Both the position numbers and the translations under genes were made by a program. The notes beneath the pieces are model-generated. The model did not search any database. It was given only the letters and a program-made list of their open reading frames with translations, and was not told where the DNA came from. A DNA stretch of 64,000 nucleotides from NCBI GenBank assembly GCA_022449545.1, contig JAKUPN010000002.1, positions 1 through 64,000 of the forward strand. The letters are read 5' to 3'. Positions within the stretch are counted from its first letter, which is position 1; every line of letters starts with the position of its first letter. The stretch is from Alphaproteobacteria bacterium (GTDB lineage: Bacteria > Pseudomonadota > Alphaproteobacteria > UBA6615). Below, piece after piece: positions 1 through 64,000 of this stretch.

Positions 1-941
1 ATGAGAGATGTTCCCGTCACGCCGTTGTTTGACCCCTCTGTTGCGGCAAGCCCCTTTACTTCGCCTTCTCCAAATTTATCTCCGGGTTTACCTCTTTGAA
101 TTTCCCATGAGTAAGCAATCCATTGTGCTACGCTACCTCCAGCTGCTGGAACGATCCCCATAATTAATCCTGTTATCCAGCCCCGGAACAGCGACCACCT
201 GCAGTGAATGATTTCACTAACGCGGGGCCATATATTCCAGCTTAGTTTAGATACTCCTGAAATATTAGATTTTGGGCTTCCTTCGCACAAAGTTAGGGCC
301 TGAGCAAATGCAAAGAGGCCTATTACTGCTGGCAGAATACCTACTCCAGACATTAGTCCTGTCATACCATAGGTAAAACGAGGAAATGCAGTAGCAGCAT
401 CAATACCAATTGTGCTAACGAATAAACCGAAAAGTCCAGCGATAAGCCCCCTCAATACTGCTCCAAATGAAACTGCGGCGATAGCTGTAAGGCCCAGAAG
501 GGCCACAACGAAATATTCAGAGGGTCCAAAAAGAAGCGAAACTGTAGCGAGTGGTGGGGCAAGCCACAAAAGCACAAAACCACTTATTATTCCCCCCATT
601 ACAGAAGCAAATGTCGACATACGAATTGCTTCTATAGCTCTGCCTCGCTTGGTCATTTCATAGCCTTCAATAGACGAAGCAGCTGAAGCTGACGTGCCAG
701 GAGCACGAAGTAATATTGCGGTGAAAGAACCGCCATATATGCCTGCCGCGTAAGTAGCAACCATTAATATTAGAGCTGTTTCTGGAGGCCATTCAAAGGA
801 AATCGGTATCATTAAGGCAATCGCCATCGGTGGTCCCAGCCCAGGGATAGCTCCAACAATAAGGCCAACTATAATTCCTAAAAACATTGCGCCTAAGTTT
901 GCTAAAGATATCACGTTGACAAGGAAATCAAGGCTTTCCAT
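1..941 (-). CDS. tctA: Tripartite tricarboxylate transporter permease, TctA family (C-terminus cut by window edge)
   Basis: Large membrane subunit of a TTT-family secondary transporter for carboxylates, driven by a periplasmic binding protein. I translated it by hand from the ATG at 939-941. The N-terminus MESLDFLVNV is followed by a hydrophobic stretch with GAIPGLGPPMAIA, the typical TctA first repeat. The frame stays open to base 1, where it reads EGSNNGVTGTSL, matching the family's conserved NNA-TGTSL region. About 313 of roughly 500 residues are visible. It is the third gene of a tctC-tctB-tctA set, 48 bases after tctB. The ribosome site (AGAGA) is weak. Family call is firm; substrate unknown. 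Confidence 0.93.
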   Translation of the reverse strand, partial: MESLDFLVNVISLANLGAMFLGIIVGLIVGAIPGLGPPMAIALMIPISFEWPPETALILMVATYAAGIYGGSFTAILLRAPGTSASAASSIEGYEMTKRGRAIEAIRMSTFASVMGGIISGFVLLWLAPPLATVSLLFGPSEYFVVALLGLTAIAAVSFGAVLRGLIAGLFGLFVSTIGIDAATAFPRFTYGMTGLMSGVGILPAVIGLFAFAQALTLCEGSPKSNISGVSKLSWNIWPRVSEIIHCRWSLFRGWITGLIMGIVPAAGGSVAQWIAYSWEIQRGKPGDKFGEGEVKGLAATEGSNNGVTGTSL

Positions 942-989
942 TTGATAATTCTCTTATTTGTTTATGTGTTATTGACCTGGAGCCACACT

Positions 990-1439
990 TTAAAAAAGTA
1001 TTCCTTCAGGAAGATACGCGTCTAATGCTATCGAAAAAAACAGATATACCAGCGGGAAAAGAATAATAGCAGTTAGAAATATATATTTGTGATTACGCAA
1101 TCCTGTCAAATAGGCTGCAATAAAAAAGAAAACCACTGAAGAGACATAAAAACCCAATTTGAATATAGCAAAACAGTATACAATGCTTGTCACCATAACT
1201 GCTACAGGCTTCCAAGCCTTATATGTAAATTCAAAGTAAACATTTCCTTCTAATTTTTTTTTGTTGCTCTCAAGAAATGTTCTAGCAAAAATTAACGCAG
1301 CCAAGAGCGCGACAGAAATTTCGGCAAATTGAGGGAAGGATCCTGCCCTTTGTGGCAATCCTGTAGATTGCGTATAAAGTATAGCTGCAACGATTATTAA
1401 ACACACAGCTACAAGACGTTCAGCTGCTAGCTTTGACAT
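990..1439 (-). CDS. tctB: Tripartite tricarboxylate transporter small membrane subunit, TctB family
   Basis: Small membrane subunit of the TTT transporter, 149 residues, the usual size for TctB. Four hydrophobic segments are visible, at about residues 9-28, 36-52, 77-95 and 100-140. TctB proteins diverge strongly, so the assignment rests mainly on size, topology and its place between the binding protein and TctA genes. It starts at an ATG. A 135-base gap with a hairpin separates it from the upstream tctC, so its expression may be lower than that of the binding protein. Role in the complex is known for the family; substrate cannot be inferred. Confidence 0.85.
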   Translation of the reverse strand: MSKLAAERLVAVCLIIVAAILYTQSTGLPQRAGSFPQFAEISVALLAALIFARTFLESNKKKLEGNVYFEFTYKAWKPVAVMVTSIVYCFAIFKLGFYVSSVVFFFIAAYLTGLRNHKYIFLTAIILFPLVYLFFSIALDAYLPEGILF

Positions 1440-1514
1440 ATGATAAACCCAGTTATAATGACCTTTTTAAAATCTCGCTATTATGAAAATTTAAAACTAA
1501 AGGCCTAAGAAATT

Positions 1515-1545
1515 CCACGCCCCACCTGGTTGAGGTAGGACGTGG
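1515..1545 (-). promoter_or_regulatory. Inverted repeat between tctC and tctB
   Basis: Arms CCACG-CCCC-ACCT and AGGT-AGGA-CGTGG surround a 5-base loop, giving a 13-position stem with two mismatches. It lies in the tctC-tctB gap. There is no clean T run after it in the direction of transcription, so it looks more like an mRNA-stabilising or attenuating hairpin than a full terminator. Such hairpins are often found between genes for abundant binding proteins and their scarcer membrane subunits. That role is inference. Confidence 0.5.
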
Positions 1546-1574
1546 ATAAAAAATGTCTTCAGATTTTCTATATT

Positions 1575-2570
1575 TTATTGAACACCTTTTTGTTTCCAAT
1601 AAGCAGCCTGTTCAGCAACTTTTTGGCCACCGTTGAGAAGCTTCCACATGCCTTCACCCTCAGCAAACATTAGGTGATTTCTGTTCGCGACTTCTTTCTG
1701 AATGTATTCAGGATTGTTCATTGCCCGCTTTATAGCAGCCAGATAAACTCCTCTTTTTTCCTCAGATAAACCATTAGCCGTTGCAAGCGTGCGTCCAGCA
1801 TAAGTTATATTAACTTTTCCAGTTACTTCTTGGAAAGTTGGTACACTTGGGAGTGGTCCCCATGGATCGGGGTGTAAAACAGCGATGGGTCTTAGCTTAC
1901 GTTCTAAAATACTATTTATGAAATAGCCAACGTTCGCGGCTACCATATCGACATGTTTTCCGAGTAATAACTGAATTTTCGAATTATCACCTTTGCTGGT
2001 TATAAATTTTGCTTTAAAGCCAGGGACGGCTTGCTGAGCAAAGGCCACTCCAATGTGATCGTCACTTCCATAGCTACCAGGCGCCACAACAATTGGCTGT
2101 TTGACTGCATATTCTAATACGTCATTAAGATCTTTAAATCTTTCGTCGTCCCATCGGACAAGCCAAAGGCCTGGATCATAAGAGTGCCAAGCTAAAAAGT
2201 TGAACGATTTTAAGGTTTCTTTCCGTTTCATAGCTGGATTGAGGAAAGAAAACACGTGAGGAATATTGACAACAGCTAGCTTATGATCGTCTTTTTTAGG
2301 ATTCCATTCGTTAGCAACTTGGCTCCAAGAAACCCAGCCACCTCCGCCGGCAACGTTGGTTACTTTAACTGGTACCCCTAGCTCTTTACTAAGGTACGGG
2401 GCAAATAGGCGAAAAGTTCGGTCTGCACCCCCTCCAGGGGCAAAGGGAACCTGTATACTTACGGGTCCACCTGGGAACTTTGCTTGGGCTCCGGTTGTTC
2501 CAATAAGGCTTATTCCACCTAAAGCCATCACTGCAATAGCAGAGACAATGATTCTCTTAATTTTAAACAT
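1575..2570 (-). CDS. tctC: Tripartite tricarboxylate transporter substrate-binding protein (TctC/Bug family)
   Basis: Periplasmic binding protein of the TTT system, 331 residues. Residues 1-30 form a Sec signal peptide (basic start, hydrophobic core, GAQA before the mature KFPG). Next comes the family's VPFAPGGGADRTFR segment around residues 41-54, part of the carboxylate-binding site. A strong ribosome site (AGGGAGG) sits nine bases before the ATG. It is first in the tctCBA set and is transcribed away from the lone ABC-type binding protein at 2855. The 284-base gap between them (2571-2854) is AT-rich and presumably holds both promoters, though I see no operator. Bug proteins bind varied carboxylates, so the ligand is open. 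Confidence 0.93.
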   Translation of the reverse strand: MFKIKRIIVSAIAVMALGGISLIGTTGAQAKFPGGPVSIQVPFAPGGGADRTFRLFAPYLSKELGVPVKVTNVAGGGGWVSWSQVANEWNPKKDDHKLAVVNIPHVFSFLNPAMKRKETLKSFNFLAWHSYDPGLWLVRWDDERFKDLNDVLEYAVKQPIVVAPGSYGSDDHIGVAFAQQAVPGFKAKFITSKGDNSKIQLLLGKHVDMVAANVGYFINSILERKLRPIAVLHPDPWGPLPSVPTFQEVTGKVNITYAGRTLATANGLSEEKRGVYLAAIKRAMNNPEYIQKEVANRNHLMFAEGEGMWKLLNGGQKVAEQAAYWKQKGVQ

Positions 2571-2854
2571 AATTATTAACCTCCCTAAAATGTAATTCCT
2601 TTTACAGAATTAAAAGAAAACTATTTAACACTGCCTTTAAACTCTACGTGCGTATAACAGTCAAGAGGAAGAGACCTCTGAAAGTAATCTTAGTAAAAAA
2701 AACTATTTTAATGCAGATTTTGCAAGTTTTTTTGTTTGGGCATTGAGGTTTATGTAAATTATCCATAAAGTGCTACTATACTCCAGAAGTAAATTATCTT
2801 AATTTGTATTTCGTATTATAGAATTGTTTGGTTTTTTTTAAGGGAGGAACAAGA

Positions 2855-4297
2855 ATGAAAACCATTAAATGGTCGGATTTTTCTCGTAGACAGATCATGA
2901 AAGCAGGCGCAGTGGCTGCTGCAACAGGCGTTATGCCGTCTCTTGCATATGGTGGTGCTGAGGAAGATCGTATAATTAAACAAGCGAAAAAACTAGGTGC
3001 CGCTGAAGTAACAGGTATCCTTTGGTCAAACTATCAGGTTGCTATCGCTTCATCTGTAGGAGCTTTTAAAGAAGCAACGGGCATTAGCTTACCTAAAATC
3101 CAGGATATAAGTACGTTTGATATTCCACAGCGTGCAATGGCTGAAGCACTTTCCAAGTCACCTGAATTCGATTTCTTTCATCTAGACTCAAATATGATTC
3201 CATCGTTGGCGTCGGCAGGGCTTTTAGAACCCCTAGATCCATATATGGAAGCCGCTGGCTTTAAGATTAATGCGGTTGGTGATTTTGGTAAGTTTATGAC
3301 CTATAAGGGCAAGACTTACGGTATACCTACGGACGGTAATGTACACGTTCAGTTTGTTCGTAAGGATCTTTTCGAAGATGCAGATGAGCGTAAGAAGTTT
3401 GCTGATAAACATGGTCGCCCAATGACATGGCCGAAGACGTGGGAAGAAGAACTAGAGCTTATGAATTTCTTCACACGACCAGATGACAATCTTTGGGGCT
3501 CTGCCAACTTGCGTGATCGGGGTTCTAGTATTGCATGGTTCTATATGTATTTTTATAGTGCTGGAGGCTTCCCATTTGATGATGATATGAATCCAACTCT
3601 TAATAATGATGCTGGTGAGTATGCTATACAAACTTTCCTAAATCAGAAGTCAGCCTCTCATCCAGAAGCTGCAGGTTGGGGTACTCCCCAAATGATCCCA
3701 AGGATCATTAACGGTAATGCTTTTGCTTGCCAGTATTGGGATGGAATCATTGCTTTAGCAGAGAATCCAAAAAAATCTAAGACTGCTGGTAAATGGAGCT
3801 ATGGATTGGTTCCTGGGTCTAAGTTCAGTGGTAAATTGGTTCATCGATCAGTTTCTATGCCGGTCGTATCAATAGTTGTTAACAGACATAGCCCACGTAA
3901 GGCTCAAATGGCTCACTTGGCCATGTATCTCGCAACAGCGAAAAACAGTGCAGAAATCGTAGGTGATCCAGTAAACACATTCCATGACCCGTGGCACGTA
4001 GATCACTTCAAGCCAGGTTCCAAGCCTTTTAATACATATACGGCAGCCGGCATGAATGCGATTGAGCGGAACTTAAAAGTTACTACACCGCCAATCTATC
4101 TAACTGGCCTCCTTGAGTTCGAAACTGAACTGAAGAGAAATATTTCTGAAGCTTATACTGGTGACAAAAAAGCCAGCGCGGTGGTTAAAGATACCGAAGC
4201 GGCTTGGAAACGAACGGTACGTAGAATAGGAAAGAGAAAACTAAAAGAAGAGCTGAAAACTTATAAATCACTTTTCCCATCGGTTGATAGCGCTTGA
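2855..4297 (+). CDS. Extracellular solute-binding protein (ABC type) with Tat-like signal
   Basis: Probable periplasmic solute-binding protein, 480 residues, similar in layout to family 1 (sugar or oligosaccharide) ABC binding proteins. The N-terminus has a twin-arginine motif, SRRQIM at residues 10-15, then an Ala-rich hydrophobic stretch ending near AYGG, so export in folded form is likely. I chose the ATG at 2855 because AGGGAGG ends seven bases before it; an in-frame TTG at 2828 has no such site. There is no ABC permease or ATPase gene beside it, which is unusual. A rho-independent terminator follows. Ligand unknown. Confidence 0.8.
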   Translation: MKTIKWSDFSRRQIMKAGAVAAATGVMPSLAYGGAEEDRIIKQAKKLGAAEVTGILWSNYQVAIASSVGAFKEATGISLPKIQDISTFDIPQRAMAEALSKSPEFDFFHLDSNMIPSLASAGLLEPLDPYMEAAGFKINAVGDFGKFMTYKGKTYGIPTDGNVHVQFVRKDLFEDADERKKFADKHGRPMTWPKTWEEELELMNFFTRPDDNLWGSANLRDRGSSIAWFYMYFYSAGGFPFDDDMNPTLNNDAGEYAIQTFLNQKSASHPEAAGWGTPQMIPRIINGNAFACQYWDGIIALAENPKKSKTAGKWSYGLVPGSKFSGKLVHRSVSMPVVSIVVNRHSPRKAQMAHLAMYLATAKNSAEIVGDPVNTFHDPWHVDHFKPGSKPFNTYTAAGMNAIERNLKVTTPPIYLTGLLEFETELKRNISEAYTGDKKASAVVKDTEAAWKRTVRRIGKRKLKEELKTYKSLFPSVDSA

Positions 4298-4332
4298 TGA
4301 AATAGTTTTCTGCTAATTAATATTAGCGAATT

Positions 4333-4366
4333 AAAGGGGGTGACTTTATTAGTCACCCCCTTTTTT
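4333..4366 (+). terminator. Rho-independent terminator after the solute-binding protein gene
   Basis: A perfect 9-bp stem, GGGGGTGAC with GTCACCCCC, encloses a 7-base loop and is followed directly by six T. The A residues before it can extend the stem into the T run. It begins 35 bases after the stop codon. A second AT-rich inverted repeat (GCTAAT-TAAT-ATTAGC, 4312-4327) lies just before it. It isolates the binding-protein gene from the EamA gene downstream. Confidence 0.93.
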
Positions 4367-4441
4367 CAATTATTGTCATGACTCAGATAAAAAATTTATT
4401 CATTTTATTAAGAATAAATCGTTTCAGAACAATAGGTACGA

Positions 4442-5347
4442 ATGAATTTTAATATATCCACATCTAGTACAAGCCGTCTTGCAATATTGGCAGCTCTTGC
4501 TGCATGTTTATCGACCTCAATTGGGGGCTCCTCATTTGTTGCTATGAGATTTCTCGTTACTGAAACAGATCCAGTAACAATCGCGTTTTTACGTAATCTT
4601 GGTGGAGCTATTGTTTTGGCTCCCTTAGCATTTATCTTCATTCGAAAATGGCCCGGTCCGCGTGAATTGGTCGCAATTGCTATAATGGGGTCACTCTTTT
4701 TCTGTGGGTTGCAATTTGTTTTTGCCAACGCTTTGTCTTTTACTACGTCGGGTAGGGCGGCTCTAACCTATATGACTGCGCCATTTATGACTTTAGTATT
4801 GGCGTCAATTTTTCATGCAGAGAAGGCAACATGGCTAAAAATAGTTGGTGTAGCTATCGCCACCTTGGGTGTTTTTGTGGCTCTATGGCAATCATCTTCT
4901 ATAGCTCCACCTAGGGCTTGGATTGGGGATCTATTAGTTTTATTAGGAGCACTGATTTCAGCCAGTTTTAATGTTTGGTCAAGTCGATGGTTAAGATTAC
5001 ATGATCCACTGGCAGTTGCGGTAATAGGGCTTTTACCAGGCACCCTTTTATTGTTTTTTCTTGCTCAAGCTATGGATGCTCCCACCTTTACACCTCACTT
5101 GTCTTCGATTGGTTGGCTTGCAGCAGGTTTTCTTGGTTTGTTCGGAGCTGCATTATCTTATATGCTCTGGCTTTGGGCCCTTCGTCATACGACGCCAACT
5201 CTTGTGGCTGTTGCTCTGGCCTTGAACCCCATGATGGCTCTAACTTGGGGTGCTTTACTACTTGGTGAGTTAGTCACCGTTTCTATGGTAGCAGGGTTTC
5301 TATTAGTTCTTTTAGGTATTGCAATCAGTAACTGGCACTTGGAATAG
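4442..5347 (+). CDS. EamA/DMT-family transporter
   Basis: Inner-membrane carrier of the drug/metabolite transporter superfamily, 301 residues with about ten hydrophobic segments in two EamA repeats. The first repeat contains SSFVAMRFL and FLRNLGGAI; the second begins near DLLVLLGALISASFNVWSS. Members export amino acids, metabolites or drugs, and the substrate cannot be assigned. It has its own start after the terminator and is followed 25 bases later by the UMF1-type MFS gene, so the two may be co-transcribed. Confidence 0.88.
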   Translation: MNFNISTSSTSRLAILAALAACLSTSIGGSSFVAMRFLVTETDPVTIAFLRNLGGAIVLAPLAFIFIRKWPGPRELVAIAIMGSLFFCGLQFVFANALSFTTSGRAALTYMTAPFMTLVLASIFHAEKATWLKIVGVAIATLGVFVALWQSSSIAPPRAWIGDLLVLLGALISASFNVWSSRWLRLHDPLAVAVIGLLPGTLLLFFLAQAMDAPTFTPHLSSIGWLAAGFLGLFGAALSYMLWLWALRHTTPTLVAVALALNPMMALTWGALLLGELVTVSMVAGFLLVLLGIAISNWHLE

Positions 5348-5372
5348 TTCTATTAATGAATGAAGTAAGTCT

Positions 5373-6641
5373 ATGATTTTTAGAGACCCCATCAATCGAT
5401 CTGTATTTTCATGGTGTATTTACGATTGGGCTAACTCTCCTTTTCCCACAGTAGTTTTAACATTTATTATTCCTGCTTATTTTACTAATGTCGTCGCTGT
5501 TAATGCTGAAACTGCGACATCTCAATGGGCCTTTATGATAGGTGTCGCCTCACTGATAATTGCTTTTGTTAGCCCTATTGTTGGGACGATTGCGGATAAA
5601 GGCCATCGTCTTAAAAATTGGTTATTTCTGGCTACCACTATTTTGGCATTCATGACAGCAATGCTGTGGTTTGTTAGGCCGATCCACAGTGATGGGATAT
5701 TATTACTGTTGTTAACTGGAGTGGCCTTAATCGCTTTTGAAATTGCCATGGTTTTTTATAATGCTCTACTGCCAAACTTAGTTTCTTCAAATTATCTAGG
5801 GAGGGTTTCTGGCCTGGGTTGGGGGCTGGGCTATATAGGGGGACTTATATGTTTGTTGATTTTGTTAGTTGGATTCATCCAAATTGAAACCCCTCCCTTT
5901 GGTTTGGACAAACGTACATTAGAACATATACGTGCTTCTGGCCCTATCGTAGCATTGTGGCTAATAATTTTTAGCCTACCTATATTTTTTTGGACCCAGG
6001 AAAGATCTAGATCAACAAAGCCCACTCAAGTTACAAGTGAGTTTGGCTTTTCAAGACTTTTTTCCTCTTTTCGGATGTTGTTAGGCAATAAGAGACTTTC
6101 ACGTTTTCTTTTAGCCCGGATGATTTTCACAGACGGTATAAATACGCTATTTGCTTTTGGAGGTATTTATGCAGCTGGAACTTTCGGGATGGGCATAAAG
6201 GATGTGCTTTTATTTGGGCTGCTTTTAAATGCTACTGCTGGTTTTGGTGCTTTTCTTTTTGGCTGGTTGGACGATAGAATTGGACCTAAAGCCACTATTT
6301 TAATAGGTCTATCTTTCATAACATTAATTGGATTGCCAATATTGCTAATAGAGAGCTTGCTCTGGTTTTGGGTTTTAGGCGCTACACTAGGGATTTTTTT
6401 TGGTCCTGTGCAATCTGCTAGCCGTTCACTTATGGTAAGGCTAGTTCCACCAGGTGAAGAAGCAGGGATGTTTGGTTTATATGCACTTTCGGGAAAAATT
6501 ACTTCTTTCGTGGGGCCATGGTTGGTTGGCCTTTTGGTCTTAACTTACGATAGTCAGCGACTTGCACTTTCTATAGTCATACCCTTTTTAATTATTGGCG
6601 GCCTTATTCTACTAACTGTTAAAAATCCATCACAAGAGTAG
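5373..6641 (+). CDS. MFS transporter, UMF1 (Atg22-like) family
   Basis: Twelve-segment major facilitator carrier of 422 residues. The N-terminal FSWCIYDWANSPFPTVV is the hallmark of the UMF1/Atg22-like branch, and GTIADKGHRLKNW is the loop 2-3 motif. Bacterial members are poorly studied; yeast Atg22 is a vacuolar amino-acid exporter. Its stop is 32 bases from the convergent purH stop, with no strong terminator seen between them. Family firm, substrate unknown. Confidence 0.88.
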   Translation: MIFRDPINRSVFSWCIYDWANSPFPTVVLTFIIPAYFTNVVAVNAETATSQWAFMIGVASLIIAFVSPIVGTIADKGHRLKNWLFLATTILAFMTAMLWFVRPIHSDGILLLLLTGVALIAFEIAMVFYNALLPNLVSSNYLGRVSGLGWGLGYIGGLICLLILLVGFIQIETPPFGLDKRTLEHIRASGPIVALWLIIFSLPIFFWTQERSRSTKPTQVTSEFGFSRLFSSFRMLLGNKRLSRFLLARMIFTDGINTLFAFGGIYAAGTFGMGIKDVLLFGLLLNATAGFGAFLFGWLDDRIGPKATILIGLSFITLIGLPILLIESLLWFWVLGATLGIFFGPVQSASRSLMVRLVPPGEEAGMFGLYALSGKITSFVGPWLVGLLVLTYDSQRLALSIVIPFLIIGGLILLTVKNPSQE

Positions 6642-6673
6642 ATTTTAGAAAATCAGTTTTTTAATGTGTGAAA

Positions 6674-8260
6674 TTAATGCTTGAAGTGTCTTATTCCTGT
6701 GAAGACCATTGCGATACCCGCTTCGTTAGCAGCGTCAATAACCTCCTCATCTCTCACTGAGCCACCTGGCTGAATGACTGAGGTTGCACCTGCCTCTACT
6801 GTAGCGAGAAGTCCATCTGGAAATGGAAAAAAAGCATCAGATGCAACAACTGATCCAACGGTTTTTGATCTTGTTTCGCTACTTGCTTCAGCTGCCTCGG
6901 AAGCCTTCCATGCAGCAATTCTTGCAGAATCAATACGGCTCATTTGACCTGCTCCGATCCCAACTGTAGCCCCATTATGCGCATATATAATGGCGTTGGA
7001 TTTAACGTGCTTGCATATTGTGAATGCAAACATCAAATCAGATAATTCTTCTTCTGAGGGTTTTCTTTTTGTGACAAATTGTAAATCTTCTCTTTTTAAG
7101 TTGTTGTTGTCCCTATCCTGCACTAGAAGACCGCCGAATATGGGTTTAGCCATTAGTCTGGAGGTTTTAACGTCAAGAGAACCTCGTGTAAGAAGTAAGC
7201 GTAAGTTTTGTTTTTTAGAAAAAATAGACAGAGCATCCTCGTCTGCATCTGGGGCGACGACGACTTCTGTAAAAGTTTCTGTAATTGCTTCTGCAGTTTC
7301 CCGGTTTAGAGCTCTATTGGACGCAACAATTCCCCCAAAAGCACTGGTTGGGTCGCACGCAAGTGCTGCTCGATAAGCTTTGATAGGATTGTCATTAATT
7401 GCTACGCCGCATGGGTTAGCATGTTTAATTATAGCAATTGAAGCTTGTGAAAAGTCAGAAACTATCTCAAGTGCGGCGTCTGCATCAGCTATATTGTTAT
7501 AACTTAATTCTTTACCCTGAATCAGTTCGGCGTTTGCCACGCAAGGCACATTTGGTTCTTCTATATATAAAGCTGCTCTTTGATGTGGGTTTTCGCCGTA
7601 TCTAAGTAACGATTTTCTCTTCCCACTAAAGGTAATCTTTTTAGGCAGTTCACCTTTGTGTTTTTGGGATAAGTAAGTGGCCACGGAACTATCGTATGAT
7701 GCAGTTAGGGAGAATGCTTTCGTGGCCAATCTGGACCTTAAACTTTCGTTTGTACGACCGTTTCTCGATTTCAAAGATTCAATAATTTCTAGATAATCTT
7801 CTGGATCTGTTGCTATGGCTACTGATGTATGATTTTTGGCAGCAGCCCTTATCATAGCTGGACCGCCTATATCAATATTTTCAATGCAAACTGAAAATTC
7901 CATGCCTTCGGAAACAACTTCCGCAAAAGGGTAGAGATTGATGACTACCAAGTCTATAGATTCTATACCATGAACTTTCATGGAATCTTCATCGTCTGGA
8001 TTTGCTCTCCTAGCCAGGATTCCCCCATGTATTTTTGGGTGCAATGTTTTGACTCTACCTCCCATAATTTCTGGGAAGCCTGTATGGTCTGCAACATCTT
8101 TTACCGACACACCATTTTCTCGTAGCACTTGAGCTGTGCCCCCTGTAGACAATATCTCTATTCCAAACTCTGCAAGGGCTTGACCGAACTCTACTAAACC
8201 CGACTTATCTGATACGGAAATTAGTGCACGTTTTATTAATATTTCGGATTCTTTTGGCAA
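6674..8260 (-). CDS. purH: Bifunctional AICAR formyltransferase / IMP cyclohydrolase
   Basis: Catalyses the last two steps of de novo purine synthesis, AICAR to FAICAR to IMP, in the cytosol. The 528 residues fit the family. The N-terminal MGS-like cyclohydrolase domain shows SDKSGLVEFG, STGGTA and GRVKTLHPKIHGGIL. The transformylase domain shows KHANPCGVA, SDAFFPFPDG and GGSVRDEEVI. The first usable start is a TTG, with AAGGT about ten bases upstream. In alphaproteobacteria purH often follows heparinase II/III and rpe; here two glycan genes lie between. Confidence 0.97.
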   Translation of the reverse strand: MPKESEILIKRALISVSDKSGLVEFGQALAEFGIEILSTGGTAQVLRENGVSVKDVADHTGFPEIMGGRVKTLHPKIHGGILARRANPDDEDSMKVHGIESIDLVVINLYPFAEVVSEGMEFSVCIENIDIGGPAMIRAAAKNHTSVAIATDPEDYLEIIESLKSRNGRTNESLRSRLATKAFSLTASYDSSVATYLSQKHKGELPKKITFSGKRKSLLRYGENPHQRAALYIEEPNVPCVANAELIQGKELSYNNIADADAALEIVSDFSQASIAIIKHANPCGVAINDNPIKAYRAALACDPTSAFGGIVASNRALNRETAEAITETFTEVVVAPDADEDALSIFSKKQNLRLLLTRGSLDVKTSRLMAKPIFGGLLVQDRDNNNLKREDLQFVTKRKPSEEELSDLMFAFTICKHVKSNAIIYAHNGATVGIGAGQMSRIDSARIAAWKASEAAEASSETRSKTVGSVVASDAFFPFPDGLLATVEAGATSVIQPGGSVRDEEVIDAANEAGIAMVFTGIRHFKH

Positions 8261-8311
8261 CTTATAATAGACCTTTTTTTGGGGTTACAAATTATGAAGA
8301 GCGTATAGGAT

Positions 8312-10246
8312 TTATTTAGCAGCAATTAAAGGGGTTGGAACATCTGCAACATACTCCGGCACAAGTTCTTGCAATAAAACTCGGCATACTTCATCATTGT
8401 CCGTTTTGGCTATGGCGGTAAGTTTATCAATTTTGTGATCTAACAAATCGTGATCCACTCTTTTAGGTGGTGCTAAAAGTATTGATGAGTTTGAAGTTGG
8501 CTGAGTTTCTTCAGTATCATAGAATAGTTCTTCATAAAGTTTTTCTCCTGGCCTTAAACCAGTAAAAACTATTTCTATGTCTTCGTAGGGTTTTTTGCCA
8601 GCCAATCTAATCATTTGTTCGGCAAGGGCTAAAATGCGTACAGGTTTGCCCATATCTAGCACAAAAATCTCTCCTAACGCTTTGCTATCCTCAACTCCTA
8701 AAACCGATGCTTGAAGCACTAATTCAACCGCTTCTCTGGTCGTCATGAAATAACGAGCCATATTTGGGTCGGTAACTGTAAGAGGCCCTCCTAATGCAAG
8801 TTGTTTTTCGAACAAAGGCACTACTGAGCCAGTTGAACCTAAAACATTTCCGAAACGAACTGTTACGAAACGACATCGATGATTAGAGCTATTTTCAAAA
8901 TTTTGTCGATCGAGAGCCTGGCAATAACTTTCAGCTATTCTTTTAGTAGCCCCCATCACACTGGTGGGGTTTACCGCTTTGTCAGTGGAGATTAAAACCA
9001 TTGCGTCAACATTGTTTGAGGCGCATAAATCAGCAACAATTTTGGAACCACTGACATTAGTTAAAACTCCCTCACAGGGATGGAGTTCAACAATAGGAAC
9101 ATGCTTGAGGGCTGCTGTGTGGAACACTAATTCGGGATGAAATTCATTAAATATCTCTGTCATTTGTGCTTTATTTCTCACATTAGCTAGGCGCATTGCC
9201 CTAGGTTGCAGAGAATTTCTTTGTTTAATCTCTAGGTCAATGGAATATAAGTTATACTCACTATTATCGACTATTATTATTTGAGCGGGGCCTAGGTCTG
9301 TCACTTGTCGCGATAATTCGGCTCCTATTGTTCCTCCTGCTCCAGAGATTAGAACACGTTTGCCGGCAATTAATTGTTCCATAGCCGGTCTATCGAGAAT
9401 AGCCTGCGGTCGTCCCAAGAGGTCTTCTACATCGACTGGCCTGACGTCAAAGGGGTTTACAGAACCAGTCTGAAATTCTGTTAATCTAGGTAAACGGGAT
9501 AGTGTCATGCCGTTTGCTTGGGCAATATCTAAGAGGTCATGAAGTAGAGTGGGTTCTAGTTCATGTTTTGTTACGATTAATCGTTGAGGGTATATATCTG
9601 ATAAAGCTAATTGTTTAAGAATAATGGGGAGTTGCTCTGGGGTGCCTAAGACCGGGACACTCCTTATATGACTACCTATTCTTCTTCCTTTTTCGTCTAA
9701 AACACCCTCAATTCGATATATACTGCTTCTTTCTCTAGCCATTTCTCTGATAAAGGTTTCCGCTGCGTCTCCTGCCCCGACTAAAAGGACTGGTATGCCA
9801 GTTGTTGTACTAGGAAGGGTAGCAAACTCAAAATGACGATCTTTCAGTAAACGAAAAATGAATCTTGGCCCCCCTAATAAAGCTATAAGGACGAACCAAT
9901 TAATGACAGGAAATGACCTAGGAAGAAATTCGGCTCTGCTCCAAAGAAACATAACAGGAAGAAAAACTAATATAGTTACAGTTACAGCCTTAGTTATTTG
10001 TATTGCATCATTTGTAGATGCATAGCGCCAAATACCACGATATAAACCCATGTACCAAAATGCTGAAGCTGCAATTATAGTGAAGGCTATGGTTCCTTGA
10101 ACAAAAAAGTTTAAAGGAAGTGTATAAATGGCATCGCCCATTCGTAACAATAATGTGAGGACAAATGATATAGCAGCCATAAAGATGTCGTGGGCAAACA
10201 CTGTTTGTCTTCTATTTAACAGCAGTTTTGAAATCAATTTCATCAT
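8312..10246 (-). CDS. Membrane-bound UDP-sugar 4,6-dehydratase, WbpM/PglF/FlaA1 type
   Basis: Makes UDP-4-keto-6-deoxy sugars, usually from UDP-GlcNAc, for surface glycans. From the tandem ATG at 10246 it is 644 residues, like long-form WbpM and PglF. About four N-terminal membrane segments are followed by a first Rossmann domain (VPVLLVGAGDAAETFI) and the catalytic SDR domain with ISGAGGTIGAEL. The active site reads STDKAVNPTSVMGATKR, with Met where most SDRs have Tyr, as is normal for this subfamily. An apparent longer N-terminus runs into the neighbouring transferase gene and is not used. The WbpL-like gene lies 20 bases upstream, a natural partner. Sugar product is inferred. Confidence 0.88.
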   Translation of the reverse strand: MMKLISKLLLNRRQTVFAHDIFMAAISFVLTLLLRMGDAIYTLPLNFFVQGTIAFTIIAASAFWYMGLYRGIWRYASTNDAIQITKAVTVTILVFLPVMFLWSRAEFLPRSFPVINWFVLIALLGGPRFIFRLLKDRHFEFATLPSTTTGIPVLLVGAGDAAETFIREMARERSSIYRIEGVLDEKGRRIGSHIRSVPVLGTPEQLPIILKQLALSDIYPQRLIVTKHELEPTLLHDLLDIAQANGMTLSRLPRLTEFQTGSVNPFDVRPVDVEDLLGRPQAILDRPAMEQLIAGKRVLISGAGGTIGAELSRQVTDLGPAQIIIVDNSEYNLYSIDLEIKQRNSLQPRAMRLANVRNKAQMTEIFNEFHPELVFHTAALKHVPIVELHPCEGVLTNVSGSKIVADLCASNNVDAMVLISTDKAVNPTSVMGATKRIAESYCQALDRQNFENSSNHRCRFVTVRFGNVLGSTGSVVPLFEKQLALGGPLTVTDPNMARYFMTTREAVELVLQASVLGVEDSKALGEIFVLDMGKPVRILALAEQMIRLAGKKPYEDIEIVFTGLRPGEKLYEELFYDTEETQPTSNSSILLAPPKRVDHDLLDHKIDKLTAIAKTDNDEVCRVLLQELVPEYVADVPTPLIAAK

Positions 10247-10266
10247 TCGTAATTCTCTTAAGCGGC

Positions 10267-11295
10267 TTATGTTGTTTCTTTCTGACCGCCAATTACCATC
10301 CAAGCTAATAAAGCTCCTACGACAATGGCAGCAATTCCAATGAGAATCCACTTCAAAAGGAATGAAGTGGAAGGCATTGTGGAAAACAAGGCAAGACAAA
10401 CTAGAGCTACGTTTGCAATACCGACTGCGCTAGAGACTTGTGAGTGCGAACGACCACGACTGACAGCTACCTGATAGAAATGCTCTTTATGGGGTTGCCA
10501 AACTACCATTCCCTTCATAATACGTTTTATCAGAGTCAAAGTGGAATCAACTAAATAGTAAAATGGTAGTATCAATGCTGCCTGCCAAAACCCGTTTGAA
10601 GCCAGATTAAGCAGAAGCCAACCGACTAGAAAACCCATTGGAATGCTGCCAACATCGCCCAAGAATATACGGGCTGGGTGCCAGTTCCATGCCAAGAATC
10701 CTATGGCAGCAGCAGCTAGGACTAGTGCTTGCCCATGGCTGGCGTCGAAAGGCATATTAATAGCACCAATTATGTATATACCAAGACCAATAGATAAAGT
10801 CTGAATACCTGCAATACCATCGATTCCATCCATAAAGTTAAAAAGATTTATAAACCAAATCCAAATAACGACGCTTAAAATTGTGTCTGGAATAGCACCT
10901 ATTAATCCTTGAAAGACGGGGCCTGGCAGGAATTCTATGCAAGCTATAACTGCTCCAGACTGCAGTAAAAGGCGACTAATTGGAGAAAGGTCACGTAAAT
11001 CATCTAAAAACGAAACTACTGTCAATATAATTGCACAAATAATTATTAGCCAACGGATAACTTCGAAGGACTTATTTTGAGGCGGCAACAAAAAATACAT
11101 AAAAAGCCAAGCTGGGAGAACGGTTGCCACAACACCTATACCTGCACCTAAAGAGGTTGTTTGTGTATGTGAACTGCGTCCATTCGGGTGATCAAGAAGT
11201 TTATAGCGTAATGATAGTTTAAAACTATAGCCTACTAATAACCAAGTGATCCCAGTCACAAAAACAGCAGTTATGATGATGTATAAAACTGTCAT
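10267..11295 (-). CDS. Undecaprenyl-phosphate glycosyl-1-phosphate transferase, WecA/WbpL (GT4) family
   Basis: Polytopic enzyme of 342 residues that starts a lipid-linked glycan by moving a HexNAc-1-phosphate from UDP-sugar to undecaprenyl phosphate. Diagnostic motifs are SFLDDLRDLSP (Asp pair binding metal), NLFNFMDGIDGIAG and LGDVGSIPMGFL, followed by a His-rich cytosolic loop (WQPHKEHFYQ). About eleven membrane segments fit the family. It sits directly upstream of the dehydratase, the same pairing as wbpL-wbpM in Pseudomonas O-antigen synthesis. Exact sugar unknown. Confidence 0.9.
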   Translation of the reverse strand: MTVLYIIITAVFVTGITWLLVGYSFKLSLRYKLLDHPNGRSSHTQTTSLGAGIGVVATVLPAWLFMYFLLPPQNKSFEVIRWLIIICAIILTVVSFLDDLRDLSPISRLLLQSGAVIACIEFLPGPVFQGLIGAIPDTILSVVIWIWFINLFNFMDGIDGIAGIQTLSIGLGIYIIGAINMPFDASHGQALVLAAAAIGFLAWNWHPARIFLGDVGSIPMGFLVGWLLLNLASNGFWQAALILPFYYLVDSTLTLIKRIMKGMVVWQPHKEHFYQVAVSRGRSHSQVSSAVGIANVALVCLALFSTMPSTSFLLKWILIGIAAIVVGALLAWMVIGGQKETT

Positions 11296-11364
11296 TTAGT
11301 CATTCAAGCTATAATTATTTGTATCTTTTCGAGTAACCATAGCACTATTTGTCAATTGTTTTTC

Positions 11365-13026
11365 CTAAGACCTTTTTGGTACTTTTTTTAGAGCCCATTT
11401 AACCTTAGCAGTTACTCCACTAGGATCAACGGGCTCAAATAAACCAGATAAAACTATTTGTTCGCTTCTACGAACTTCATCTAGACCACCTAAATAAATA
11501 CTTTCTGCAAGTGACATGGTGCCGCCTTCTGCAACGAAACGCCATCCAAGACCACTGGGGAGACGCAGTAATGCAGCGTTTCCATTTTGCAGTAATGAAA
11601 CTTGAACGCTGGGATGCAGGTGAAACCTCAAAGAGTATCCGCGGGGCGTTCTCTTACCAATTGATTCCTTTAAAATAAGGTCTTCTCCACGAATGTCATC
11701 ACCACCAGAATTTATATATATTCGTCTGTTATGTATTAGGCCGAAGATCGGTCTATATCCGTCATGGCTAGCATTAATCCACAGACTTCCATTATTTTCT
11801 TTACGATCAACTTTTACGTTGTCTGGTCTGCGACCAACTCTTTTATTTGAAAAAATTTCTGAAGAGTTTGTATCATCTACAACCATTGTTGAATGTGCTG
11901 CTGTTGACCTCTCGACCTGAGACCATGAATCACTCGCCCCTAGGCGGGCTCCACAGTTCACTATTATTCTTTCTTTTCCAACAGAGAACTCTATAGCCAA
12001 GGTGCTAGCATGTGGATTTAAACTATTTTTTCCTCGTTGAGGAGATGAAGTGTCCATTATTAAAACGGCACGATTGGCGACGAAACGTTCATAACCAGAG
12101 TGAGGAGCCGAGTTCAGAGCACGCCCTTTCGAATTGGCTTGGGCCAGTAAATGATCGATCAACCATCCGGGACTTTCTGAACCCCCATTGAATAGAGCTA
12201 AACTTCCATCGTTATGACGAAGCATTCTAAGAAAAGGCGCGGCTCTGTCTATCGACGCCATCAAAAATGTGGGGATTTCATTTTGGGTTGCTAGCAAAGC
12301 CGTTCTTATGTCAACAAGATGTCTCAGTACTTGAGTTTGCACTAAAGGGTTTCTTGATACATGGCCACCATCAGCTAATATTTGTTGGGAACAAGCACGG
12401 TCTAACGCTCTTAATCCCTGTGAAACCCATGAGCTATGTCCTGGCAACGATAGCCCTGCAGTTATTAGTCCTTTTGTGGCGAGGATTAGACCACTGCCAC
12501 TGGTTCCCCTCGGTAATGTTCGACTGAGATGTTTTGATTGGCGAACTAAGCTTGAAAAGTATTTTTTTCTGTATTCATCATCTGCCGAGTCACAGAAAAA
12601 ATCATGTTGCCCCAACCAACAGAAAACTCTGTTTCCTATCACATCTGGTCTCCAGGCAACCTCATGCCAATTTGATTGTCTCTTAAGCCAATCATTAACT
12701 AAGTTTCTTGCTTGCTGTCTAGCTTTATCACCTCCGAGAGCTCGTAAATCTCTGATCCAGTCGAAACCATGAAGTTCAGCAAGCCATTTTTCACTCATGT
12801 TTCCAGGACGCCAAGTGGGCAAATCACCTCGAACCGTTTCACCGAAAAAACTAAATTCCTTATTTAAAATACTTACTCCTCTTTCGGCGTTTCCTGGCCA
12901 AGAATCTGGAGGCACTAAAACGAGATCTCGTGGCGAACGTGTAATTAGGCTATATCTATAACCAGGGAGGGCATAAATTAATTTACTAGCGTTATAATGC
13001 CAGTCATGGATCTGATTTAAGCTCAT
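11365..13026 (-). CDS. Heparinase II/III family protein
   Basis: Protein of 553 residues with an N-terminal all-alpha half (about 1-280, GNRVFCWLGQHDFF and similar) and a C-terminal beta-rich half holding SAPHSGYERFVANRAVLIMD, GASDSWSQVERSTAAHSTMV and the HDGYRPIFGLIHNR region. This is the layout of the Heparinase_II_III family. Homologues next to rpe and purH are frequent in alphaproteobacteria, yet their role is not established; a lyase on an endogenous or environmental polyanionic polysaccharide is possible. No signal peptide is visible. Its ATG overlaps the rpe stop by four bases (ATGA), so translation is coupled. Confidence 0.88.
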   Translation of the reverse strand: MSLNQIHDWHYNASKLIYALPGYRYSLITRSPRDLVLVPPDSWPGNAERGVSILNKEFSFFGETVRGDLPTWRPGNMSEKWLAELHGFDWIRDLRALGGDKARQQARNLVNDWLKRQSNWHEVAWRPDVIGNRVFCWLGQHDFFCDSADDEYRKKYFSSLVRQSKHLSRTLPRGTSGSGLILATKGLITAGLSLPGHSSWVSQGLRALDRACSQQILADGGHVSRNPLVQTQVLRHLVDIRTALLATQNEIPTFLMASIDRAAPFLRMLRHNDGSLALFNGGSESPGWLIDHLLAQANSKGRALNSAPHSGYERFVANRAVLIMDTSSPQRGKNSLNPHASTLAIEFSVGKERIIVNCGARLGASDSWSQVERSTAAHSTMVVDDTNSSEIFSNKRVGRRPDNVKVDRKENNGSLWINASHDGYRPIFGLIHNRRIYINSGGDDIRGEDLILKESIGKRTPRGYSLRFHLHPSVQVSLLQNGNAALLRLPSGLGWRFVAEGGTMSLAESIYLGGLDEVRRSEQIVLSGLFEPVDPSGVTAKVKWALKKVPKRS

Positions 13027-13718
13027 ATTTCAGCCATCGTTGAATTACGTAAGTCTGCTAAATTTCTAGCATACTTACTAGGGCCGTCGATAAATGCTGC
13101 TGTACCTGCTACTAGAATATTAGCTCCAGCATTAACAGCTAGTTTTGCGGTGTTAACGTTTATTCCTCCATCAACTGAAAGATCTATTTTGGTCCCGCCT
13201 CTCTCAATATGCTGATCAATTTTTTGACGTACTATTTGTATTTTTTCTATTTGGCTATCTATAAACTTTTGTCCTCCAAAGCCAGGGTTAACAGTCATAA
13301 CCAAAATTAAATCAACAGAATCCATTATATTCTCTAAAGATGAAGTTGGTGTTGCTGGGTTTAATACAACACCAGCTTTTTTACCCAAATTTCTAACTTT
13401 AATAAGGCTATTACCTAGATTGCTGACTGCTTCGGGATGAATCGAGATTATGTCAGCGCCTGCGTGTGCGAATGCTTCAAGGTAAGGGTCAGCAGGTTCA
13501 ATCATCAAGTGTACATCGAACGGCAATTTGGTGTGCGGCCTTATAGCTTTTACTATAGCAGGGCCAATTGTAAGATTTGGGACAAAATGTCCGTCCATCA
13601 CATCAATATGAATCCAATCTGCTCCCGCTGCTTCTATGTCATGGATCTCTTGACCGAGCTTTGCAAAGTCAGCAGAAAGAATAGAGGGTGCGATATTAAT
13701 TTTCGGCAAGTTGGCCAT
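13023..13718 (-). CDS. rpe: Ribulose-phosphate 3-epimerase
   Basis: Interconverts ribulose-5-phosphate and xylulose-5-phosphate in the pentose phosphate pathway. The 231-residue TIM barrel shows SILSADFAKLGQE near residue 13, the metal/catalytic segment HIDVMDGHFVPNLTIGP (residues 38-54), VHLMIEP, VMTVNPGFGGQKFI and DLSVDGGIN. All key His and Asp residues are present. It starts at ATG (MANLPKI). It overlaps the heparinase-family gene by four bases and follows rsmB. Confidence 0.97.
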   Translation of the reverse strand: MANLPKINIAPSILSADFAKLGQEIHDIEAAGADWIHIDVMDGHFVPNLTIGPAIVKAIRPHTKLPFDVHLMIEPADPYLEAFAHAGADIISIHPEAVSNLGNSLIKVRNLGKKAGVVLNPATPTSSLENIMDSVDLILVMTVNPGFGGQKFIDSQIEKIQIVRQKIDQHIERGGTKIDLSVDGGINVNTAKLAVNAGANILVAGTAAFIDGPSKYARNLADLRNSTMAEI

Positions 13719-13787
13719 AAATCTTTGGTACCCGATTTAAGCTCTGCGTCGCAAGAGCATTGAGGCAGTATTTAAAAAGTTTGATAA

Positions 13788-15119
13788 TTAAAGCTTTACA
13801 AGTCTTGCAATAAAAAAACCATCTACTCCTCCAATTTCATTATAATGGCAGGGTAGAGTTTGAATGTCTCCTTTAGCATTTAGAATATCAGGATCTTGAT
13901 TTTTTATGCCCTCTATTTCATCTTTAGTTATGGGCAGACGTACGATTCCTTTAAACTCATTAATTATTTTTTCTATCTGAGTTGCCCCCTCTTCCGGTTG
14001 AAGGGAACATACCGAGTAAATTAACCTTCCTCCTGGGGTAAGCATGGAAATTGCTGCTCTAATCAAATTTGATTGAGTATTCATTGTAGACTTCATATCT
14101 TTGCTTTTTTTTAACCAGGTAATGTCTGGATGTCTCCGAATTGTTCCCGTTGCTGTGCATGGTGCATCTAGCAATATACAATCATACAGTCGATTAGTTC
14201 CCAAATCTAAAACATCTGAATTAATTATTGTTGCATTAAGGTTGAGTCTATTCAGGTTTCTTTTCAAAACTCCCAATCTATCTGAAGATATGTCAACAGC
14301 AATTACTTCTGCTCCGGCTGCAGCAAGCTGAGCAGTTTTACCTCCAGGTGCCGCACATAAATCAATAACCGTTTGACCTTTAAGGTCGCCGAAAAGTTTA
14401 GCGGGTATTGATGCTGCCGTATCTTGGACCCACCAGGCACCCTCTTTATAACCATCCAGTTCTTTGACTAGGCCTCCCGAATATCTTCTAACAGAGCCGG
14501 TATTTAATAATATCCCATTTAGGCGTTTTGCCCATTCGTTGGCTGTTTTGTGCTCTGAAATAGTAAAATCCAAAGGAGGTTCATCAAGGTGCGAAGACAT
14601 AATCGCTTTAGCAATAATAGTGCCATAAGCTTTTTCCCAGCTTTTTTGTAACCAATCTGGTGTATTAAGTTGTTCAGCCTCAGGGTTTTTTTGTAATGCC
14701 CAGGAGCCATCAATATTAATTTTATGCAAAACAGCATTAACCAATCCTGCCATTCCACTTAGCCCATTGTTTTTAACTAATTGAACACTACTATTTATAG
14801 CTGCGTGTGGAGCAGTTTCTAGGAAAACTAATTGAGCTACCCCTAGTCGCAAAGAGTTTCTTACAAGGCTCTTATTTTTTGATAATTTTTTTGTAAGTCT
14901 TTCATCAATTGCTGCATCTATTTGCCCAAGCCGCCTTAGTACTGTTGATACCAAAAGACGTGAAAAGGATCTGTCTCTTGTAGATAGTTTTGTAATTTGT
15001 TTTGAGTTTATAATAGCTAAATCAAGAGGAATTTTTTTCCCGAGAACAGAGGCCAATATCTCAAGCGAAACTGCTCGGGACATTAGTCCTAAGTTGTTTT
15101 CAAAACTGTTTGGCTTCAT
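13788..15119 (-). CDS. rsmB: 16S rRNA (cytosine-5)-methyltransferase RsmB
   Basis: SAM-dependent enzyme that methylates C967 of 16S rRNA. The N-terminal NusB-like RNA-binding domain (about residues 10-145) includes RDRSFSRLLVSTVLRRLG. The C-terminal Rossmann domain carries DLCAAPGGKTAQLA (SAM binding), DAPCTATGTIRRHPDI with the first catalytic Cys, and SVCSLQPEEG with the second. The 443-residue length is normal. It precedes rpe in the same direction; the 69-base gap contains a short GCTCT/AGAGC inverted repeat (13741-13758) with no T run. Confidence 0.95.
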   Translation of the reverse strand: MKPNSFENNLGLMSRAVSLEILASVLGKKIPLDLAIINSKQITKLSTRDRSFSRLLVSTVLRRLGQIDAAIDERLTKKLSKNKSLVRNSLRLGVAQLVFLETAPHAAINSSVQLVKNNGLSGMAGLVNAVLHKINIDGSWALQKNPEAEQLNTPDWLQKSWEKAYGTIIAKAIMSSHLDEPPLDFTISEHKTANEWAKRLNGILLNTGSVRRYSGGLVKELDGYKEGAWWVQDTAASIPAKLFGDLKGQTVIDLCAAPGGKTAQLAAAGAEVIAVDISSDRLGVLKRNLNRLNLNATIINSDVLDLGTNRLYDCILLDAPCTATGTIRRHPDITWLKKSKDMKSTMNTQSNLIRAAISMLTPGGRLIYSVCSLQPEEGATQIEKIINEFKGIVRLPITKDEIEGIKNQDPDILNAKGDIQTLPCHYNEIGGVDGFFIARLVKL

Positions 15120-15169
15120 GGAGCGCCTGATTGTATCGCTGATAATATATTATTCAGATAATTGTTGTT

Positions 15170-15643
15170 TTAGGCTGCTGTTCTATCTTTTCGTATATAT
15201 GCGATTGCACAATGATCAGGGCAATATGGTCTTCCTGGTGCAGTATCATCTCCGCAGAAACTAAAATCAGGATCACTTGGGTCACCGATAGGCCACAAAC
15301 ATTCCTTTACATCACTTATAGGGCGTGATGGTGGTGCCAGAACGCTGGCTTTGCCGTCCCTGCCGTTTTCTGGCACTAACGGCTCTCCGTCAATTACCTC
15401 ATCAGCCATAGTTCCTCTAAGTGCGCGTGCCTCAAGTGCCCGGCTTATTGCTCTATTACGGCGACTGCGTGAATTTCCTCCACCTCGGATTGGTGACGGC
15501 CTGCTCTCAAGCCCTAGCCTGTGAGCTTTCCCAATAACCGCATTCCTGCTTACTCCGCCAAGCTGGACTGCGATTTGGCTTGCACTAAGCCCTTTTGTCC
15601 AAAGCTCACGAAGTACCGCTACACGATCGTCTGTCCAAGCCAT
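15170..15643 (-). CDS. gcrA: GcrA cell-cycle regulator
   Basis: Alphaproteobacterial sigma70-associated transcription factor that senses adenine methylation at GANTC sites made by CcrM. From the ATG at 15643 it has 157 residues. The first 45 hold the helix-turn-helix, with MAWTDDRVAVLRELW and GVSRNAVIGKAHRLGL. The C-terminus has the sigma-interacting part CLWPIGDPSDPDF followed by CGDDTAPGRPYCPDHC. I prefer this ATG because AAGGTG lies six bases upstream; an in-frame GTG at 15652 would sit inside that ribosome site. It is a strong marker for class. Confidence 0.95.
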   Translation of the reverse strand: MAWTDDRVAVLRELWTKGLSASQIAVQLGGVSRNAVIGKAHRLGLESRPSPIRGGGNSRSRRNRAISRALEARALRGTMADEVIDGEPLVPENGRDGKASVLAPPSRPISDVKECLWPIGDPSDPDFSFCGDDTAPGRPYCPDHCAIAYIRKDRTAA

Positions 15644-15791
15644 ATCATTCACCTTTTATTTAAAAACGACCAAAAACAAAATCTATAAAAGCTCTCTTAC
15701 ACTAGATCATGTGTTAGCATTGAGCAATAGCACAATATAAGGTAATTACAACAATATTTGGGGATATTTTTCTAAAGCATTAGAACATATA

Positions 15792-15880
15792 GTAGTTTGA
15801 GAGATAGTTCCTGTTCTTCAAACCCTTGATGTGTTCAAAGAGCTTGTTGGCTTTACAATGAACTACGAGACCTTTTTTTT
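15792..15880 (+). other. Possible small RNA or leader hairpin before the SdhAF4 gene
   Basis: GTAGTTT (15792-15798) can pair with GAACTAC (15860-15866) across a long loop, and a run of eight T follows at 15873-15880. It lies in the 264-base gap between divergent gcrA and the SdhAF4 gene. It could be a short transcript with a weak terminator, a leader, or chance in AT-rich DNA. It does not match the SRP RNA core, and I could not recognise 6S RNA. Confidence 0.2.
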
Positions 15881-15907
15881 GAATTTTTAGAGCATATATA
15901 TAGGGAC

Positions 15908-16126
15908 ATGAAGAAAAAAACTAAAAATCATCAGCAAGTCGAAAAGATCGGGCTAGAACCTCTTACCAAAAAAAGAGTAAGTGAGAAGTTGCGCTATGTA
16001 TCAGTTCCCCATAAGGCCAAAAAGGTCAATCAGGCTGTTAGCAAAAAAGAGCTAGGAGGGCCAAAGGGGCCTGAACCAACACGCTATGGAGATTGGGAAC
16101 GAAATGGGCGTTGCATCGATTTTTAA
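15908..16126 (+). CDS. DUF1674 protein, succinate dehydrogenase assembly factor 4 (SdhAF4) family
   Basis: Small protein of 72 residues. A lysine-rich N-terminal half is followed by the conserved C-terminal block [20 protein letters not shown] ending IDF, the signature of DUF1674/SDHAF4. Eukaryotic SDHAF4 binds flavinylated SdhA and helps assemble complex II; a like role here is inferred from family membership. No sdh genes are in the window. It stands alone on the plus strand between gcrA and the convergent acs. Confidence 0.88.
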
Positions 16127-16149
16127 AAATTTTACTCTAAAATTGAATT

Positions 16150-18093
16150 TTATCGGTTTTGTCGATTATCCACCAGATCGTTAACAACACTCGGATCTGC
16201 AAGGGTTGAGGTGTCGCCTAGTTGATCATGCTCATTAGCAGCAATTTTTCGTAAGATTCTCCTCATAATTTTTCCTGAACGAGTTTTAGGGAGACTAGGT
16301 GCCCATTGCAGTAGGTCTGGTGTAGCTATAGGCCCTATTTCTTTTCTGACAAATTGAATAAGTTCGTTTCGTAGCTCATCTGAGGGTTGGCTTTCTAATT
16401 TTAAAGTCACATAAGCGTAAATTCCCTGCCCTTTTAAATCATGTGGAAAACCAACAACTGCTGATTCTGCGACAGCATCATGTTCAACCAAAGCGCTTTC
16501 AACCTCTGCTGTTCCTAATCTATGGCCGGAGACGTTAATCACATCATCTACACGACCAGTGATCCAATAGTAACCATCTTCATCACGTCGACATCCGTCA
16601 CCAGTAAAGAAAAGACCATCAAAGGTTTTAAAATATGTATCTATAAAGCGTTGATGATCTCCATAGACAGTTCTCATTTGTCCTGGCCATCCTCCGTCGA
16701 TACATAGGGTGCCTTCACAGGCGCCTTGAAGAATATTACCGTCATTGTCAACTATGACCGGATTCACACCGAAGAAGGGACGGGTGGCGCTGCCTGGTTT
16801 TAGCATTGTCGCCCCTGGAAGGGGTGAGAGCAGTATCCCGCCCGTTTCAGTTTGCCACCAGGTGTCAACGATGGGGCATCGACTTTCTCCTACGATTTCA
16901 TGGTACCACTGCCACGCTTCAGGGTTTATTGGCTCACCTACAGTCCCTAGTAATCTAATAGACCTACGAGAAGTTTTTTCAACCGGTAGGTTCCCTTCAC
17001 GCATAAGAGCCCTGATTGCTGTTGGGGCTGTATAATAAATATTTACTTGATGTTTATCACATACTTGCCAATGACGTGATGCATCTGGATAATTTGGCAG
17101 CCCTTCGAAAATTAATGTAGTTGCACCATTTGCAAGTGGCCCATAAACAATATAGCTATGGCCGGTTATCCAGCCGCAGTCAGCAGTACACCAATAAATA
17201 TCTTCATCATGATAATCAAAAACGTATTGATGGGTCATTGAGGCGTAGACCATATAACCACCTGTTGTATGAAGCACTCCCTTAGGTTTTCCAGTTGAGC
17301 CAGAGGTATACAAAATGAATAATGGATCTTCGGCACTCATGGGTTCAGGCAAGCATTCGGGTGATTGATCGGCCACTAGATCGTGGTACCAAATGTCTCG
17401 ATCATCTATCCAGTCAATATCTGCTCCGGAGCGGTTAACAACTATTACCTTATTTATTGTTTTTGGGTCTAGTTTTTCAATTGCTTGGTCGACGTTATGT
17501 TTCAGGGGAATTTTTCGTCCACCACGAAAACCCTCATCAGACGTAATAATAAAAGTAGATTCACAATCCTCTATGCGTCCAGCAATAGATTCTGGTGAAA
17601 ACCCCCCAAATACAACTGAATGTATGGCTCCAATCCTGGCGCAGGCCAACATTGATATTGCTATTTCTGGTATCATTGGAAGGTAAATTGTTACCCTGTC
17701 TCCTTTTTTCACACCCACTTCTTTTAGTCCATTAGCGAATCTACAAACCCTATCGTACAGCTCAAGATAAGTGATCTTTTCATCTTGGCCAGGGTCGTCA
17801 CCTTCCCAAATTATTGCTACCTGATTTCCCCGTTTTTCCAAATGTCTATCTATGCAATTGGCCGATGCATTTAGAATTCCGTCTTCATACCAGGTAATTT
17901 TGAGATCAGAAGCTTGAAAAGAGACATTTTTTACTAGTGTATAAGGTTTAATCCAATCAATTCTTTTACCTTGTTCATTCCAAAAGTTTACCGGGTCGTC
18001 GATAGAATGATTATACATTTTTGTGTATTCTTCATCATCAACCCAAGCTCGTTCGGCCCAAAACTTTGTTACTGGAAACTTATCGCGTGACAT
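16150..18093 (-). CDS. acs: Acetyl-CoA synthetase
   Basis: Activates acetate with ATP and CoA to acetyl-CoA through acetyl-AMP. From the ATG at 18093 it has 647 residues, matching known Acs. Motifs are the P-loop-like [29 protein letters not shown] with the acetate-pocket Trp, the hinge region [18 protein letters not shown], and the C-terminal [11 protein letters not shown] with the Lys that is acetylated in regulated homologues. GAGGAG lies about ten bases before this ATG; the in-frame TTG at 18126 is less likely. Acetate use fits the catabolic character of the region. Confidence 0.96.
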
Positions 18094-18227
18094 CGGGCTT
18101 GCTCTCCTCTTTTTTTCTTCTTTCAATTAGTATCATGGCCTTAAATTCACCCGGAGGTAAATAATCCTTTAACTATATTACGAAACTTGTTGATTAGAAA
18201 ATATAGAGTTTTTAAAGCGGTTTAGTT

Positions 18228-18614
18228 TTATTCTCCCAATAGTATGCTTCCATCACTATCCAGGTTTAGAGGTATTTTCATTAATTTTGATCCTACGCAA
18301 GGTCCGCTAATACATAGGCCGTCATGTTTACGAAATTTTGCTCCGTGAGTTGAGCATTGAATATATTTTTTCTCAAGATCTAAGAATACATCAGGCTTTA
18401 AATCGAGAGGAGATCCTTGGTGGGGGCAGATATTAAAATAACCTTGCACCTCATCGCCATCGGTCACTAAGAGAAGGTCTAAAGACCTATCAGGATCACC
18501 TTTTACTATTTTTTTAATTGACAACCCCTTACCTGTCTCGGTGATATCACTAATATGACATATGACTCGTTTATTTCCTCTCATTTCTGGTTGGTATTTT
18601 TTGTTGTCAGTCAT
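18228..18614 (-). CDS. Rieske [2Fe-2S] domain protein
   Basis: Stand-alone Rieske ferredoxin-like protein of 128 residues. The cluster ligands are all present: C63 and H65 in NICPHQGSPL, C87 and H90 in QCSTHGAKF. The second loop continues DGLCISGPC, typical of the fold. It may carry electrons for an oxygenase or act as a small redox component; no partner gene is adjacent. It lies between acs and the EVE-domain gene on the same strand. Confidence 0.9.
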   Translation of the reverse strand: MTDNKKYQPEMRGNKRVICHISDITETGKGLSIKKIVKGDPDRSLDLLLVTDGDEVQGYFNICPHQGSPLDLKPDVFLDLEKKYIQCSTHGAKFRKHDGLCISGPCVGSKLMKIPLNLDSDGSILLGE

Positions 18615-18677
18615 TTTTTGCTTTCCTAGTGGAATCTCGATCCTGAATTTTATTATCTCGAAAGCTTGAGCCTTAAA

Positions 18678-19088
18678 TCAGATCTCTTCAGCCATTCGGC
18701 AGACTTCTGCCCACTCTGAATCAGAAACAGGCTGGACTGAAAGACGAGAATTTTTAACTAAAACCATATCTGATAATCTAGGATTATCTTTAATTTCAGA
18801 TAAAGTCACCGGTTTTTTAACTCGGCTTACTGCTTTAAGGTCGACCATTCCAAAACGACCACTTTTGTCGGTATGGTCTGGATAGTGTTCTTTGACTACC
18901 TCAACGATTCCGATTATTTTTTTTTCATTAACCGAGTGATAAAAGAATCCAAGATCACCGATTTTCATTTTTTTCATATTATTATTTGCTTGATAATTAC
19001 GTACTCCATCCCAGTGTTCTGTACCCTTTTTTTCATGGTCCTTCCAAGACCAAGTGCTAGGCTCAGATTTAAAAAGCCAGTAAGACAT
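18678..19088 (-). CDS. EVE domain-containing protein
   Basis: PUA-like fold protein of 136 residues with the family's opening MSYWLFKSEPSTWSW, then WDGVRNYQANNNMK and DLGFFYHSVNEKKIIGIVEV. EVE domains read modified bases in nucleic acids and are related to YTH domains; single-domain bacterial versions are common and poorly studied. It is found near gpsA and tsaD in many alphaproteobacteria, as here. It starts at ATG. Confidence 0.93.
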   Translation of the reverse strand: MSYWLFKSEPSTWSWKDHEKKGTEHWDGVRNYQANNNMKKMKIGDLGFFYHSVNEKKIIGIVEVVKEHYPDHTDKSGRFGMVDLKAVSRVKKPVTLSEIKDNPRLSDMVLVKNSRLSVQPVSDSEWAEVCRMAEEI

Positions 19089-19147
19089 TTCATGGTTCCT
19101 TTATAATGCTCATATTTTATCTGATTTGATCAGTTTGTCCCTAATAC

Positions 19148-20137
19148 TTATGTTTCAGATCGAAGTGGACGAGATAGAATCTGAGAGACTGTTTTATCAA
19201 TATTAGCCTTATTATGTAAAATTTCATTTACTCCTGAGCATATTGGTAACTCAACACCAAGCTCTTTTCCTCTAATACATATAGCTTTTGCAGTATATAT
19301 TCCTTCTGCTACTGATTTTTGGTTTGCTAAAATTTCATTTACTTTAACCCCTCTTCCGAGTTTTAACCCTACACTATAATTGCGCGATGATTCTGAAGTG
19401 CAGGTTAATGTTAGGTCTCCAAGTCCGGAAAGCCCCATTAACGTAGATGGGTCCGCCTTTAGAGCTATGCCAAATCTTACCATTTCAGATAGGCCTCTAG
19501 AAATTATTGCAGCTCGCGCATTTTCCCCAAAGTTTTTACCCTTAGCTATTCCACATGCTATGGCTATAACATTTTTAACAGCCCCGCCAATTTGGGCTCC
19601 GATTATATCATTTGATGCGTAAGGGCGAAAAGTAGGCGTGCCGAATTCATTAACTAGCTTCTTGGCAGTGTCTAGGTTTTTAGAGGCAATGGTTACAGCT
19701 GCCGGTAATCCTCTTGCGACCTCATGGGCAAATGTTGGCCCAGAAAGTATTGCCACAGGAATTTCAGGAACAATATCCTCTATTACCTCGCTGAGTAATT
19801 TACCACTTTTTTGTTCTATTCCTTTGGAACATAAGATTAATTTGGTTTCTCTACCAAATTGGTTTTTTGTTGCCATAATGATTTCGCGAACAAATTGTGC
19901 TGGGGTAACAAGCAGAACTATATCCTGATTAACTGTTTCAGATAGGGAACTAGTCGAACGGACTGAATCAGGAAAAGTAATACCTGGCAAGAATTCGGGG
20001 TTGATCTGCTTATTATTTATAAATTCAACAACATCACTTTCATGCGCTCGTAATAAAACCTCACGTCCTGCCCTTGCTACTGCTATAGCTAATGCAGATC
20101 CCCAAGCCCCAGCTCCAATAATTCCAACTTTCATCAT
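19148..20137 (-). CDS. gpsA: NAD(P)H-dependent glycerol-3-phosphate dehydrogenase
   Basis: Reduces dihydroxyacetone phosphate to sn-glycerol-3-phosphate for phospholipid synthesis. The 329 residues include the nucleotide-binding GIIGAGAWGSALAIAVARAG at the N-terminus, CSKGIEQKSGKLLSE, SGPTFAHEVARGLPAA, GGAVKNVIAIACGI with the catalytic Lys, and GLSGLGDLTLTCTS. It starts at a double ATG (20137 or 20134). It lies downstream of tsaD on the same strand, a common alphaproteobacterial order. Confidence 0.96.
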   Translation of the reverse strand: MMKVGIIGAGAWGSALAIAVARAGREVLLRAHESDVVEFINNKQINPEFLPGITFPDSVRSTSSLSETVNQDIVLLVTPAQFVREIIMATKNQFGRETKLILCSKGIEQKSGKLLSEVIEDIVPEIPVAILSGPTFAHEVARGLPAAVTIASKNLDTAKKLVNEFGTPTFRPYASNDIIGAQIGGAVKNVIAIACGIAKGKNFGENARAAIISRGLSEMVRFGIALKADPSTLMGLSGLGDLTLTCTSESSRNYSVGLKLGRGVKVNEILANQKSVAEGIYTAKAICIRGKELGVELPICSGVNEILHNKANIDKTVSQILSRPLRSET

Positions 20138-20222
20138 TTCTCTATTAGCTCAAATTAATGCGGTAAAATATATATTTTAAGTTTTATTAGATGCCATATG
20201 CTTTAATTGCATAAGCCAAAAA

Positions 20223-21272
20223 TCATAAGTTTGCACTATAAGATTTACCCTCTTCCAGGGGCCAGCGAGGCCGGGGAGAAAAGTTAAGATTAGTTTTTTC
20301 TCCATTCTGAAGATGTTCTAACGCTGCCCAAGCTATCATTGCTGCATTATCAGTGCATAGAATTGGTGGGGGGGCGATCAAATCTGCTTTATGCATTGTA
20401 CATACCTCACGTAAGCTATCTCGTAAATATAAATTTGAGGCAACTCCTCCTGCAGCAACCAATACTGGTCTAATTTCAGGAAAAGCCTTTGTAAATTCTT
20501 TAAAAGCATTGGTACATCGATCTTTTAAAACATCTGCCACTGCACATTGGAATGAAGCGGCGATGTCGGCTGCTTCGTCAGAAGATAATTTATTTTTACC
20601 TAGTTTTACAACTGAGTTGCGGACAGCTGTTTTAAGGCCGGAGAAAGAAAAATCACAACCAGGACGACCAGAAAGCGGTCTCGGTAATGTAAGGCTTTGT
20701 GGATTGCCAGTTTTAGCTGCACTTTCTATTGCTGGTCCTCCCGGATAACCTAAGTCAAGTAATTTAGCTGTTTTATCAAATGCTTCGCCGATAGCATCAT
20801 CTATGGTGCCCCCTAGCTTCTCGTATTGACCAAGCTCTCTAGCAATTAATAGTTGGCAGTGACCGCCAGACACCAATAGCAAAAGGTATGGAAAAGTAAC
20901 TCCATGAGATAATCGTGCACTAAGAGCATGGCCCTCTAAATGGTTGATGGCTAAAAAAGGAAGTTTGTGGACATCCGCGATTGCTTTGGCAGTCATCACT
21001 CCCACCGTTACACCGCCTATTAAGCCTGGACCTCCAGTTACCCCTATACCGCTTAAATCTTGAAAGCTTACATTAGCTATTTTTAAAGCCTTGATAATAA
21101 CAGCGTTTAAGTATTCGAGGTGTGCTCGAGCCGCTATCTCTGGTACGACACCTCCATAAGGTCTATGTTCTTCAAACTGACTTAGTATTTCGTTTGATAG
21201 GATGGTGCGATCTACAGCAACTACAGCAGCAGCAGTTTCATCGCAGCTAGTTTCGATACCGAGAACAATCAT
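20223..21272 (-). CDS. tsaD: tRNA threonylcarbamoyladenosine synthase subunit TsaD
   Basis: Transfers threonylcarbamoyl to A37 of ANN-decoding tRNAs, with TsaB and TsaE. The 349 residues show GIETSCDETAAAVV at the start, the metal-binding NHLEGHALSARL (two His), VSGGHCQLL, FDKTAKLLDLGYPGGP and DNAAMIAWA. All ASKHA-fold signatures are intact. It is divergent from hemC, with a 108-base gap to the preferred hemC start that must hold both promoters. Confidence 0.97.
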   Translation of the reverse strand: MIVLGIETSCDETAAAVVAVDRTILSNEILSQFEEHRPYGGVVPEIAARAHLEYLNAVIIKALKIANVSFQDLSGIGVTGGPGLIGGVTVGVMTAKAIADVHKLPFLAINHLEGHALSARLSHGVTFPYLLLLVSGGHCQLLIARELGQYEKLGGTIDDAIGEAFDKTAKLLDLGYPGGPAIESAAKTGNPQSLTLPRPLSGRPGCDFSFSGLKTAVRNSVVKLGKNKLSSDEAADIAASFQCAVADVLKDRCTNAFKEFTKAFPEIRPVLVAAGGVASNLYLRDSLREVCTMHKADLIAPPPILCTDNAAMIAWAALEHLQNGEKTNLNFSPRPRWPLEEGKSYSANL

Positions 21273-21380
21273 ATCTGATCATGTAATATTATTTGCAGTT
21301 TTTAGTTAGCCAAAGTGGCGATAAAATATTTCTATAATGGTATGCTTTATATATTAATTTTTAGAGCTTATGACGAAATA

Positions 21381-22301
21381 ATGACACTAATACAAATAAA
21401 AATTGGAACTCGTGGAAGCCCACTTGCTTTAGCTCAAGCAAATCAGGTGCGTAATTTACTGATTAAAAACAACCCTAACATGCCTGAACCAGTGGTTAAG
21501 GTTATTAAAACAACTGGAGACAGTATTACTGATAGTCCTCTAGCAGATTTAGGTGGAAAGGGACTTTTTACAAAAGAGATAGAGATAGAATTAATTGAGG
21601 GCAAAATTGATGTTGCTGTTCACTCCATGAAGGATGTTGAATCTTTTTTGCCAAAAGGGTTGATTATAGACTGTTATTTGCCTCGTGAGGATCCTCGCGA
21701 TGTATTAATTGGTGCTTCGTCTATAGAATCTTTGCCAGTAGGGGCTCGTGTTGGTACTGCTTCATTACGACGAAGTGCTCAACTTTTATCTATTAGGTCA
21801 GATCTGAAAATTTTATTATTACGTGGAAATATAGGGACCCGATTGGAAAAACTCGCAAGTGGAGAAGTAGATGCGACTATTCTTGCTCTAGCGGGTCTAA
21901 AGAGACTGGAAAAGACGGAAGTAATTGGGACCGTGTTGGAACCAGATGTGTTTTTGCCGTCCGTTGGTCAGGGGGCCATTGGCGTGGAAAGACGCAAATC
22001 TGACCTAAACATAGGAAAATTACTGACCTCAATAAATCACTCTGAGACAGAGAAGTGTATCACTTGCGAGCGTTCTATGCTGGCTGCTTTGGATGGAACA
22101 TGCAGAACTCCAGTAGGGGGATTAGCCACATTAAAAGGTGATAAGATCAATCTAGAGGGGATGCTGGTCTGGCCCGATGGAACTGGTATAGAACGATTAG
22201 CTCGGGTTGGGGATAAGAAAGATGCTCATTCCCTAGGTCATTCCGTGGGTAATGAACTAAGAAAACTTATAGGACCAGATTTCTTCAAGAGTTTGTTATG
22301 A
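21381..22301 (+). CDS. hemC: Hydroxymethylbilane synthase (porphobilinogen deaminase)
   Basis: Joins four porphobilinogens into hydroxymethylbilane in tetrapyrrole synthesis. From ATG 21381 it has 306 residues starting MTLIQIKIGTRGSPLALAQA. Other marks are VHSMKDVESFLP, LPREDPRDVL, ASLRRSAQLL, LRGNIGTRLEKL and LAALDGTCRTPVGG, whose Cys binds the dipyrromethane cofactor. A longer in-frame reading to 21315 adds a non-conserved stretch and is rejected. Its end overlaps hemD by four bases (ATGA). Confidence 0.96.
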   Translation: MTLIQIKIGTRGSPLALAQANQVRNLLIKNNPNMPEPVVKVIKTTGDSITDSPLADLGGKGLFTKEIEIELIEGKIDVAVHSMKDVESFLPKGLIIDCYLPREDPRDVLIGASSIESLPVGARVGTASLRRSAQLLSIRSDLKILLLRGNIGTRLEKLASGEVDATILALAGLKRLEKTEVIGTVLEPDVFLPSVGQGAIGVERRKSDLNIGKLLTSINHSETEKCITCERSMLAALDGTCRTPVGGLATLKGDKINLEGMLVWPDGTGIERLARVGDKKDAHSLGHSVGNELRKLIGPDFFKSLL

Positions 22302-23017
22302 AATCTATTTATTGCAAAACGGCACTACTAACCCGCCCATTAAATGACAGTTTAGACACTAAAGCGAGATTAGATAAATTAAGTATAGAAGCGGTTATAG
22401 CCCCTTTGATACAAATAAGCTTTATAGAGAATGTTAAGCTTAATTTAGATAGTTTTCAGGCCTGTCTTGTCACCAGTTCTAATGGAGTGCGGGCGCTTAC
22501 TAAGATCACTAAAAACAGGAGTATCCCAATGGTGTCTGTTGGAGCTGCAACAGCCAGGACCGCTTCTCAGGCTGGGTTTAGAAATATTGATAGCGCAGAG
22601 GGTGGTGTAGATGATCTTATCGCTTTGGTGAAGAAAAAGTTTGATCCTAGAAACGGAACTCTAGTGCATGTAACTGGCAGCGCTGTTGCTGGAGATGTTG
22701 TTGGAGACCTTAAGAAGTTAGGTTATATGATTAAAACAGAGCAGCTCTATAAATCAGATGCAGTAGGTAAGATGCCTGAACTTGCCGAATATAATTTAAG
22801 GGAGAAACTGTTAGATTTCGCATTATTCTACTCTCCCAGAACGGCATTGCTTTTTTCAGAATTAGTAATTTCTTCCGGATTGGAAACTTTTTGTAACAAC
22901 GTAATAGCATGCTGTCTGAGCCAAAATGTTGGTAATGCGCTGCATTTGCCATTTTCTCAGATTCGTACGGCTGATTACCCTAACCAGGAATCCCTTCTTT
23001 CGTTGCTCATAAAATAG
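22298..23017 (+). CDS. hemD: Uroporphyrinogen-III synthase
   Basis: Closes hydroxymethylbilane to uroporphyrinogen III. HemD sequences diverge widely, but the 239 residues show TRPLNDSLDTKARL, CLVTSSNGVRAL, VSVGAATARTA, HVTGSAVAGDVVGDL and FYSPRTALLF in the expected order. Translation is coupled to hemC through an ATGA overlap. The Mic60-like gene follows after 95 bases, giving the usual alphaproteobacterial hemC-hemD-Mic60-hemY order. Confidence 0.92.
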   Translation: MKSIYCKTALLTRPLNDSLDTKARLDKLSIEAVIAPLIQISFIENVKLNLDSFQACLVTSSNGVRALTKITKNRSIPMVSVGAATARTASQAGFRNIDSAEGGVDDLIALVKKKFDPRNGTLVHVTGSAVAGDVVGDLKKLGYMIKTEQLYKSDAVGKMPELAEYNLREKLLDFALFYSPRTALLFSELVISSGLETFCNNVIACCLSQNVGNALHLPFSQIRTADYPNQESLLSLLIK

Positions 23018-23112
23018 ACGCCGTACGTTCTTAAATCCTTATCTGTCATAGCATTTATTAAAAAAAAGTATGTACTCGTACGTATGTATACTATATAGTA
23101 CATCTTATAAAG

Positions 23113-24417
23113 ATGAACGATTCCATACACATCGACCTGAAAGACACTGAGGCTATAATTAAGGCATTCGGTGGAATTCGGCCTATGGCCAGTAAACTTG
23201 ATGTCCCAGTAAGCACGGTTCAGGGCTGGAAACAGAGAGGTGCTTTTCCTAAATCGCGAGAAAGTGATATTTTAAATGCTTCAAAAAAACTTGGAATAGA
23301 TCTAAGAAGCGTTGAAAGGTCTCCAGAAAAGCCTGATGAGCTAATTAAAGATCAGTCTAATGAGAGTGGTGGCAAAAAGTCTTCTTATATTACTAATAAC
23401 CCTAAAAAAATGAGGAAATTAAGCCTATTTAATATTCTCCTGGCTGTTTTTTTGATCATTTCTTTAGTTGTGGGCGCTTGGTTGGTAATAGGAGAAAGAA
23501 ATAGTAGTCAAGGGGTCTTTTTTACTAATGCTAATGAAACATTGAAAAAGCGCATTGATGAACTGGAAGTCGCTTTAAACCAAAATGATATTAAAAAGAG
23601 CCAGCAGCAAATTATCAGAGACATTAACAGCATAGATGACCAGATAAGTAAGAATTCTATGAAAATCGCCCAAAGCGAAATATTGATTGATAATTTTCGT
23701 AATCTTATGACTAGGTTAGATACTTTAGAAATAAGCATGGAAGATTTAAAAACAAATTCAGTAAACCTGTCCGGACTAACTGTTAACGACCTACGACAAG
23801 CCAAAAATGAAATCGCCTCGATGCGAGATAAGTTAAATAATCTAGAAAGTTCTGGCTATATAGCTGAAAAAGCTCAAGATAACTATACACTTTTAGCATT
23901 AATGATTGGTTTGTTAAAAAGAGAGGTAGAACAAGGCTACCCATACCAAATGATGCTTTCCCAAATACAAGAGGTTGAATTACTAGATAACGACATAAAG
24001 TCGTTTTTGAATGAATTGACGCCTGGATCACTAGTTGGAGTCCAAACGAAAAAAAGTCTGATTAAAGAATACCCCGATCTCATCAAGTTGTTATTTAATT
24101 CTAATGAAGATGGGCCTCCCAAAGATTGGATTGAGCGCGGTCTCAGGACGGTAAAGAGTATTGTAACACTAAGAAGAATTGGTTCTGAAGTGCCAGGTCA
24201 GTCTTTGGAGGCCATAATAGCTCGATCTGAAGCCTATGTTGCAACAGGAAACTTGAAGGCAGCAGCTCAGGAACTAATGAGTTTAAAAGGTACAGCGGCG
24301 ACAATATCTAAATCTTGGATAGAAGCTGTAAACTATCGTATATCAGTCGATTCTACCCTTAGAAAGCTTGAAAAACATGTAATCAATAAACTTAAAGCAA
24401 AGACTGGTGGAACTTAA
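23113..24417 (+). CDS. Mic60/mitofilin-like membrane protein with N-terminal HTH-like domain
   Basis: Alphaproteobacterial relative of Mic60 (COG4223-type), 434 residues. Residues 12-60 form a helix-turn-helix-like segment (AFGGIRPMASKLDVPVSTVQ) resembling the carph-isopro domain. A single membrane helix lies at about 104-126, then a predicted coiled coil to about 265 and a C-terminal helical mitofilin-like region ending in LRKLEKHVINKLKA. Mic60 homologues shape inner-membrane folds and contact the outer membrane. The family call rests on topology and on its place between hemD and the hemY-like gene, whose ATG overlaps this stop by one base (TAATG). The N-terminal domain would face the cytosol; its role is unknown. 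Confidence 0.8.
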   Translation: MNDSIHIDLKDTEAIIKAFGGIRPMASKLDVPVSTVQGWKQRGAFPKSRESDILNASKKLGIDLRSVERSPEKPDELIKDQSNESGGKKSSYITNNPKKMRKLSLFNILLAVFLIISLVVGAWLVIGERNSSQGVFFTNANETLKKRIDELEVALNQNDIKKSQQQIIRDINSIDDQISKNSMKIAQSEILIDNFRNLMTRLDTLEISMEDLKTNSVNLSGLTVNDLRQAKNEIASMRDKLNNLESSGYIAEKAQDNYTLLALMIGLLKREVEQGYPYQMMLSQIQEVELLDNDIKSFLNELTPGSLVGVQTKKSLIKEYPDLIKLLFNSNEDGPPKDWIERGLRTVKSIVTLRRIGSEVPGQSLEAIIARSEAYVATGNLKAAAQELMSLKGTAATISKSWIEAVNYRISVDSTLRKLEKHVINKLKAKTGGT

Positions 24418-25757
24418 TGTTCAGGGCGCTGGTATTTTTTATACAGATAGCTGTTTTAGTAACAGTTTCCGTCTGGCTTGCTAACAGACCGGGCCTTGTT
24501 GAAATAGATTGGCAGGGATGGCGACTAGAGACATCCGTAGGTGTTCTGGCGCTAGCGATATTTTTACTTATTGTTTTTTTTGCTCTTTTATATTCATCTT
24601 GGAGATGGATTAGGCGTCAACCAAATGACTTAATAAAATCACACCGATATAGGAATGAAGCTAAGGGATATCGTGCATTAACAGATGGATTAGCGGCAGT
24701 GGCGGCGGGCGACACTAGAGCCGCAAGAAAACTGGCCCGCAGGGCAAATTCTCTGTTAAATACTCCTTCGCTTACTTTATTACTTTCAGCTCAGGCAGCT
24801 CAGTTAGATGGGAACGAGGTCGCTGCAAAACATTGTTTTGAACAAATGTTAGACCGTTCAGAAACTGAATTTCTGGGTCTCAGAGGACTTATATTGCAGG
24901 CTCTTAGAGATGGTGAAGATGAGAGGGCTCTAGATTTATCGAAAAGAGCATATTTAATTCAACCTTCTTCATCATGGATTATTGATACATTATTAAGTCT
25001 TCACACAAAGTCTCATAGGTGGTTAGAGGCGCAAAAACTTGTAGAGGAAGCACAGACTAAAAAGAGGTTTTCTGCGGATTCTAGCCGCAGACAACAAGCA
25101 GCACTTCTAACTGAAAGGGCCAAAAACTCTATTGAGTTAGGCAACAGCATAGATGCAGTTCAACAGGCTAAAAGAGCCCACGAGCTTGATCCATCAAATA
25201 GTACCGCAGGGATATTGTTTGCAAGGCTTCTTTTTCAAGAAGGACGTGAACGCAATGCATTTAGGGTATTAGAAGGGCTTTGGCGAAAATCACCTCATCC
25301 AGAGATTGCGTCCACGTATCTAGAATTACTAGGCCCCAATTCAGCTTTGGATCGATATTCTGCAATTACAAAACTCACTAAGGAAAATCGAGCCCATCCT
25401 GAAAGCCGTTACGTGATAGCAGAGCGGGCTGTTGAAGCACATTTATGGGGAGAGGCCAAACAACAGTTAAGGGAATTAGAAACTTTATCGCCAACGGCTC
25501 GAGTATTTAGGTTAAAGGCTAGATTGGAAGAAGCAGAAACTGAGGATGACACAGCTGTAAGAAGATGGATAGATCGAGCAACTGAAGCGGAAGAAGATAA
25601 GTCCTGGGTTTGTTCCCATTGTGGAACAGTTGCAGATGAATGGTCGGCCGTGTGTGCCAACTGTAGTGCTTTTGCAACTCTGTCTTGGAAACAACCACCT
25701 AGGGCTTATCGAAGTCTCATAGAAGCTTCTAAAAAAGAAGACATAGTTTTTTCGTGA
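24417..25757 (+). CDS. HemY-like membrane protein with TPR-like helices and C-terminal zinc ribbon
   Basis: HemY_N family protein of 446 residues, not the protoporphyrinogen oxidase also called HemY. Two membrane helices lie at about 3-22 and 42-62, followed by helical repeats with TPR-like spacing. The C-terminus has a zinc ribbon, C399-x2-C402 and C413-x2-C416, followed by the common FATLSWKQPP. It shares a one-base overlap with the Mic60-like gene. Members are thought to scaffold late haem enzymes, but the activity is not established. No terminator is seen before the convergent oxygenase gene 37 bases on. Confidence 0.9.
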   Translation: MFRALVFFIQIAVLVTVSVWLANRPGLVEIDWQGWRLETSVGVLALAIFLLIVFFALLYSSWRWIRRQPNDLIKSHRYRNEAKGYRALTDGLAAVAAGDTRAARKLARRANSLLNTPSLTLLLSAQAAQLDGNEVAAKHCFEQMLDRSETEFLGLRGLILQALRDGEDERALDLSKRAYLIQPSSSWIIDTLLSLHTKSHRWLEAQKLVEEAQTKKRFSADSSRRQQAALLTERAKNSIELGNSIDAVQQAKRAHELDPSNSTAGILFARLLFQEGRERNAFRVLEGLWRKSPHPEIASTYLELLGPNSALDRYSAITKLTKENRAHPESRYVIAERAVEAHLWGEAKQQLRELETLSPTARVFRLKARLEEAETEDDTAVRRWIDRATEAEEDKSWVCSHCGTVADEWSAVCANCSAFATLSWKQPPRAYRSLIEASKKEDIVFS

Positions 25758-25794
25758 GATTTAAACAGACAGGTTGGTTTTGATTTATTGCACC

Positions 25795-26835
25795 TTATTC
25801 AATATTTTCGAAGTCCTCGAAATGCTTATAAACTTTAGTCATATACTCCGAGTGAAACTCCTGAAAAGAAACCGGTTTGTATTTAGGTTTATTATCTGTG
25901 TGGGTACATGTAGGCAAACAGGTGACCCGCTGTTCTAGGTTAGGACTAAAAAAGAATGGCAATGAATATCTATGCTTTTTAATTGAGGGCACTACTCTGT
26001 GTGGCGTTGCCCTTACAAAATTATTAGTCCAACGTTCCAGAAGTTGACCAAAATTAACCACAATTGCGCCATCAGGTACGTCTGGCCAGAACCAATTACC
26101 TTGGGAATCTAAAATCTGAATACCAGGTTCATTTTCCTTAGGTAAAAATGTCATGACACTGGTATCAGAATGAGCCCCAAGCCCATATTCGTTCTGCAAA
26201 AGATCTGTTTTAGGGGGATAATGGATTAGCCTGACATAACAATGGGGTTTACTAAAAAAGGGAGTAAAATATTCTGTATCTAGATTAAAAACCCTTGCCC
26301 ATATAGGGAGTATTTTAAGTGCAAGATTTGTCATTTTTTTAGAGTAATTTAAAGAGGCCTTTGCTAATTCAGATGAGTTATCTGGCCAACGGTTGCGTCC
26401 AAATAACCTTTTTCCAGCCTTAACATGCGGATTGTTTTCGTCATAGTCTGTGCCGAAATTAAATGCTTCATAATTATCTATTTGTACTCTTTCTGCATAA
26501 CGAGATTCTCTTAATGAAGTTGACCGAAAGGGCAGATAGCCTCGCTCATGTTGATCAACTTTTAGTGCCAGTTTTTGATCACTAGGAAGTGCAAAAAAGT
26601 TGGTGGCTTGCTTTTGCATCTCTTTAATAACGCTCTTGGGTATCCCATGGTTTATTATGCACATGAAGCCAATACCTTCGGCGATATCTTTGAGGTCTCT
26701 GCATGTTTTATCAATTAGTGATAAGTCGCCTGACAGATAGGGGCCCAAATCGAGGATCGGTAAGGGATACTTTTCGGCATTCCGGAGCTGATTTTCGAAT
26801 TTCTTATCTTTTTTATCTAGAGGAGTCCTTGGCAT
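25795..26835 (-). CDS. 2-oxoglutarate/Fe(II)-dependent dioxygenase, isopenicillin N synthase family
   Basis: Non-haem iron oxygenase. From the ATG at 26835 it has 346 residues. The N-terminal DIOX_N part has PILDLGPYLSG and GFMCIINHGIP. The jelly-roll core carries the iron ligands H222 and D224 (GAHSDTSVMTF) and H279 (ATPHRVV), and the 2-oxoglutarate-binding R289-x-S291 (HRYSLPFF). A longer in-frame reading to 26922 overlaps the opposite gene region and looks unconserved. Family members oxidise amino acids, flavonoids, pyrimidines and other small molecules; the substrate is unknown. It is divergent from the amidohydrolase, with 170 bases between. Confidence 0.88.
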   Translation of the reverse strand: MPRTPLDKKDKKFENQLRNAEKYPLPILDLGPYLSGDLSLIDKTCRDLKDIAEGIGFMCIINHGIPKSVIKEMQKQATNFFALPSDQKLALKVDQHERGYLPFRSTSLRESRYAERVQIDNYEAFNFGTDYDENNPHVKAGKRLFGRNRWPDNSSELAKASLNYSKKMTNLALKILPIWARVFNLDTEYFTPFFSKPHCYVRLIHYPPKTDLLQNEYGLGAHSDTSVMTFLPKENEPGIQILDSQGNWFWPDVPDGAIVVNFGQLLERWTNNFVRATPHRVVPSIKKHRYSLPFFFSPNLEQRVTCLPTCTHTDNKPKYKPVSFQEFHSEYMTKVYKHFEDFENIE

Positions 26836-27005
26836 ATAGTTATACCGTTTGTTGTAAAGAGCATTCTGTTTGTTAAGGTTTGATTTACAAACAAGCAGTG
26901 TAATGATTGAATAATTATCCATTAAAAGGAAGTAAAAAGATTTTAATTTTTTTATCTTCGTTATTTAACCAGGTTACTTGGTCGTTTTATTGCTTGAGAT
27001 TTAAA

Positions 27006-27827
27006 ATGCGAATTGTTGATGCACAAATACATTTATGGGAAAGTGGAAACCCTAGCAGAGCCCATCTTCAGGAATCCTCATTCGTTTCAGAACGAGCAAT
27101 AAAACTTATGGATGAAGCTGGTGTCAGTGCGGCTGTTATTCATTTAGCCCCTTGGGATCCGAATTGTCATCAAGTTGCCCTCGACGCGGTTAAAAAACAC
27201 CCTAAACGTTTTGCGATGCTAGGAGAGCTTCTATTAACGGACCCTAAAGCGAAAGGCCAAATCGGCCATGTTTTAGCTGAACCTGGTGTACTGGGTTTAC
27301 GTTATATTTTTATTAATAATCCCGAAAAACAACTACTACATAATGGAGACATAGATTGGCTTTGGTCGGCTGCAGAAGAATTCAGTGTGCCGATTACACT
27401 GATGGCTACGGATTCATTATCCCTGATTGGAGACATTGCAGAAAGGCATCCAGGGCTGAAGATCACAATAGATCATCTTGGGGGTAGAGGTGGATTGACA
27501 ACGCTGAAGGATCATGAAGCCATGGTTCACATGCCTCACCTTGTGGCATTAGCAAAACACTCAAATATAGCCGTTAAGGCAACTGGTGCTCCTGCCTATT
27601 CGGATGAACCGTATCCCTTCCCAATTATGCAATCATACATACGCCAAATATTCGATGCTTATGGACCCGATAGAATCTTTTGGGGAACTGATATAACAAA
27701 AATGAAGTGCTCGTGGAAAGATTGTATTGATATGTTTACCGAAGAGTTATCCTGGTTGAGCCAAGAAGATAAGCGTTTGGTTATGGGTGATGCTGTCTGC
27801 TCTTGGTGGGGTTGGGATAGGGACTAG
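27006..27827 (+). CDS. Amidohydrolase family 2 (COG3618-type TIM-barrel) protein
   Basis: Metal-dependent hydrolase or lactonase of 273 residues from ATG 27006 (MRIVDAQIHLWESGNPSRAH). Family residues include the first-strand DAQIHLW, TIDHLGGRGG around the middle and FWGTDITKMKC near the end with the metal-linked Asp. A longer reading to 26907 adds an unconserved hydrophobic stretch and overlaps the divergent gene's leader, so I reject it. Relatives act on 2-pyrone dicarboxylate, lactones and related ring compounds, which fits a ring-cleavage theme. It is convergent with the MORN-like gene 12 bases on. Confidence 0.85.
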   Translation: MRIVDAQIHLWESGNPSRAHLQESSFVSERAIKLMDEAGVSAAVIHLAPWDPNCHQVALDAVKKHPKRFAMLGELLLTDPKAKGQIGHVLAEPGVLGLRYIFINNPEKQLLHNGDIDWLWSAAEEFSVPITLMATDSLSLIGDIAERHPGLKITIDHLGGRGGLTTLKDHEAMVHMPHLVALAKHSNIAVKATGAPAYSDEPYPFPIMQSYIRQIFDAYGPDRIFWGTDITKMKCSWKDCIDMFTEELSWLSQEDKRLVMGDAVCSWWGWDRD

Positions 27828-27839
27828 AGGTTGTCGTAT

Positions 27840-28205
27840 TCACTCTAATATTTTTACTCCGTCTCGATAGTTTCCACTATATTTTAAATTTAGCCGGCCG
27901 TCTGAATAGTATGAAACCCAAGGCCCTTCGTACTTACCGTTTCTAAATGATCCTTTAAACCAAAGTTGTCCATTTTTATGATAGGATTCGTATGGACCGC
28001 TAACCTTGCCGTTCTGATATGTTTTTTTAAAAATATATCCCTCAGAGCTTTTGCCCCTAACAGAGCCTGTGAAAGGAATCTTCGAGTGCTTTTTGTAAAT
28101 TACACCTTCCCGGTTTTCCAATTCAATTGGAGAAACGGTCTCACTCAACGTTACAGAAGAAATCAAACAGGTCAGGATGCTAAATAGTATGATAGCTTTT
28201 TTCAT
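27840..28205 (-). CDS. Secreted MORN-repeat protein
   Basis: Small exported protein of 121 residues. Residues 1-20 are a Sec signal peptide ending near VTLS-ET. After it come repeated YxNGK/xGPYExYxxNG units: TYQNGKVSGPYESYHKNG, then GSFRNGKYEGPWVSYYSDGR, then GNYRDGVKIL. These are the MORN or YwqK-like repeats. Such periplasmic or outer-membrane proteins are widespread with unknown roles, so no function is assigned. It lies upstream of the tRNA in the genome's plus direction but is on the minus strand. Confidence 0.82.
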   Translation of the reverse strand: MKKAIILFSILTCLISSVTLSETVSPIELENREGVIYKKHSKIPFTGSVRGKSSEGYIFKKTYQNGKVSGPYESYHKNGQLWFKGSFRNGKYEGPWVSYYSDGRLNLKYSGNYRDGVKILE

Positions 28206-28312
28206 GAAAAAGTTTTTTTCAAATCTTCAATTATACAAATTACGTAATTTGGTCCCTTCAGGATTATGTTTTTCTGAGATAATTTTAAAGGAGATTATTT
28301 GTGGTAAAAGGG

Positions 28313-28388
28313 TGGTGCCGCATGGGTGATTTGAACACCCGACCCCAGCATTACGAATGCTGTGCTCTACCAACTGAGCTAATGCGGC
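28313..28388 (-). tRNA. tRNA-Thr (anticodon CGT)
   Basis: The minus strand folds into a full cloverleaf: acceptor stem GCCGCAT/ATGCGGC, D stem GCTC/GAGC with AGTTGGTA loop, anticodon stem CAGCA/TGCTG with loop TTCGTAA, and T stem GGGTG/CACCC with loop TTCAAAT. Loop positions 34-36 give CGT, reading codon ACG for threonine. The CCA end is encoded (28313-28315). It marks the edge between the core block and the catabolic region. I saw no second copy of its 3' end that would indicate an attachment site. Confidence 0.97.
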
Positions 28389-28461
28389 ATAGATCGATAA
28401 CCTCCACAGGTGTTTAATTTATATAAGACTATATAACGTTAATTGCATTTAAAAATTACTA

Positions 28462-29451
28462 TTAGCTTACCTCTAGCATGATTCTTCCAAAGTGTTTATT
28501 TTCCGCCATTCGTTCAAGAGCAGAAGCGGCATCTGAAAAATGAAATGTAGAATCTATAGGCATTGTAAGCTTTCCTTGCCCAACAGCTTCCCACAGATCA
28601 TTCTTGGCTAAACGTATTACTTCTATTTTTTCCGCCGGGGATCGAGTTCGACCTGTGGTTCCAATGTAAATGATTCTCCGTTCAGCATGAAGGTCACTGT
28701 TAAAGTCAGCATTAAGGCCGCCAAGGCGTCCAACGTTTATAATGCGGCCATTAAGCGCAGTAGCTCTAAGATTTTGATTAGTGGTTGATCCTGATACGTT
28801 ATCTATAATTAGATTAACCCCTTCTCCGTCAGTGGCTTCCAGTACATGATCAACCCAAGTTTCATCATTTGAATCTAACGAAAAGTCTGCACCAAAATCT
28901 TTAAGTTTATCTCGTCTTTCAGGGTTAGTTGAGGTACCAAATACTAGCTTTGCACCCAAAAATTTTCCAATTTGTAGGCCCATGATACCAACACCGCTGC
29001 TAGCGCCCTGAATTAGGATTGACTGCCCTGCTTTGAACTCTCCATTCGTTACAATAGCATCATGCATGGTTGCGACCGCAGACAGTAGACTGCCAGCTTG
29101 TATATAGTCCATTTCGTCTGATGGGAATGGTAATGTTGTTCGCCAATCACTAAGAGCATACTCAGCCCAACCAGCGGCTCCAACACCCATTACTCTATCT
29201 CCTGGGGAAAACCCTTTGCATTCGGCACCAGCCTCTACAACCTCCCCACAGAATGAAGCGCCCATTACCTTTTCTGAGCCTCCACCCACATGGCCAAAGT
29301 TTTGCCCTTGAACAGTAAGAAGGTCAGATCTGTTTACACTACAAGACCTCACTTTTATCATCAGCTGAGAAGGTTTAGGTTGAGGCCGATCTACACTTGC
29401 TATTTGAACGCCGTTCTCACGGACAACTACAGCCTTCATTTTTTCTGACAT
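28462..29451 (-). CDS. Zinc-binding dehydrogenase family quinone oxidoreductase (MDR superfamily)
   Basis: Medium-chain dehydrogenase/reductase of 329 residues, probably NADPH-dependent. The N-terminal GroES-like domain has KVRSCSVNRSDLLTVQGQ and GASFCGEVVEAG; the Rossmann domain has ILIQGASSGVGIMGLQIGKF. The zinc-ligand Cys and His set of alcohol dehydrogenases is absent, so it belongs with quinone or enone reductases. It starts at ATG and stands alone between the tRNA and a gap with one tiny gene. Substrate unknown. Confidence 0.88.
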   Translation of the reverse strand: MSEKMKAVVVRENGVQIASVDRPQPKPSQLMIKVRSCSVNRSDLLTVQGQNFGHVGGGSEKVMGASFCGEVVEAGAECKGFSPGDRVMGVGAAGWAEYALSDWRTTLPFPSDEMDYIQAGSLLSAVATMHDAIVTNGEFKAGQSILIQGASSGVGIMGLQIGKFLGAKLVFGTSTNPERRDKLKDFGADFSLDSNDETWVDHVLEATDGEGVNLIIDNVSGSTTNQNLRATALNGRIINVGRLGGLNADFNSDLHAERRIIYIGTTGRTRSPAEKIEVIRLAKNDLWEAVGQGKLTMPIDSTFHFSDAASALERMAENKHFGRIMLEVS

Positions 29452-29555
29452 AAAACATTCTCCGGTTAGATGTTTTTCTTTATTAAGATTTTATGAGGTG
29501 CATTACTTTTCAATACTATTGTTTAAACATGTATGACATAGATTATATAGGCCTA

Positions 29556-29687
29556 TTAGTGAGGAAAAATTAGTATAGCAATTGTAGATATCCAAATAGA
29601 TAAAACAAATCCGACCCAAGCTGCGCTAATAGCGCAGATTATACTCAGGACTAGCCAGTTCCTTAAGAAGCCGCGAGTTGGTTTCAT
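29556..29687 (-). CDS. Small putative membrane protein (43 residues)
   Basis: I found this in the 361-base gap 29452-29812, where nothing else is evident. The frame begins ATG-AAA-CCA and reads MKPTRGFLRN, then one long hydrophobic helix (WLVLSIICAISAAWVGFVLS through IWISTIAILIF) and ends PH before TAA. AAAAGG lies about nine bases upstream of the ATG. A positive N-terminus and a single helix fit a small inner-membrane protein. I recognise no family. A GCGCTATTAGCGC inverted repeat lies inside it. Real expression is unproven. Confidence 0.5.
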   Translation of the reverse strand: MKPTRGFLRNWLVLSIICAISAAWVGFVLSIWISTIAILIFPH

Positions 29688-29812
29688 AAAATATAACCTT
29701 TTAAAACTGATAGCTTAATTTAACTCAAATAAAAAAATTACACACTAATATATATAGCCATAAGCTTAATTAAAATTTAAAGTAGCTAAAGGTATTATAA
29801 AACGTGTAATTG

Positions 29813-30517
29813 ATGAACTATTTAAATCAAAATCTTTTATTAGTTCCCGGTCTTATCTGTGACGATGAAATTTGGGCTTATCCGCAAAAATATTTGGCTG
29901 ATATAGCTAAAATATCTATTTTACCAATGAATGAGGCAGTTACTATGCAAAGCTTAGCTGCCGCCGTCTTGAAAAATGGACCTGAAGAATTTGCAATTGC
30001 CGGATTTTCAATGGGAGGCTATGTCGCATTAGAGGTTTTGCGGCAAGCTCCCGATCGAGTAACGCGCATCGCACTTTTGGACACATCTTCTAGAGTTGAC
30101 TCACAAGAAAAAATAGAAAGCAGGAATATAGCCATCTCTGATTGTGAAGAAGGTCGGTTTGGATGTCTCCTGGATCGTTTTGTCCCTAAATTGTTGACGC
30201 CTAAAAACCTTGAGGGACCCATTGGGGCTAAGGTTAGGAATATGGGTGAGCGAGTGGGTCCAAAGCTCTTTGCTAATAGGCATCGAGCAATGTTAACCAG
30301 AATCGATTCGAGAAAAGTTCTCAAAAATACTAATATACCTGTCAGGGCTATTGTCGGTCGAAATGATGCACTGACATCTGTTGAAGAGCATGAGGAAATA
30401 GCAGACTTAGCTCCACATGGCCGACTTTCTTTAATAGAGGATTGTGCTCATATGCCACCCTTTGAAACACCTCAGGCAACTACAGCTTTACTCCGTGATT
30501 GGTTGCTTTATGACTGA
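29813..30517 (+). CDS. Alpha/beta hydrolase
   Basis: Hydrolase of 234 residues with an intact triad: nucleophile S66 in GFSMGGYVAL, the acid Asp in VGRNDALTS, and the His in EDCAHMPPFETP. The oxyanion region is LLLVPGLICDDEIW. It starts at ATG 29813; an in-frame TTG one codon earlier is possible. It leads a likely operon with hyuA (18 bases on) and hyuB, so it probably acts on an ester, amide or thioester made or consumed by that pair. Specific substrate unknown. Confidence 0.85.
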   Translation: MNYLNQNLLLVPGLICDDEIWAYPQKYLADIAKISILPMNEAVTMQSLAAAVLKNGPEEFAIAGFSMGGYVALEVLRQAPDRVTRIALLDTSSRVDSQEKIESRNIAISDCEEGRFGCLLDRFVPKLLTPKNLEGPIGAKVRNMGERVGPKLFANRHRAMLTRIDSRKVLKNTNIPVRAIVGRNDALTSVEEHEEIADLAPHGRLSLIEDCAHMPPFETPQATTALLRDWLLYD

Positions 30518-30535
30518 AAAATTAAAGTAAAAGTT

Positions 30536-32575
30536 ATGGCAAAGCGACTAGCCGTAGACATTGGGGGAACTTTTGTAGATGCAATAGTATACGATACATT
30601 GAGTGGCGAATTACGACTTGAAAAAGATTTTACTACTCCCGAAAATGCGTCTAAAGGAGTTCTTGCTACGATTGGACGCCTTAACTTACAACTATCAGAT
30701 GTAGAGACATTCGTTCATGGAACTACACTAGGTCTCAATACAGTATTAGAACGTAAAGGCGTTCCGACTGGAATTATTACCAATTCTGGTTTCGAAGACG
30801 TATTCGAGACTGGTCGCTATCATCGTCCAAGAGAAAAGATGTATAAGTTGGTCTATGATGATCCACCCGTTTTAATTGCAAAACGCTATCGGTTAGGTGT
30901 TTCTGGACGACTGAGTGCGAGTGGGGAAGAGATAACACCACTAGACGAAGTTGCCATTAGAAAAGCCGCAAAGAAATTAATTGAAGACATGGACCGTGAA
31001 TCATTAGCGATATGCTTCCTGCATTCGTATAGAAATCCAGCTCAGGAAGTACTAGCAAAGAAGATTATTGAAGAGACATACCCTGATGTCTCAGTGTCGA
31101 TATCCTCAGATATAGTTCGTGAATACCGCGAATATGAACGTACCAGCACTACAGTAGTTAATGCCTATGTTAAACCAATCTTCCAAGAATATATTTTAGG
31201 TTTAGAAAAAAACATCAAAAAATCTGGGTTTATTGGTGAATTCTATATAACCCGATCAGGTGGCGGTGCCCTAAAGGCTACAAACTCGGTTGATGCTCCT
31301 GTAAATACAATATTTTCAGGGCCTGCGGGAGGGTTGATCGGTACTGTAGCTTTATCAAAACTCACGGATCGACCGAATATTATAGCTGTTGATATGGGGG
31401 GGACTTCAACAGATGCATGTGTTGTTTATAACGGACAGCCTGCGCTTAAATACGAAGCTTCGCTTGAAAATTTGCCGTTAATGATCCCGACCTATGATAT
31501 TTCTACTATTGGTGCGGGGGGAGGCTCTTTAGCAAGAGAAGAAGATGGACTTTTACGTGTCGGACCACAATCTGCAGGCGCTATACCAGGACCGGTCTGT
31601 TATGGGAAAGGCGGGACACAGCCATCTCTCACTGATGCAGCTCTCACTATGGGGTATCTTAATCCAGATAATTTTTTAGGAGGAGAGATGCGACTTGAAG
31701 CATCGAAAGCTGAGGAAGCGCTTCGAAAGCATGTTAGTGAACCTCTTAGTTTAGATATAATATCCGCCTGTAGAGGCATTTATGATGTTCTGTTGGCTAA
31801 AACGGTAAGTGCTATTAGAGAGATTACGGTTGAAGCAGGCCTTGATCCGCGTGAGTTCTCTATGCTCGGATTTGGGGGCGGCGGAGGCATGTTTGTTCCC
31901 TTAGTGGGGCGCGAAATGGGAACAAAAGAAATTATAATTCCTCAAGCATCATCAGTTTTTTCAGCATGGGGCATGCTGATGACGGACATCGTTCAAGAAT
32001 ACGCGCAAACCGTATTACTTTTACTCGATGATATAGAAATGATCGATTTAACATCTGCGATTAGCGAATTAGCTATCAGTGCTAAGAGTGATCTCTCTAA
32101 GGGAGGGTTTTCGGAAAACTTTCAATTTATTGAGCGCTTTGCAGAGCTTCGGTACTTTGGACAAGAACATACCCTTGAAGTATCGATCGATGGTATATCT
32201 AGTCTAGATGAAATTAGAAAACGCTTTAATGAAGCCCACTTTCATCGATATGGACACTCAATGAATGATCCGGTGCAACTTGTTAATATAAGGGTTCGCG
32301 GGACGGGCCAAGAATCAAAACCAAACCTTAATGAGATTTCCATTAGACCTTTTGTAAAACCTATACCTCAACTGGGCACTCGAACTGCTTATTGTTTTGC
32401 CTCTGGTCGATTAGTTGAATTCGCCGTATATGATCGGGAAGCCTTAATGGCTGGCGATAACCTTCCAGGTCCAGCAATACTAGAAGAAACGACAGCAACT
32501 ACTGTCTTTTATAGTGATCAGAAGGCAGAGGTAGATAAATATGGGCAAATAATCATCACACGGGAGATGAGATAA
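30536..32575 (+). CDS. hyuA: Hydantoinase/oxoprolinase family protein, subunit A (first pair)
   Basis: ATP-binding subunit of 679 residues in the hydantoinase A/oxoprolinase/acetone-carboxylase family. The N-terminal domain has DIGGTFVDAIVYD (phosphate-binding, residues 8-20) and FVHGTTLGLNTVLERKG. The middle has SGPAGGLIGT, VDMGGTSTDACVV and STIGAGGGSLA, with GGTQPSLTDA before the C-terminal third. These enzymes use ATP to hydrolyse cyclic amides or to carboxylate ketones. It overlaps hyuB by one base (TAATG). Which reaction applies here is open; no gamma-type small subunit is next to this pair. Confidence 0.9.
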   Translation: MAKRLAVDIGGTFVDAIVYDTLSGELRLEKDFTTPENASKGVLATIGRLNLQLSDVETFVHGTTLGLNTVLERKGVPTGIITNSGFEDVFETGRYHRPREKMYKLVYDDPPVLIAKRYRLGVSGRLSASGEEITPLDEVAIRKAAKKLIEDMDRESLAICFLHSYRNPAQEVLAKKIIEETYPDVSVSISSDIVREYREYERTSTTVVNAYVKPIFQEYILGLEKNIKKSGFIGEFYITRSGGGALKATNSVDAPVNTIFSGPAGGLIGTVALSKLTDRPNIIAVDMGGTSTDACVVYNGQPALKYEASLENLPLMIPTYDISTIGAGGGSLAREEDGLLRVGPQSAGAIPGPVCYGKGGTQPSLTDAALTMGYLNPDNFLGGEMRLEASKAEEALRKHVSEPLSLDIISACRGIYDVLLAKTVSAIREITVEAGLDPREFSMLGFGGGGGMFVPLVGREMGTKEIIIPQASSVFSAWGMLMTDIVQEYAQTVLLLLDDIEMIDLTSAISELAISAKSDLSKGGFSENFQFIERFAELRYFGQEHTLEVSIDGISSLDEIRKRFNEAHFHRYGHSMNDPVQLVNIRVRGTGQESKPNLNEISIRPFVKPIPQLGTRTAYCFASGRLVEFAVYDREALMAGDNLPGPAILEETTATTVFYSDQKAEVDKYGQIIITREMR

Positions 32576-34401
32576 TGAATGACATTAATATGGATAAAGT
32601 TTCGGTGGATGCTGCTACCACTGAAGTTATTCGTCATTACATCTCGTCGGCAGCCAGTGAGATGGAAAGGACACTTGTTCGAACTGCTTACTCTACAATC
32701 ATTTATGAAATTAATGACTATGGGCTATCTATTTTTGACAGAGAATTACGCTTGTTGGGTGATTCAACGGGCCTTTCAACATTTCTTGGTGCGAATGAGT
32801 ACGCTGTGGCGAAATGTCAAGATCTAGGTTTATTTGACGGAATTGGTCCGGGTGATGTGATTATGATGAATGTGCCATACGTGACCGGGGCGCACACAAA
32901 TGATGCAATTCTTGTTCGAGGAGCGTTCTTAGGCGGTAAGCTTATAGCTTATGCCTGTGTTCGCGCTCACTGGACCGATATAGGGGGCAAGGACCCAGGT
33001 TACATATTAGATTCAACAACTATTCATCAAGAAGGATTATTGATCCCAGGGATCAAGATTGTTGAAGCTGGAACACTTAATGAGTCTGTTTTAAGAATAA
33101 TGCGAGCAAACTCGCGAGCCCCGGTTACGATAATGGGAGATATGAATGCAGAGATAGCCTGTCTCAAAGTTGGCTGCGAAAGAATAGAAGAGTTATATGA
33201 AAAATATGGAGAAGGAATTGTTGAAGCGGCAATAGATCGATTTCTTGACGTAGGCGAAGAGCAGGCACGCAGAGCCCTCAGTGATCTTCCACGTGGCACC
33301 TGGGAAGCTGAAAATTGGATGGATAATGATGGGGTAGATCTAGATAAACTTGTAAGGGTCCACGTTAAAGTCACAATTGATGATAAGGGTATGAAGTTTG
33401 ATTTCAGCGGTTCTAGTGATCGAGTGCGTGGACCAATAAATCTGGCTTTGGGTATGACTCATTCGGTTTGCAGGATAGTATTTAAGTCATTAACAACGCC
33501 TGACGAACCCTCAAATGGTGGTCAGTTTCGACCAATTGAAGTTATTGCACCGGAAGGGAATTTGTTTCATGCAGTCTACCCAGCCCCAGTTTTTACAATT
33601 TGGGCGAGTGTTATAGCGATTGAGACCATTTATAAGGCATTGGCTGAAGCAATGCCGCAAGCCATTCCAGCTAGTTCAGGAGGAGATCTAGGTGACCCTG
33701 GGTTTTACGGTATTGAGCCATATACTGGTCGTCAGATATGGCATCAGACCAACTCTGGTGTAGGTTGGGGAGCTCGAGCTGACATGGATGGTCTGAACGC
33801 CGTACATCACATCTCGATGTGCACCCTTAAAAATGTTCCAGTTGAGGTTCTTGAAACTCGCCTACCGGTCATGGTGACCGAATCTGGTTTACGTCAAGAT
33901 TCTGGAGGCCCAGGTCGTAATCGGGGCGGACTAGGCACCGTAAGGAATTTTCATTTTCTAGATAAATTTGGAGCTTTAACTATTGTTAAAAAATCAAAAA
34001 CCCCTGGTTGGGGTCTTGAGGGCGGTGAGGCTGGGCCTATGAATGTGGGTATTTTGAAACCAGCAGATGGGGATAGTAATTGGAAAGATAGATGGGCGAG
34101 AGATATAGTTGTTTATTCTGATAATGATGATGTTTGGGAAAATGAAGATCCATCCAAAAAATATGTTGGGATGTATAGGGGGGAGTTTGGGCCCGGAGAT
34201 GAAATTTTATATCTTGCTGCTGGCGGTGGTGGTTATGGTTCCCCGTTAGAACGGGACATTAAAAAAGTTAAAGACGATGTTATTGACGGTTATGTGTCCA
34301 AAGAAGCAGCAAGACACTCATATGGTGTGGTTATTAATGAAGACATGGAAATAAACTATGAGGAAACTGAACTTCTTCGATCTATAGGGTTGAAAAACTA
34401 G
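32575..34401 (+). CDS. hyuB: Hydantoinase family protein, subunit B (first pair)
   Basis: Partner subunit of 608 residues, HyuB family. Marks include the N-terminal AASEMERTLVRTAYSTIIYE, MNVPYVTGAHTNDAI, the HWTDIGGKDPG segment with metal-binding His, and SGPGRNRGGLGTVRNF-like spacing near residue 440 (DSGGPGRNRGGLG). It ends with AGGGGYGSPLERD, the usual C-terminal signature, and lacks the extra cysteine domain seen in the second pair's HyuB. Translation is coupled to hyuA by the one-base overlap. The nitronate monooxygenase gene converges on it seven bases on. Confidence 0.9.
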   Translation: MNDINMDKVSVDAATTEVIRHYISSAASEMERTLVRTAYSTIIYEINDYGLSIFDRELRLLGDSTGLSTFLGANEYAVAKCQDLGLFDGIGPGDVIMMNVPYVTGAHTNDAILVRGAFLGGKLIAYACVRAHWTDIGGKDPGYILDSTTIHQEGLLIPGIKIVEAGTLNESVLRIMRANSRAPVTIMGDMNAEIACLKVGCERIEELYEKYGEGIVEAAIDRFLDVGEEQARRALSDLPRGTWEAENWMDNDGVDLDKLVRVHVKVTIDDKGMKFDFSGSSDRVRGPINLALGMTHSVCRIVFKSLTTPDEPSNGGQFRPIEVIAPEGNLFHAVYPAPVFTIWASVIAIETIYKALAEAMPQAIPASSGGDLGDPGFYGIEPYTGRQIWHQTNSGVGWGARADMDGLNAVHHISMCTLKNVPVEVLETRLPVMVTESGLRQDSGGPGRNRGGLGTVRNFHFLDKFGALTIVKKSKTPGWGLEGGEAGPMNVGILKPADGDSNWKDRWARDIVVYSDNDDVWENEDPSKKYVGMYRGEFGPGDEILYLAAGGGGYGSPLERDIKKVKDDVIDGYVSKEAARHSYGVVINEDMEINYEETELLRSIGLKN

Positions 34402-34407
34402 TGTAGT

Positions 34408-35448
34408 TTATGAATCGGCCAGTTTCATTTCTTCATATAATGCAAGCATTAGTTCTTCTGCAGGCATGGCTCGTATTTTGTCAAAGGATTTTCCTGCCCA
34501 TAAACTCTGGTATTCGCCGTCATTATTAATAGCAGCTAGTTTTCGTAATGTACCAGTCATCGTATTTTGTAATGGGAAAGGAAGAACTGTTTTGTTCTCC
34601 ATTAACTTTATAAATTGGTTATTTATGCCTTGAGCACGGCGACCTGAAAAAGCTTTAGTGTATGAAGTTTCTCTGTCTTTTTTGTTTAATAGAAACTCTT
34701 TATGAGCTTTTGTAGTTCCTGCTTCTTCACAACAAAGAAATGCAGTTCCCATTTGCGCTGCGGTTGCTCCAATCTTAAGTACTCTATTAATATCTATGCC
34801 ACTCATAATGCCGCCTGCAGCTATAATTGGCAGAGAACTCTCTTTAGTAAGTTTAATAATCAAGTTATCTAAGGATGTTTCTTCGTCTATCTCTTCGGGC
34901 TCAAACACTCCTCTATGTCCGCCTGCTTCAATACCCTGAGCAATAATGAAGTTTGCACCGGATTTATCAATTGCTAATGCCTCATTTATATTTGTTGCTG
35001 TAATGCCGACTGATATACCCAGTGACCGAGCCTTTTGAACAATATTTTGTGAGGGGATACCAAAGTGAAAAGTGAGTATGGCGGGGCGGTGATCCCAAAC
35101 AGGAATTAACAGTTCTTCGATATCAGGATAATAGGGTTCCGAAGGAATTTTAACAGAAAACTCTCCCTTTATTGGTAGACTTCTTATTGCTTCGATAGCA
35201 GCAAGTTGGATTTCTTTATCGGGTAAACTTTCTGGCTTAAACACGAAGAAATTTGCATTAATATATCCGTTGGTCAGTGCTTTTGTTTCTCGTAAGTTTT
35301 CATCAATCTTTTCTGGTTTATCATATGTGAATCCAAAACTTCCAACACCGCCAGCGTTAGCTACGGCACTCGCTAGTTGCGGTGTATTAGGCCCTCCAGC
35401 CATTGGGGCTTGAATGATAGGTATGCCTAGTTGTGAAAATTTAAACAC
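34408..35448 (-). CDS. Nitronate monooxygenase / NPD family flavoprotein
   Basis: FMN-dependent TIM-barrel enzyme of 346 residues in the nitronate monooxygenase (2-nitropropane dioxygenase) family. Seen: IIQAPMAGGPNTPQLASAV at the N-terminus, GVGSFGFTYD, FHFGIPS, a GIEAGGHRG segment binding flavin phosphate, and PIIAAGGIMSG then ATAAQMGTAFLCCEEAG. Nitronates such as propionate-3-nitronate are known substrates, but many members act on other flavin-reducible compounds. It is on the minus strand between two plus-strand operons. Confidence 0.9.
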   Translation of the reverse strand: MFKFSQLGIPIIQAPMAGGPNTPQLASAVANAGGVGSFGFTYDKPEKIDENLRETKALTNGYINANFFVFKPESLPDKEIQLAAIEAIRSLPIKGEFSVKIPSEPYYPDIEELLIPVWDHRPAILTFHFGIPSQNIVQKARSLGISVGITATNINEALAIDKSGANFIIAQGIEAGGHRGVFEPEEIDEETSLDNLIIKLTKESSLPIIAAGGIMSGIDINRVLKIGATAAQMGTAFLCCEEAGTTKAHKEFLLNKKDRETSYTKAFSGRRAQGINNQFIKLMENKTVLPFPLQNTMTGTLRKLAAINNDGEYQSLWAGKSFDKIRAMPAEELMLALYEEMKLADS

Positions 35449-35649
35449 GTTTAAAATCCCAAGTTAATTTTAAGCCTAATCATTAGTATCTATTACATAC
35501 ACTAGAATAGTGTGGATGAAATAAACCATTTGTCGTAAAAATGTATTCCAAATAAAGCGAATGAAAAATAAAAATTTTTTATTTGAAGAATTATTGATAA
35601 ATAGTAAAGGCTCCTGCGTTATGCTGAAACCACAATCGAGGAAAATTTC

Positions 35650-36411
35650 ATGGAAGCGTTAACATCTATTAAAGGCCAAGTGGCTGTTGTCACGGGCGGA
35701 ACGGCCGGCATGGGCGAGTCAACATGCATACGTTTTGGGGCTGAAGGTGCGAAGGTTGCAGTTGTCGGTAGAACTAAGGAGAAGGGCGATGCGGTTGTTA
35801 GAAAAATTGTAGAATCCGGGGGCGAGGCAGTGTTTGTGAAAGCCGAATGTGCTGATGAGACTGAGGTCAAAGCTGCCACTAATAGTATCCTCGAAAAATG
35901 GAAAAAAGTGGATATATTAGTAAATACTGCCGGCGGTTTCATAAATTCGCCGCCTATAGAGGAAGTAACAAATGAAGACTTTCATCACAACTTTGATTGG
36001 AATGTGACGGCCAAGTTTCTCATTACACGTGAGTTAGTACCAATTATGAAAGAGAATAATTATGGCCGGATAGTTAACATCTCTTCTGTAGCTGGTCGAA
36101 CCGCTCGAGAAGGTTCTTCTATTGAGTATTCTACTAATGAGTCGGCGATATTAGGAATGACAAGACGACTTGCTATTGAGCTAGCCCCATTTGGTATTAC
36201 AGTTAATGCCATTGCACCTGGTTTGGTTTTAACGCCTCGTGTTAGACGGCACCCACCAGAAGTCCTTGCTGAGAGAGAAAAATCAATCCCTATTGGCCGT
36301 ATGGGTCAACCTGAAGAATTGGCGCATGCTATTTGGTATTTATGTACCCCTGGGGCAGCTTTCACCACTGGAGCTGTTCTTGATGTTAATGGAGGCAACT
36401 GGACAGGGTAA
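35650..36411 (+). CDS. SDR-family oxidoreductase with Glu in place of catalytic Lys (first of tandem pair)
   Basis: Classical short-chain dehydrogenase fold, 253 residues. The cofactor motif is TGGTAGMGES and the structural motif NTAGG. Asn118 (DWNVT) and Ser145/146 (ISSVAG) of the catalytic tetrad are present, and so is Tyr160. Yet the position four after Tyr is Glu164 (YSTNE) where SDRs have Lys. The next gene has the same change. Loss of Lys normally cripples oxidoreduction, so the protein may be a partner subunit, a lyase or an enzyme with another proton relay. It ends one base into the next ATG (TAATG). Substrate unknown. Confidence 0.88.
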   Translation: MEALTSIKGQVAVVTGGTAGMGESTCIRFGAEGAKVAVVGRTKEKGDAVVRKIVESGGEAVFVKAECADETEVKAATNSILEKWKKVDILVNTAGGFINSPPIEEVTNEDFHHNFDWNVTAKFLITRELVPIMKENNYGRIVNISSVAGRTAREGSSIEYSTNESAILGMTRRLAIELAPFGITVNAIAPGLVLTPRVRRHPPEVLAEREKSIPIGRMGQPEELAHAIWYLCTPGAAFTTGAVLDVNGGNWTG

Positions 36412-37184
36412 TGACTAGATCTTTTGATCATTTAACTTCTATTAGAGGACAGGTGGCTCTGGTAACTGGAGGAACTGCTGGAATTGGTGGGGCTTGTACA
36501 GAAAGGTTTGCACGTGAAGGGGCTGTAGCTATTGCCATTGGTCGGGATCCGGCTAAGGGGGCTCGTTTAGTTAATAGATTGGAAAGTGAGGGCAACGAAG
36601 CCTACTTTTATTCTTGTGACTGTACACAAGAAAAGCAAGTGCTGAACACTAGCTCTCAGATTCTCGAGCGATGGGGTTATGTTGATATATTGTGTAATAT
36701 TGCAGGTGGTTGGATAGAAGCACCTCCAATTGAAGAAGTAACTACTGACGCTCTTCGGCATAGTTTCGATTGGAATGTCACTTCTAAATTCTTGATTACT
36801 AAGGTTTTTATTTCCTCTATGAAGGCCAGGGGTTATGGCCGTATTGTCAACATGTCTTCTACCACAGGAAGGAGAGGACGAGTTGATGCTGCTTTACAAT
36901 ACTCAACTATGGAAGCCGGCGTTCTTGGCTTCACTCGAGCTTTAGCATTACAACTAGCACCTCATGGCATAACAGTAAATGCAATAGCCCCTGGTACGAC
37001 ACGAACTCCTCGAGCTGAAAGGCACAGTGAAGAACGCCTTGCATCAACTGCACGTTCAATTCCTGTTCAAAGACTTGCCACTGTTGAAGAACAGGCACAT
37101 GCCATTTGGTATTTATGTACTCCAGGCGCATCCTATACTACAGGAGCAATTCTTGACGTAAATGGTGGTAGCTGGACGGGATAG
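36411..37184 (+). CDS. SDR-family oxidoreductase with Glu in place of catalytic Lys (second of tandem pair)
   Basis: Tandem paralogue of the preceding SDR, 257 residues. It shares TGGTAGIGGA, NIAGGWIEAPPIEEV, DWNVTSKFLIT and a GAILDVNGGSWTG end. Asn122, Ser149/150 and Tyr164 are kept, while the Lys position is again Glu168 (YSTME). The matched change in both copies argues for a conserved subfamily feature, not a random mutation. Start overlaps the previous stop by one base, so the two are made together and may form a heteromer. It is followed 109 bases later by the hydrolase genes. Confidence 0.88.
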   Translation: MTRSFDHLTSIRGQVALVTGGTAGIGGACTERFAREGAVAIAIGRDPAKGARLVNRLESEGNEAYFYSCDCTQEKQVLNTSSQILERWGYVDILCNIAGGWIEAPPIEEVTTDALRHSFDWNVTSKFLITKVFISSMKARGYGRIVNMSSTTGRRGRVDAALQYSTMEAGVLGFTRALALQLAPHGITVNAIAPGTTRTPRAERHSEERLASTARSIPVQRLATVEEQAHAIWYLCTPGASYTTGAILDVNGGSWTG

Positions 37185-37293
37185 TTTAATCAAACCCCTC
37201 ACTCTTGTTTGTAGCAGAGCGTAACACTAGATAATTTATGATTAATGAACTAATTTTTGAGATCTAGGTTTATTACTCAAAAGGTGAGAATTT

Positions 37294-38448
37294 ATGATCG
37301 ATGAAGAGAAACCTACTGATGAAATGGTTACCCTTAGGACCTGGGAAGAACTGAGCAATGAAGTTCAAAACCGTGCTGATTTACAACGTTACCCTTTGAC
37401 GGGAATGCGACCTGATGACGTACGAGAAGCCCTCAAAAAGACTGGATCGCTCAATAGGGACTCTTGGGCTAACTCTTGGTCAAACATTGGTGACAGGTAT
37501 CGAACGCTTGCTGAAAAGCAATTAGAATATGATAAGAAGAAAGCCTCAGTAAACTATCTCAATGCGTGGAGGTTTTATGGATTTGCTGCTTGGCCTACGC
37601 AAAATACATCATTAAAGAAAAAAGCATTTGAAACTTCTTTGGACAACTTTCGTTGTTACGCTGATTTGGTCTCTCCTTCTATTGAAAGAGTACAATTACC
37701 ATTTCAAGAACAAAAAGTAACATTTTATCTTCAGGTTCCGGAAAACACGAAAGAACCAGTTCCATTACTTTTATCTTTCGGGGGCTTAGATAGTTACAAG
37801 GAGTACGTTGTTGAGAGATATGGTCCTGATTATCTTAAAAATGGTTTTGGTTATGCAGCACTTGATATTCCTGGGACAGGTGAATCCCCTATAAAAGCCT
37901 CAGTAGATGCGGTTAGCATGTACTCTGTCATTATTGATTATCTTGAGGGTCGTAATGATATTGACTCTTCTAGATTAGCTGTGATGGGAGTCAGCCAAGG
38001 GGGTTATTGGTCGGCACGTTTAGCAATTGCGGAAGTAGATCGTCTGACAGCAGCAGTATTCTGGGCTGGACCAACACATACAACTTTTCAACGTCAGTGG
38101 CTCGAGAAAAGCACAAGCACAAATGAATATTTATTCGATTATCTTCCAGCCCGTTTATCAATTTATGGCGTTAAAACGTGGCAAGAGTATTTGGAAGTTG
38201 TTCCAAATATGTCGATCGAGAAATTGGGACTACTTGATGCTCCAACGCCCGAAATGTTATTAGTCAGTGGGGAAAAAGATACCCAGACCTCAATAGAAGA
38301 CCTTCATCTCTTACAGCGCAGCGGACAACCAAAATACTCTTGGATTAACCCATCTGGAGGACATCTTGGTAGATCTAAAGCTTGGCCTGATGAACGCATA
38401 TTAAAGGAGGTAATTATTCCTTTTTTGAGGGCTCGATTAATTAATTAA
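37294..38448 (+). CDS. Alpha/beta hydrolase with helical N-terminal domain (FrsA/DHPON-hydrolase-like)
   Basis: Protein of 384 residues. About 135 N-terminal residues are helical, followed by a hydrolase core with S234 (GVSQGGYWSAR), D329 (SGEKDTQ) and H357 (SGGHLGR). This layout matches the FrsA-like group that includes 2,6-dihydroxypseudooxynicotine hydrolase, a C-C bond hydrolase of nicotine breakdown. I infer an ester or C-C bond cleavage in a ring-degradation route, but homology at this level does not fix the substrate. It starts at ATG with AAGGTGAG seven bases upstream. The next hydrolase follows after 41 bases. Confidence 0.8.
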   Translation: MIDEEKPTDEMVTLRTWEELSNEVQNRADLQRYPLTGMRPDDVREALKKTGSLNRDSWANSWSNIGDRYRTLAEKQLEYDKKKASVNYLNAWRFYGFAAWPTQNTSLKKKAFETSLDNFRCYADLVSPSIERVQLPFQEQKVTFYLQVPENTKEPVPLLLSFGGLDSYKEYVVERYGPDYLKNGFGYAALDIPGTGESPIKASVDAVSMYSVIIDYLEGRNDIDSSRLAVMGVSQGGYWSARLAIAEVDRLTAAVFWAGPTHTTFQRQWLEKSTSTNEYLFDYLPARLSIYGVKTWQEYLEVVPNMSIEKLGLLDAPTPEMLLVSGEKDTQTSIEDLHLLQRSGQPKYSWINPSGGHLGRSKAWPDERILKEVIIPFLRARLIN

Positions 38449-38489
38449 GAATTGATAGATTTAATAGTCAAAAGTTAGGGAGAAATACA

Positions 38490-39377
38490 GTGCCTCATGT
38501 GACTACAACTGACGGTGTTGAATTATATTACGAAGAAACGGGTTCAGGCACCCCTATTATATTTGTGCATGAGTTTGGTGGCGATTACAGACATTGGGAA
38601 CCTCAAATGCGTTTTTTTTCTCGTTCACATCGTTGCATAGCATTTAACGCTCGTGGATATCCACCATCATCTGTACCAGAGGATCCCGAAATGTATAGTC
38701 AGGAAAATGCACGAGATGATGTGCTTGCCTTACTTGATGGGCTCGGGATTGATAAAGCGCACATTAATGGTCTTTCAATGGGAGGTTTTGCTAGTTTACA
38801 TTTTGGTTTCGAATACCCTGAGCGTGCACTTTCATTGGTAGTTGCAGGTTGTGGTTATGGGGCTAAGTCAGATATTAGAGAACAGTTCGTTCGTGAGACA
38901 ACCGAAGTTGCTGATCGTATGGAAAATGAGACGATGGCTGTATTTGGAAAGGTCTATGCGTTAGGTCCAACACGCGTTCAGTTTCAGAACAAAGACCCTA
39001 GAGGGTGGAAAGAATTCGAAGAACAGATATGTGAGCACTCTAGTGTCGGTTCTGCAAATACCATGCGCGGAGTCCAAAGAAGACGTCCGTCATTATATGA
39101 TTTAGAAGATAAAATGCGCTCACTAAGAGTTCCTACATTAGTGATCAATGGAGATGAAGATGATCCTTGTCTTGACGCAGGCTTGTTTATGAAGAGGACT
39201 ATTATTTCTTCGGCACTAGTGCTGCTCCCTCGCACAGGACATCTGTGTAATCTTGAAGAGCCTGATTTGTATAATCAAATCTGTGGTGATTTTATGCATA
39301 GGGTTGAAGCGGGTCGATGGGAATTGCGCGACCCACGTTCAATGACCACTGCGATTATTTCAACTCCTGGAAAATAA
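38490..39377 (+). CDS. Alpha/beta hydrolase
   Basis: Hydrolase of 295 residues with VHEFGGDYRHWEPQM (oxyanion region), S96 in GLSMGGFASL, Asp in NGDEDDPCLDA and His in RTGHLCNLEEP. It starts at GTG, with AGGGAG upstream; no ATG fits as well. A C-terminal tail of about 30 residues (GRWELRDPRSMTT) extends past the usual fold. It sits between the FrsA-like hydrolase and the TRAP-type binding protein, all on one strand. Related enzymes hydrolyse lactones (3-oxoadipate enol-lactonase-like) or esters; that is inference. Confidence 0.85.
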   Translation: MPHVTTTDGVELYYEETGSGTPIIFVHEFGGDYRHWEPQMRFFSRSHRCIAFNARGYPPSSVPEDPEMYSQENARDDVLALLDGLGIDKAHINGLSMGGFASLHFGFEYPERALSLVVAGCGYGAKSDIREQFVRETTEVADRMENETMAVFGKVYALGPTRVQFQNKDPRGWKEFEEQICEHSSVGSANTMRGVQRRRPSLYDLEDKMRSLRVPTLVINGDEDDPCLDAGLFMKRTIISSALVLLPRTGHLCNLEEPDLYNQICGDFMHRVEAGRWELRDPRSMTTAIISTPGK

Positions 39378-39393
39378 TGTACGAACATATGGG

Positions 39394-40314
39394 ATGACAT
39401 CTAAAACTATTATACGATTGGGGGGTTATGGGCCATCAACTACGACACATAGTCGTGGTCTCAAATACATTGGTGATAGTCTTCAAAGTCTCTTTGGAAA
39501 CAGGGTTGATATAAAATACATCTGGAATGTAATGGACTTAGGTTATGGTTCAGATGCTGTTCTTTGGCTTACAGAATGCGGTATGATTGATATCGTATAT
39601 ATGTCGACAACAGCCCTAACATCAAGAGTTCAAGATTTAGAAATCTTGGATTTACCTTTCTTATTTTCTGATAATGATACAGCCCGGGCTGCATATGACG
39701 GTGCTCTCGGCAAGCATATGAGAGATGCTATTGAAGAAAAATGTAATTTTTTAGTGTTAGGTTATTTTGAAAATGGATTTCGGCATCTGTCAAACTGGAA
39801 AAAGAAAATAGCTAAACCTGAAGATCTCTTAGGCATGAGTATTCGTACTTTAGGTAGTAATACCCACAACCGGACTTTCGAAATTTTGGGGATGCACCCC
39901 AAATCCATGAGGCTTGACGAGGCAAAATTAGCAATAGAAAAACATGAAGTTGATGCTCAAGAAAACCCATTCGCAAATACGATGACCTATGGAATTCATC
40001 GGATTCACAAATTCCATACACTCTCAAACCATTTCTATTTGTCTAGAGGTATTTATGCGAATCCACAGAATTACAATTCATGGCCAGACGACATCCAAAA
40101 GGCCATTCCAGACATTATTAAAGAAGCCGTTCCTTTTCAGAGGAACTTAGCTGTAGAAGAAGAAAAAATCGCTCGCCAAGAAATAGAGAAACTTGGTGGA
40201 ACAGTTCACGAATTAACTATCGAGGATAACAGGGCATTTAAGCGAGTATTAGCCCCAATTTACAAAGAGGTTAGGGATCGTATGGATGAATCATTATTAA
40301 AATTGCTTGATTAG
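39394..40314 (+). CDS. TRAP-type solute-binding protein (DctP family) without visible signal peptide
   Basis: Protein of 306 residues in the DctP family. Seen: a first strand IIRLGGYGPSTTTHSRGLKY, LDLPFLFSDNDTARAAYDG, a GLKIRT-like GMSIRTLGS around residue 150 that includes the Arg that binds carboxylates, and ENPFANTMTYGIHR. The family normally has an export signal, but this one starts straight at the mature fold. The in-frame sequence upstream, back to a TGA at 39343, offers no hydrophobic segment. No DctQ/DctM permease gene is in the window. It closes a run of SDR and hydrolase genes and may be cytosolic. Ligand unknown. Confidence 0.82.
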   Translation: MTSKTIIRLGGYGPSTTTHSRGLKYIGDSLQSLFGNRVDIKYIWNVMDLGYGSDAVLWLTECGMIDIVYMSTTALTSRVQDLEILDLPFLFSDNDTARAAYDGALGKHMRDAIEEKCNFLVLGYFENGFRHLSNWKKKIAKPEDLLGMSIRTLGSNTHNRTFEILGMHPKSMRLDEAKLAIEKHEVDAQENPFANTMTYGIHRIHKFHTLSNHFYLSRGIYANPQNYNSWPDDIQKAIPDIIKEAVPFQRNLAVEEEKIARQEIEKLGGTVHELTIEDNRAFKRVLAPIYKEVRDRMDESLLKLLD

Positions 40315-40326
40315 CATAAACTAAAT

Positions 40327-40653
40327 TTATTTAACTGAGGAAAACGATGTAGGCTGGAGTATACTGTTTGTTACTGAGGCCACTAGCGTTCCATTTTTTT
40401 CTGTTTCGGCTCTCTTGCTAAGCCATTCTTCATCATTTTGAAAGGCATCCCATTTTTTTTCTCGGTCGGCTAATGATTCCCATTCAAGCATATAGTAAAG
40501 AATTTGATTACTTTCCCCTATGGCTGTAGTCCAAAAACCTGCTTGTTTGATCCCATGTTTTTGCCACAGATCAAGGGTTATGTTTTCAAATCGGTTTAAC
40601 AGGTCTGGTAAACGACCAGGTACACAATCATAGACTCTTAGTTCGTAAAGCAT
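40327..40653 (-). CDS. NIPSNAP family protein
   Basis: Small protein of 108 residues in the dimeric alpha/beta-barrel fold. It opens MLYELRVYDCVPGRLPDL and contains KHGIKQAGFWTTAIG and YMLEWESLADREKKW, all typical NIPSNAP spacing. Bacterial members occur next to degradation genes and may be heme- or substrate-binding, but no reaction is established. It is convergent with the TRAP-type gene and 73 bases past the end of the molybdenum hydroxylase genes on the same strand. Confidence 0.85.
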   Translation of the reverse strand: MLYELRVYDCVPGRLPDLLNRFENITLDLWQKHGIKQAGFWTTAIGESNQILYYMLEWESLADREKKWDAFQNDEEWLSKRAETEKNGTLVASVTNSILQPTSFSSVK

Positions 40654-40726
40654 TTATGCCTCATTCTTAGAAATTGGTTTAAACTTATTTATTGCAATTA
40701 GGATTGAACTCTTTCTAATCTATCGG

Positions 40727-42976
40727 TTATTCAGCGGCTTCTCTTTGTTCTAGCGCTTCTAAAACAACAGGCGGAGACATTGGTAATCCGTAAAAACGAA
40801 TTCCTAAAGCATCATAGATAGCGTTACGAATTGCTGCGAGCGGAGGAACTAGTGGAACTTCACCTACGCCACGAACCCCCTGAGGATGTTTTGGGTTAGG
40901 CACTTCAATCATAACGGTGTCAAGCATGGGCAGGTCAGAGCAGACCGGCATCCTGTAATCAAGAAAACCTGGGTTGTCGACCTTTCCTTCACTGTCGTAA
41001 ATATATTCTTCGTTTAAAGCCCAGCCAATGCCTTGTGCTGCGCCTCCCTGCATTTGTCCTTCAACATAGCTAGGGTGAACTGCCAGACCGACATCTTGGA
41101 ATGAAGTGTATCGTATGATTCGTACAATTCCGAGTTCAACATCTACTTCAACGTCGCACATATGGGTGGCAAAACCTCCTTCTGCCCCAGCAGTGTTAAG
41201 TTGAGAGCCGGCTCCAATAGGACCGCCTGTCTCTGTGGCCCTTTCTGCCAATTCTTCTAGTGATAGAGGGTCAAACATTCCTGCGTTTGCTCCCGCGGGT
41301 CGAGCGTAGCCATCTTCCCAGTCTACAGCCTCGGGGTCTATATCCCATATTTTTGCTGCGCGTTCCTTAAGGCTAACAATAACTTTTTCTGTTGAGTCAG
41401 TGACTGCCATGCCTGAAGCGAACAGCACACGACTTCCTCCCGTAAGGTTACTATAACCAATAGTTGCTGTGTCTCCGATCAAAACAGACACTCTTTTATA
41501 ATCAATACCAAGTAACTCTGCGGTAATGTTAGCTATGGACGCACGCGAGCCACCTATGTCTGGATGTCCAGTAGTTACAACAACATTGCCGTCCTCTGTA
41601 ATATTTACCTGGGAACTAGATTCTCCTCCAGCATTGAACCAAAAGCCAGACGCTACACCACGTCCCTGAAGTTTACCGAGAGGTATTTCTCTATGCGGAT
41701 GAGAAAGGGCTGCTTCTACAGTTTCGTAATATCCAATTCGTGGGTAAACTGGTCCATGCGCAGCTTTAGTACCTTCTTTTGCTGCATTTTTTAAACGCAC
41801 TTCCAGTGGGTCCATTCCAATTGCTTCAGAAACTTCATCTATCACGCATTCCACTGCAAAGGCTCCAATTGGCGCCCCTGGTGCTCTGTAAGCAGCGACC
41901 TTCGATCGGTTAGAAACCACGTCATAACCTAGAGCATGAACATTGGGAATGTCATAAGGCGCAAAGGCGCAACCAACAGCTCCCCTAATAGGTGATCCTG
42001 GTAGGCCTCCCGCTTGCAAGTAGTAAGTTCCTTGAGCAGCGACAATACTTCCATCTTTTTTAATGCCCATTTTGACAGTACTTTTTGAACCAGATGTTGG
42101 TCCACTAGCACGCATTACTTCTTCACGGCTCATCACCATTTTCACGGGCCGTCCTGATTTTTTCGAGAGTATTGTTGCCAGAGGTTCTAAATAGACAATA
42201 GTCTTACCACCAAATCCCCCTCCGATTTCTGCTGGAATAGCTCTGATGCTACTCTGCGGTATATCGGTTAGCATCGAAGTCATTGCGCGAACCATGAACT
42301 GGCCCTGGCTGGAGCTCCAAATTGTTGTCCTTCCATCGGCACTTACGCTCACGAGACAAGCATGAGGTTCTATATAGCCTTGATGGACTGGACGGGTTGT
42401 AAAACTTCTTTCCACTATGACATCAGCTTCTTCAAAACCTGTCTGCACATCTCCTTTTTTATGTTCTAATGTGCCTGCGATATTTGACGGCTTTCCTTCA
42501 AACTCAATAAATTCATGCAAGATGGGAGCATCGCTTTTTATTGCATCATCAATCTCTACAACCCAAGGTAGAACCTCATAGTCTACCTCAATAAGTTTAC
42601 AGGCTTGGTCAGCTATTTTTTGACTAGTCGCTGCTACGGCTGCTACAGGGTGTCCATGAAACAAAGCTTTTTCTCGAGCCATTACGTTTCTCGTCATCCA
42701 TCGCATGTCTTGAATGCCCAGGATAACTGGTTTATCTAGGGGATAATTCGTTACATCGACTGAAGTAATAACAGCCTTTACCCCGGGAAGGGATTCTGCT
42801 TTTGAAGTATCTATGCTGCGGATGTTTGCATGTGCGTGCGGGCTTCTCAGGACTTTACCCCAAATCATGCCTGGCATTGTTGTGTCAGCACCGAATGTCG
42901 CTTGTCCTGTTACTTTGTCTGCTCCGTCAGGACGTATAGTTCTTTTTCCTATCCACTTATTATTTGCGTCATTCAT
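40727..42976 (-). CDS. Xanthine dehydrogenase family molybdopterin-binding subunit (large subunit)
   Basis: Catalytic subunit of 749 residues holding the Mo-cytosine dinucleotide cofactor. Seen: an N-terminal half opening GKRTIRPDGADKVTGQATFG, the substrate-side IGGGFGGKT (251-259), AAYRAPGAPIGAF (361-373), GGSRASIANITAE, and GVGEVPLVPP near the end with the catalytic Glu at 706. The AYRAPG loop is not the AYRCSFR of carbon monoxide dehydrogenase, so this is a hydroxylase of another compound, likely an aromatic heterocycle or aldehyde. It is the last of three genes M-S-L on this strand, overlapping the S gene by one base. Confidence 0.92.
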   Translation of the reverse strand: MNDANNKWIGKRTIRPDGADKVTGQATFGADTTMPGMIWGKVLRSPHAHANIRSIDTSKAESLPGVKAVITSVDVTNYPLDKPVILGIQDMRWMTRNVMAREKALFHGHPVAAVAATSQKIADQACKLIEVDYEVLPWVVEIDDAIKSDAPILHEFIEFEGKPSNIAGTLEHKKGDVQTGFEEADVIVERSFTTRPVHQGYIEPHACLVSVSADGRTTIWSSSQGQFMVRAMTSMLTDIPQSSIRAIPAEIGGGFGGKTIVYLEPLATILSKKSGRPVKMVMSREEVMRASGPTSGSKSTVKMGIKKDGSIVAAQGTYYLQAGGLPGSPIRGAVGCAFAPYDIPNVHALGYDVVSNRSKVAAYRAPGAPIGAFAVECVIDEVSEAIGMDPLEVRLKNAAKEGTKAAHGPVYPRIGYYETVEAALSHPHREIPLGKLQGRGVASGFWFNAGGESSSQVNITEDGNVVVTTGHPDIGGSRASIANITAELLGIDYKRVSVLIGDTATIGYSNLTGGSRVLFASGMAVTDSTEKVIVSLKERAAKIWDIDPEAVDWEDGYARPAGANAGMFDPLSLEELAERATETGGPIGAGSQLNTAGAEGGFATHMCDVEVDVELGIVRIIRYTSFQDVGLAVHPSYVEGQMQGGAAQGIGWALNEEYIYDSEGKVDNPGFLDYRMPVCSDLPMLDTVMIEVPNPKHPQGVRGVGEVPLVPPLAAIRNAIYDALGIRFYGLPMSPPVVLEALEQREAAE

Positions 42977-43455
42977 TATTTTATCTCCCGAATTTCTTGA
43001 GCAGTATCCAAAACTGCTCGAACGATTTTATCATAGCCAGTACATCTGCAAAGATTGCCTGCCAACCAGAATCTTACCTCAGTCTCCGTTGGATCGGGGT
43101 TCTCATCTAATAGAGCCTTAGCGGCAACTAGCATCCCTGGGGTACAAATACCGCACTGGAGAGCAGCTTCTTCAAGAAATTTTTGTTGTAAGGGATGAAG
43201 TGTTTCTCCGTCAGACATGCCCTCAATTGTCTCAATTTTTTTTCCTTCAGATTCAGCAGCTAACATTAGGCAGGAACAGATTAAACTTCCATCTACTGTA
43301 ATGCTGCAGGCCCCACAATCACCTGATCCACAGCCTTCTTTAGAGCCGGTTAAACTGAGGCGGTCGCGCAGAACGTCCAACATGGTTTCCTCTGGTTCAC
43401 ATAGAAATTCTTCTGGTTCACCATTTATTATTGTTGAAATATGCAGTTTGCTCAT
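42976..43455 (-). CDS. [2Fe-2S]-binding subunit of molybdenum hydroxylase (small subunit)
   Basis: Electron-transfer subunit of 159 residues. The N-terminal plant-ferredoxin-type cluster uses the Cys of GCGSGDCGACSI plus a later Cys in SLICSCL. The second cluster uses CGICTPG and CRCTGYDKI. Both signatures are complete. It sits between the FAD subunit (four-base gap) and the large subunit (one-base overlap, TAATG), so all three are made in step. Electron path is Mo to 2Fe-2S to FAD. Confidence 0.95.
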   Translation of the reverse strand: MSKLHISTIINGEPEEFLCEPEETMLDVLRDRLSLTGSKEGCGSGDCGACSITVDGSLICSCLMLAAESEGKKIETIEGMSDGETLHPLQQKFLEEAALQCGICTPGMLVAAKALLDENPDPTETEVRFWLAGNLCRCTGYDKIVRAVLDTAQEIREIK

Positions 43456-43459
43456 GAGC

Positions 43460-44329
43460 TTAAACTCCCTTAGCGCGTTTGGCTGCTATTGCAACCGCAC
43501 GCTTTAATAAGACACCAGAAACTTTTGTTCGATAGTAAATTGTTCCACGTTTATCATCTATCGGATTGCAGCATGCGCGGCACGCTTCTGCAGCGTTCTC
43601 TATTGTATCCTCATCTAATTGACTACCAATTAATGCTTCAGCGGCTCCTTCGACCTCTAATACCTTAGGGGCAACTGCGCCCAAACCGACGCAGGCACGA
43701 GTACAGGTGTTTTCCTCTATGGTTAAGCTAACTCCGCATCCAACAACAGCAATATCCATTTCTGTACGAGGAATCATTCTTAAGTAAGCGTCGGCAGAAC
43801 CGGCAGGTCTTGAAGGGAATGAGAAGCTGACCGCAATTTCATTATCTGCTAGGGACGTTTTTCCTGGGCTAACAGGTACTTCTTTTACTGGTATTTCACG
43901 TCTTCCATTAGGCCCTTGAACAGTCAGTAAAGCTTCTGCCGCAATTAATGCAGGGACACTATCTCCAGCAGGTGAACCATTGCATAAATTGCCCCCTAAA
44001 GACGCCCTTCCTTGTATTTGGGTAGAACCTATGAGGTTTAAAGCTTCTAAAACACCGGGCCACGTTTTGCCAAAATTAGAGTTATTAGCTAATTCCATCC
44101 CAGAAACTGATGCGCCTACAACAAAAACACCATCTTCTGTTTCTTTAACAGAAGTGATCTCTTCAATCTTTTTTATATCAACGATCAGCCCTGGGTTAAC
44201 CATTCCCGAACGCATTTGCACAAGTAGATCAGTTCCTCCGGCTAAAATGTGAGCTGAGCCTTTGGCCCCGCTATAGGCGCTTACAGCCTCATCAAGCGTT
44301 GTTGGTGCTAGATATTGAATGTCTGACAT
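43460..44329 (-). CDS. FAD-binding subunit of molybdenum hydroxylase (medium subunit)
   Basis: FAD subunit of 289 residues in the CoxM/XdhB-like family. Seen: YLAPTTLDEAVSAY, the FAD pyrophosphate-binding HILAGGTDLLVQMRSG, and QGRASLGGNLCNGSPAGDSV. It has the CO_deh_flav_C region at the C-terminus (YRTKVSGVLLKRA). It is first of the three-gene set, starting at ATG 44329. The 286-base gap (44330-44615) to the divergent HyuA gene is AT-rich and likely carries promoters for both directions; I see no defined operator. Co-regulation of the two operons is therefore plausible. Confidence 0.93.
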   Translation of the reverse strand: MSDIQYLAPTTLDEAVSAYSGAKGSAHILAGGTDLLVQMRSGMVNPGLIVDIKKIEEITSVKETEDGVFVVGASVSGMELANNSNFGKTWPGVLEALNLIGSTQIQGRASLGGNLCNGSPAGDSVPALIAAEALLTVQGPNGRREIPVKEVPVSPGKTSLADNEIAVSFSFPSRPAGSADAYLRMIPRTEMDIAVVGCGVSLTIEENTCTRACVGLGAVAPKVLEVEGAAEALIGSQLDEDTIENAAEACRACCNPIDDKRGTIYYRTKVSGVLLKRAVAIAAKRAKGV

Positions 44330-44615
44330 ATTTGCTCCCTAATTTTAATTCGTCCCTAGATTTTTGATTTTGTCTTGTAAGCGCTACTGATTAGAATAAT
44401 TTACTAAATATTATGTTACACTAAAGAGCCGATCTTCCAAAAAAAATTATTAGATTTCTTTACGTTTGCTTAAATGTTTTTATCCTAGGTCAATCTCAGA
44501 AGAGGTTTTAATACTTTTATAAGTGAGAAAGAGATAAAAGTAATCTTGTGCTTGGCCAAGTTTTAGGTAAGAGTTTGATACAGAATTGAAAATAAGCTCA
44601 ATATAGCGAGAAAAC

Positions 44616-46697
44616 GTGGTGTACACCCTTTCAGTTGATATCGGTGGAACATTCACCGATTGTGTGGCCATTAATGAGGTCGACGGCAGTGTCATCACTC
44701 GAAAGACGCTGACTTCGCCCCATGATTTGTTAGAAGGTGTGTTTCAGGGCCTTGATCAGATAGCAGATGCACTAAAGATCACAACCCCTGATTTTTTAGG
44801 ATCAGTAGGAAGATTCGTGCACGCGACCACTCAGTCCAGCAATGCAATTTTTTCACGTTCAGGCGCTAAAACTGCTGTAATTACTACAAAAGGTTTTGCT
44901 GACACTCTATTGATCATGAGGGCAACCGGTCGCGTTGCAGGTTTAAGTGTGTTTGAACGTCATCACTACCGTAATACAGATAAACCAGCTCCCATAGTTG
45001 ATGAAAGAAATATTTTTGAACTTAATGAGCGGATTGATCACAATGGTACAGCTCTTGTCTCACCAAAAGAATCCGAAATAAGAGAAATTGCTAACAAAAT
45101 TAAGACTGAAAGCTATCAGGCGGTTGCAGTGTGTTTGTTGTTTTCACACAAAAATCATGACCATGAAGCTTTTGTTGGGGAAACTCTTCGAAAAGAACTA
45201 CCGGGTTGTTTTATATCTTTATCATACGAAGTCGCACCAGTGATTGGTGAGTATGAGCGTTCTACAACAACCTTGTTTAACGCTTATGTGGGTGAATTAA
45301 TCAAAAGTTATTTGTCTCGTTTAGAAAAAAAATTACAGAAGTCAGGGTTTAACGAAAAGCTTCTTGTCGTTCAGTCCAATGGAGGGGTGGCGATGGCTGC
45401 TCAGACTATACCGGTCATGACAATTGAGTCTGGACCAGCTGCTGGCATTGTAGGAACTGCCAGGGCAGCAAAGCAATTAGGTTTAGAAAATATAATAGCA
45501 ACAGATGTTGGAGGAACGACATTTAAAGTTGGTATCATAAATAACGGTGATTGGTCTTATACAAAAGAAACAGTAATTAACCAGTATCAACTACGTCTTC
45601 CAATGATTGATGTTGCCTCTATAGGAGCTGGAGGTGGCTCAATTGCCTGGTTGGATAGTGAACGTTTGCGCATTGGGCCTCGCAGCGCCGCTGCCGATCC
45701 AGGGCCGGCATGCTACTCAAACGGAGGAACTGAACCTACCGTAACGGACGCTGATGTTGTTCTTGGTTATATATCTCCTGATAGATTTTTGTTTGGAGAT
45801 ATGCATTTAGATTACGAGCTGGCTTACAACTCAATTAATAATATTGCTGAGCAACTTTTTAATGGGGATGTTATAGCTGCGGCGGCAGGTATCCGACGAG
45901 TGGTCGACAGTCAAATGGCTGATTTGATAAGAAAAACGACTTTAGAGCGGGGTTATGACACTCGAGAGTTTGTCATGATGGCTTATGGCGGAGCTGGCCC
46001 AACGCATGTCTGTTCTTATGGACCACAAGCTGGATGTCAAGAAATTATCATACCTTCTGAGGCAACAGTACACTCTGCACTTGGTGCGGCTATGACAGAT
46101 ATACGATTCAGTCTTAGTTATTCAGATCCTATGGTGTTACCTAAACCAGCCAAAGTTTTCGAAAAAATCTACACAAACCTAGAAAACCAGGGTCGAGAAC
46201 TTTTGAAAGAGGCTAAAATTAGTGAAAGAGATTATTCATTTCTTCGATGGGTAGAGGCCAGGTATCGCAGGCAAGTCCACACAATTCGAATTCCTGTAAT
46301 AGGAAATTTAAGTGAGGCGGGCCTAAAAATTATAGCTGAAGACTTTCACGAAGAGTATGAACGACTTTATGGTATTGGTACTGGATTGAAAGAGGCGGGC
46401 ATTGAATTAATCAACTATGGAGTGGAGGTAGTTGGGCACACGAAAAAAATTGACCCTCAAGTTATTCCTTTATTAAAGAAAAACCCCATTCCGCGCTTAA
46501 AAAGGCAGGCTTATTGTAATGTTCAAAGAAAGTTGATTGATACAGCTGTTTTTGAGGGTGATAAACTAGGGGCGGGCTCAATTATTACAGGGCCAGCAAT
46601 TATTGAGCAGCCTGGTACAACGGTAGTCATTCTCTCGGGTTGGCAGGGCGATGTTGATAAGTTTGGTAATATTCACATAACAGAAATAATAACGTAG
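44616..46697 (+). CDS. hyuA: Hydantoinase/oxoprolinase family protein, subunit A (second pair)
   Basis: Second HyuA-type ATP-binding subunit, 693 residues, clearly diverged from the one at 30536. Seen: DIGGTFTDCVAINE at residues 8-21, FVHATTQSSNAIFSRSG, SGPAAGIVGTARA, TDVGGTTFKVGI and SIGAGGGSIAWLD, with GGTEPTVTDADV further on. It starts at GTG with a weak GAG upstream. HyuB follows after eight bases. The partner's cysteine-rich tail suggests kinship to acetone or acetophenone carboxylases, where this subunit makes the activated phosphorylated ketone or carboxyphosphate. That is inference. Confidence 0.9.
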   Translation: MVYTLSVDIGGTFTDCVAINEVDGSVITRKTLTSPHDLLEGVFQGLDQIADALKITTPDFLGSVGRFVHATTQSSNAIFSRSGAKTAVITTKGFADTLLIMRATGRVAGLSVFERHHYRNTDKPAPIVDERNIFELNERIDHNGTALVSPKESEIREIANKIKTESYQAVAVCLLFSHKNHDHEAFVGETLRKELPGCFISLSYEVAPVIGEYERSTTTLFNAYVGELIKSYLSRLEKKLQKSGFNEKLLVVQSNGGVAMAAQTIPVMTIESGPAAGIVGTARAAKQLGLENIIATDVGGTTFKVGIINNGDWSYTKETVINQYQLRLPMIDVASIGAGGGSIAWLDSERLRIGPRSAAADPGPACYSNGGTEPTVTDADVVLGYISPDRFLFGDMHLDYELAYNSINNIAEQLFNGDVIAAAAGIRRVVDSQMADLIRKTTLERGYDTREFVMMAYGGAGPTHVCSYGPQAGCQEIIIPSEATVHSALGAAMTDIRFSLSYSDPMVLPKPAKVFEKIYTNLENQGRELLKEAKISERDYSFLRWVEARYRRQVHTIRIPVIGNLSEAGLKIIAEDFHEEYERLYGIGTGLKEAGIELINYGVEVVGHTKKIDPQVIPLLKKNPIPRLKRQAYCNVQRKLIDTAVFEGDKLGAGSIITGPAIIEQPGTTVVILSGWQGDVDKFGNIHITEIIT

Positions 46698-46705
46698 GCT
46701 TCGCT

Positions 46706-48892
46706 ATGAATACTCCATCTTCTTCTGTGTTTGATCCCGTCACATTTGAGGTTTTAAATCATCGTTTACTAACCATTTCTGAGGAAATGGGTATTAATTA
46801 TATGCGTTGTTCTGGTTCGAATGTTTTGATTACTGGTAATGATGCGGCTTCAGCTATTATGGATAAGGAAGGCGGATTAGTTTCTGTCGGTCCTTATATA
46901 GTAACGCAGGGCAATGTGTTGCCACTAATTGTTCAGTCGACCCTTAATAGCTCTCAATTTGGAGAGTTAAAAGATGGGGACATATTTATATGTAATGATC
47001 CTTATATGGGGGCTATTCATGCTCCTGATTTTGCCACCGTGTCTCCAATATTTTACGAAGAAAAACTAGTTGCTTGGGTTGGCGCTTCAGGCCATCAACT
47101 TGATACTGGCGGGATGGATCCAGGAGGCTTTTCAGTTAAGGCCGTCGATATTCATCAAGAAGGTTTAAGGATGCCTCCAGTGAAACTCGTTGATAAAGGG
47201 CAACTTCGTGAAGATGTACTTGAGTGGATAATTAATCAAGTAAGAGATCCTTTGGTTGGCTTGGATGTGAGGGGACAGGTTGCTTGTCTGACTGCTGGGC
47301 GTGAAAGAATATTAGGTCTTATAGATGAATGGGGGATTGGGGCACTAAAAATGACCATGGAGCACTCAATCGAGTTTTCGTCTGAGAAATTACGAGATCG
47401 TCTTGAAGAATTACCTGATGGAGAATGGCGAGAGGTACAATACATTGACCATGATGGACATGAAGATAAGATCTATCAGATAGTTTGTACTTTAACTAAG
47501 ACCGGTAAAAGTTTAACTTTTGATTTTTCGGGCACTAGTCCTAACGCAAAAGGGCTTATCAACTGTACTTACTCAGGATTACAAGCTGCTGTTCTTTCCG
47601 CTGTTTATATAAACCTTTGTTGGGATATTCCATGGAATAGAGGCATTCGCGACTGTATAGATATTGTTTCTGAGGTTGGCACGGTTAATAACTGCTCATA
47701 TCCGGCTCCATGTGCGATGGCAACTATTTCAGGTGTGATTGTCACTATAGATGCATCTTGGCGCTGCTTATCACAAATGCTTTTGGCAAGTGAAGGTTAT
47801 CAGCAAGAAGCTATGGCAGTTTGGTCAGGCACTTCTATGGCACCTATTTTTGCGGGGACCAGCCAACATGGCTTTTCTTTCGCTGCAACAGAGATGAGCC
47901 ATTTTGGAGGAGGAGGAGGGGCTCGCACGTATGCTGATGGAGTGGACACATCTGGGATTGTTTTCAATACAACACCAAACATGCCCAATATCGAAGATCA
48001 GGAAAGTGAATACCCAGTATTATATTTATATCGCCGACATTTATGTGATTCTGGAGGAGCCGGAAAGTTCAGAGGGGGGCGCTCGGGCGAATTGGCTTAC
48101 ACGGCTTATGAACCTCCCGAAAATGATCTAGTTGGTCTTTTTGCTGGAACGGGAGCTGAAATGCCTAATGCCATAGGTTTAGCTGGTGGCATGCCGGGTA
48201 ATGCAATTTTAATCGGGCGTCTTTTAGATTCTGATATATTTCAGAGACTGGAAAAAGGGAAAAATCTACCTTCTTATTTGGATGAAATAGTTGGTACTAG
48301 GGAAATAATGAGAAGCAAGCATGAACGAGTTTCTATAAATACTGGTGATGTTTGGCATCATTGCTGGCAAGCTGGCGGGGGTTATGGGGATCCGCTTTTG
48401 AGAGATGAAATTTCTTGTGCAACCGATGTATTAAGGGGTGCAGTTTCAAAAGACAGCGCTCATAGAATCTATGGCGTTGTTTTAAATGATGACGGGACAG
48501 TTGATGGCTTGGCAACCAAGGAATGTCGTCAGAGAATCCGCGAGGATCGCCTTAACGCAGCGACCTCAATTAATTCAAAAAAATCGATGATGGTACTAAA
48601 TGGACCCCCAAAAATGAAATTTGGGGATGTTCTGTATATAGATGACACAGGAAAAAGTGTCTTTTGTTCGAACTGTCAGCATGAATTGTGTAGCAAAGAG
48701 GATAATTTACTCGATTATTTAGTTGAAATACGGTCGTCACTAAGCGCGGCTGGTCCAGTAAGAGGGGAAGATTACGATCATGGACGTTTTCACTTGCGTC
48801 AAATATGTTGTGCAAAATGTGCGACACTTATTGACGTTCAAGTTGTTTTGAAGAACGCTCCACTCCCTTCTATGAAGGTTATCGCTTCCTAA
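46706..48892 (+). CDS. hyuB: HyuB-type subunit fused to an acetone-carboxylase-gamma-like zinc domain
   Basis: Protein of 728 residues. Residues 1 to about 600 are HyuB family (VTFEVLNHRLLTISEEMG, CNDPYMGAIHAPDF, GASGHQLDTGGMDPGG, SGGAGKFRGGRSG, AGGGYGDPLLRDE). After a linker, the last ~100 residues hold C654-x2-C657 and C702-x2-C705 with HLRQICCAKCATLIDVQV, the pattern of the small zinc-bearing subunit of acetone and acetophenone carboxylases. The first pair's HyuB lacks this. The fusion points to carboxylation rather than plain hydrolysis. The stop is five bases from the convergent cupin gene. Confidence 0.87.
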   Translation: MNTPSSSVFDPVTFEVLNHRLLTISEEMGINYMRCSGSNVLITGNDAASAIMDKEGGLVSVGPYIVTQGNVLPLIVQSTLNSSQFGELKDGDIFICNDPYMGAIHAPDFATVSPIFYEEKLVAWVGASGHQLDTGGMDPGGFSVKAVDIHQEGLRMPPVKLVDKGQLREDVLEWIINQVRDPLVGLDVRGQVACLTAGRERILGLIDEWGIGALKMTMEHSIEFSSEKLRDRLEELPDGEWREVQYIDHDGHEDKIYQIVCTLTKTGKSLTFDFSGTSPNAKGLINCTYSGLQAAVLSAVYINLCWDIPWNRGIRDCIDIVSEVGTVNNCSYPAPCAMATISGVIVTIDASWRCLSQMLLASEGYQQEAMAVWSGTSMAPIFAGTSQHGFSFAATEMSHFGGGGGARTYADGVDTSGIVFNTTPNMPNIEDQESEYPVLYLYRRHLCDSGGAGKFRGGRSGELAYTAYEPPENDLVGLFAGTGAEMPNAIGLAGGMPGNAILIGRLLDSDIFQRLEKGKNLPSYLDEIVGTREIMRSKHERVSINTGDVWHHCWQAGGGYGDPLLRDEISCATDVLRGAVSKDSAHRIYGVVLNDDGTVDGLATKECRQRIREDRLNAATSINSKKSMMVLNGPPKMKFGDVLYIDDTGKSVFCSNCQHELCSKEDNLLDYLVEIRSSLSAAGPVRGEDYDHGRFHLRQICCAKCATLIDVQVVLKNAPLPSMKVIAS

Positions 48893-48897
48893 CTTAG

Positions 48898-49320
48898 CTA
48901 AGCTTTATCAGTCAAATTTTGTACTGCCTTATCGTAGTTGTTTTCCGCGTCTATCGCTTCTTTGCCTGCGACAGCATTATAGTCCTGTTGTAAATCACCA
49001 CTTCCTGCTGGGCTTTTGACAGTGAAGAATACTGCTGATCCGCCAATGGCTCTACTTCTGTGATTAACATTTCGAGGAATATGCACGATATCACCCCGTT
49101 CGACGATTTTTTCTTCGTCGCCTAATATGTAGTGCAGTTTACCCTCTATTATTAGTGTCCACTGCTCCTCGTTGGGATGCATATGCAGACCTGAGCCTTC
49201 TCCTTCAGGTTTGGTGACTATACCTGCTTTCATAAATTCACCGGTTGCTTCCTGTAGAATCATATTAGGGTTTTCATCTGGGTTTCTTTTTGACATTTCC
49301 TTGACAACATAAAACGGCAT
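48898..49320 (-). CDS. Cupin domain protein
   Basis: Single-domain cupin of 140 residues. The metal motif 1 reads HMHPNEEQWTLIIEG and motif 2 reads RGDIVHIPRNVNHRS, so a 3-His-1-Glu metal site is intact. It belongs to the group with an N-terminal FYVVKEMSK stretch and a C-terminal tail (QQDYNAVAGKEAID). Small cupins are dioxygenases, isomerases or sensors; function not assigned. It is one of four single-domain cupins in this region, each in a different operon or pair. Confidence 0.88.
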   Translation of the reverse strand: MPFYVVKEMSKRNPDENPNMILQEATGEFMKAGIVTKPEGEGSGLHMHPNEEQWTLIIEGKLHYILGDEEKIVERGDIVHIPRNVNHRSRAIGGSAVFFTVKSPAGSGDLQQDYNAVAGKEAIDAENNYDKAVQNLTDKA

Positions 49321-49347
49321 GTAATTTCTCCTCGAATATGTCTTAGT

Positions 49348-49731
49348 TTAAAACTTATTTTTTGATTTTGCTTTCTTTATAATTGCCCCAAGTATTTTTT
49401 TAATTTCTTCCCGCGAAGAGAGAGAACAATGACTATTACCCCACTTTAGTGTCTCTCTATTTAACAATTCGTATCTTCCCGTGACATGTCTCATTTCTAT
49501 TTTGGAGGCCCCTTTTAGGTGGTAAAAATAGGGTCGTGAAATTTTTATTTCGTATCCGATGATTTGGTAATTTATTGTTTTTCCATTTTTGAATATAACG
49601 CCAAAATAAGAAGGAGAACTGCATAAGAGGGCTTTACCATTTAGGCTATCAGAAGCCGAACAAACTTCTATAAACAGCATGAAAAAAAAACTAATCAAAA
49701 GTATTTTTTTTATTTTTGATTTTAGAAACAT
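49348..49731 (-). CDS. Small exported protein of unknown function
   Basis: Protein of 127 residues from ATG 49731 (the longer in-frame reading to 49752 adds MWRIDVT). A Lys-rich start and a hydrophobic core, LLISFFFMLFIEVCSAS, form a signal peptide, probably cleaved after CSA. The mature part has two Cys (ALLCSS and NSHCSLS) and the hydrophobic YFGVIFKNGKTINYQIIGYE segment, ending in a Lys-rich tail. I recognise no family. It may be a periplasmic protein with one disulphide. It lies alone between the cupin and EthD genes. Confidence 0.7.
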   Translation of the reverse strand: MFLKSKIKKILLISFFFMLFIEVCSASDSLNGKALLCSSPSYFGVIFKNGKTINYQIIGYEIKISRPYFYHLKGASKIEMRHVTGRYELLNRETLKWGNSHCSLSSREEIKKILGAIIKKAKSKNKF

Positions 49732-49857
49732 AGTCACATCGATTCTCCACATGACATGAATGGTCCTTTTAAGGTTTTCTAATAATGTTAAATAATTTTA
49801 AGTAAAGTTTTATATTAGAAGAAAAAGATTCTGAAAAAGAAGGTTATTTTTTTATCT

Positions 49858-50172
49858 TCAGTTCAAATTTTCACTGAATTGAACAATAGGTTTTATATCA
49901 GTGAAGTTAGGGATGTCTCCCATGACTTCTGCTGAATGTTCAGTCATGGCTATGTGTAACGCTTCTAGGCTTTCAAATTCTATTATGGCCATTATTTGGA
50001 AAGGAGCAGAAGCTTCTGGGTCTGGTGTTCCCAACCCCTTTATCACTTTCATACTGGTAATACTGGAGCCCATTGTTTTTCCGACTAACTCTTTATGTTT
50101 AGTCAGGTAGTAGTCTAGATCAAAATTAGAACCAGGGGTATTCGGGTACATTACAGTTACCGTTATCGACAT
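49858..50172 (-). CDS. EthD domain-containing protein
   Basis: Ferredoxin-like dimeric barrel protein of 104 residues. It opens MSITVTVMYPNTPGSNFDLD, then DYYLTKHKELVGKTMG and PFQIMAIIEFESLEALHIAM, the EthD pattern. EthD-type proteins accompany ether- and polyketide-degrading or ring-cleaving enzymes as small accessory or reductase proteins; the original EthD reaction is unproven. It is divergent from the Asp-nucleophile hydrolase at 50283, 110 bases away. Confidence 0.88.
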   Translation of the reverse strand: MSITVTVMYPNTPGSNFDLDYYLTKHKELVGKTMGSSITSMKVIKGLGTPDPEASAPFQIMAIIEFESLEALHIAMTEHSAEVMGDIPNFTDIKPIVQFSENLN

Positions 50173-50282
50173 AGCTTGTTACCTCTTTATTTTATAGTTT
50201 GGTCAAAACATTCTAGACCCATTTTTATTAACTTGTGTACAATATTATAATAGTAATATTACAGGTTATTCAGGAGATAAAA

Positions 50283-51269
50283 TTGAGGCATGACTATCGA
50301 CCCATAAGTAAAGAAGCAAGAAAACTGCTTATTGAGGGGCACCAAAATTCTGAATTGATAACTACGCTTGAATCAATTGGCAGTGACGGAGTTGCTCCTT
50401 TACCAAATAATTTAGATGGAGATCTTGAAGATGTTAATGGGATAATTGTGAAACATAGATTTGTGGAGGCTCCTGGGGAAGGTGAAATGATTCGCTGGCA
50501 TTATGTCGAAGCAGGCACAGGAGAGCCTTTATTATTACTACATGGTATTCCTCAATCGTGGAGAATGTTTATGCCTATTCTACCTGAACTTGCCAAAAGG
50601 TTCAGATGTATTGCCCTAGATTTGAAAGGTTATGGTCAATCACACAAAGAAAGAGGCGACTATCGTCATGAAGGGGTCGCGGAACAAGTGGTGTCCCTTC
50701 TTAACACAATTGGAATAGATCGTTTTTCTATGTTTAGCCATGATAGAGGTACTGTGCAGGCCGATTTTATTGCAGCTAAACATACTAAAAGAATTAATCG
50801 ATGGATAAGGGGCTCGCAACATCTTGTACATTACCATCCTGATTTGTCGCCTCAGGAACATATCTTATCCAAAATAGAAACTCGTGAAATATTACAGGAC
50901 CCCCTAAGAATGATTAGCTATATCTATAGTTGGACCTGTAAATATCCTATTCCTCGTCCTTATATAGAGCTAGCGGTTCAAGAATTTTCAAGACAAGGAG
51001 TAGGTTTGGCTGTGGAGCGCTATTTTCAGTCTTCTACTTTCCGCAAAGATTGGATCGATCGCAGAACAAGACTGATCCCAGAGTGGAAAATGCCAATACT
51101 TATTTTGCAAGGTTCGGACGAACCACCTATGCCAGTTGAAAATTATATGAATTTGGAAGAGTATTTGCCCGGTGTTCAGGTAGAGTTTGTCGATGGAGGT
51201 CATTTCTACGTTGAAGAAAATCCTCAGGGTACTTTGGAGAAAGTCCTACCTTTTCTTTGTTCCATTTAA
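50283..51269 (+). CDS. Alpha/beta hydrolase with Asp nucleophile (epoxide hydrolase / haloacetate dehalogenase type)
   Basis: From TTG 50283 it has 328 residues. The nucleophile elbow reads SHDRG with D154 in place of Ser, as in epoxide hydrolases and haloacetate dehalogenases. HGIP (H87) forms the oxyanion hole and H307 (GGHFYVEE) is the base. AGGAG lies six bases before this TTG; the longer in-frame reading to 50235 has no such site. The first 75 residues are an extra non-catalytic domain. Its end overlaps the convergent EamA gene by 24 bases. Whether it opens epoxides or removes halides is open. Confidence 0.85.
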   Translation: MRHDYRPISKEARKLLIEGHQNSELITTLESIGSDGVAPLPNNLDGDLEDVNGIIVKHRFVEAPGEGEMIRWHYVEAGTGEPLLLLHGIPQSWRMFMPILPELAKRFRCIALDLKGYGQSHKERGDYRHEGVAEQVVSLLNTIGIDRFSMFSHDRGTVQADFIAAKHTKRINRWIRGSQHLVHYHPDLSPQEHILSKIETREILQDPLRMISYIYSWTCKYPIPRPYIELAVQEFSRQGVGLAVERYFQSSTFRKDWIDRRTRLIPEWKMPILILQGSDEPPMPVENYMNLEEYLPGVQVEFVDGGHFYVEENPQGTLEKVLPFLCSI

Positions 51270-52205
51270 AACATTAAGATCGGGTTTTTCTGCCTGAACT
51301 AGAGCTATTCCTATTAAAATAACTGCGATTGATGCTAAAAGCAGAAAAGTTATAGGTTCTTTAAGGACGATCCATGCGAGCGTAACACCGACTATTGGTA
51401 AAGCAAATTGCCATACAGCCATGCGTCCGATGCCGCCACGCGACAAAGCATACAGCCAGGTCATGCTCGCTATAACGGATGCTCCAGCAGCAAGATAAAA
51501 TATAACTCCCCAGCCAAGTAAAGATATCTCTGATATTTCTTCAGATGGAACAGAAATTATTAAAGCAGGAATTAAAAGCATACAAGCAAAAACAACACTC
51601 CATAAACTTACGGTCTTAGCTCCATAAATTATTGACATGCGGCCACCTAGATAAAAGCCAAATGACCCACAAAAAGCACCTAGCATGCAGAGTAGGTCAC
51701 CATACCAAGTGGCTTGACTTATTCCTAACCCCAGTGATTCAGAAATTAATATAAGTGCCCCAAAAAATCCAACAGTTATGCCTGTCCACCATCTGGAACT
51801 AGGCCATTGACGCCGAAAGCCGGCCTCAATTAGACCTGTAAAAATTGCGGTTGCTGAACTGGCAACAACTGCATGGCCTGCCGTTGTGTACTGAACGCCT
51901 AGGGTAAATATAATGGTTCCAAGCGTCGCCATTATAGAGATTACACAAAAGTGAATTCTACTTCCATAATGCCAAGGGATCCGTAACCTCATTATACCTA
52001 TTATAACTAGCGCACAAGGGCCAGCAGCTATAACCCTAAGCACTCCCAGACTAAAACCATCCATGGATTGAGTACCCAGTTTAGTTACCATTGAGGAACC
52101 TCCCCACAGCAACACAGTTGTCAGTGCGGCCGCTGTTGCAATGGAGAAAAATCCCGGCAGAGTTACATCTGATGCATTTAGATTTTTTTTATTGCTCTGG
52201 TTCAT
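51246..52205 (-). CDS. EamA/DMT-family transporter
   Basis: Inner-membrane carrier of 319 residues with about ten segments in two EamA repeats (TTVLLWGGSSMVTKLGTQ in the first, GDLLCMLGAFCGSFGFYLGG in the second). Compared with the EamA gene at 4442 it is a separate, diverged member. It probably exports or imports a metabolite of this catabolic region; no substrate clue is visible. Its 3' end overlaps the convergent hydrolase by 24 bases, so the two transcripts would be antisense there. Confidence 0.88.
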   Translation of the reverse strand: MNQSNKKNLNASDVTLPGFFSIATAAALTTVLLWGGSSMVTKLGTQSMDGFSLGVLRVIAAGPCALVIIGIMRLRIPWHYGSRIHFCVISIMATLGTIIFTLGVQYTTAGHAVVASSATAIFTGLIEAGFRRQWPSSRWWTGITVGFFGALILISESLGLGISQATWYGDLLCMLGAFCGSFGFYLGGRMSIIYGAKTVSLWSVVFACMLLIPALIISVPSEEISEISLLGWGVIFYLAAGASVIASMTWLYALSRGGIGRMAVWQFALPIVGVTLAWIVLKEPITFLLLASIAVILIGIALVQAEKPDLNVLNGTKKR

Positions 52206-52351
52206 AAATTTATCACATATATTCTAAAGGCATACTTTCAGTTTAAATCGTTACTATCTGATTATTCCCTGACTTACTAAAAAAACACCGATCAGATATA
52301 TTAAATTTTTTTCCTTATGTGAAACACTTAAAACTGTAAAAGGATTTTTTT

Positions 52352-53545
52352 GTGAATTCTGAAAGAGTACGTTTTTTGCTTCTGAATTTGGGGCACTTTC
52401 TTGATCATTTTTTTATGCTTGTTTTTGCCAGTGCAGCAGCTTTAACACTGATAAAAAAGTGGGATATGAGTTACTCTGAGCTGATTCCTTACGCTACGCC
52501 AGGATTTGTTGCCTACGCTATATTTTCTTTGCCATCAGGCTGGTTGGCGGACAGATGGAACCGGGACGCAATGATGACCATCTTTTTTGTTGGTATTGGG
52601 TTAGCTGCCATAGCCACATCCTTTGCTGATTCCCCTATTCAGATAGGGATTGGACTGACTTTTATAGGGGTTTTTGCTGCGATTTATCATCCCGTTGGAA
52701 TTGCTCTTGTTATAGAAGGACATTCCCGCACGGGTGTTCCTCTAGCTATCAATGGCATATTTGGAAATATTGGAGTCGGTTCGGCGGCTCTAATAACAGG
52801 TTTTCTGATTGATAATATGAGTTGGAGAGCTGCCTTTGTTTTACCCGGGGTTATTTCTGTCGCAGCAGGTATTTTTCATCATTTTATATCAAAAAAGATC
52901 CGCAAAGAAGAAATAATAAAAGATATTTTACCAGCTGGTTTTTCGCACGACGAATATGGGCGATCTATAATAGTGAGAGTATTAATAATCGTATTTGTTT
53001 CAACAGCTATTGGTGGCCTAATATTCCAGGCTACAACTTTTACTCTTCCAAAAATTTTTGATGAAAGACTTAATGAGTTAGCTAATTCAGCAACAGCAGT
53101 TGGTTGGTATGCTTTTCTCGTTTTTGGGGTGGCTGCATTCGGTCAGATTATTGTGGGATGGTTAATCGATCGATACTCGGTAAGGAACGTATTTGTTATT
53201 GTAGCAGTTATACAAACGGTTATTTTTTCTATTATGCCGGGTCAAAGTGGCTCAAATGCTCTTATACTATCTTTCTTATTCATGTTTGCTGTTTTTGGTC
53301 AGGTTCCTATCAACGACGTTCTAGTTGGTAGGGTTACAAAAAATGAGTGGCGGAGCCGCGTGCTTTCTGTTCGTTACGTTCTGACATTCTCATTAACTGG
53401 ATTAGCAATACCTGCTATTTCCTGGATTCATGGTAATATGGGTTTTGATGCTCTATTCTATTTTCTAGCAGGAGGGGCAACTTTAATATTGCTTTCAGTT
53501 ATCTTACTGCCAAGACTTAAATCTATCACAATACCGTCTGTGTAG
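52352..53545 (+). CDS. MFS transporter
   Basis: Major facilitator of 397 residues with about twelve membrane segments. It opens LLLNLGHFLDHFFMLVFASA, has the loop 2-3 motif SGWLADRWNRDAMM, and IGVFAAIYHPVGIALV in the first half, resembling the fosmidomycin-resistance-like branch. It starts at GTG with AAGGA seven bases upstream. It stands alone before the SDR pair. Substrate unknown; resistance naming would go beyond the evidence. Confidence 0.87.
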   Translation: MNSERVRFLLLNLGHFLDHFFMLVFASAAALTLIKKWDMSYSELIPYATPGFVAYAIFSLPSGWLADRWNRDAMMTIFFVGIGLAAIATSFADSPIQIGIGLTFIGVFAAIYHPVGIALVIEGHSRTGVPLAINGIFGNIGVGSAALITGFLIDNMSWRAAFVLPGVISVAAGIFHHFISKKIRKEEIIKDILPAGFSHDEYGRSIIVRVLIIVFVSTAIGGLIFQATTFTLPKIFDERLNELANSATAVGWYAFLVFGVAAFGQIIVGWLIDRYSVRNVFVIVAVIQTVIFSIMPGQSGSNALILSFLFMFAVFGQVPINDVLVGRVTKNEWRSRVLSVRYVLTFSLTGLAIPAISWIHGNMGFDALFYFLAGGATLILLSVILLPRLKSITIPSV

Positions 53546-53654
53546 CTTTTTTTAGAGCGTTGAGCTTATTTTGAATGTGATGATAGAAGTAACTGTTAAA
53601 AAGTTTTTTTAGTAAGAGGTTCTGGTTCTATAAAAATGTACAAAGGGTGACACG

Positions 53655-54413
53655 ATGAGTGGTCGATTAAAAGGAAAGTCAATAATTGTAACTGGGGGGG
53701 AGAGCGGTATAGGTCGTGCTATCGCTTTGCGGTGTCTAGATGAAGGTGCATCGGTAGTTATATCAGGAATAAGTGAGGCAGATATGGAGAACACATATTC
53801 TGAGGCACTTAAAAAAGGCATAGATGAGCGTGTACAAAAATTGATTACTGATGTCACAGAACCCGATCAAGTACAACAAGCAATCGACTTTACTGTTGAA
53901 AAATTCGGACGATTAGACGCAGCTATTGCAAATGCCGGAGCTTTTTGTTCGAGCACGCCATTCGGGGACTGGAGTGTCGAAGAAATGGAACGTTTAGTGT
54001 CTGTAAATTTAACAGGAGTTTTCTATTTACTTCACGCAGCTGCAAAAGTTTTGGTGTCTCAAGGAGAGGGCGGGAGTTTACTCGCTACCGGTTCATCCAC
54101 GGGCATTCGACCTATACCTAATTTAGTCCCCTATACTTCCACCAAGGGCGGGGTCCATCAAATGATGAGAGGATTAGCTGTAGAGCTAGCCCCACATAAA
54201 ATCAAAGTGAACACAATTGTTCCTGGGATGGCAGAAACGAGACCAGTTATAAGTCAGCAGGGATATGTGGAAGCAGGACTTAAAATGGTCCCAATGAATG
54301 AGATAGTACAACCTGATGAACTTGCAGCCTTTGTAGCCTTATCTCTCAGTGATGAGATTCCGCATATAACTGGTACACTACTTAAGGTAGATGCTGGACG
54401 CACCTCAGCATAG
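53655..54413 (+). CDS. SDR-family oxidoreductase (first of second tandem pair)
   Basis: Classical SDR of 252 residues with an intact active site: TGGESGIGRAIAL (cofactor), IANAGAF, Asn118 (SVNLT), Ser148 region (ATGSSTG) and the full Y160-x3-K164 (YTSTK). It ends KVDAGRTSA. An AGGGAG ribosome site for the next SDR overlaps its stop. Unlike the pair at 35650, both genes here keep the Lys, so they can be working dehydrogenases or reductases on a hydroxyl or keto substrate. Confidence 0.9.
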   Translation: MSGRLKGKSIIVTGGESGIGRAIALRCLDEGASVVISGISEADMENTYSEALKKGIDERVQKLITDVTEPDQVQQAIDFTVEKFGRLDAAIANAGAFCSSTPFGDWSVEEMERLVSVNLTGVFYLLHAAAKVLVSQGEGGSLLATGSSTGIRPIPNLVPYTSTKGGVHQMMRGLAVELAPHKIKVNTIVPGMAETRPVISQQGYVEAGLKMVPMNEIVQPDELAAFVALSLSDEIPHITGTLLKVDAGRTSA

Positions 54414-54423
54414 GGAGATGAAA

Positions 54424-55185
54424 ATGTACAAGTATAACCTTTCTGGAAAAACACTTATTGTAACTGGCGCTGAGACCGGGATAGGTAGGGCGATCGCCCT
54501 CAGAGCCGCGAGAGATGGCGCAAGTGTAACCGCGGCTGGCATAAATGAAGAAGGACTTAGAGAGGTTTTAGATACTGCTGAAAAAAATGGTTTTAAAAAC
54601 AAGTTTTCTACCATGAAGGTTGATATTAGAGATGTTGGGCAGGTCCAAGACATGGTAGATAAAACAACGGGAAAATTTGGCAGGTTAGACGGTCTTGTTG
54701 CCAACGCAGGGGTAATGATTGAACGTAGACCATTTATAGAATCAACTCATCAGGAGTGGCATTCAGTTTTGTCAGTTAATCTCTTAGGGACTTTTCATAC
54801 TTTGCAAGCAGCAACCCGAGTTCTTCGTAAACAAGGTGAAGGAGGATGTTTACTGGTTACCACTTCTTCTAATGCGGTTAGGCCTGGGCCTCAGGCTTCT
54901 TCTTACGTGGCTTCAAAGGGAGCTATACATCACATGGTCCGATCTCTTGCTGTAGAACTGGCTCCCGAAAAGATAAGAGTCAATGCAATCGTTCCAGGAC
55001 TTACGTTGACGCCCGGAACGCAAAATCGTCCCGGCCATATCGAAAGAGGTTTGAAACACATTCCAATGGGTGAGATAGTTATGCCTGAAGAAATAGCTGA
55101 GATAGTGGCCTTTGCCCTCAGTGATGAAGCTCCACACCTTACTGGGACAGAGCTTAAAGTTGATGGAGGACGGACCTCAGGCTAG
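54424..55185 (+). CDS. SDR-family oxidoreductase (second of second tandem pair)
   Basis: Classical SDR of 253 residues from ATG 54424. AGGGAG sits six bases before this ATG; the ATG at 54418 is too close to it, and a longer reading to 54391 overlaps the previous gene. Seen: TGAETGIGRAIALRA, VANAGVM, Y161-x3-K165 (YVASK), and a KVDGGRTSG end close to its neighbour's. The two are a tandem duplication with ten bases between. Co-expression is likely, perhaps as two steps or as a heteromer. Confidence 0.9.
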   Translation: MYKYNLSGKTLIVTGAETGIGRAIALRAARDGASVTAAGINEEGLREVLDTAEKNGFKNKFSTMKVDIRDVGQVQDMVDKTTGKFGRLDGLVANAGVMIERRPFIESTHQEWHSVLSVNLLGTFHTLQAATRVLRKQGEGGCLLVTTSSNAVRPGPQASSYVASKGAIHHMVRSLAVELAPEKIRVNAIVPGLTLTPGTQNRPGHIERGLKHIPMGEIVMPEEIAEIVAFALSDEAPHLTGTELKVDGGRTSG

Positions 55186-55296
55186 AGCCTAATAATGGCC
55201 TATTTTTTCTTTTCGACGCCGTGGGATTTGGTTATTTTTGTGCTTTAGGCGGCCAAGCTAGAATAAATAAAGGCCTTATTAAAAGTTTACGTCATT

Positions 55297-56691
55297 TCAT
55301 ACTTTGTTCAGCATAATAGCAGCTTGCTGACCCGCGATTTTCCCAAAAGTACCTCCTATTGCCATACCAATACCAGCTGCGTAGCCGCTGCCTAGAATAT
55401 TTCCAGCCATGATTTCTCCCGCTGCATACATATTTTCAGAGGGTTGCCCATTAGTCATAACAATTTTTGCATTTTGATTAACTTCTACGGACATATAGGT
55501 GAACGTAATTCCAGGGCGAAGAGGATAGGCATAATATGGGGGAGTTTCAATTTTTTTTGCCCAATTTGATTTTGGAGGATCTATCCCTTTTGTATGACAA
55601 TTATCTAAAAGTGTTGGATCATAATCACCTTCCTGGACAGATTTATTAAAAGCAGAAATTGTTGATATGAATTTTTCAGAATCCAGCTCCAATATTTCGG
55701 CTAGCTCTTCAAGTGTATTTGTAGAAAAAGGAGGATAAAGTGATGGCATAAATTTATTCAGACAGGGACTATCAAAAACAACATAGGCAATTTGATCTGG
55801 TTGTTGTGCAACCAATCGACCCCAAATAGCGTATCTTTTGGGCCATGTGTCTTCTCCTTCATCGTAAAACCTTTCGGCGTTTCTGTTTATAACAATCCCG
55901 AAAATTATGCAGTCCAGTCTAGTTATTATTCCCCCATCAAATCTTGGTGCACGACCATCAATGGCAACGGCATGACATTGGGTTGGATCACCAATAACAT
56001 TAGCACCATTATCAATCAGCATTTTGAGAACGGTTCCCTTATTATAAGGCGTACCCCGTATTAGAAAATTGTCCGCTGCTTTACCCCAAGCTTCTCTCAG
56101 CCACCCTATATTGGACTCAAATCCACCTGATGCAGCGATCATAGCCTTTGCTATAACTTTGTGTATTTTTCCTGAATGATTTACTTCCAAAGATTCAAAG
56201 AAACCGTCTCGGATTACCAACTTTGTAACTTCGGCATCATAAAAAATATCTATTCCCATTTTTTCGGCAGTTAAATAAAGAGTGTTTAACATTGCTCTAC
56301 CGCCACCTAGAAAGAAAGAATTAGTTCTACTTAAATCCAGGGTTCCTTTGAGGGCGGACTGAAAGCGAACTCCTTGTGAAGAGAGCCATGGCAAAAAATC
56401 TTTTGATTCCGCTATCATTATTTTAGCTAGCTCAATATTGGTATTGCCTTCAGTAATCCTGATAAGATCATCCAAATATTCTTCTTCAGTGTACGGGCCA
56501 GTTAAAGTTTCTGACGCGGTATCGTGGGCACAGCGTGTGTTTCGAGTGTGTCTTGTGTTTCCCCCGCGATAAAATCTTGGGGCACTTTCTAAAATAAGTA
56601 CCCTTGCTCCTTCTTGTCGGCTACTTATTGCAGAACATAAACCTGCGTTACCGCCGCCAATGACTACGACATCGTAATGTTGGTTTAGAAT
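55297..56691 (-). CDS. FAD-dependent oxidoreductase, tricarballylate dehydrogenase (TcuA)-like, with no canonical start codon
   Basis: Flavoprotein of about 464 residues in the succinate dehydrogenase/fumarate reductase-like group. By hand I extended the frame upstream of the first TTG (56475): it runs HYDVVVIGGGNAGLCSAISS (FAD fold) and FYRGGNTRHTRNTRCAHD, a hallmark of TcuA-type enzymes. The C-terminal half has EVNQNAKIVMTNGQPSENMY and GYAAGIGMAIGGTFGK. Between the in-frame TGA (56698-56700) and the conserved start there is no ATG, GTG or TTG; the ATT at 56689-56691 lies nine bases after AGAGG. Either ATT starts it or a one-base frameshift is present. It is divergent from the FAD monooxygenase. 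Confidence 0.85.
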   Translation of the reverse strand: MLNQHYDVVVIGGGNAGLCSAISSRQEGARVLILESAPRFYRGGNTRHTRNTRCAHDTASETLTGPYTEEEYLDDLIRITEGNTNIELAKIMIAESKDFLPWLSSQGVRFQSALKGTLDLSRTNSFFLGGGRAMLNTLYLTAEKMGIDIFYDAEVTKLVIRDGFFESLEVNHSGKIHKVIAKAMIAASGGFESNIGWLREAWGKAADNFLIRGTPYNKGTVLKMLIDNGANVIGDPTQCHAVAIDGRAPRFDGGIITRLDCIIFGIVINRNAERFYDEGEDTWPKRYAIWGRLVAQQPDQIAYVVFDSPCLNKFMPSLYPPFSTNTLEELAEILELDSEKFISTISAFNKSVQEGDYDPTLLDNCHTKGIDPPKSNWAKKIETPPYYAYPLRPGITFTYMSVEVNQNAKIVMTNGQPSENMYAAGEIMAGNILGSGYAAGIGMAIGGTFGKIAGQQAAIMLNKV

Positions 56692-56876
56692 TTTGATTCA
56701 CCTCTTACTTATATACTAAACTTCTATTTCAGCACAATTGGTTATAAATTAATTCATTATTAGTTCTGTAAAATAACTTCTATATACAATTAAGTTTAAA
56801 CAAAGCTAGCTTGAATGGTAGTGTTTCTCTTTAGAAAAAGGGAGTTGTTTTTGAAATAACCAAAACGGAGATTGAT

Positions 56877-58040
56877 GTGGCGAAGAAAGGCCATGTTGAG
56901 ATTATTGGAGCAGGCTTTGGAGGCCTTGTGACGGCTATTGGTTTAGCAGATAGGGGTTGGACTGTAAGAGTCCACGAACGAAGGTCATTATTGGGTGCTG
57001 AAGGTTATGGGATAGCTATTCAAGATAATATGGCCCATGTGTTTTCTGCTTTAGGTATACTTGATGACATTTTGCAGGGAGGTATCGAAATAGATCGCAG
57101 AGATTCTTTAGATGGAAATGGAAACCTTTTACTAAGATTAAATACTGGACTTGGGCGTTATCGCATAAGCCGTCATCACATAATTTCTTTGCTTTCTGAA
57201 AGGGCTCTTGCTGCTGGCGTAGATATTCATACAGGATCGAACATTTCTAGTGCCTCCCCAGAAGGTGAAATATATGGAAGTGACGGAAAAAGCTGGAGGG
57301 CGGATCTGATAGTCGCGGCCGATGGTATTAATTCAAACATTCGTGAATCTTTAAACCTGACAAAACATCACATACATAGAAAAGAGGGTGGTGTAAGAGT
57401 GATAATCCCTCGTCTTCCTGAAGAGGTTGAAAACGACCGGAAACACGGCACTACTATGGTCGAAGCTTGGTCGGGTGATCGCCGAATACTATATTGCCCG
57501 AACTCTCAGACAGATCTTTATGTAATTCTCACTTGTATGAATAAGGATTTATCTGGTCGTGTTACTCCTATAGACACAGAAAGCTGGGGACAGGCCTTTC
57601 CAGGAATGACATCCTTGATTAATCGTATCTCAGAATGTGCAGATTGGGATGAATCTAAATGGGCCCGCTTTCAAACTATTCGTCTCAAAAGCTGGTCTAA
57701 TGGTCGGATTGCGCTCTTAGGTGATGCAGCTCACGCTATGCCACCGTATTTGGGGCAAGGAGCAGGCCATGCAATGATGAATGGATTAGGCTTAGCAGTA
57801 TCTGTTGATGAGTGTTCTGATATTTTTACTGCATTAGGTAATTGGGAAGATCGTGAAAGACCACTCACTGAACACACCCAGTTTTGGACAGGCGTTTATG
57901 GAAAAACTATATTTTTCCCAGGATGGCTTAAAGCATTAGCAATCAAAACTGAAAAACACTTACCATTGTTAGCTAAACAATATAGCCGAGCTTCAAAGCA
58001 TATACCCACTGGTTGTGGATCAGTGGATAATAGAACTTAA
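56877..58040 (+). CDS. FAD-dependent monooxygenase (flavoprotein aromatic hydroxylase family)
   Basis: Group A flavin monooxygenase of 387 residues. Seen: the FAD fold GAGFGGLVTAIGLADRGW, the DG motif IVAADGINSNIRE, and the GD motif LLGDAAHAMPPYLGQGAGHA. The GTG start at 56877 has CGGAG six bases upstream; an ATG two bases before is in another frame. Relatives hydroxylate salicylate, 6-hydroxynicotinate and other aromatic acids with NAD(P)H and oxygen. The TcuB-like gene follows after 20 bases. Substrate unknown. Confidence 0.9.
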   Translation: MAKKGHVEIIGAGFGGLVTAIGLADRGWTVRVHERRSLLGAEGYGIAIQDNMAHVFSALGILDDILQGGIEIDRRDSLDGNGNLLLRLNTGLGRYRISRHHIISLLSERALAAGVDIHTGSNISSASPEGEIYGSDGKSWRADLIVAADGINSNIRESLNLTKHHIHRKEGGVRVIIPRLPEEVENDRKHGTTMVEAWSGDRRILYCPNSQTDLYVILTCMNKDLSGRVTPIDTESWGQAFPGMTSLINRISECADWDESKWARFQTIRLKSWSNGRIALLGDAAHAMPPYLGQGAGHAMMNGLGLAVSVDECSDIFTALGNWEDRERPLTEHTQFWTGVYGKTIFFPGWLKALAIKTEKHLPLLAKQYSRASKHIPTGCGSVDNRT

Positions 58041-58060
58041 TTTGAGGTATAAAAGTATTA

Positions 58061-59158
58061 ATGAATCAATCAGATAGAAATGTTCAAAGTACAACATTAA
58101 AAGAAGCTCACAGGCTAATGACTATATGTAATTCATGTAGGTATTGTGAGGGGCTTTGTGCTGTTTTTCCTGCGATGGAAAAACGCAGTTCTTTTCTTGA
58201 AGGAGATCTTAATTATCTTGCAAATTTGTGCCACGACTGCGGCGCTTGTTATTCTGCCTGTCAATTTGCTCCTCCTCATGAGTTTTCAGTGGATGTGCCA
58301 ACAAATTTTGCAAAGGTTCGATCAGAATCATACGAAACTTATGTTTGGCCAGGTTTTTTAGCACCCATGTTTTCACGTAATGGACTAAAAATTAGCCTGG
58401 TTGCGGCTATGTGCTTAGTGATTTTTCTAATCGGATTTGTTGGTTGGCATGATTCTTCTGATCTCTGGAGTTACAATACCGGTCCAGGCGCATTTTATCG
58501 TTTGATGCCACACCATATAATGGTTTTTATTTTTGGCTCTGCTTTTTCGTATGCGATTATTGCAGGATTATTTAGTGCTAGAAACTTTTGGAGGGATTCT
58601 AAGAATAAGTTTAATGATCGACCTGAAGCTCGAAATTTCTGGAGTGCTACAAAGGATGCAACGTCGCTTAGATATTTAGGCGACGAGGGACTGATTTGTA
58701 ATATTAGTGAAAATGTTTCTAGTGATAGGCGCAGACTTTATCACCACTTTACGTTTTACGGGTTTTTTCTGTGTTTCTTGTCGACAATAACTGCAACTTT
58801 CTATCACTATTTATTAGCTAGAGAAGCTCCTTACCCATGGTATGATATTCCAGTTATATTGGGCATTTTAGGGGGAATTGGTCTCATAGTAGGGCCATTA
58901 GGGCTGTTGTGGGAAAAGTTTAATAATAGGAAAATTAAAAAGACACTAGGAATGGATGTAGCATTCTTAGTGATGCTGTTTCTAACAAGCTTAACTGGTA
59001 TAATATTACTCTTTTTACGTTCTTCACCTGCAATGGGAGTATTATTGTTTATTCATCTAGGAATAGTGTTCAGTTTATTTATTACTATGCCGTATGGAAA
59101 GTTTATACATGGGATTTACAGGTTTTTAGCTTTGGTGCGTTTTTCCCAGGAACGTTAG
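58061..59158 (+). CDS. Tricarballylate utilisation protein TcuB / CitB-like iron-sulphur membrane protein
   Basis: Protein of 365 residues. The N-terminal part has two iron-sulphur Cys groups, CNSCRYCEGLC and CHDCGACYSACQFAPPHEF, and the rest has about six membrane segments (GLKISLVAAMCLVIFLIGFV and later). TcuB passes electrons from the flavoprotein TcuA to the quinone pool. The TcuA-like gene is here too, but divergent, with the FAD monooxygenase between. The pair probably oxidises a tricarboxylic or related acid. Starts at ATG with GAGG upstream. Confidence 0.9.
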   Translation: MNQSDRNVQSTTLKEAHRLMTICNSCRYCEGLCAVFPAMEKRSSFLEGDLNYLANLCHDCGACYSACQFAPPHEFSVDVPTNFAKVRSESYETYVWPGFLAPMFSRNGLKISLVAAMCLVIFLIGFVGWHDSSDLWSYNTGPGAFYRLMPHHIMVFIFGSAFSYAIIAGLFSARNFWRDSKNKFNDRPEARNFWSATKDATSLRYLGDEGLICNISENVSSDRRRLYHHFTFYGFFLCFLSTITATFYHYLLAREAPYPWYDIPVILGILGGIGLIVGPLGLLWEKFNNRKIKKTLGMDVAFLVMLFLTSLTGIILLFLRSSPAMGVLLFIHLGIVFSLFITMPYGKFIHGIYRFLALVRFSQER

Positions 59159-59250
59159 CGGTTTTGTTAAGTATGATTTTAAGCTGTGAAGTTTTCTTTT
59201 AAAACTAGCCTAGTTGTAGAAAATATCACCAAATTATTTTGGAGAATTTA

Positions 59251-59853
59251 GTGAAACTGTATATGACCGAAATGTCTGGCAACTCTTTTAAGGTGCGCGT
59301 TCTCGCTTCGATCCTTGGGCTAGATTATGAAAGTATCCGTATTGATTGGGAAAATAATGAACATAAATCTGACTCTTTCCTTAAATTGAATCCTAGAGGC
59401 CAGGTTCCAGTTATGGAAATTGAAGACAGAGTTCTTTGGGATTCAACAGCACACTTAGTATATATTGCACGCAGATATGGCGGAGAAACGTGGTTGCCTT
59501 CTGATCCCCTCCAAATGGCAGAAATAATCCAGTGGATGGCCTTTGCCCAAAATGAGGTACAATTTGGGCTTCAATGGGCCAGAGGGGTTACTGTATATGG
59601 TCGAAGACCAGAGAGTTTTGAAGGTTACCTAACTGATGGAAGATTGGCGCTAAATATTTTAGAAGACCAACTTGTTAAGACTGGGGATTGGCTGGCATTA
59701 GGGCGTGCTACTCTTGCTGATATAGCTTGTTACCCATATGTAAAAAGATCTGGAGAAGGTGATTTACCAACCACATATTATCCTGAAGTTGAGGCATGGT
59801 TATCACGATGTGAATCATTAGCTGGTTGGATTGAGATGGATCCAAAAGTGTAA
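59251..59853 (+). CDS. Glutathione S-transferase family protein
   Basis: Two-domain GST of 200 residues from GTG 59251; GGAG ends six bases before, so the longer TTG reading at 59239 is not preferred. The thioredoxin-like N-domain has MKLYMTEMSGNSFKVRVLAS with a Ser at the position of the catalytic residue, the cis-Pro NPRGQVPVMEI and DSTAHLVYIARRYG for glutathione gamma-glutamyl binding. The C-domain is helical (LALGRATLADIACYPYVKRS). Such GSTs serve ring-cleavage isomerisation, dehalogenation or detoxification. The enoyl-CoA hydratase gene follows 50 bases on. Confidence 0.9.
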   Translation: MKLYMTEMSGNSFKVRVLASILGLDYESIRIDWENNEHKSDSFLKLNPRGQVPVMEIEDRVLWDSTAHLVYIARRYGGETWLPSDPLQMAEIIQWMAFAQNEVQFGLQWARGVTVYGRRPESFEGYLTDGRLALNILEDQLVKTGDWLALGRATLADIACYPYVKRSGEGDLPTTYYPEVEAWLSRCESLAGWIEMDPKV

Positions 59854-59903
59854 TTTTAAGTGGTTGGCGAAGAATAAAGAAAATAGTTTTTAGGGAATAG
59901 ATC

Positions 59904-60674
59904 ATGGATACAGACGTTTTAACTATACAGGAGCCTTCAAAAGGTATTGCAGTTATAACTCTTAATCGCCCTGAGAAAAGAAATGCCCTTTCAGCTAGAC
60001 TAAAAGATGAGCTAACCCAGACAGCTCTAAACCTGGCTGAGAGGACAGATATTGGAGCGGTAATTTTAACTGGTTCGGGTGGGTATTTTACCGCTGGTAA
60101 CGACATATCGGAAAGTGATTCTTTTGCTAAAGGGCTGTCTCTTACTGAAGCTCGCCGTCATATTAGGCTAGGACTTAATATGTGCGAAGCATGGGAACAA
60201 CTGCCTCAGTTATCGATAGCAGCTATTGAAGGTTTTTGTATAGGAGGCGGAATATCTCTGGCTGTTGCCTGTGATTTTCGGATTTTACAACATAAAGCTT
60301 GGATGCGAGCCCCTGAGGTGGATCTTGGAATTACATTCTCTTGGGGAACTCTTCCTCGTTTAGTCCGACTAGTAGGGCCGCAAAGAGCTAAAATGATTGC
60401 TGCTGTTGCTCGAAAAGTTGACTCTAAAACCGCTTTATCCTGGGGGTTGTGTGAAGATGTGGTTGAGAACCCATTAAAATCGGCAATTGAATTAGCAGAG
60501 GAAATTATTAGTAAACCAAGGGTAGCTCAACAGATGATAAAGGAATCTATTAACAGAATAACGTCAGCGCCGAATGTAGGTAAAATGGAGCAGGACCAAG
60601 TTCTATTAAATATGACAGACCCTGATACTATCTCTCGACAGAAGAAAGTTCTGAAAGGATTAGCTAAAAAATGA
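59904..60674 (+). CDS. Enoyl-CoA hydratase/isomerase family protein
   Basis: Crotonase-fold protein of 256 residues. Seen: GIAVITLNRPEKRNALSARL, the oxyanion strand FTAGNDISE (typical AGxDxxE-like), and the second oxyanion region EGFCIGGGISLAVACDFRI. The usual hydratase Glu at the start of the WMRAPEVDLGI stretch is present. Acts on an acyl-CoA in beta-oxidation-like breakdown; whether hydratase or isomerase is not clear. It overlaps the following cupin gene by four bases (ATGA). Confidence 0.92.
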   Translation: MDTDVLTIQEPSKGIAVITLNRPEKRNALSARLKDELTQTALNLAERTDIGAVILTGSGGYFTAGNDISESDSFAKGLSLTEARRHIRLGLNMCEAWEQLPQLSIAAIEGFCIGGGISLAVACDFRILQHKAWMRAPEVDLGITFSWGTLPRLVRLVGPQRAKMIAAVARKVDSKTALSWGLCEDVVENPLKSAIELAEEIISKPRVAQQMIKESINRITSAPNVGKMEQDQVLLNMTDPDTISRQKKVLKGLAKK

Positions 60675-61048
60675 CAGCAGCGAAAATAAAAAATTTACTT
60701 GATTTGGATCGTTATAGTCCTCCTGGGCATACGGGAACGGTGAATGTTCGACTGGTGGAAAAAAGTTTTTGTGGAACTTTTGAGATGGTGCATGGAACTA
60801 TTGAACCAGGGTGTGGGGCCCAATGCCATAGCCATGAGATTGAAAATCAAATCTGTTATGTTCTGGAAGGGCTTATGGAGGTCACTATCAATAATGAGAT
60901 GCCTGTGACCTGCGGCCCAGGAACTATTATTGAGATTCCTCCAAAAGTAGAGCACTTAATTATAAATTCAGGAGATCAATCACTTAAATTGTTGGTTGTG
61001 TATAGTCCTCCATTGCCTCCTAGAAATGACGTGAAAATACCAACCTAA
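60671..61048 (+). CDS. Cupin domain protein
   Basis: Single-domain cupin of 125 residues. Motif 1 is CHSHEIENQICYVLEG (two His and Glu), motif 2 is CGPGTIIEIPPKVEHLIIN. The metal site is therefore complete. The C-terminus is PPLPPRNDVKIPT. Its start overlaps the enoyl-CoA hydratase gene by four bases, so it is coupled to it. Possible isomerase or dioxygenase; function not assigned. Confidence 0.88.
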   Translation: MTAAKIKNLLDLDRYSPPGHTGTVNVRLVEKSFCGTFEMVHGTIEPGCGAQCHSHEIENQICYVLEGLMEVTINNEMPVTCGPGTIIEIPPKVEHLIINSGDQSLKLLVVYSPPLPPRNDVKIPT

Positions 61049-61072
61049 TAGAACTATCTTAAAATATACCTA

Positions 61073-61708
61073 CTAAATTTTAGAGCTTGCACGTTCGTTT
61101 ATTGATTCAAACCACCGATGGAGATTCATTGCATTGTCAGGGAGATCAAATTTTAACCGAGTGGCAAAACTAATTGCACAATATGCTGTAATATCAGCAT
61201 ATGAAAAATCAGAACCAGCTATATAAGTTTTGTTCTGTAATATTTGGTCCATTGTGCTAAAAAAGCGTTCTACTCTTTTTCTACCCCTTTCTGCTAAATC
61301 GGGTATTTGGGAATAATTATCCGGTCCAGTTAAAGCTCGATCTTTAAGGCCAGGAGCTGAGTTTCTTAGAGCCTCCCCAACCGCAAGTAGCCCATCAATT
61401 TCAGCTCGCCACTGCATATCCGCTATAATAGCTTTTTCTTCATTCGTCTTTCCCATCAAACAAGGTTCAGGGTAAGCTTCTTCAAGGTAACGGCAACATC
61501 CCGCTGTGCTATATACTCTGGTTCCGTCATCGGTTTCAAGAACCGGCACTGTGCAGTAGGGATTGATCTTACGAAACGAATCCGTAAGTTGTTCGCCATC
61601 GCGTAAATTTACTTCGACGGTTTCAATAATGTCATTAATGCCTTTCTCGGCAATAAATATTCTTACTTGTCTTGGGCTCGGAGCTGTTGAGCAATCGAAG
61701 AATTTCAT
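61073..61708 (-). CDS. Glutathione S-transferase family protein
   Basis: GST of 211 residues. The N-domain has MKFFDCSTAPSPRQVRIFIA with Ser in the active-site loop, NPYCTVPVLETDDG with the cis-Pro, and STAGCCRYLEEAYP. The C-domain is helical with FSYADITAYCAISFA. It is unlike the GST at 59251 in sequence. It is convergent with the cupin gene 24 bases away. The 215-base gap up to the next gene (61709-61923) is AT-rich and holds nothing else that I can recognise apart from a probable promoter. Confidence 0.9.
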   Translation of the reverse strand: MKFFDCSTAPSPRQVRIFIAEKGINDIIETVEVNLRDGEQLTDSFRKINPYCTVPVLETDDGTRVYSTAGCCRYLEEAYPEPCLMGKTNEEKAIIADMQWRAEIDGLLAVGEALRNSAPGLKDRALTGPDNYSQIPDLAERGRKRVERFFSTMDQILQNKTYIAGSDFSYADITAYCAISFATRLKFDLPDNAMNLHRWFESINERASSKI

Positions 61709-61923
61709 AATGGTGCTACTCCCTAAACTAAAAATATAAATTGATTCAGAAATATTATTATATAACTTTAAAACTATCTGGCATTGATGTTTATCATATT
61801 AGAATAATTTTATCTAAAGTCTAAGATACTATTGGGATAATAGTTCTACACTGTTAAAATTTTTTATAAATGTGATTTGCCAATAATGGAATATTTTCGG
61901 TTTTTGGGAAAAGGGAGAAAAAA

Positions 61924-62343
61924 ATGACGAATGACGGATCTAAAGAGACTAAAACAAAAGGAGCTTATAAGGCGGGAGATGGATCATACTTTTTTGATGT
62001 TGAGAGTTTAAAGGGTTTAAAAGCCGGACCAGATTATGCTCCTACTTTTGGTCCAGTTATAGAAGGCGAGTTAACTCAGGTAGGAATAATGACAATTCCT
62101 GCTGGTGAGTCATCTGATCCTCATACGCATCCTAACGAACAGTGGATTTATCAGCTGAAAGGGCGTGCAAAGATGATCATAGATGGACAAGAGCACGAAG
62201 TTGTTCCTGGGGATTTAGTGTTTATACCGGCGAATGCTGTTCATACAGCGGAAATTTTACCTGGTGAAGATGCTCATTTTTTTACATGTAAAGATCTGCG
62301 TCACGGAATTGCTGGAACTCCTGTGGGAGAGGCTAGAAATTAG
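61924..62343 (+). CDS. Cupin domain protein (first of tandem pair)
   Basis: Cupin of 139 residues, starting at ATG with AGGGAG just upstream. Motif 1 is PHTHPNEQWIYQLKG, motif 2 is PGDLVFIPANAVHTAE. Before the barrel stands a conserved KGAYKAGDGSYFFDVESL stretch, and after it FFTCKDLRHGIAGTPVGE. The next gene has the same head and tail. The product is probably an oligomeric metal cupin; reaction unknown. It starts an apparent operon that runs into the hydroxyacyl-CoA dehydrogenase and old-yellow-enzyme genes. Confidence 0.9.
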   Translation: MTNDGSKETKTKGAYKAGDGSYFFDVESLKGLKAGPDYAPTFGPVIEGELTQVGIMTIPAGESSDPHTHPNEQWIYQLKGRAKMIIDGQEHEVVPGDLVFIPANAVHTAEILPGEDAHFFTCKDLRHGIAGTPVGEARN

Positions 62344-62368
62344 ACTTACTAAGTTGTGAGGGGTATTG

Positions 62369-62803
62369 ATGTCAAACAAGAAAAAGGCCACAAAAACTGA
62401 AGGCGCTTATAAAGCTGGAAATGGCAGCTATTTTTTTGATGTAGATAAATTATCATACGTTAATGCGGGTAAAAATTATGCTGATACGTACGGGTCTGTT
62501 GTTGAAGGAGAACTTACTCAAGTCGGCATTATGACCATACCAGCAGGAATGTCTTCGGACCCCCATACACATCCAAATGAACAATGGATTTATTTACTTA
62601 AGGGTCGGATCCTTGCTGTTATTGATGGTCAAAAGCGAGAGGTTTTGCCAGGAGAGCTCCTTTTTATACCTGCTAATGTAGTCCACAATGTGGATGTCTT
62701 GCCTGAGGCAGATGCTCATTTCTTTACCTGTAAGGATATGAGACATGGTATTGCTGGAACTCCTGTTGGAGCAGAAAGAAGAGTACCAGAAAGTGATTGT
62801 TAA
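62369..62803 (+). CDS. Cupin domain protein (second of tandem pair)
   Basis: Paralogue of the preceding cupin, 144 residues from ATG 62369; GAGGGG lies just upstream and the TTG one codon before is not needed. Motif 1 is PHTHPNEQWIYLLKG, motif 2 is PGELLFIPANVVHNVD. The head (EGAYKAGNGSYFFDVDKL) and the tail (FFTCKDMRHGIAGTPVGA) match the first copy closely, so this is a recent-looking tandem duplication. The stop touches the next ATG (TAAATG), so the dehydrogenase is translated in step. Confidence 0.9.
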   Translation: MSNKKKATKTEGAYKAGNGSYFFDVDKLSYVNAGKNYADTYGSVVEGELTQVGIMTIPAGMSSDPHTHPNEQWIYLLKGRILAVIDGQKREVLPGELLFIPANVVHNVDVLPEADAHFFTCKDMRHGIAGTPVGAERRVPESDC

Positions 62804-63730
62804 ATGATAGAAACTGTTGCCGTTATTGGAGCTGGGACAATAGGTTCTTCTTGGGTGAGTTATTTTTTATCACGAGGCTGTAAAGTAAAGGTTTGGGATC
62901 CTGCAGATTCTTTTGAAAAGAGAACAAAGAGCTTTATAACTAGTGTTTGGCCTATTCTTGAGACGATAGGTTTATCCAAAAATGCTGATATTAATCAGGT
63001 ATTATTCTGTAGCTATATGGAAGATGCACTTTGTGGTGCGTCATTTGTTCAAGAAAATGCTCCTGAAGACGCAAAGATAAAAAGCTCTCTGATAGCTGAT
63101 ATGGACTATTTGTTGCCCAGAGAAATAGTGATTTCCTCAAGTTCAACGGCTCTAACAGTAACAGAATTTCAAGGAGAAACGAATTTTCCTGAACGAGTTG
63201 TTCTAGGGCATCCATTTAATCCACCTCACTTAATGCCTCTAGTTGAAGTTGGAGGAGGTAAAAAGACTGCTAACTGGGCAGTAGATAGAGCTATGGAATT
63301 CTATGAATCAGTGGGTAAAACCCCTATAAGGCTAAAGGCTGAAATACCAGGCCACTTAGCTAATCGACTTCAAGCTGCTGTTTATCGAGAAGCCGTTCAT
63401 TTGGTCGCCGAGGGTTATGCAACTGTTTCTGATATAGATAAAGCGATGGCAAATGGGCCTGGTTTGCGTTGGTCGTTTATGGGTCCTCATATGACTTACC
63501 ACTTGGGAGGAGGGGCAGGAGGTATTTCCCAATATTTTGATAGCTTAGGCGCTAGTCAGGAAAGCCGATGGTCGTCTTTGGGAAAACCAAAGCTGACCGA
63601 TGAGGTAAAAGAAAAGATAATTAAGGGTGTGAGGTCAGAAGCGGCAGGAAGAACAATTGATGAGCTCTCAAAAGCTCGGGATGAAGTACTGGTGAATATC
63701 TTAAAAGCGATAAATAAAGGTTCAATCTGA
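62804..63730 (+). CDS. 3-hydroxyacyl-CoA dehydrogenase family protein (L-carnitine dehydrogenase-like)
   Basis: NAD-dependent dehydrogenase of 308 residues. The Rossmann motif is VIGAGTIGSSWVSYFLSRG, the catalytic segments are SSSTALTVTEFQ and GHPFNPPHLMPLVEVGGG, and the C-domain has FMGPHMTYHLGGG. Length and these segments fit the single-domain-pair group that includes L-carnitine dehydrogenase and lambda-crystallin more than the long FadB type. It starts directly after the second cupin's stop. Likely oxidises a beta-hydroxy acid or its CoA ester. Confidence 0.9.
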   Translation: MIETVAVIGAGTIGSSWVSYFLSRGCKVKVWDPADSFEKRTKSFITSVWPILETIGLSKNADINQVLFCSYMEDALCGASFVQENAPEDAKIKSSLIADMDYLLPREIVISSSSTALTVTEFQGETNFPERVVLGHPFNPPHLMPLVEVGGGKKTANWAVDRAMEFYESVGKTPIRLKAEIPGHLANRLQAAVYREAVHLVAEGYATVSDIDKAMANGPGLRWSFMGPHMTYHLGGGAGGISQYFDSLGASQESRWSSLGKPKLTDEVKEKIIKGVRSEAAGRTIDELSKARDEVLVNILKAINKGSI

Positions 63731-63778
63731 ATTCTTTCACTTGGACTATCGTGAAAATATAGAAAACAGGAGATGAAA

Positions 63779-64000
63779 GTGAGCAGTGAGGATACTAAAA
63801 AGACTCTATTATTTTCGCCCGTAAAAGTGGGTAAACTAACTCTAAAAAATAGGGTCATTATATCTCCTATGTGTCAATATTCGGCAGATAGAGGGCTACC
63901 AAATAACTGGCATACTGTTCACCTTGGTCAATATGCTATTGGTGGTGCGAGCCTTGTGTTTTGTGAGGCTGCAGCTGTCGAGGAACGTGGAAGAATCACG
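63779..64000 (+). CDS. NADH:flavin oxidoreductase / old yellow enzyme family (C-terminus cut by window edge)
   Basis: First 74 residues of an OYE-type flavoenzyme, read by hand. LLFSPVKVGKLTLKNRVI is the strand-1 signature, followed by SPMCQYSADRG with the FMN-binding Cys-type loop, NNWHTVHLGQYAIGGASLVF, and EAAAVEERGRIT. I prefer the GTG at 63779, six bases after AGGAG; the ATG at 63773 abuts that ribosome site. It reduces enones or nitro compounds using NAD(P)H. It is 48 bases after the dehydrogenase and probably in the same operon. Confidence 0.9.
   Translation, partial: MSSEDTKKTLLFSPVKVGKLTLKNRVIISPMCQYSADRGLPNNWHTVHLGQYAIGGASLVFCEAAAVEERGRIT

Follow-up and report, generated by a model that had tools for sequence, protein, structure and literature searches.

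The normally essential lysine of the YxxxK motif is the textbook hallmark of the SDRs, one of the largest superfamilies of enzymes, and how such a protein works without it is the question raised by two adjacent genes of the window (the whole 64,000-nucleotide stretch of DNA from a marine alphaproteobacterium analyzed here). Both genes code for SDR proteins in which the position of this lysine is occupied by an oppositely charged residue, glutamate.

Two classical SDRs with glutamate in the YxxxK motif

The gene of SDR A is located on the forward strand at positions 35650-36411 (253 aa) and is followed on the same strand by the gene of SDR B at positions 36411-37184 (257 aa), with the stop codon of the former and the start codon of the latter sharing one base in the sequence TAATG (36409-36413). 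The two proteins are paralogues with 55% identity. Both match the Pfam profiles adh_short_C2 (2e-53 for A and 4e-50 for B) and adh_short, and their assignment to SDRs was also obtained with phmmer against the PDB. The AF2 models have mean pLDDT values of 95.8 for A and 94.9 for B, and the closest solved folds found with Foldseek for the A model are those of FabG and glucose dehydrogenase (TM 0.92-0.93). With the FabG-like classical SDRs (PF13561/PF00106; PDB 4rzh, 4jro, 2uvd and 1gee) the proteins share the fold, the TGxxxGxG and N-x-A-G motifs, the catalytic Asn, Ser and Tyr and the PG motif, but they differ from them in possessing Glu in place of the YxxxK Lys and an additional Lys four residues past the catalytic Asn (Asn+4). 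A and B are classical SDRs by descent and fold which lack the full tetrad.

The retained tetrad members of A, all on the forward strand like those of B, are Asn118 (36001-36003), the catalytic Ser146 (36085-36087) and the catalytic Tyr160 (36127-36129), while the position of the catalytic Lys is occupied by Glu164 (codon GAG, 36139-36141) within the sequence YSTNE. In B, these are Asn122 (36774-36776), Ser150 (36858-36860) and Tyr164 (36900-36902), with Glu168 (codon GAA, 36912-36914) at the Lys position within the sequence YSTME. This arrangement, with Tyr, Ser and Asn kept and Glu found four residues past Tyr in both copies, had been described in the initial annotation and is confirmed here. 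The Asn+4 residue of A is Lys122 (36013-36015), which belongs to the same predicted helix as Asn118 (residues 108-135), and its counterpart in B is Lys126 (36786-36788), both again on the forward strand.

The cofactor motifs are intact, TGxxxGxG being represented by TGGTAGMG/IG and N-x-A-G by NTAG in A and NIAG in B. Asp40 of the more remote sisters is replaced here by Gly40-Arg41, which suggests, judging from the sequence, a preference for NADP(H). Arg197, Arg200 and His201 of the substrate loop are conserved and would suit a carboxylate substrate.

The window carries one more tandem SDR pair (53655-55185, genes at 53655 and 54391), the reading frames of which overlap by 23 bases; its members have the canonical motifs YTSTK and YVASK, in agreement with the earlier remark that this pair keeps YxxxK. 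The genome from which the window originates (G000) harbors about 50 SDR genes in 2.25 Mb, a density which looks high.

Conservation and single origin of the glutamate

Orthologues of A are present in 16 genomes from three genera of one family and, outside the window's genome, are 74-92% identical to A. Orthologues of B were found in three genomes, all from the window's genus, and the 13 genomes belonging to the two other genera possess A without B. All 19 distinct orthologue sequences (16 A and 3 B) have Glu at Tyr+4 and lack the YxxxK Lys of classical SDRs, and all of them (19/19) retain the catalytic Asn, Ser and Tyr. Among the 184 distinct SDRs gathered, the catalytic Lys position is occupied by Lys in 163, Glu in 19, Thr in one (L050) and Arg in one, the 19 Glu cases being exactly the A/B clade.

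The Glu codon varies among the orthologues, being either GAA or GAG, and the pairwise dN/dS values, obtained from pairs with unsaturated dS, are 0.02-0.10 for A and B alike; the substitution is maintained by purifying selection. Both Glu genes recur in G001 and G002, which are assemblies of their own, so they do not result from an assembly error. That the genes are relaxed or decaying copies, or that the Glu is a product of sequencing error or chance, has a negligible probability, as nothing beyond the missing Lys speaks for it, while the low dN/dS, the GAA/GAG turnover at an invariant Glu and the 19 of 19 orthologues from separate assemblies rule out sequencing error, assembly error and pseudogenes. 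The initial annotation was correct in not treating the Glu as a reading error, and of the two outcomes that it regarded as contrary to its proposal, namely homologues with the Lys restored at random and recent pseudogenes, neither was observed.

A tree calculated from 75 SDRs unites all Glu proteins in a single clade with a support of 100/98. When the two trait columns were removed (46 rows), the support was still 98/98 and the single clade was present in 99% of the bootstrap trees, i.e. the YxxxE proteins do constitute a clade of their own, as the initial annotation had proposed to check. The A (16) and B (3) proteins are sister clades within it, so the Lys-to-Glu change predates the A/B split; it happened once, in the ancestor that A and B share, and two independent events are ruled out by the single clade. 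The matched change in the two copies, which had been taken as a sign of selection, is consequently a matter of shared ancestry and not of parallel events: purifying selection does keep the Glu, but the match itself was inherited from a single ancestral event and implies no separate selection. The A/B split appears to have preceded the separation of the three genera, although B is located on a long branch and its placement could be wrong; with a split of this age, B would have been lost in the other two genera.

The closest Lys-type relatives are L047 and L048, which are 59% identical to A, followed by L049 (Lys) and L050 (Thr). The latter protein (G008:C28:266196-266951) has the sequence YSAGT, with Thr for the catalytic Lys, as well as Ser at the position of the tetrad Asn, and represents a second independent Lys loss within the same subfamily. 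Near the gene of L047, a sister of the Lys type, a phage-type integrase gene is located at a distance of about 1.4 kb (L149, G010:C200).

Genomes were also scanned with the DNA pattern for Tyr-x3-Glu-x21-Asn-Ala-x-x-Pro-Gly, which detects only SDRs with that spacing and NA..PG and hence provides a sample rather than a census. The class-wide scan of 385 alphaproteobacterial genomes resulted in six sites in four genomes of the Glu clade plus two chance matches, and the phylum-wide scan of 249 genomes in the window's two sites plus one sequence with an in-frame stop. The three extra matches were rejected as SDRs by eye, those in G209 and G379 looking like enoyl-CoA hydratase and the one in G460 containing the in-frame stop, so within these 385 and 249 genomes the pattern revealed no YxxxE in any SDR outside the Glu clade. 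As a control, the pattern was run with Lys in place of Glu and matched 139 sites in 10 genomes (about 14 per genome), while the reversed control gave none. No published YxxxE SDR was found in the literature searched. The Glu clade represents a real and conserved active-site variant among classical SDRs, one that is apparently undescribed.

Lys122 and a possible rebuilt proton relay

The canonical SDR relay leads from Tyr through the ribose and Lys to a water molecule held by the main-chain carbonyl of Asn (PMC3202535). Since the relay water is held by this carbonyl, a Lys situated one helix turn further on should adjoin it, and Lys122 is, by its position in the sequence, a residue that could pair with Glu164. 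Lys is found at Asn+4 in all 19 Glu-type proteins; L050 (Thr type) and two sisters of the Lys type, L048 and L049, have it as well, and 0 of 119 outgroup SDRs do. Both losses of the catalytic Lys in this group occurred in proteins bearing Lys122, although two independent losses are too few for statistical proof of compensation by Lys122, and a Fisher value, which takes no account of kinship, was set aside.

The reading we prefer, with a probability of somewhat less than 0.4, is that of an active, probably NADP(H)-dependent oxidoreductase combining Tyr160/Ser146 chemistry with a Glu164-Lys122 relay. Tyr160 and Ser146 would act on the carbonyl or alcohol of the substrate, Glu164 would hold the nicotinamide-ribose hydroxyls, and the proton would be carried by Glu164 paired with Lys122, beside the relay water, instead of by the usual Lys. 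More tentative is the full history, that of an active classical SDR which first acquired the Lys at Asn+4, then had its near-invariant YxxxK Lys replaced by Glu, and whose rebuilt, charge-swapped relay became fixed in a lineage of marine Alphaproteobacteria. The replacement arose once, in an ancestor which probably already possessed Lys one helix turn past the catalytic Asn. Two observations count against the preferred reading at this point: Lys122 is not tied to Glu, since it is also found in the Lys-type L048 and L049, and mutants of characterized SDRs with the Lys exchanged for other residues usually lose most of their activity.

It is also conceivable, if unlikely, that catalysis proceeds with no relay residue at all, Tyr160 and Ser146 performing the redox chemistry, Glu164 serving only in ribose binding and the proton coming from the substrate or the barrier being low, a substrate-assisted mechanism such as has been argued for SimC7. 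The Ser, Tyr and cofactor motifs are intact, and active SDRs devoid of the Ser-Tyr-Lys triad do exist, for instance the ketoreductases of the SimC7 type, which have the SDR fold and the residues Ser-Ile-His (PMC5039031). However, SimC7 is of the extended type and has lost Tyr too, having Ile/His for Tyr/Lys, whereas A and B are classical SDRs with Lys replaced by Glu; the SimC7-like I/LxxxH motif is absent from all the Glu-type proteins, each of which has the Tyr. The retention of Tyr, Asn and Ser suggests acid-base catalysis by Tyr, and the fact that this position is strictly Glu, and not just any amino acid, points to a specific role.

The operon setting and possible partners of SDR A

The gene of A closes an operon in the other two genera, where it follows genes coding for thiolase, an OB-fold (ChsH2-like) protein, 3-oxoacid CoA-transferase A and 3-oxoacid CoA-transferase B, in this order. 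This order was seen in all 12 loci examined from these genera, as far as the contigs reached. In the genus with no YHYH insertion, the SDR gene starts about 5-25 bases from the CoA-transferase B reading frame, and in several genomes of the other genus an inserted YHYH gene precedes A. A gene coding for a Cys/Met PLP enzyme is located upstream in the operon loci (L143-L148, L213-L218). Some genomes of one genus possess a second CoA-transferase A gene together with the YHYH protein gene, and some genomes of the other an NtaA/DmoA-type monooxygenase gene downstream.

The composition of the operon suggests a 3-hydroxyacid/3-oxoacid step ahead of CoA transfer and thiolysis. According to the preferred reading, the enzyme would in these genera probably interconvert a 3-hydroxyacid and a 3-oxoacid, the latter then being activated by the 3-oxoacid CoA-transferase and cleaved by the thiolase/OB-fold pair; B, a duplicate seen in the window's genus alone, probably has another substrate. 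The proposed order of SDR, CoA-transferase and thiolase resembles the pathway of 3-hydroxybutyrate dehydrogenase, 3-oxoacid CoA-transferase and thiolase, with the difference that the thiolase of the operon is of the OB-fold-partnered type. An OB-fold type subunit is also known from the thiolase BbsAB, namely BbsA. B scores 138 bits with the PHB_DH profile, far under the cut-off of 307 bits.

SDR folds can host non-redox reactions as well, and Glu164 might be imagined as the general base of, for instance, a dehydration, epimerisation or retro-aldol cleavage, in line with the invariance of the Glu and the confinement of YxxxE to the Glu clade in the genomes sampled. We regard this as quite unlikely, given that the remaining cofactor and redox motifs are all intact and that the place in the operon fits 3-hydroxy/3-oxo redox before CoA transfer and thiolysis.

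The thiolase/CoA-transferase cluster of the window's genus is found on another contig and lacks the SDR, which counts against the preferred reading. The neighbors of the A-B pair in the window include genes coding for esterases, a hydantoinase pair, a TRAP binding protein and molybdenum hydroxylase, and the molybdenum hydroxylase genes are the only neighbors that each of the three genomes of this genus retains close to the pair. The hyuAB, nitronate monooxygenase, esterase and TRAP DctP genes are a weak functional context, since G001 does not have them next to the pair and the other two genera do not have them next to A.

Finally, A and B could be cofactor-binding pseudoenzymes, i.e. structural or regulatory SDRs functioning alone or as heteromer subunits with other SDRs, like BbsC in BbsCD; the partners would be A and B in the window's genus and A and a Lys-type SDR elsewhere. 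The absence of the usual catalytic Lys speaks for this, the one-base overlap of the two genes is compatible with coupled synthesis, and the numerous SDRs of the genome are possible partners. A tandem pair of an inactive and an active SDR is known in BbsCD, the hydroxybenzylsuccinyl-CoA dehydrogenase (7pcs; FEBS J 2021, as cited in PMC10818641), and the bbs pathway, as outlined in the latter source, also includes a thiolase (BbsAB) and a CoA-transferase. As described there, however, BbsCD combines an inactive pseudoenzyme subunit with an active one, whereas A and B share the same change, so neither of them is a Lys-bearing active partner and the pair contains no member with a complete tetrad. 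The adjacent A-B pair occurs only in the window's genus, A being single in the other two. With 13 genomes possessing A without B, an A/B heteromer is no necessity, and an obligate one as a general requirement is ruled out. The active/inactive heteromer which the initial annotation had derived from the matched change thus finds no confirmation. No second SDR was found beside A in the operon loci examined, and Ser, Tyr and Asn, Arg197, Arg200 and His201, and the cofactor motifs, none of which a scaffold would need, are all conserved, which makes a pseudoenzyme the less likely reading.

The initial annotation had named a different chemistry as its other possibility; the operon context of the two other genera suits an ordinary 3-hydroxyacid/3-oxoacid redox step performed with an unusual relay. 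A clade which has exchanged the Lys for an oppositely charged residue without giving up Tyr, Ser or Asn represents a natural experiment on rebuilding the SDR proton relay, with the Lys-type and Thr-type sisters possessing the Asn+4 Lys as ready comparison points. Loss of the motif alone is no ground for calling such genes dead, and how A and B work without the catalytic Lys is a real and testable question.
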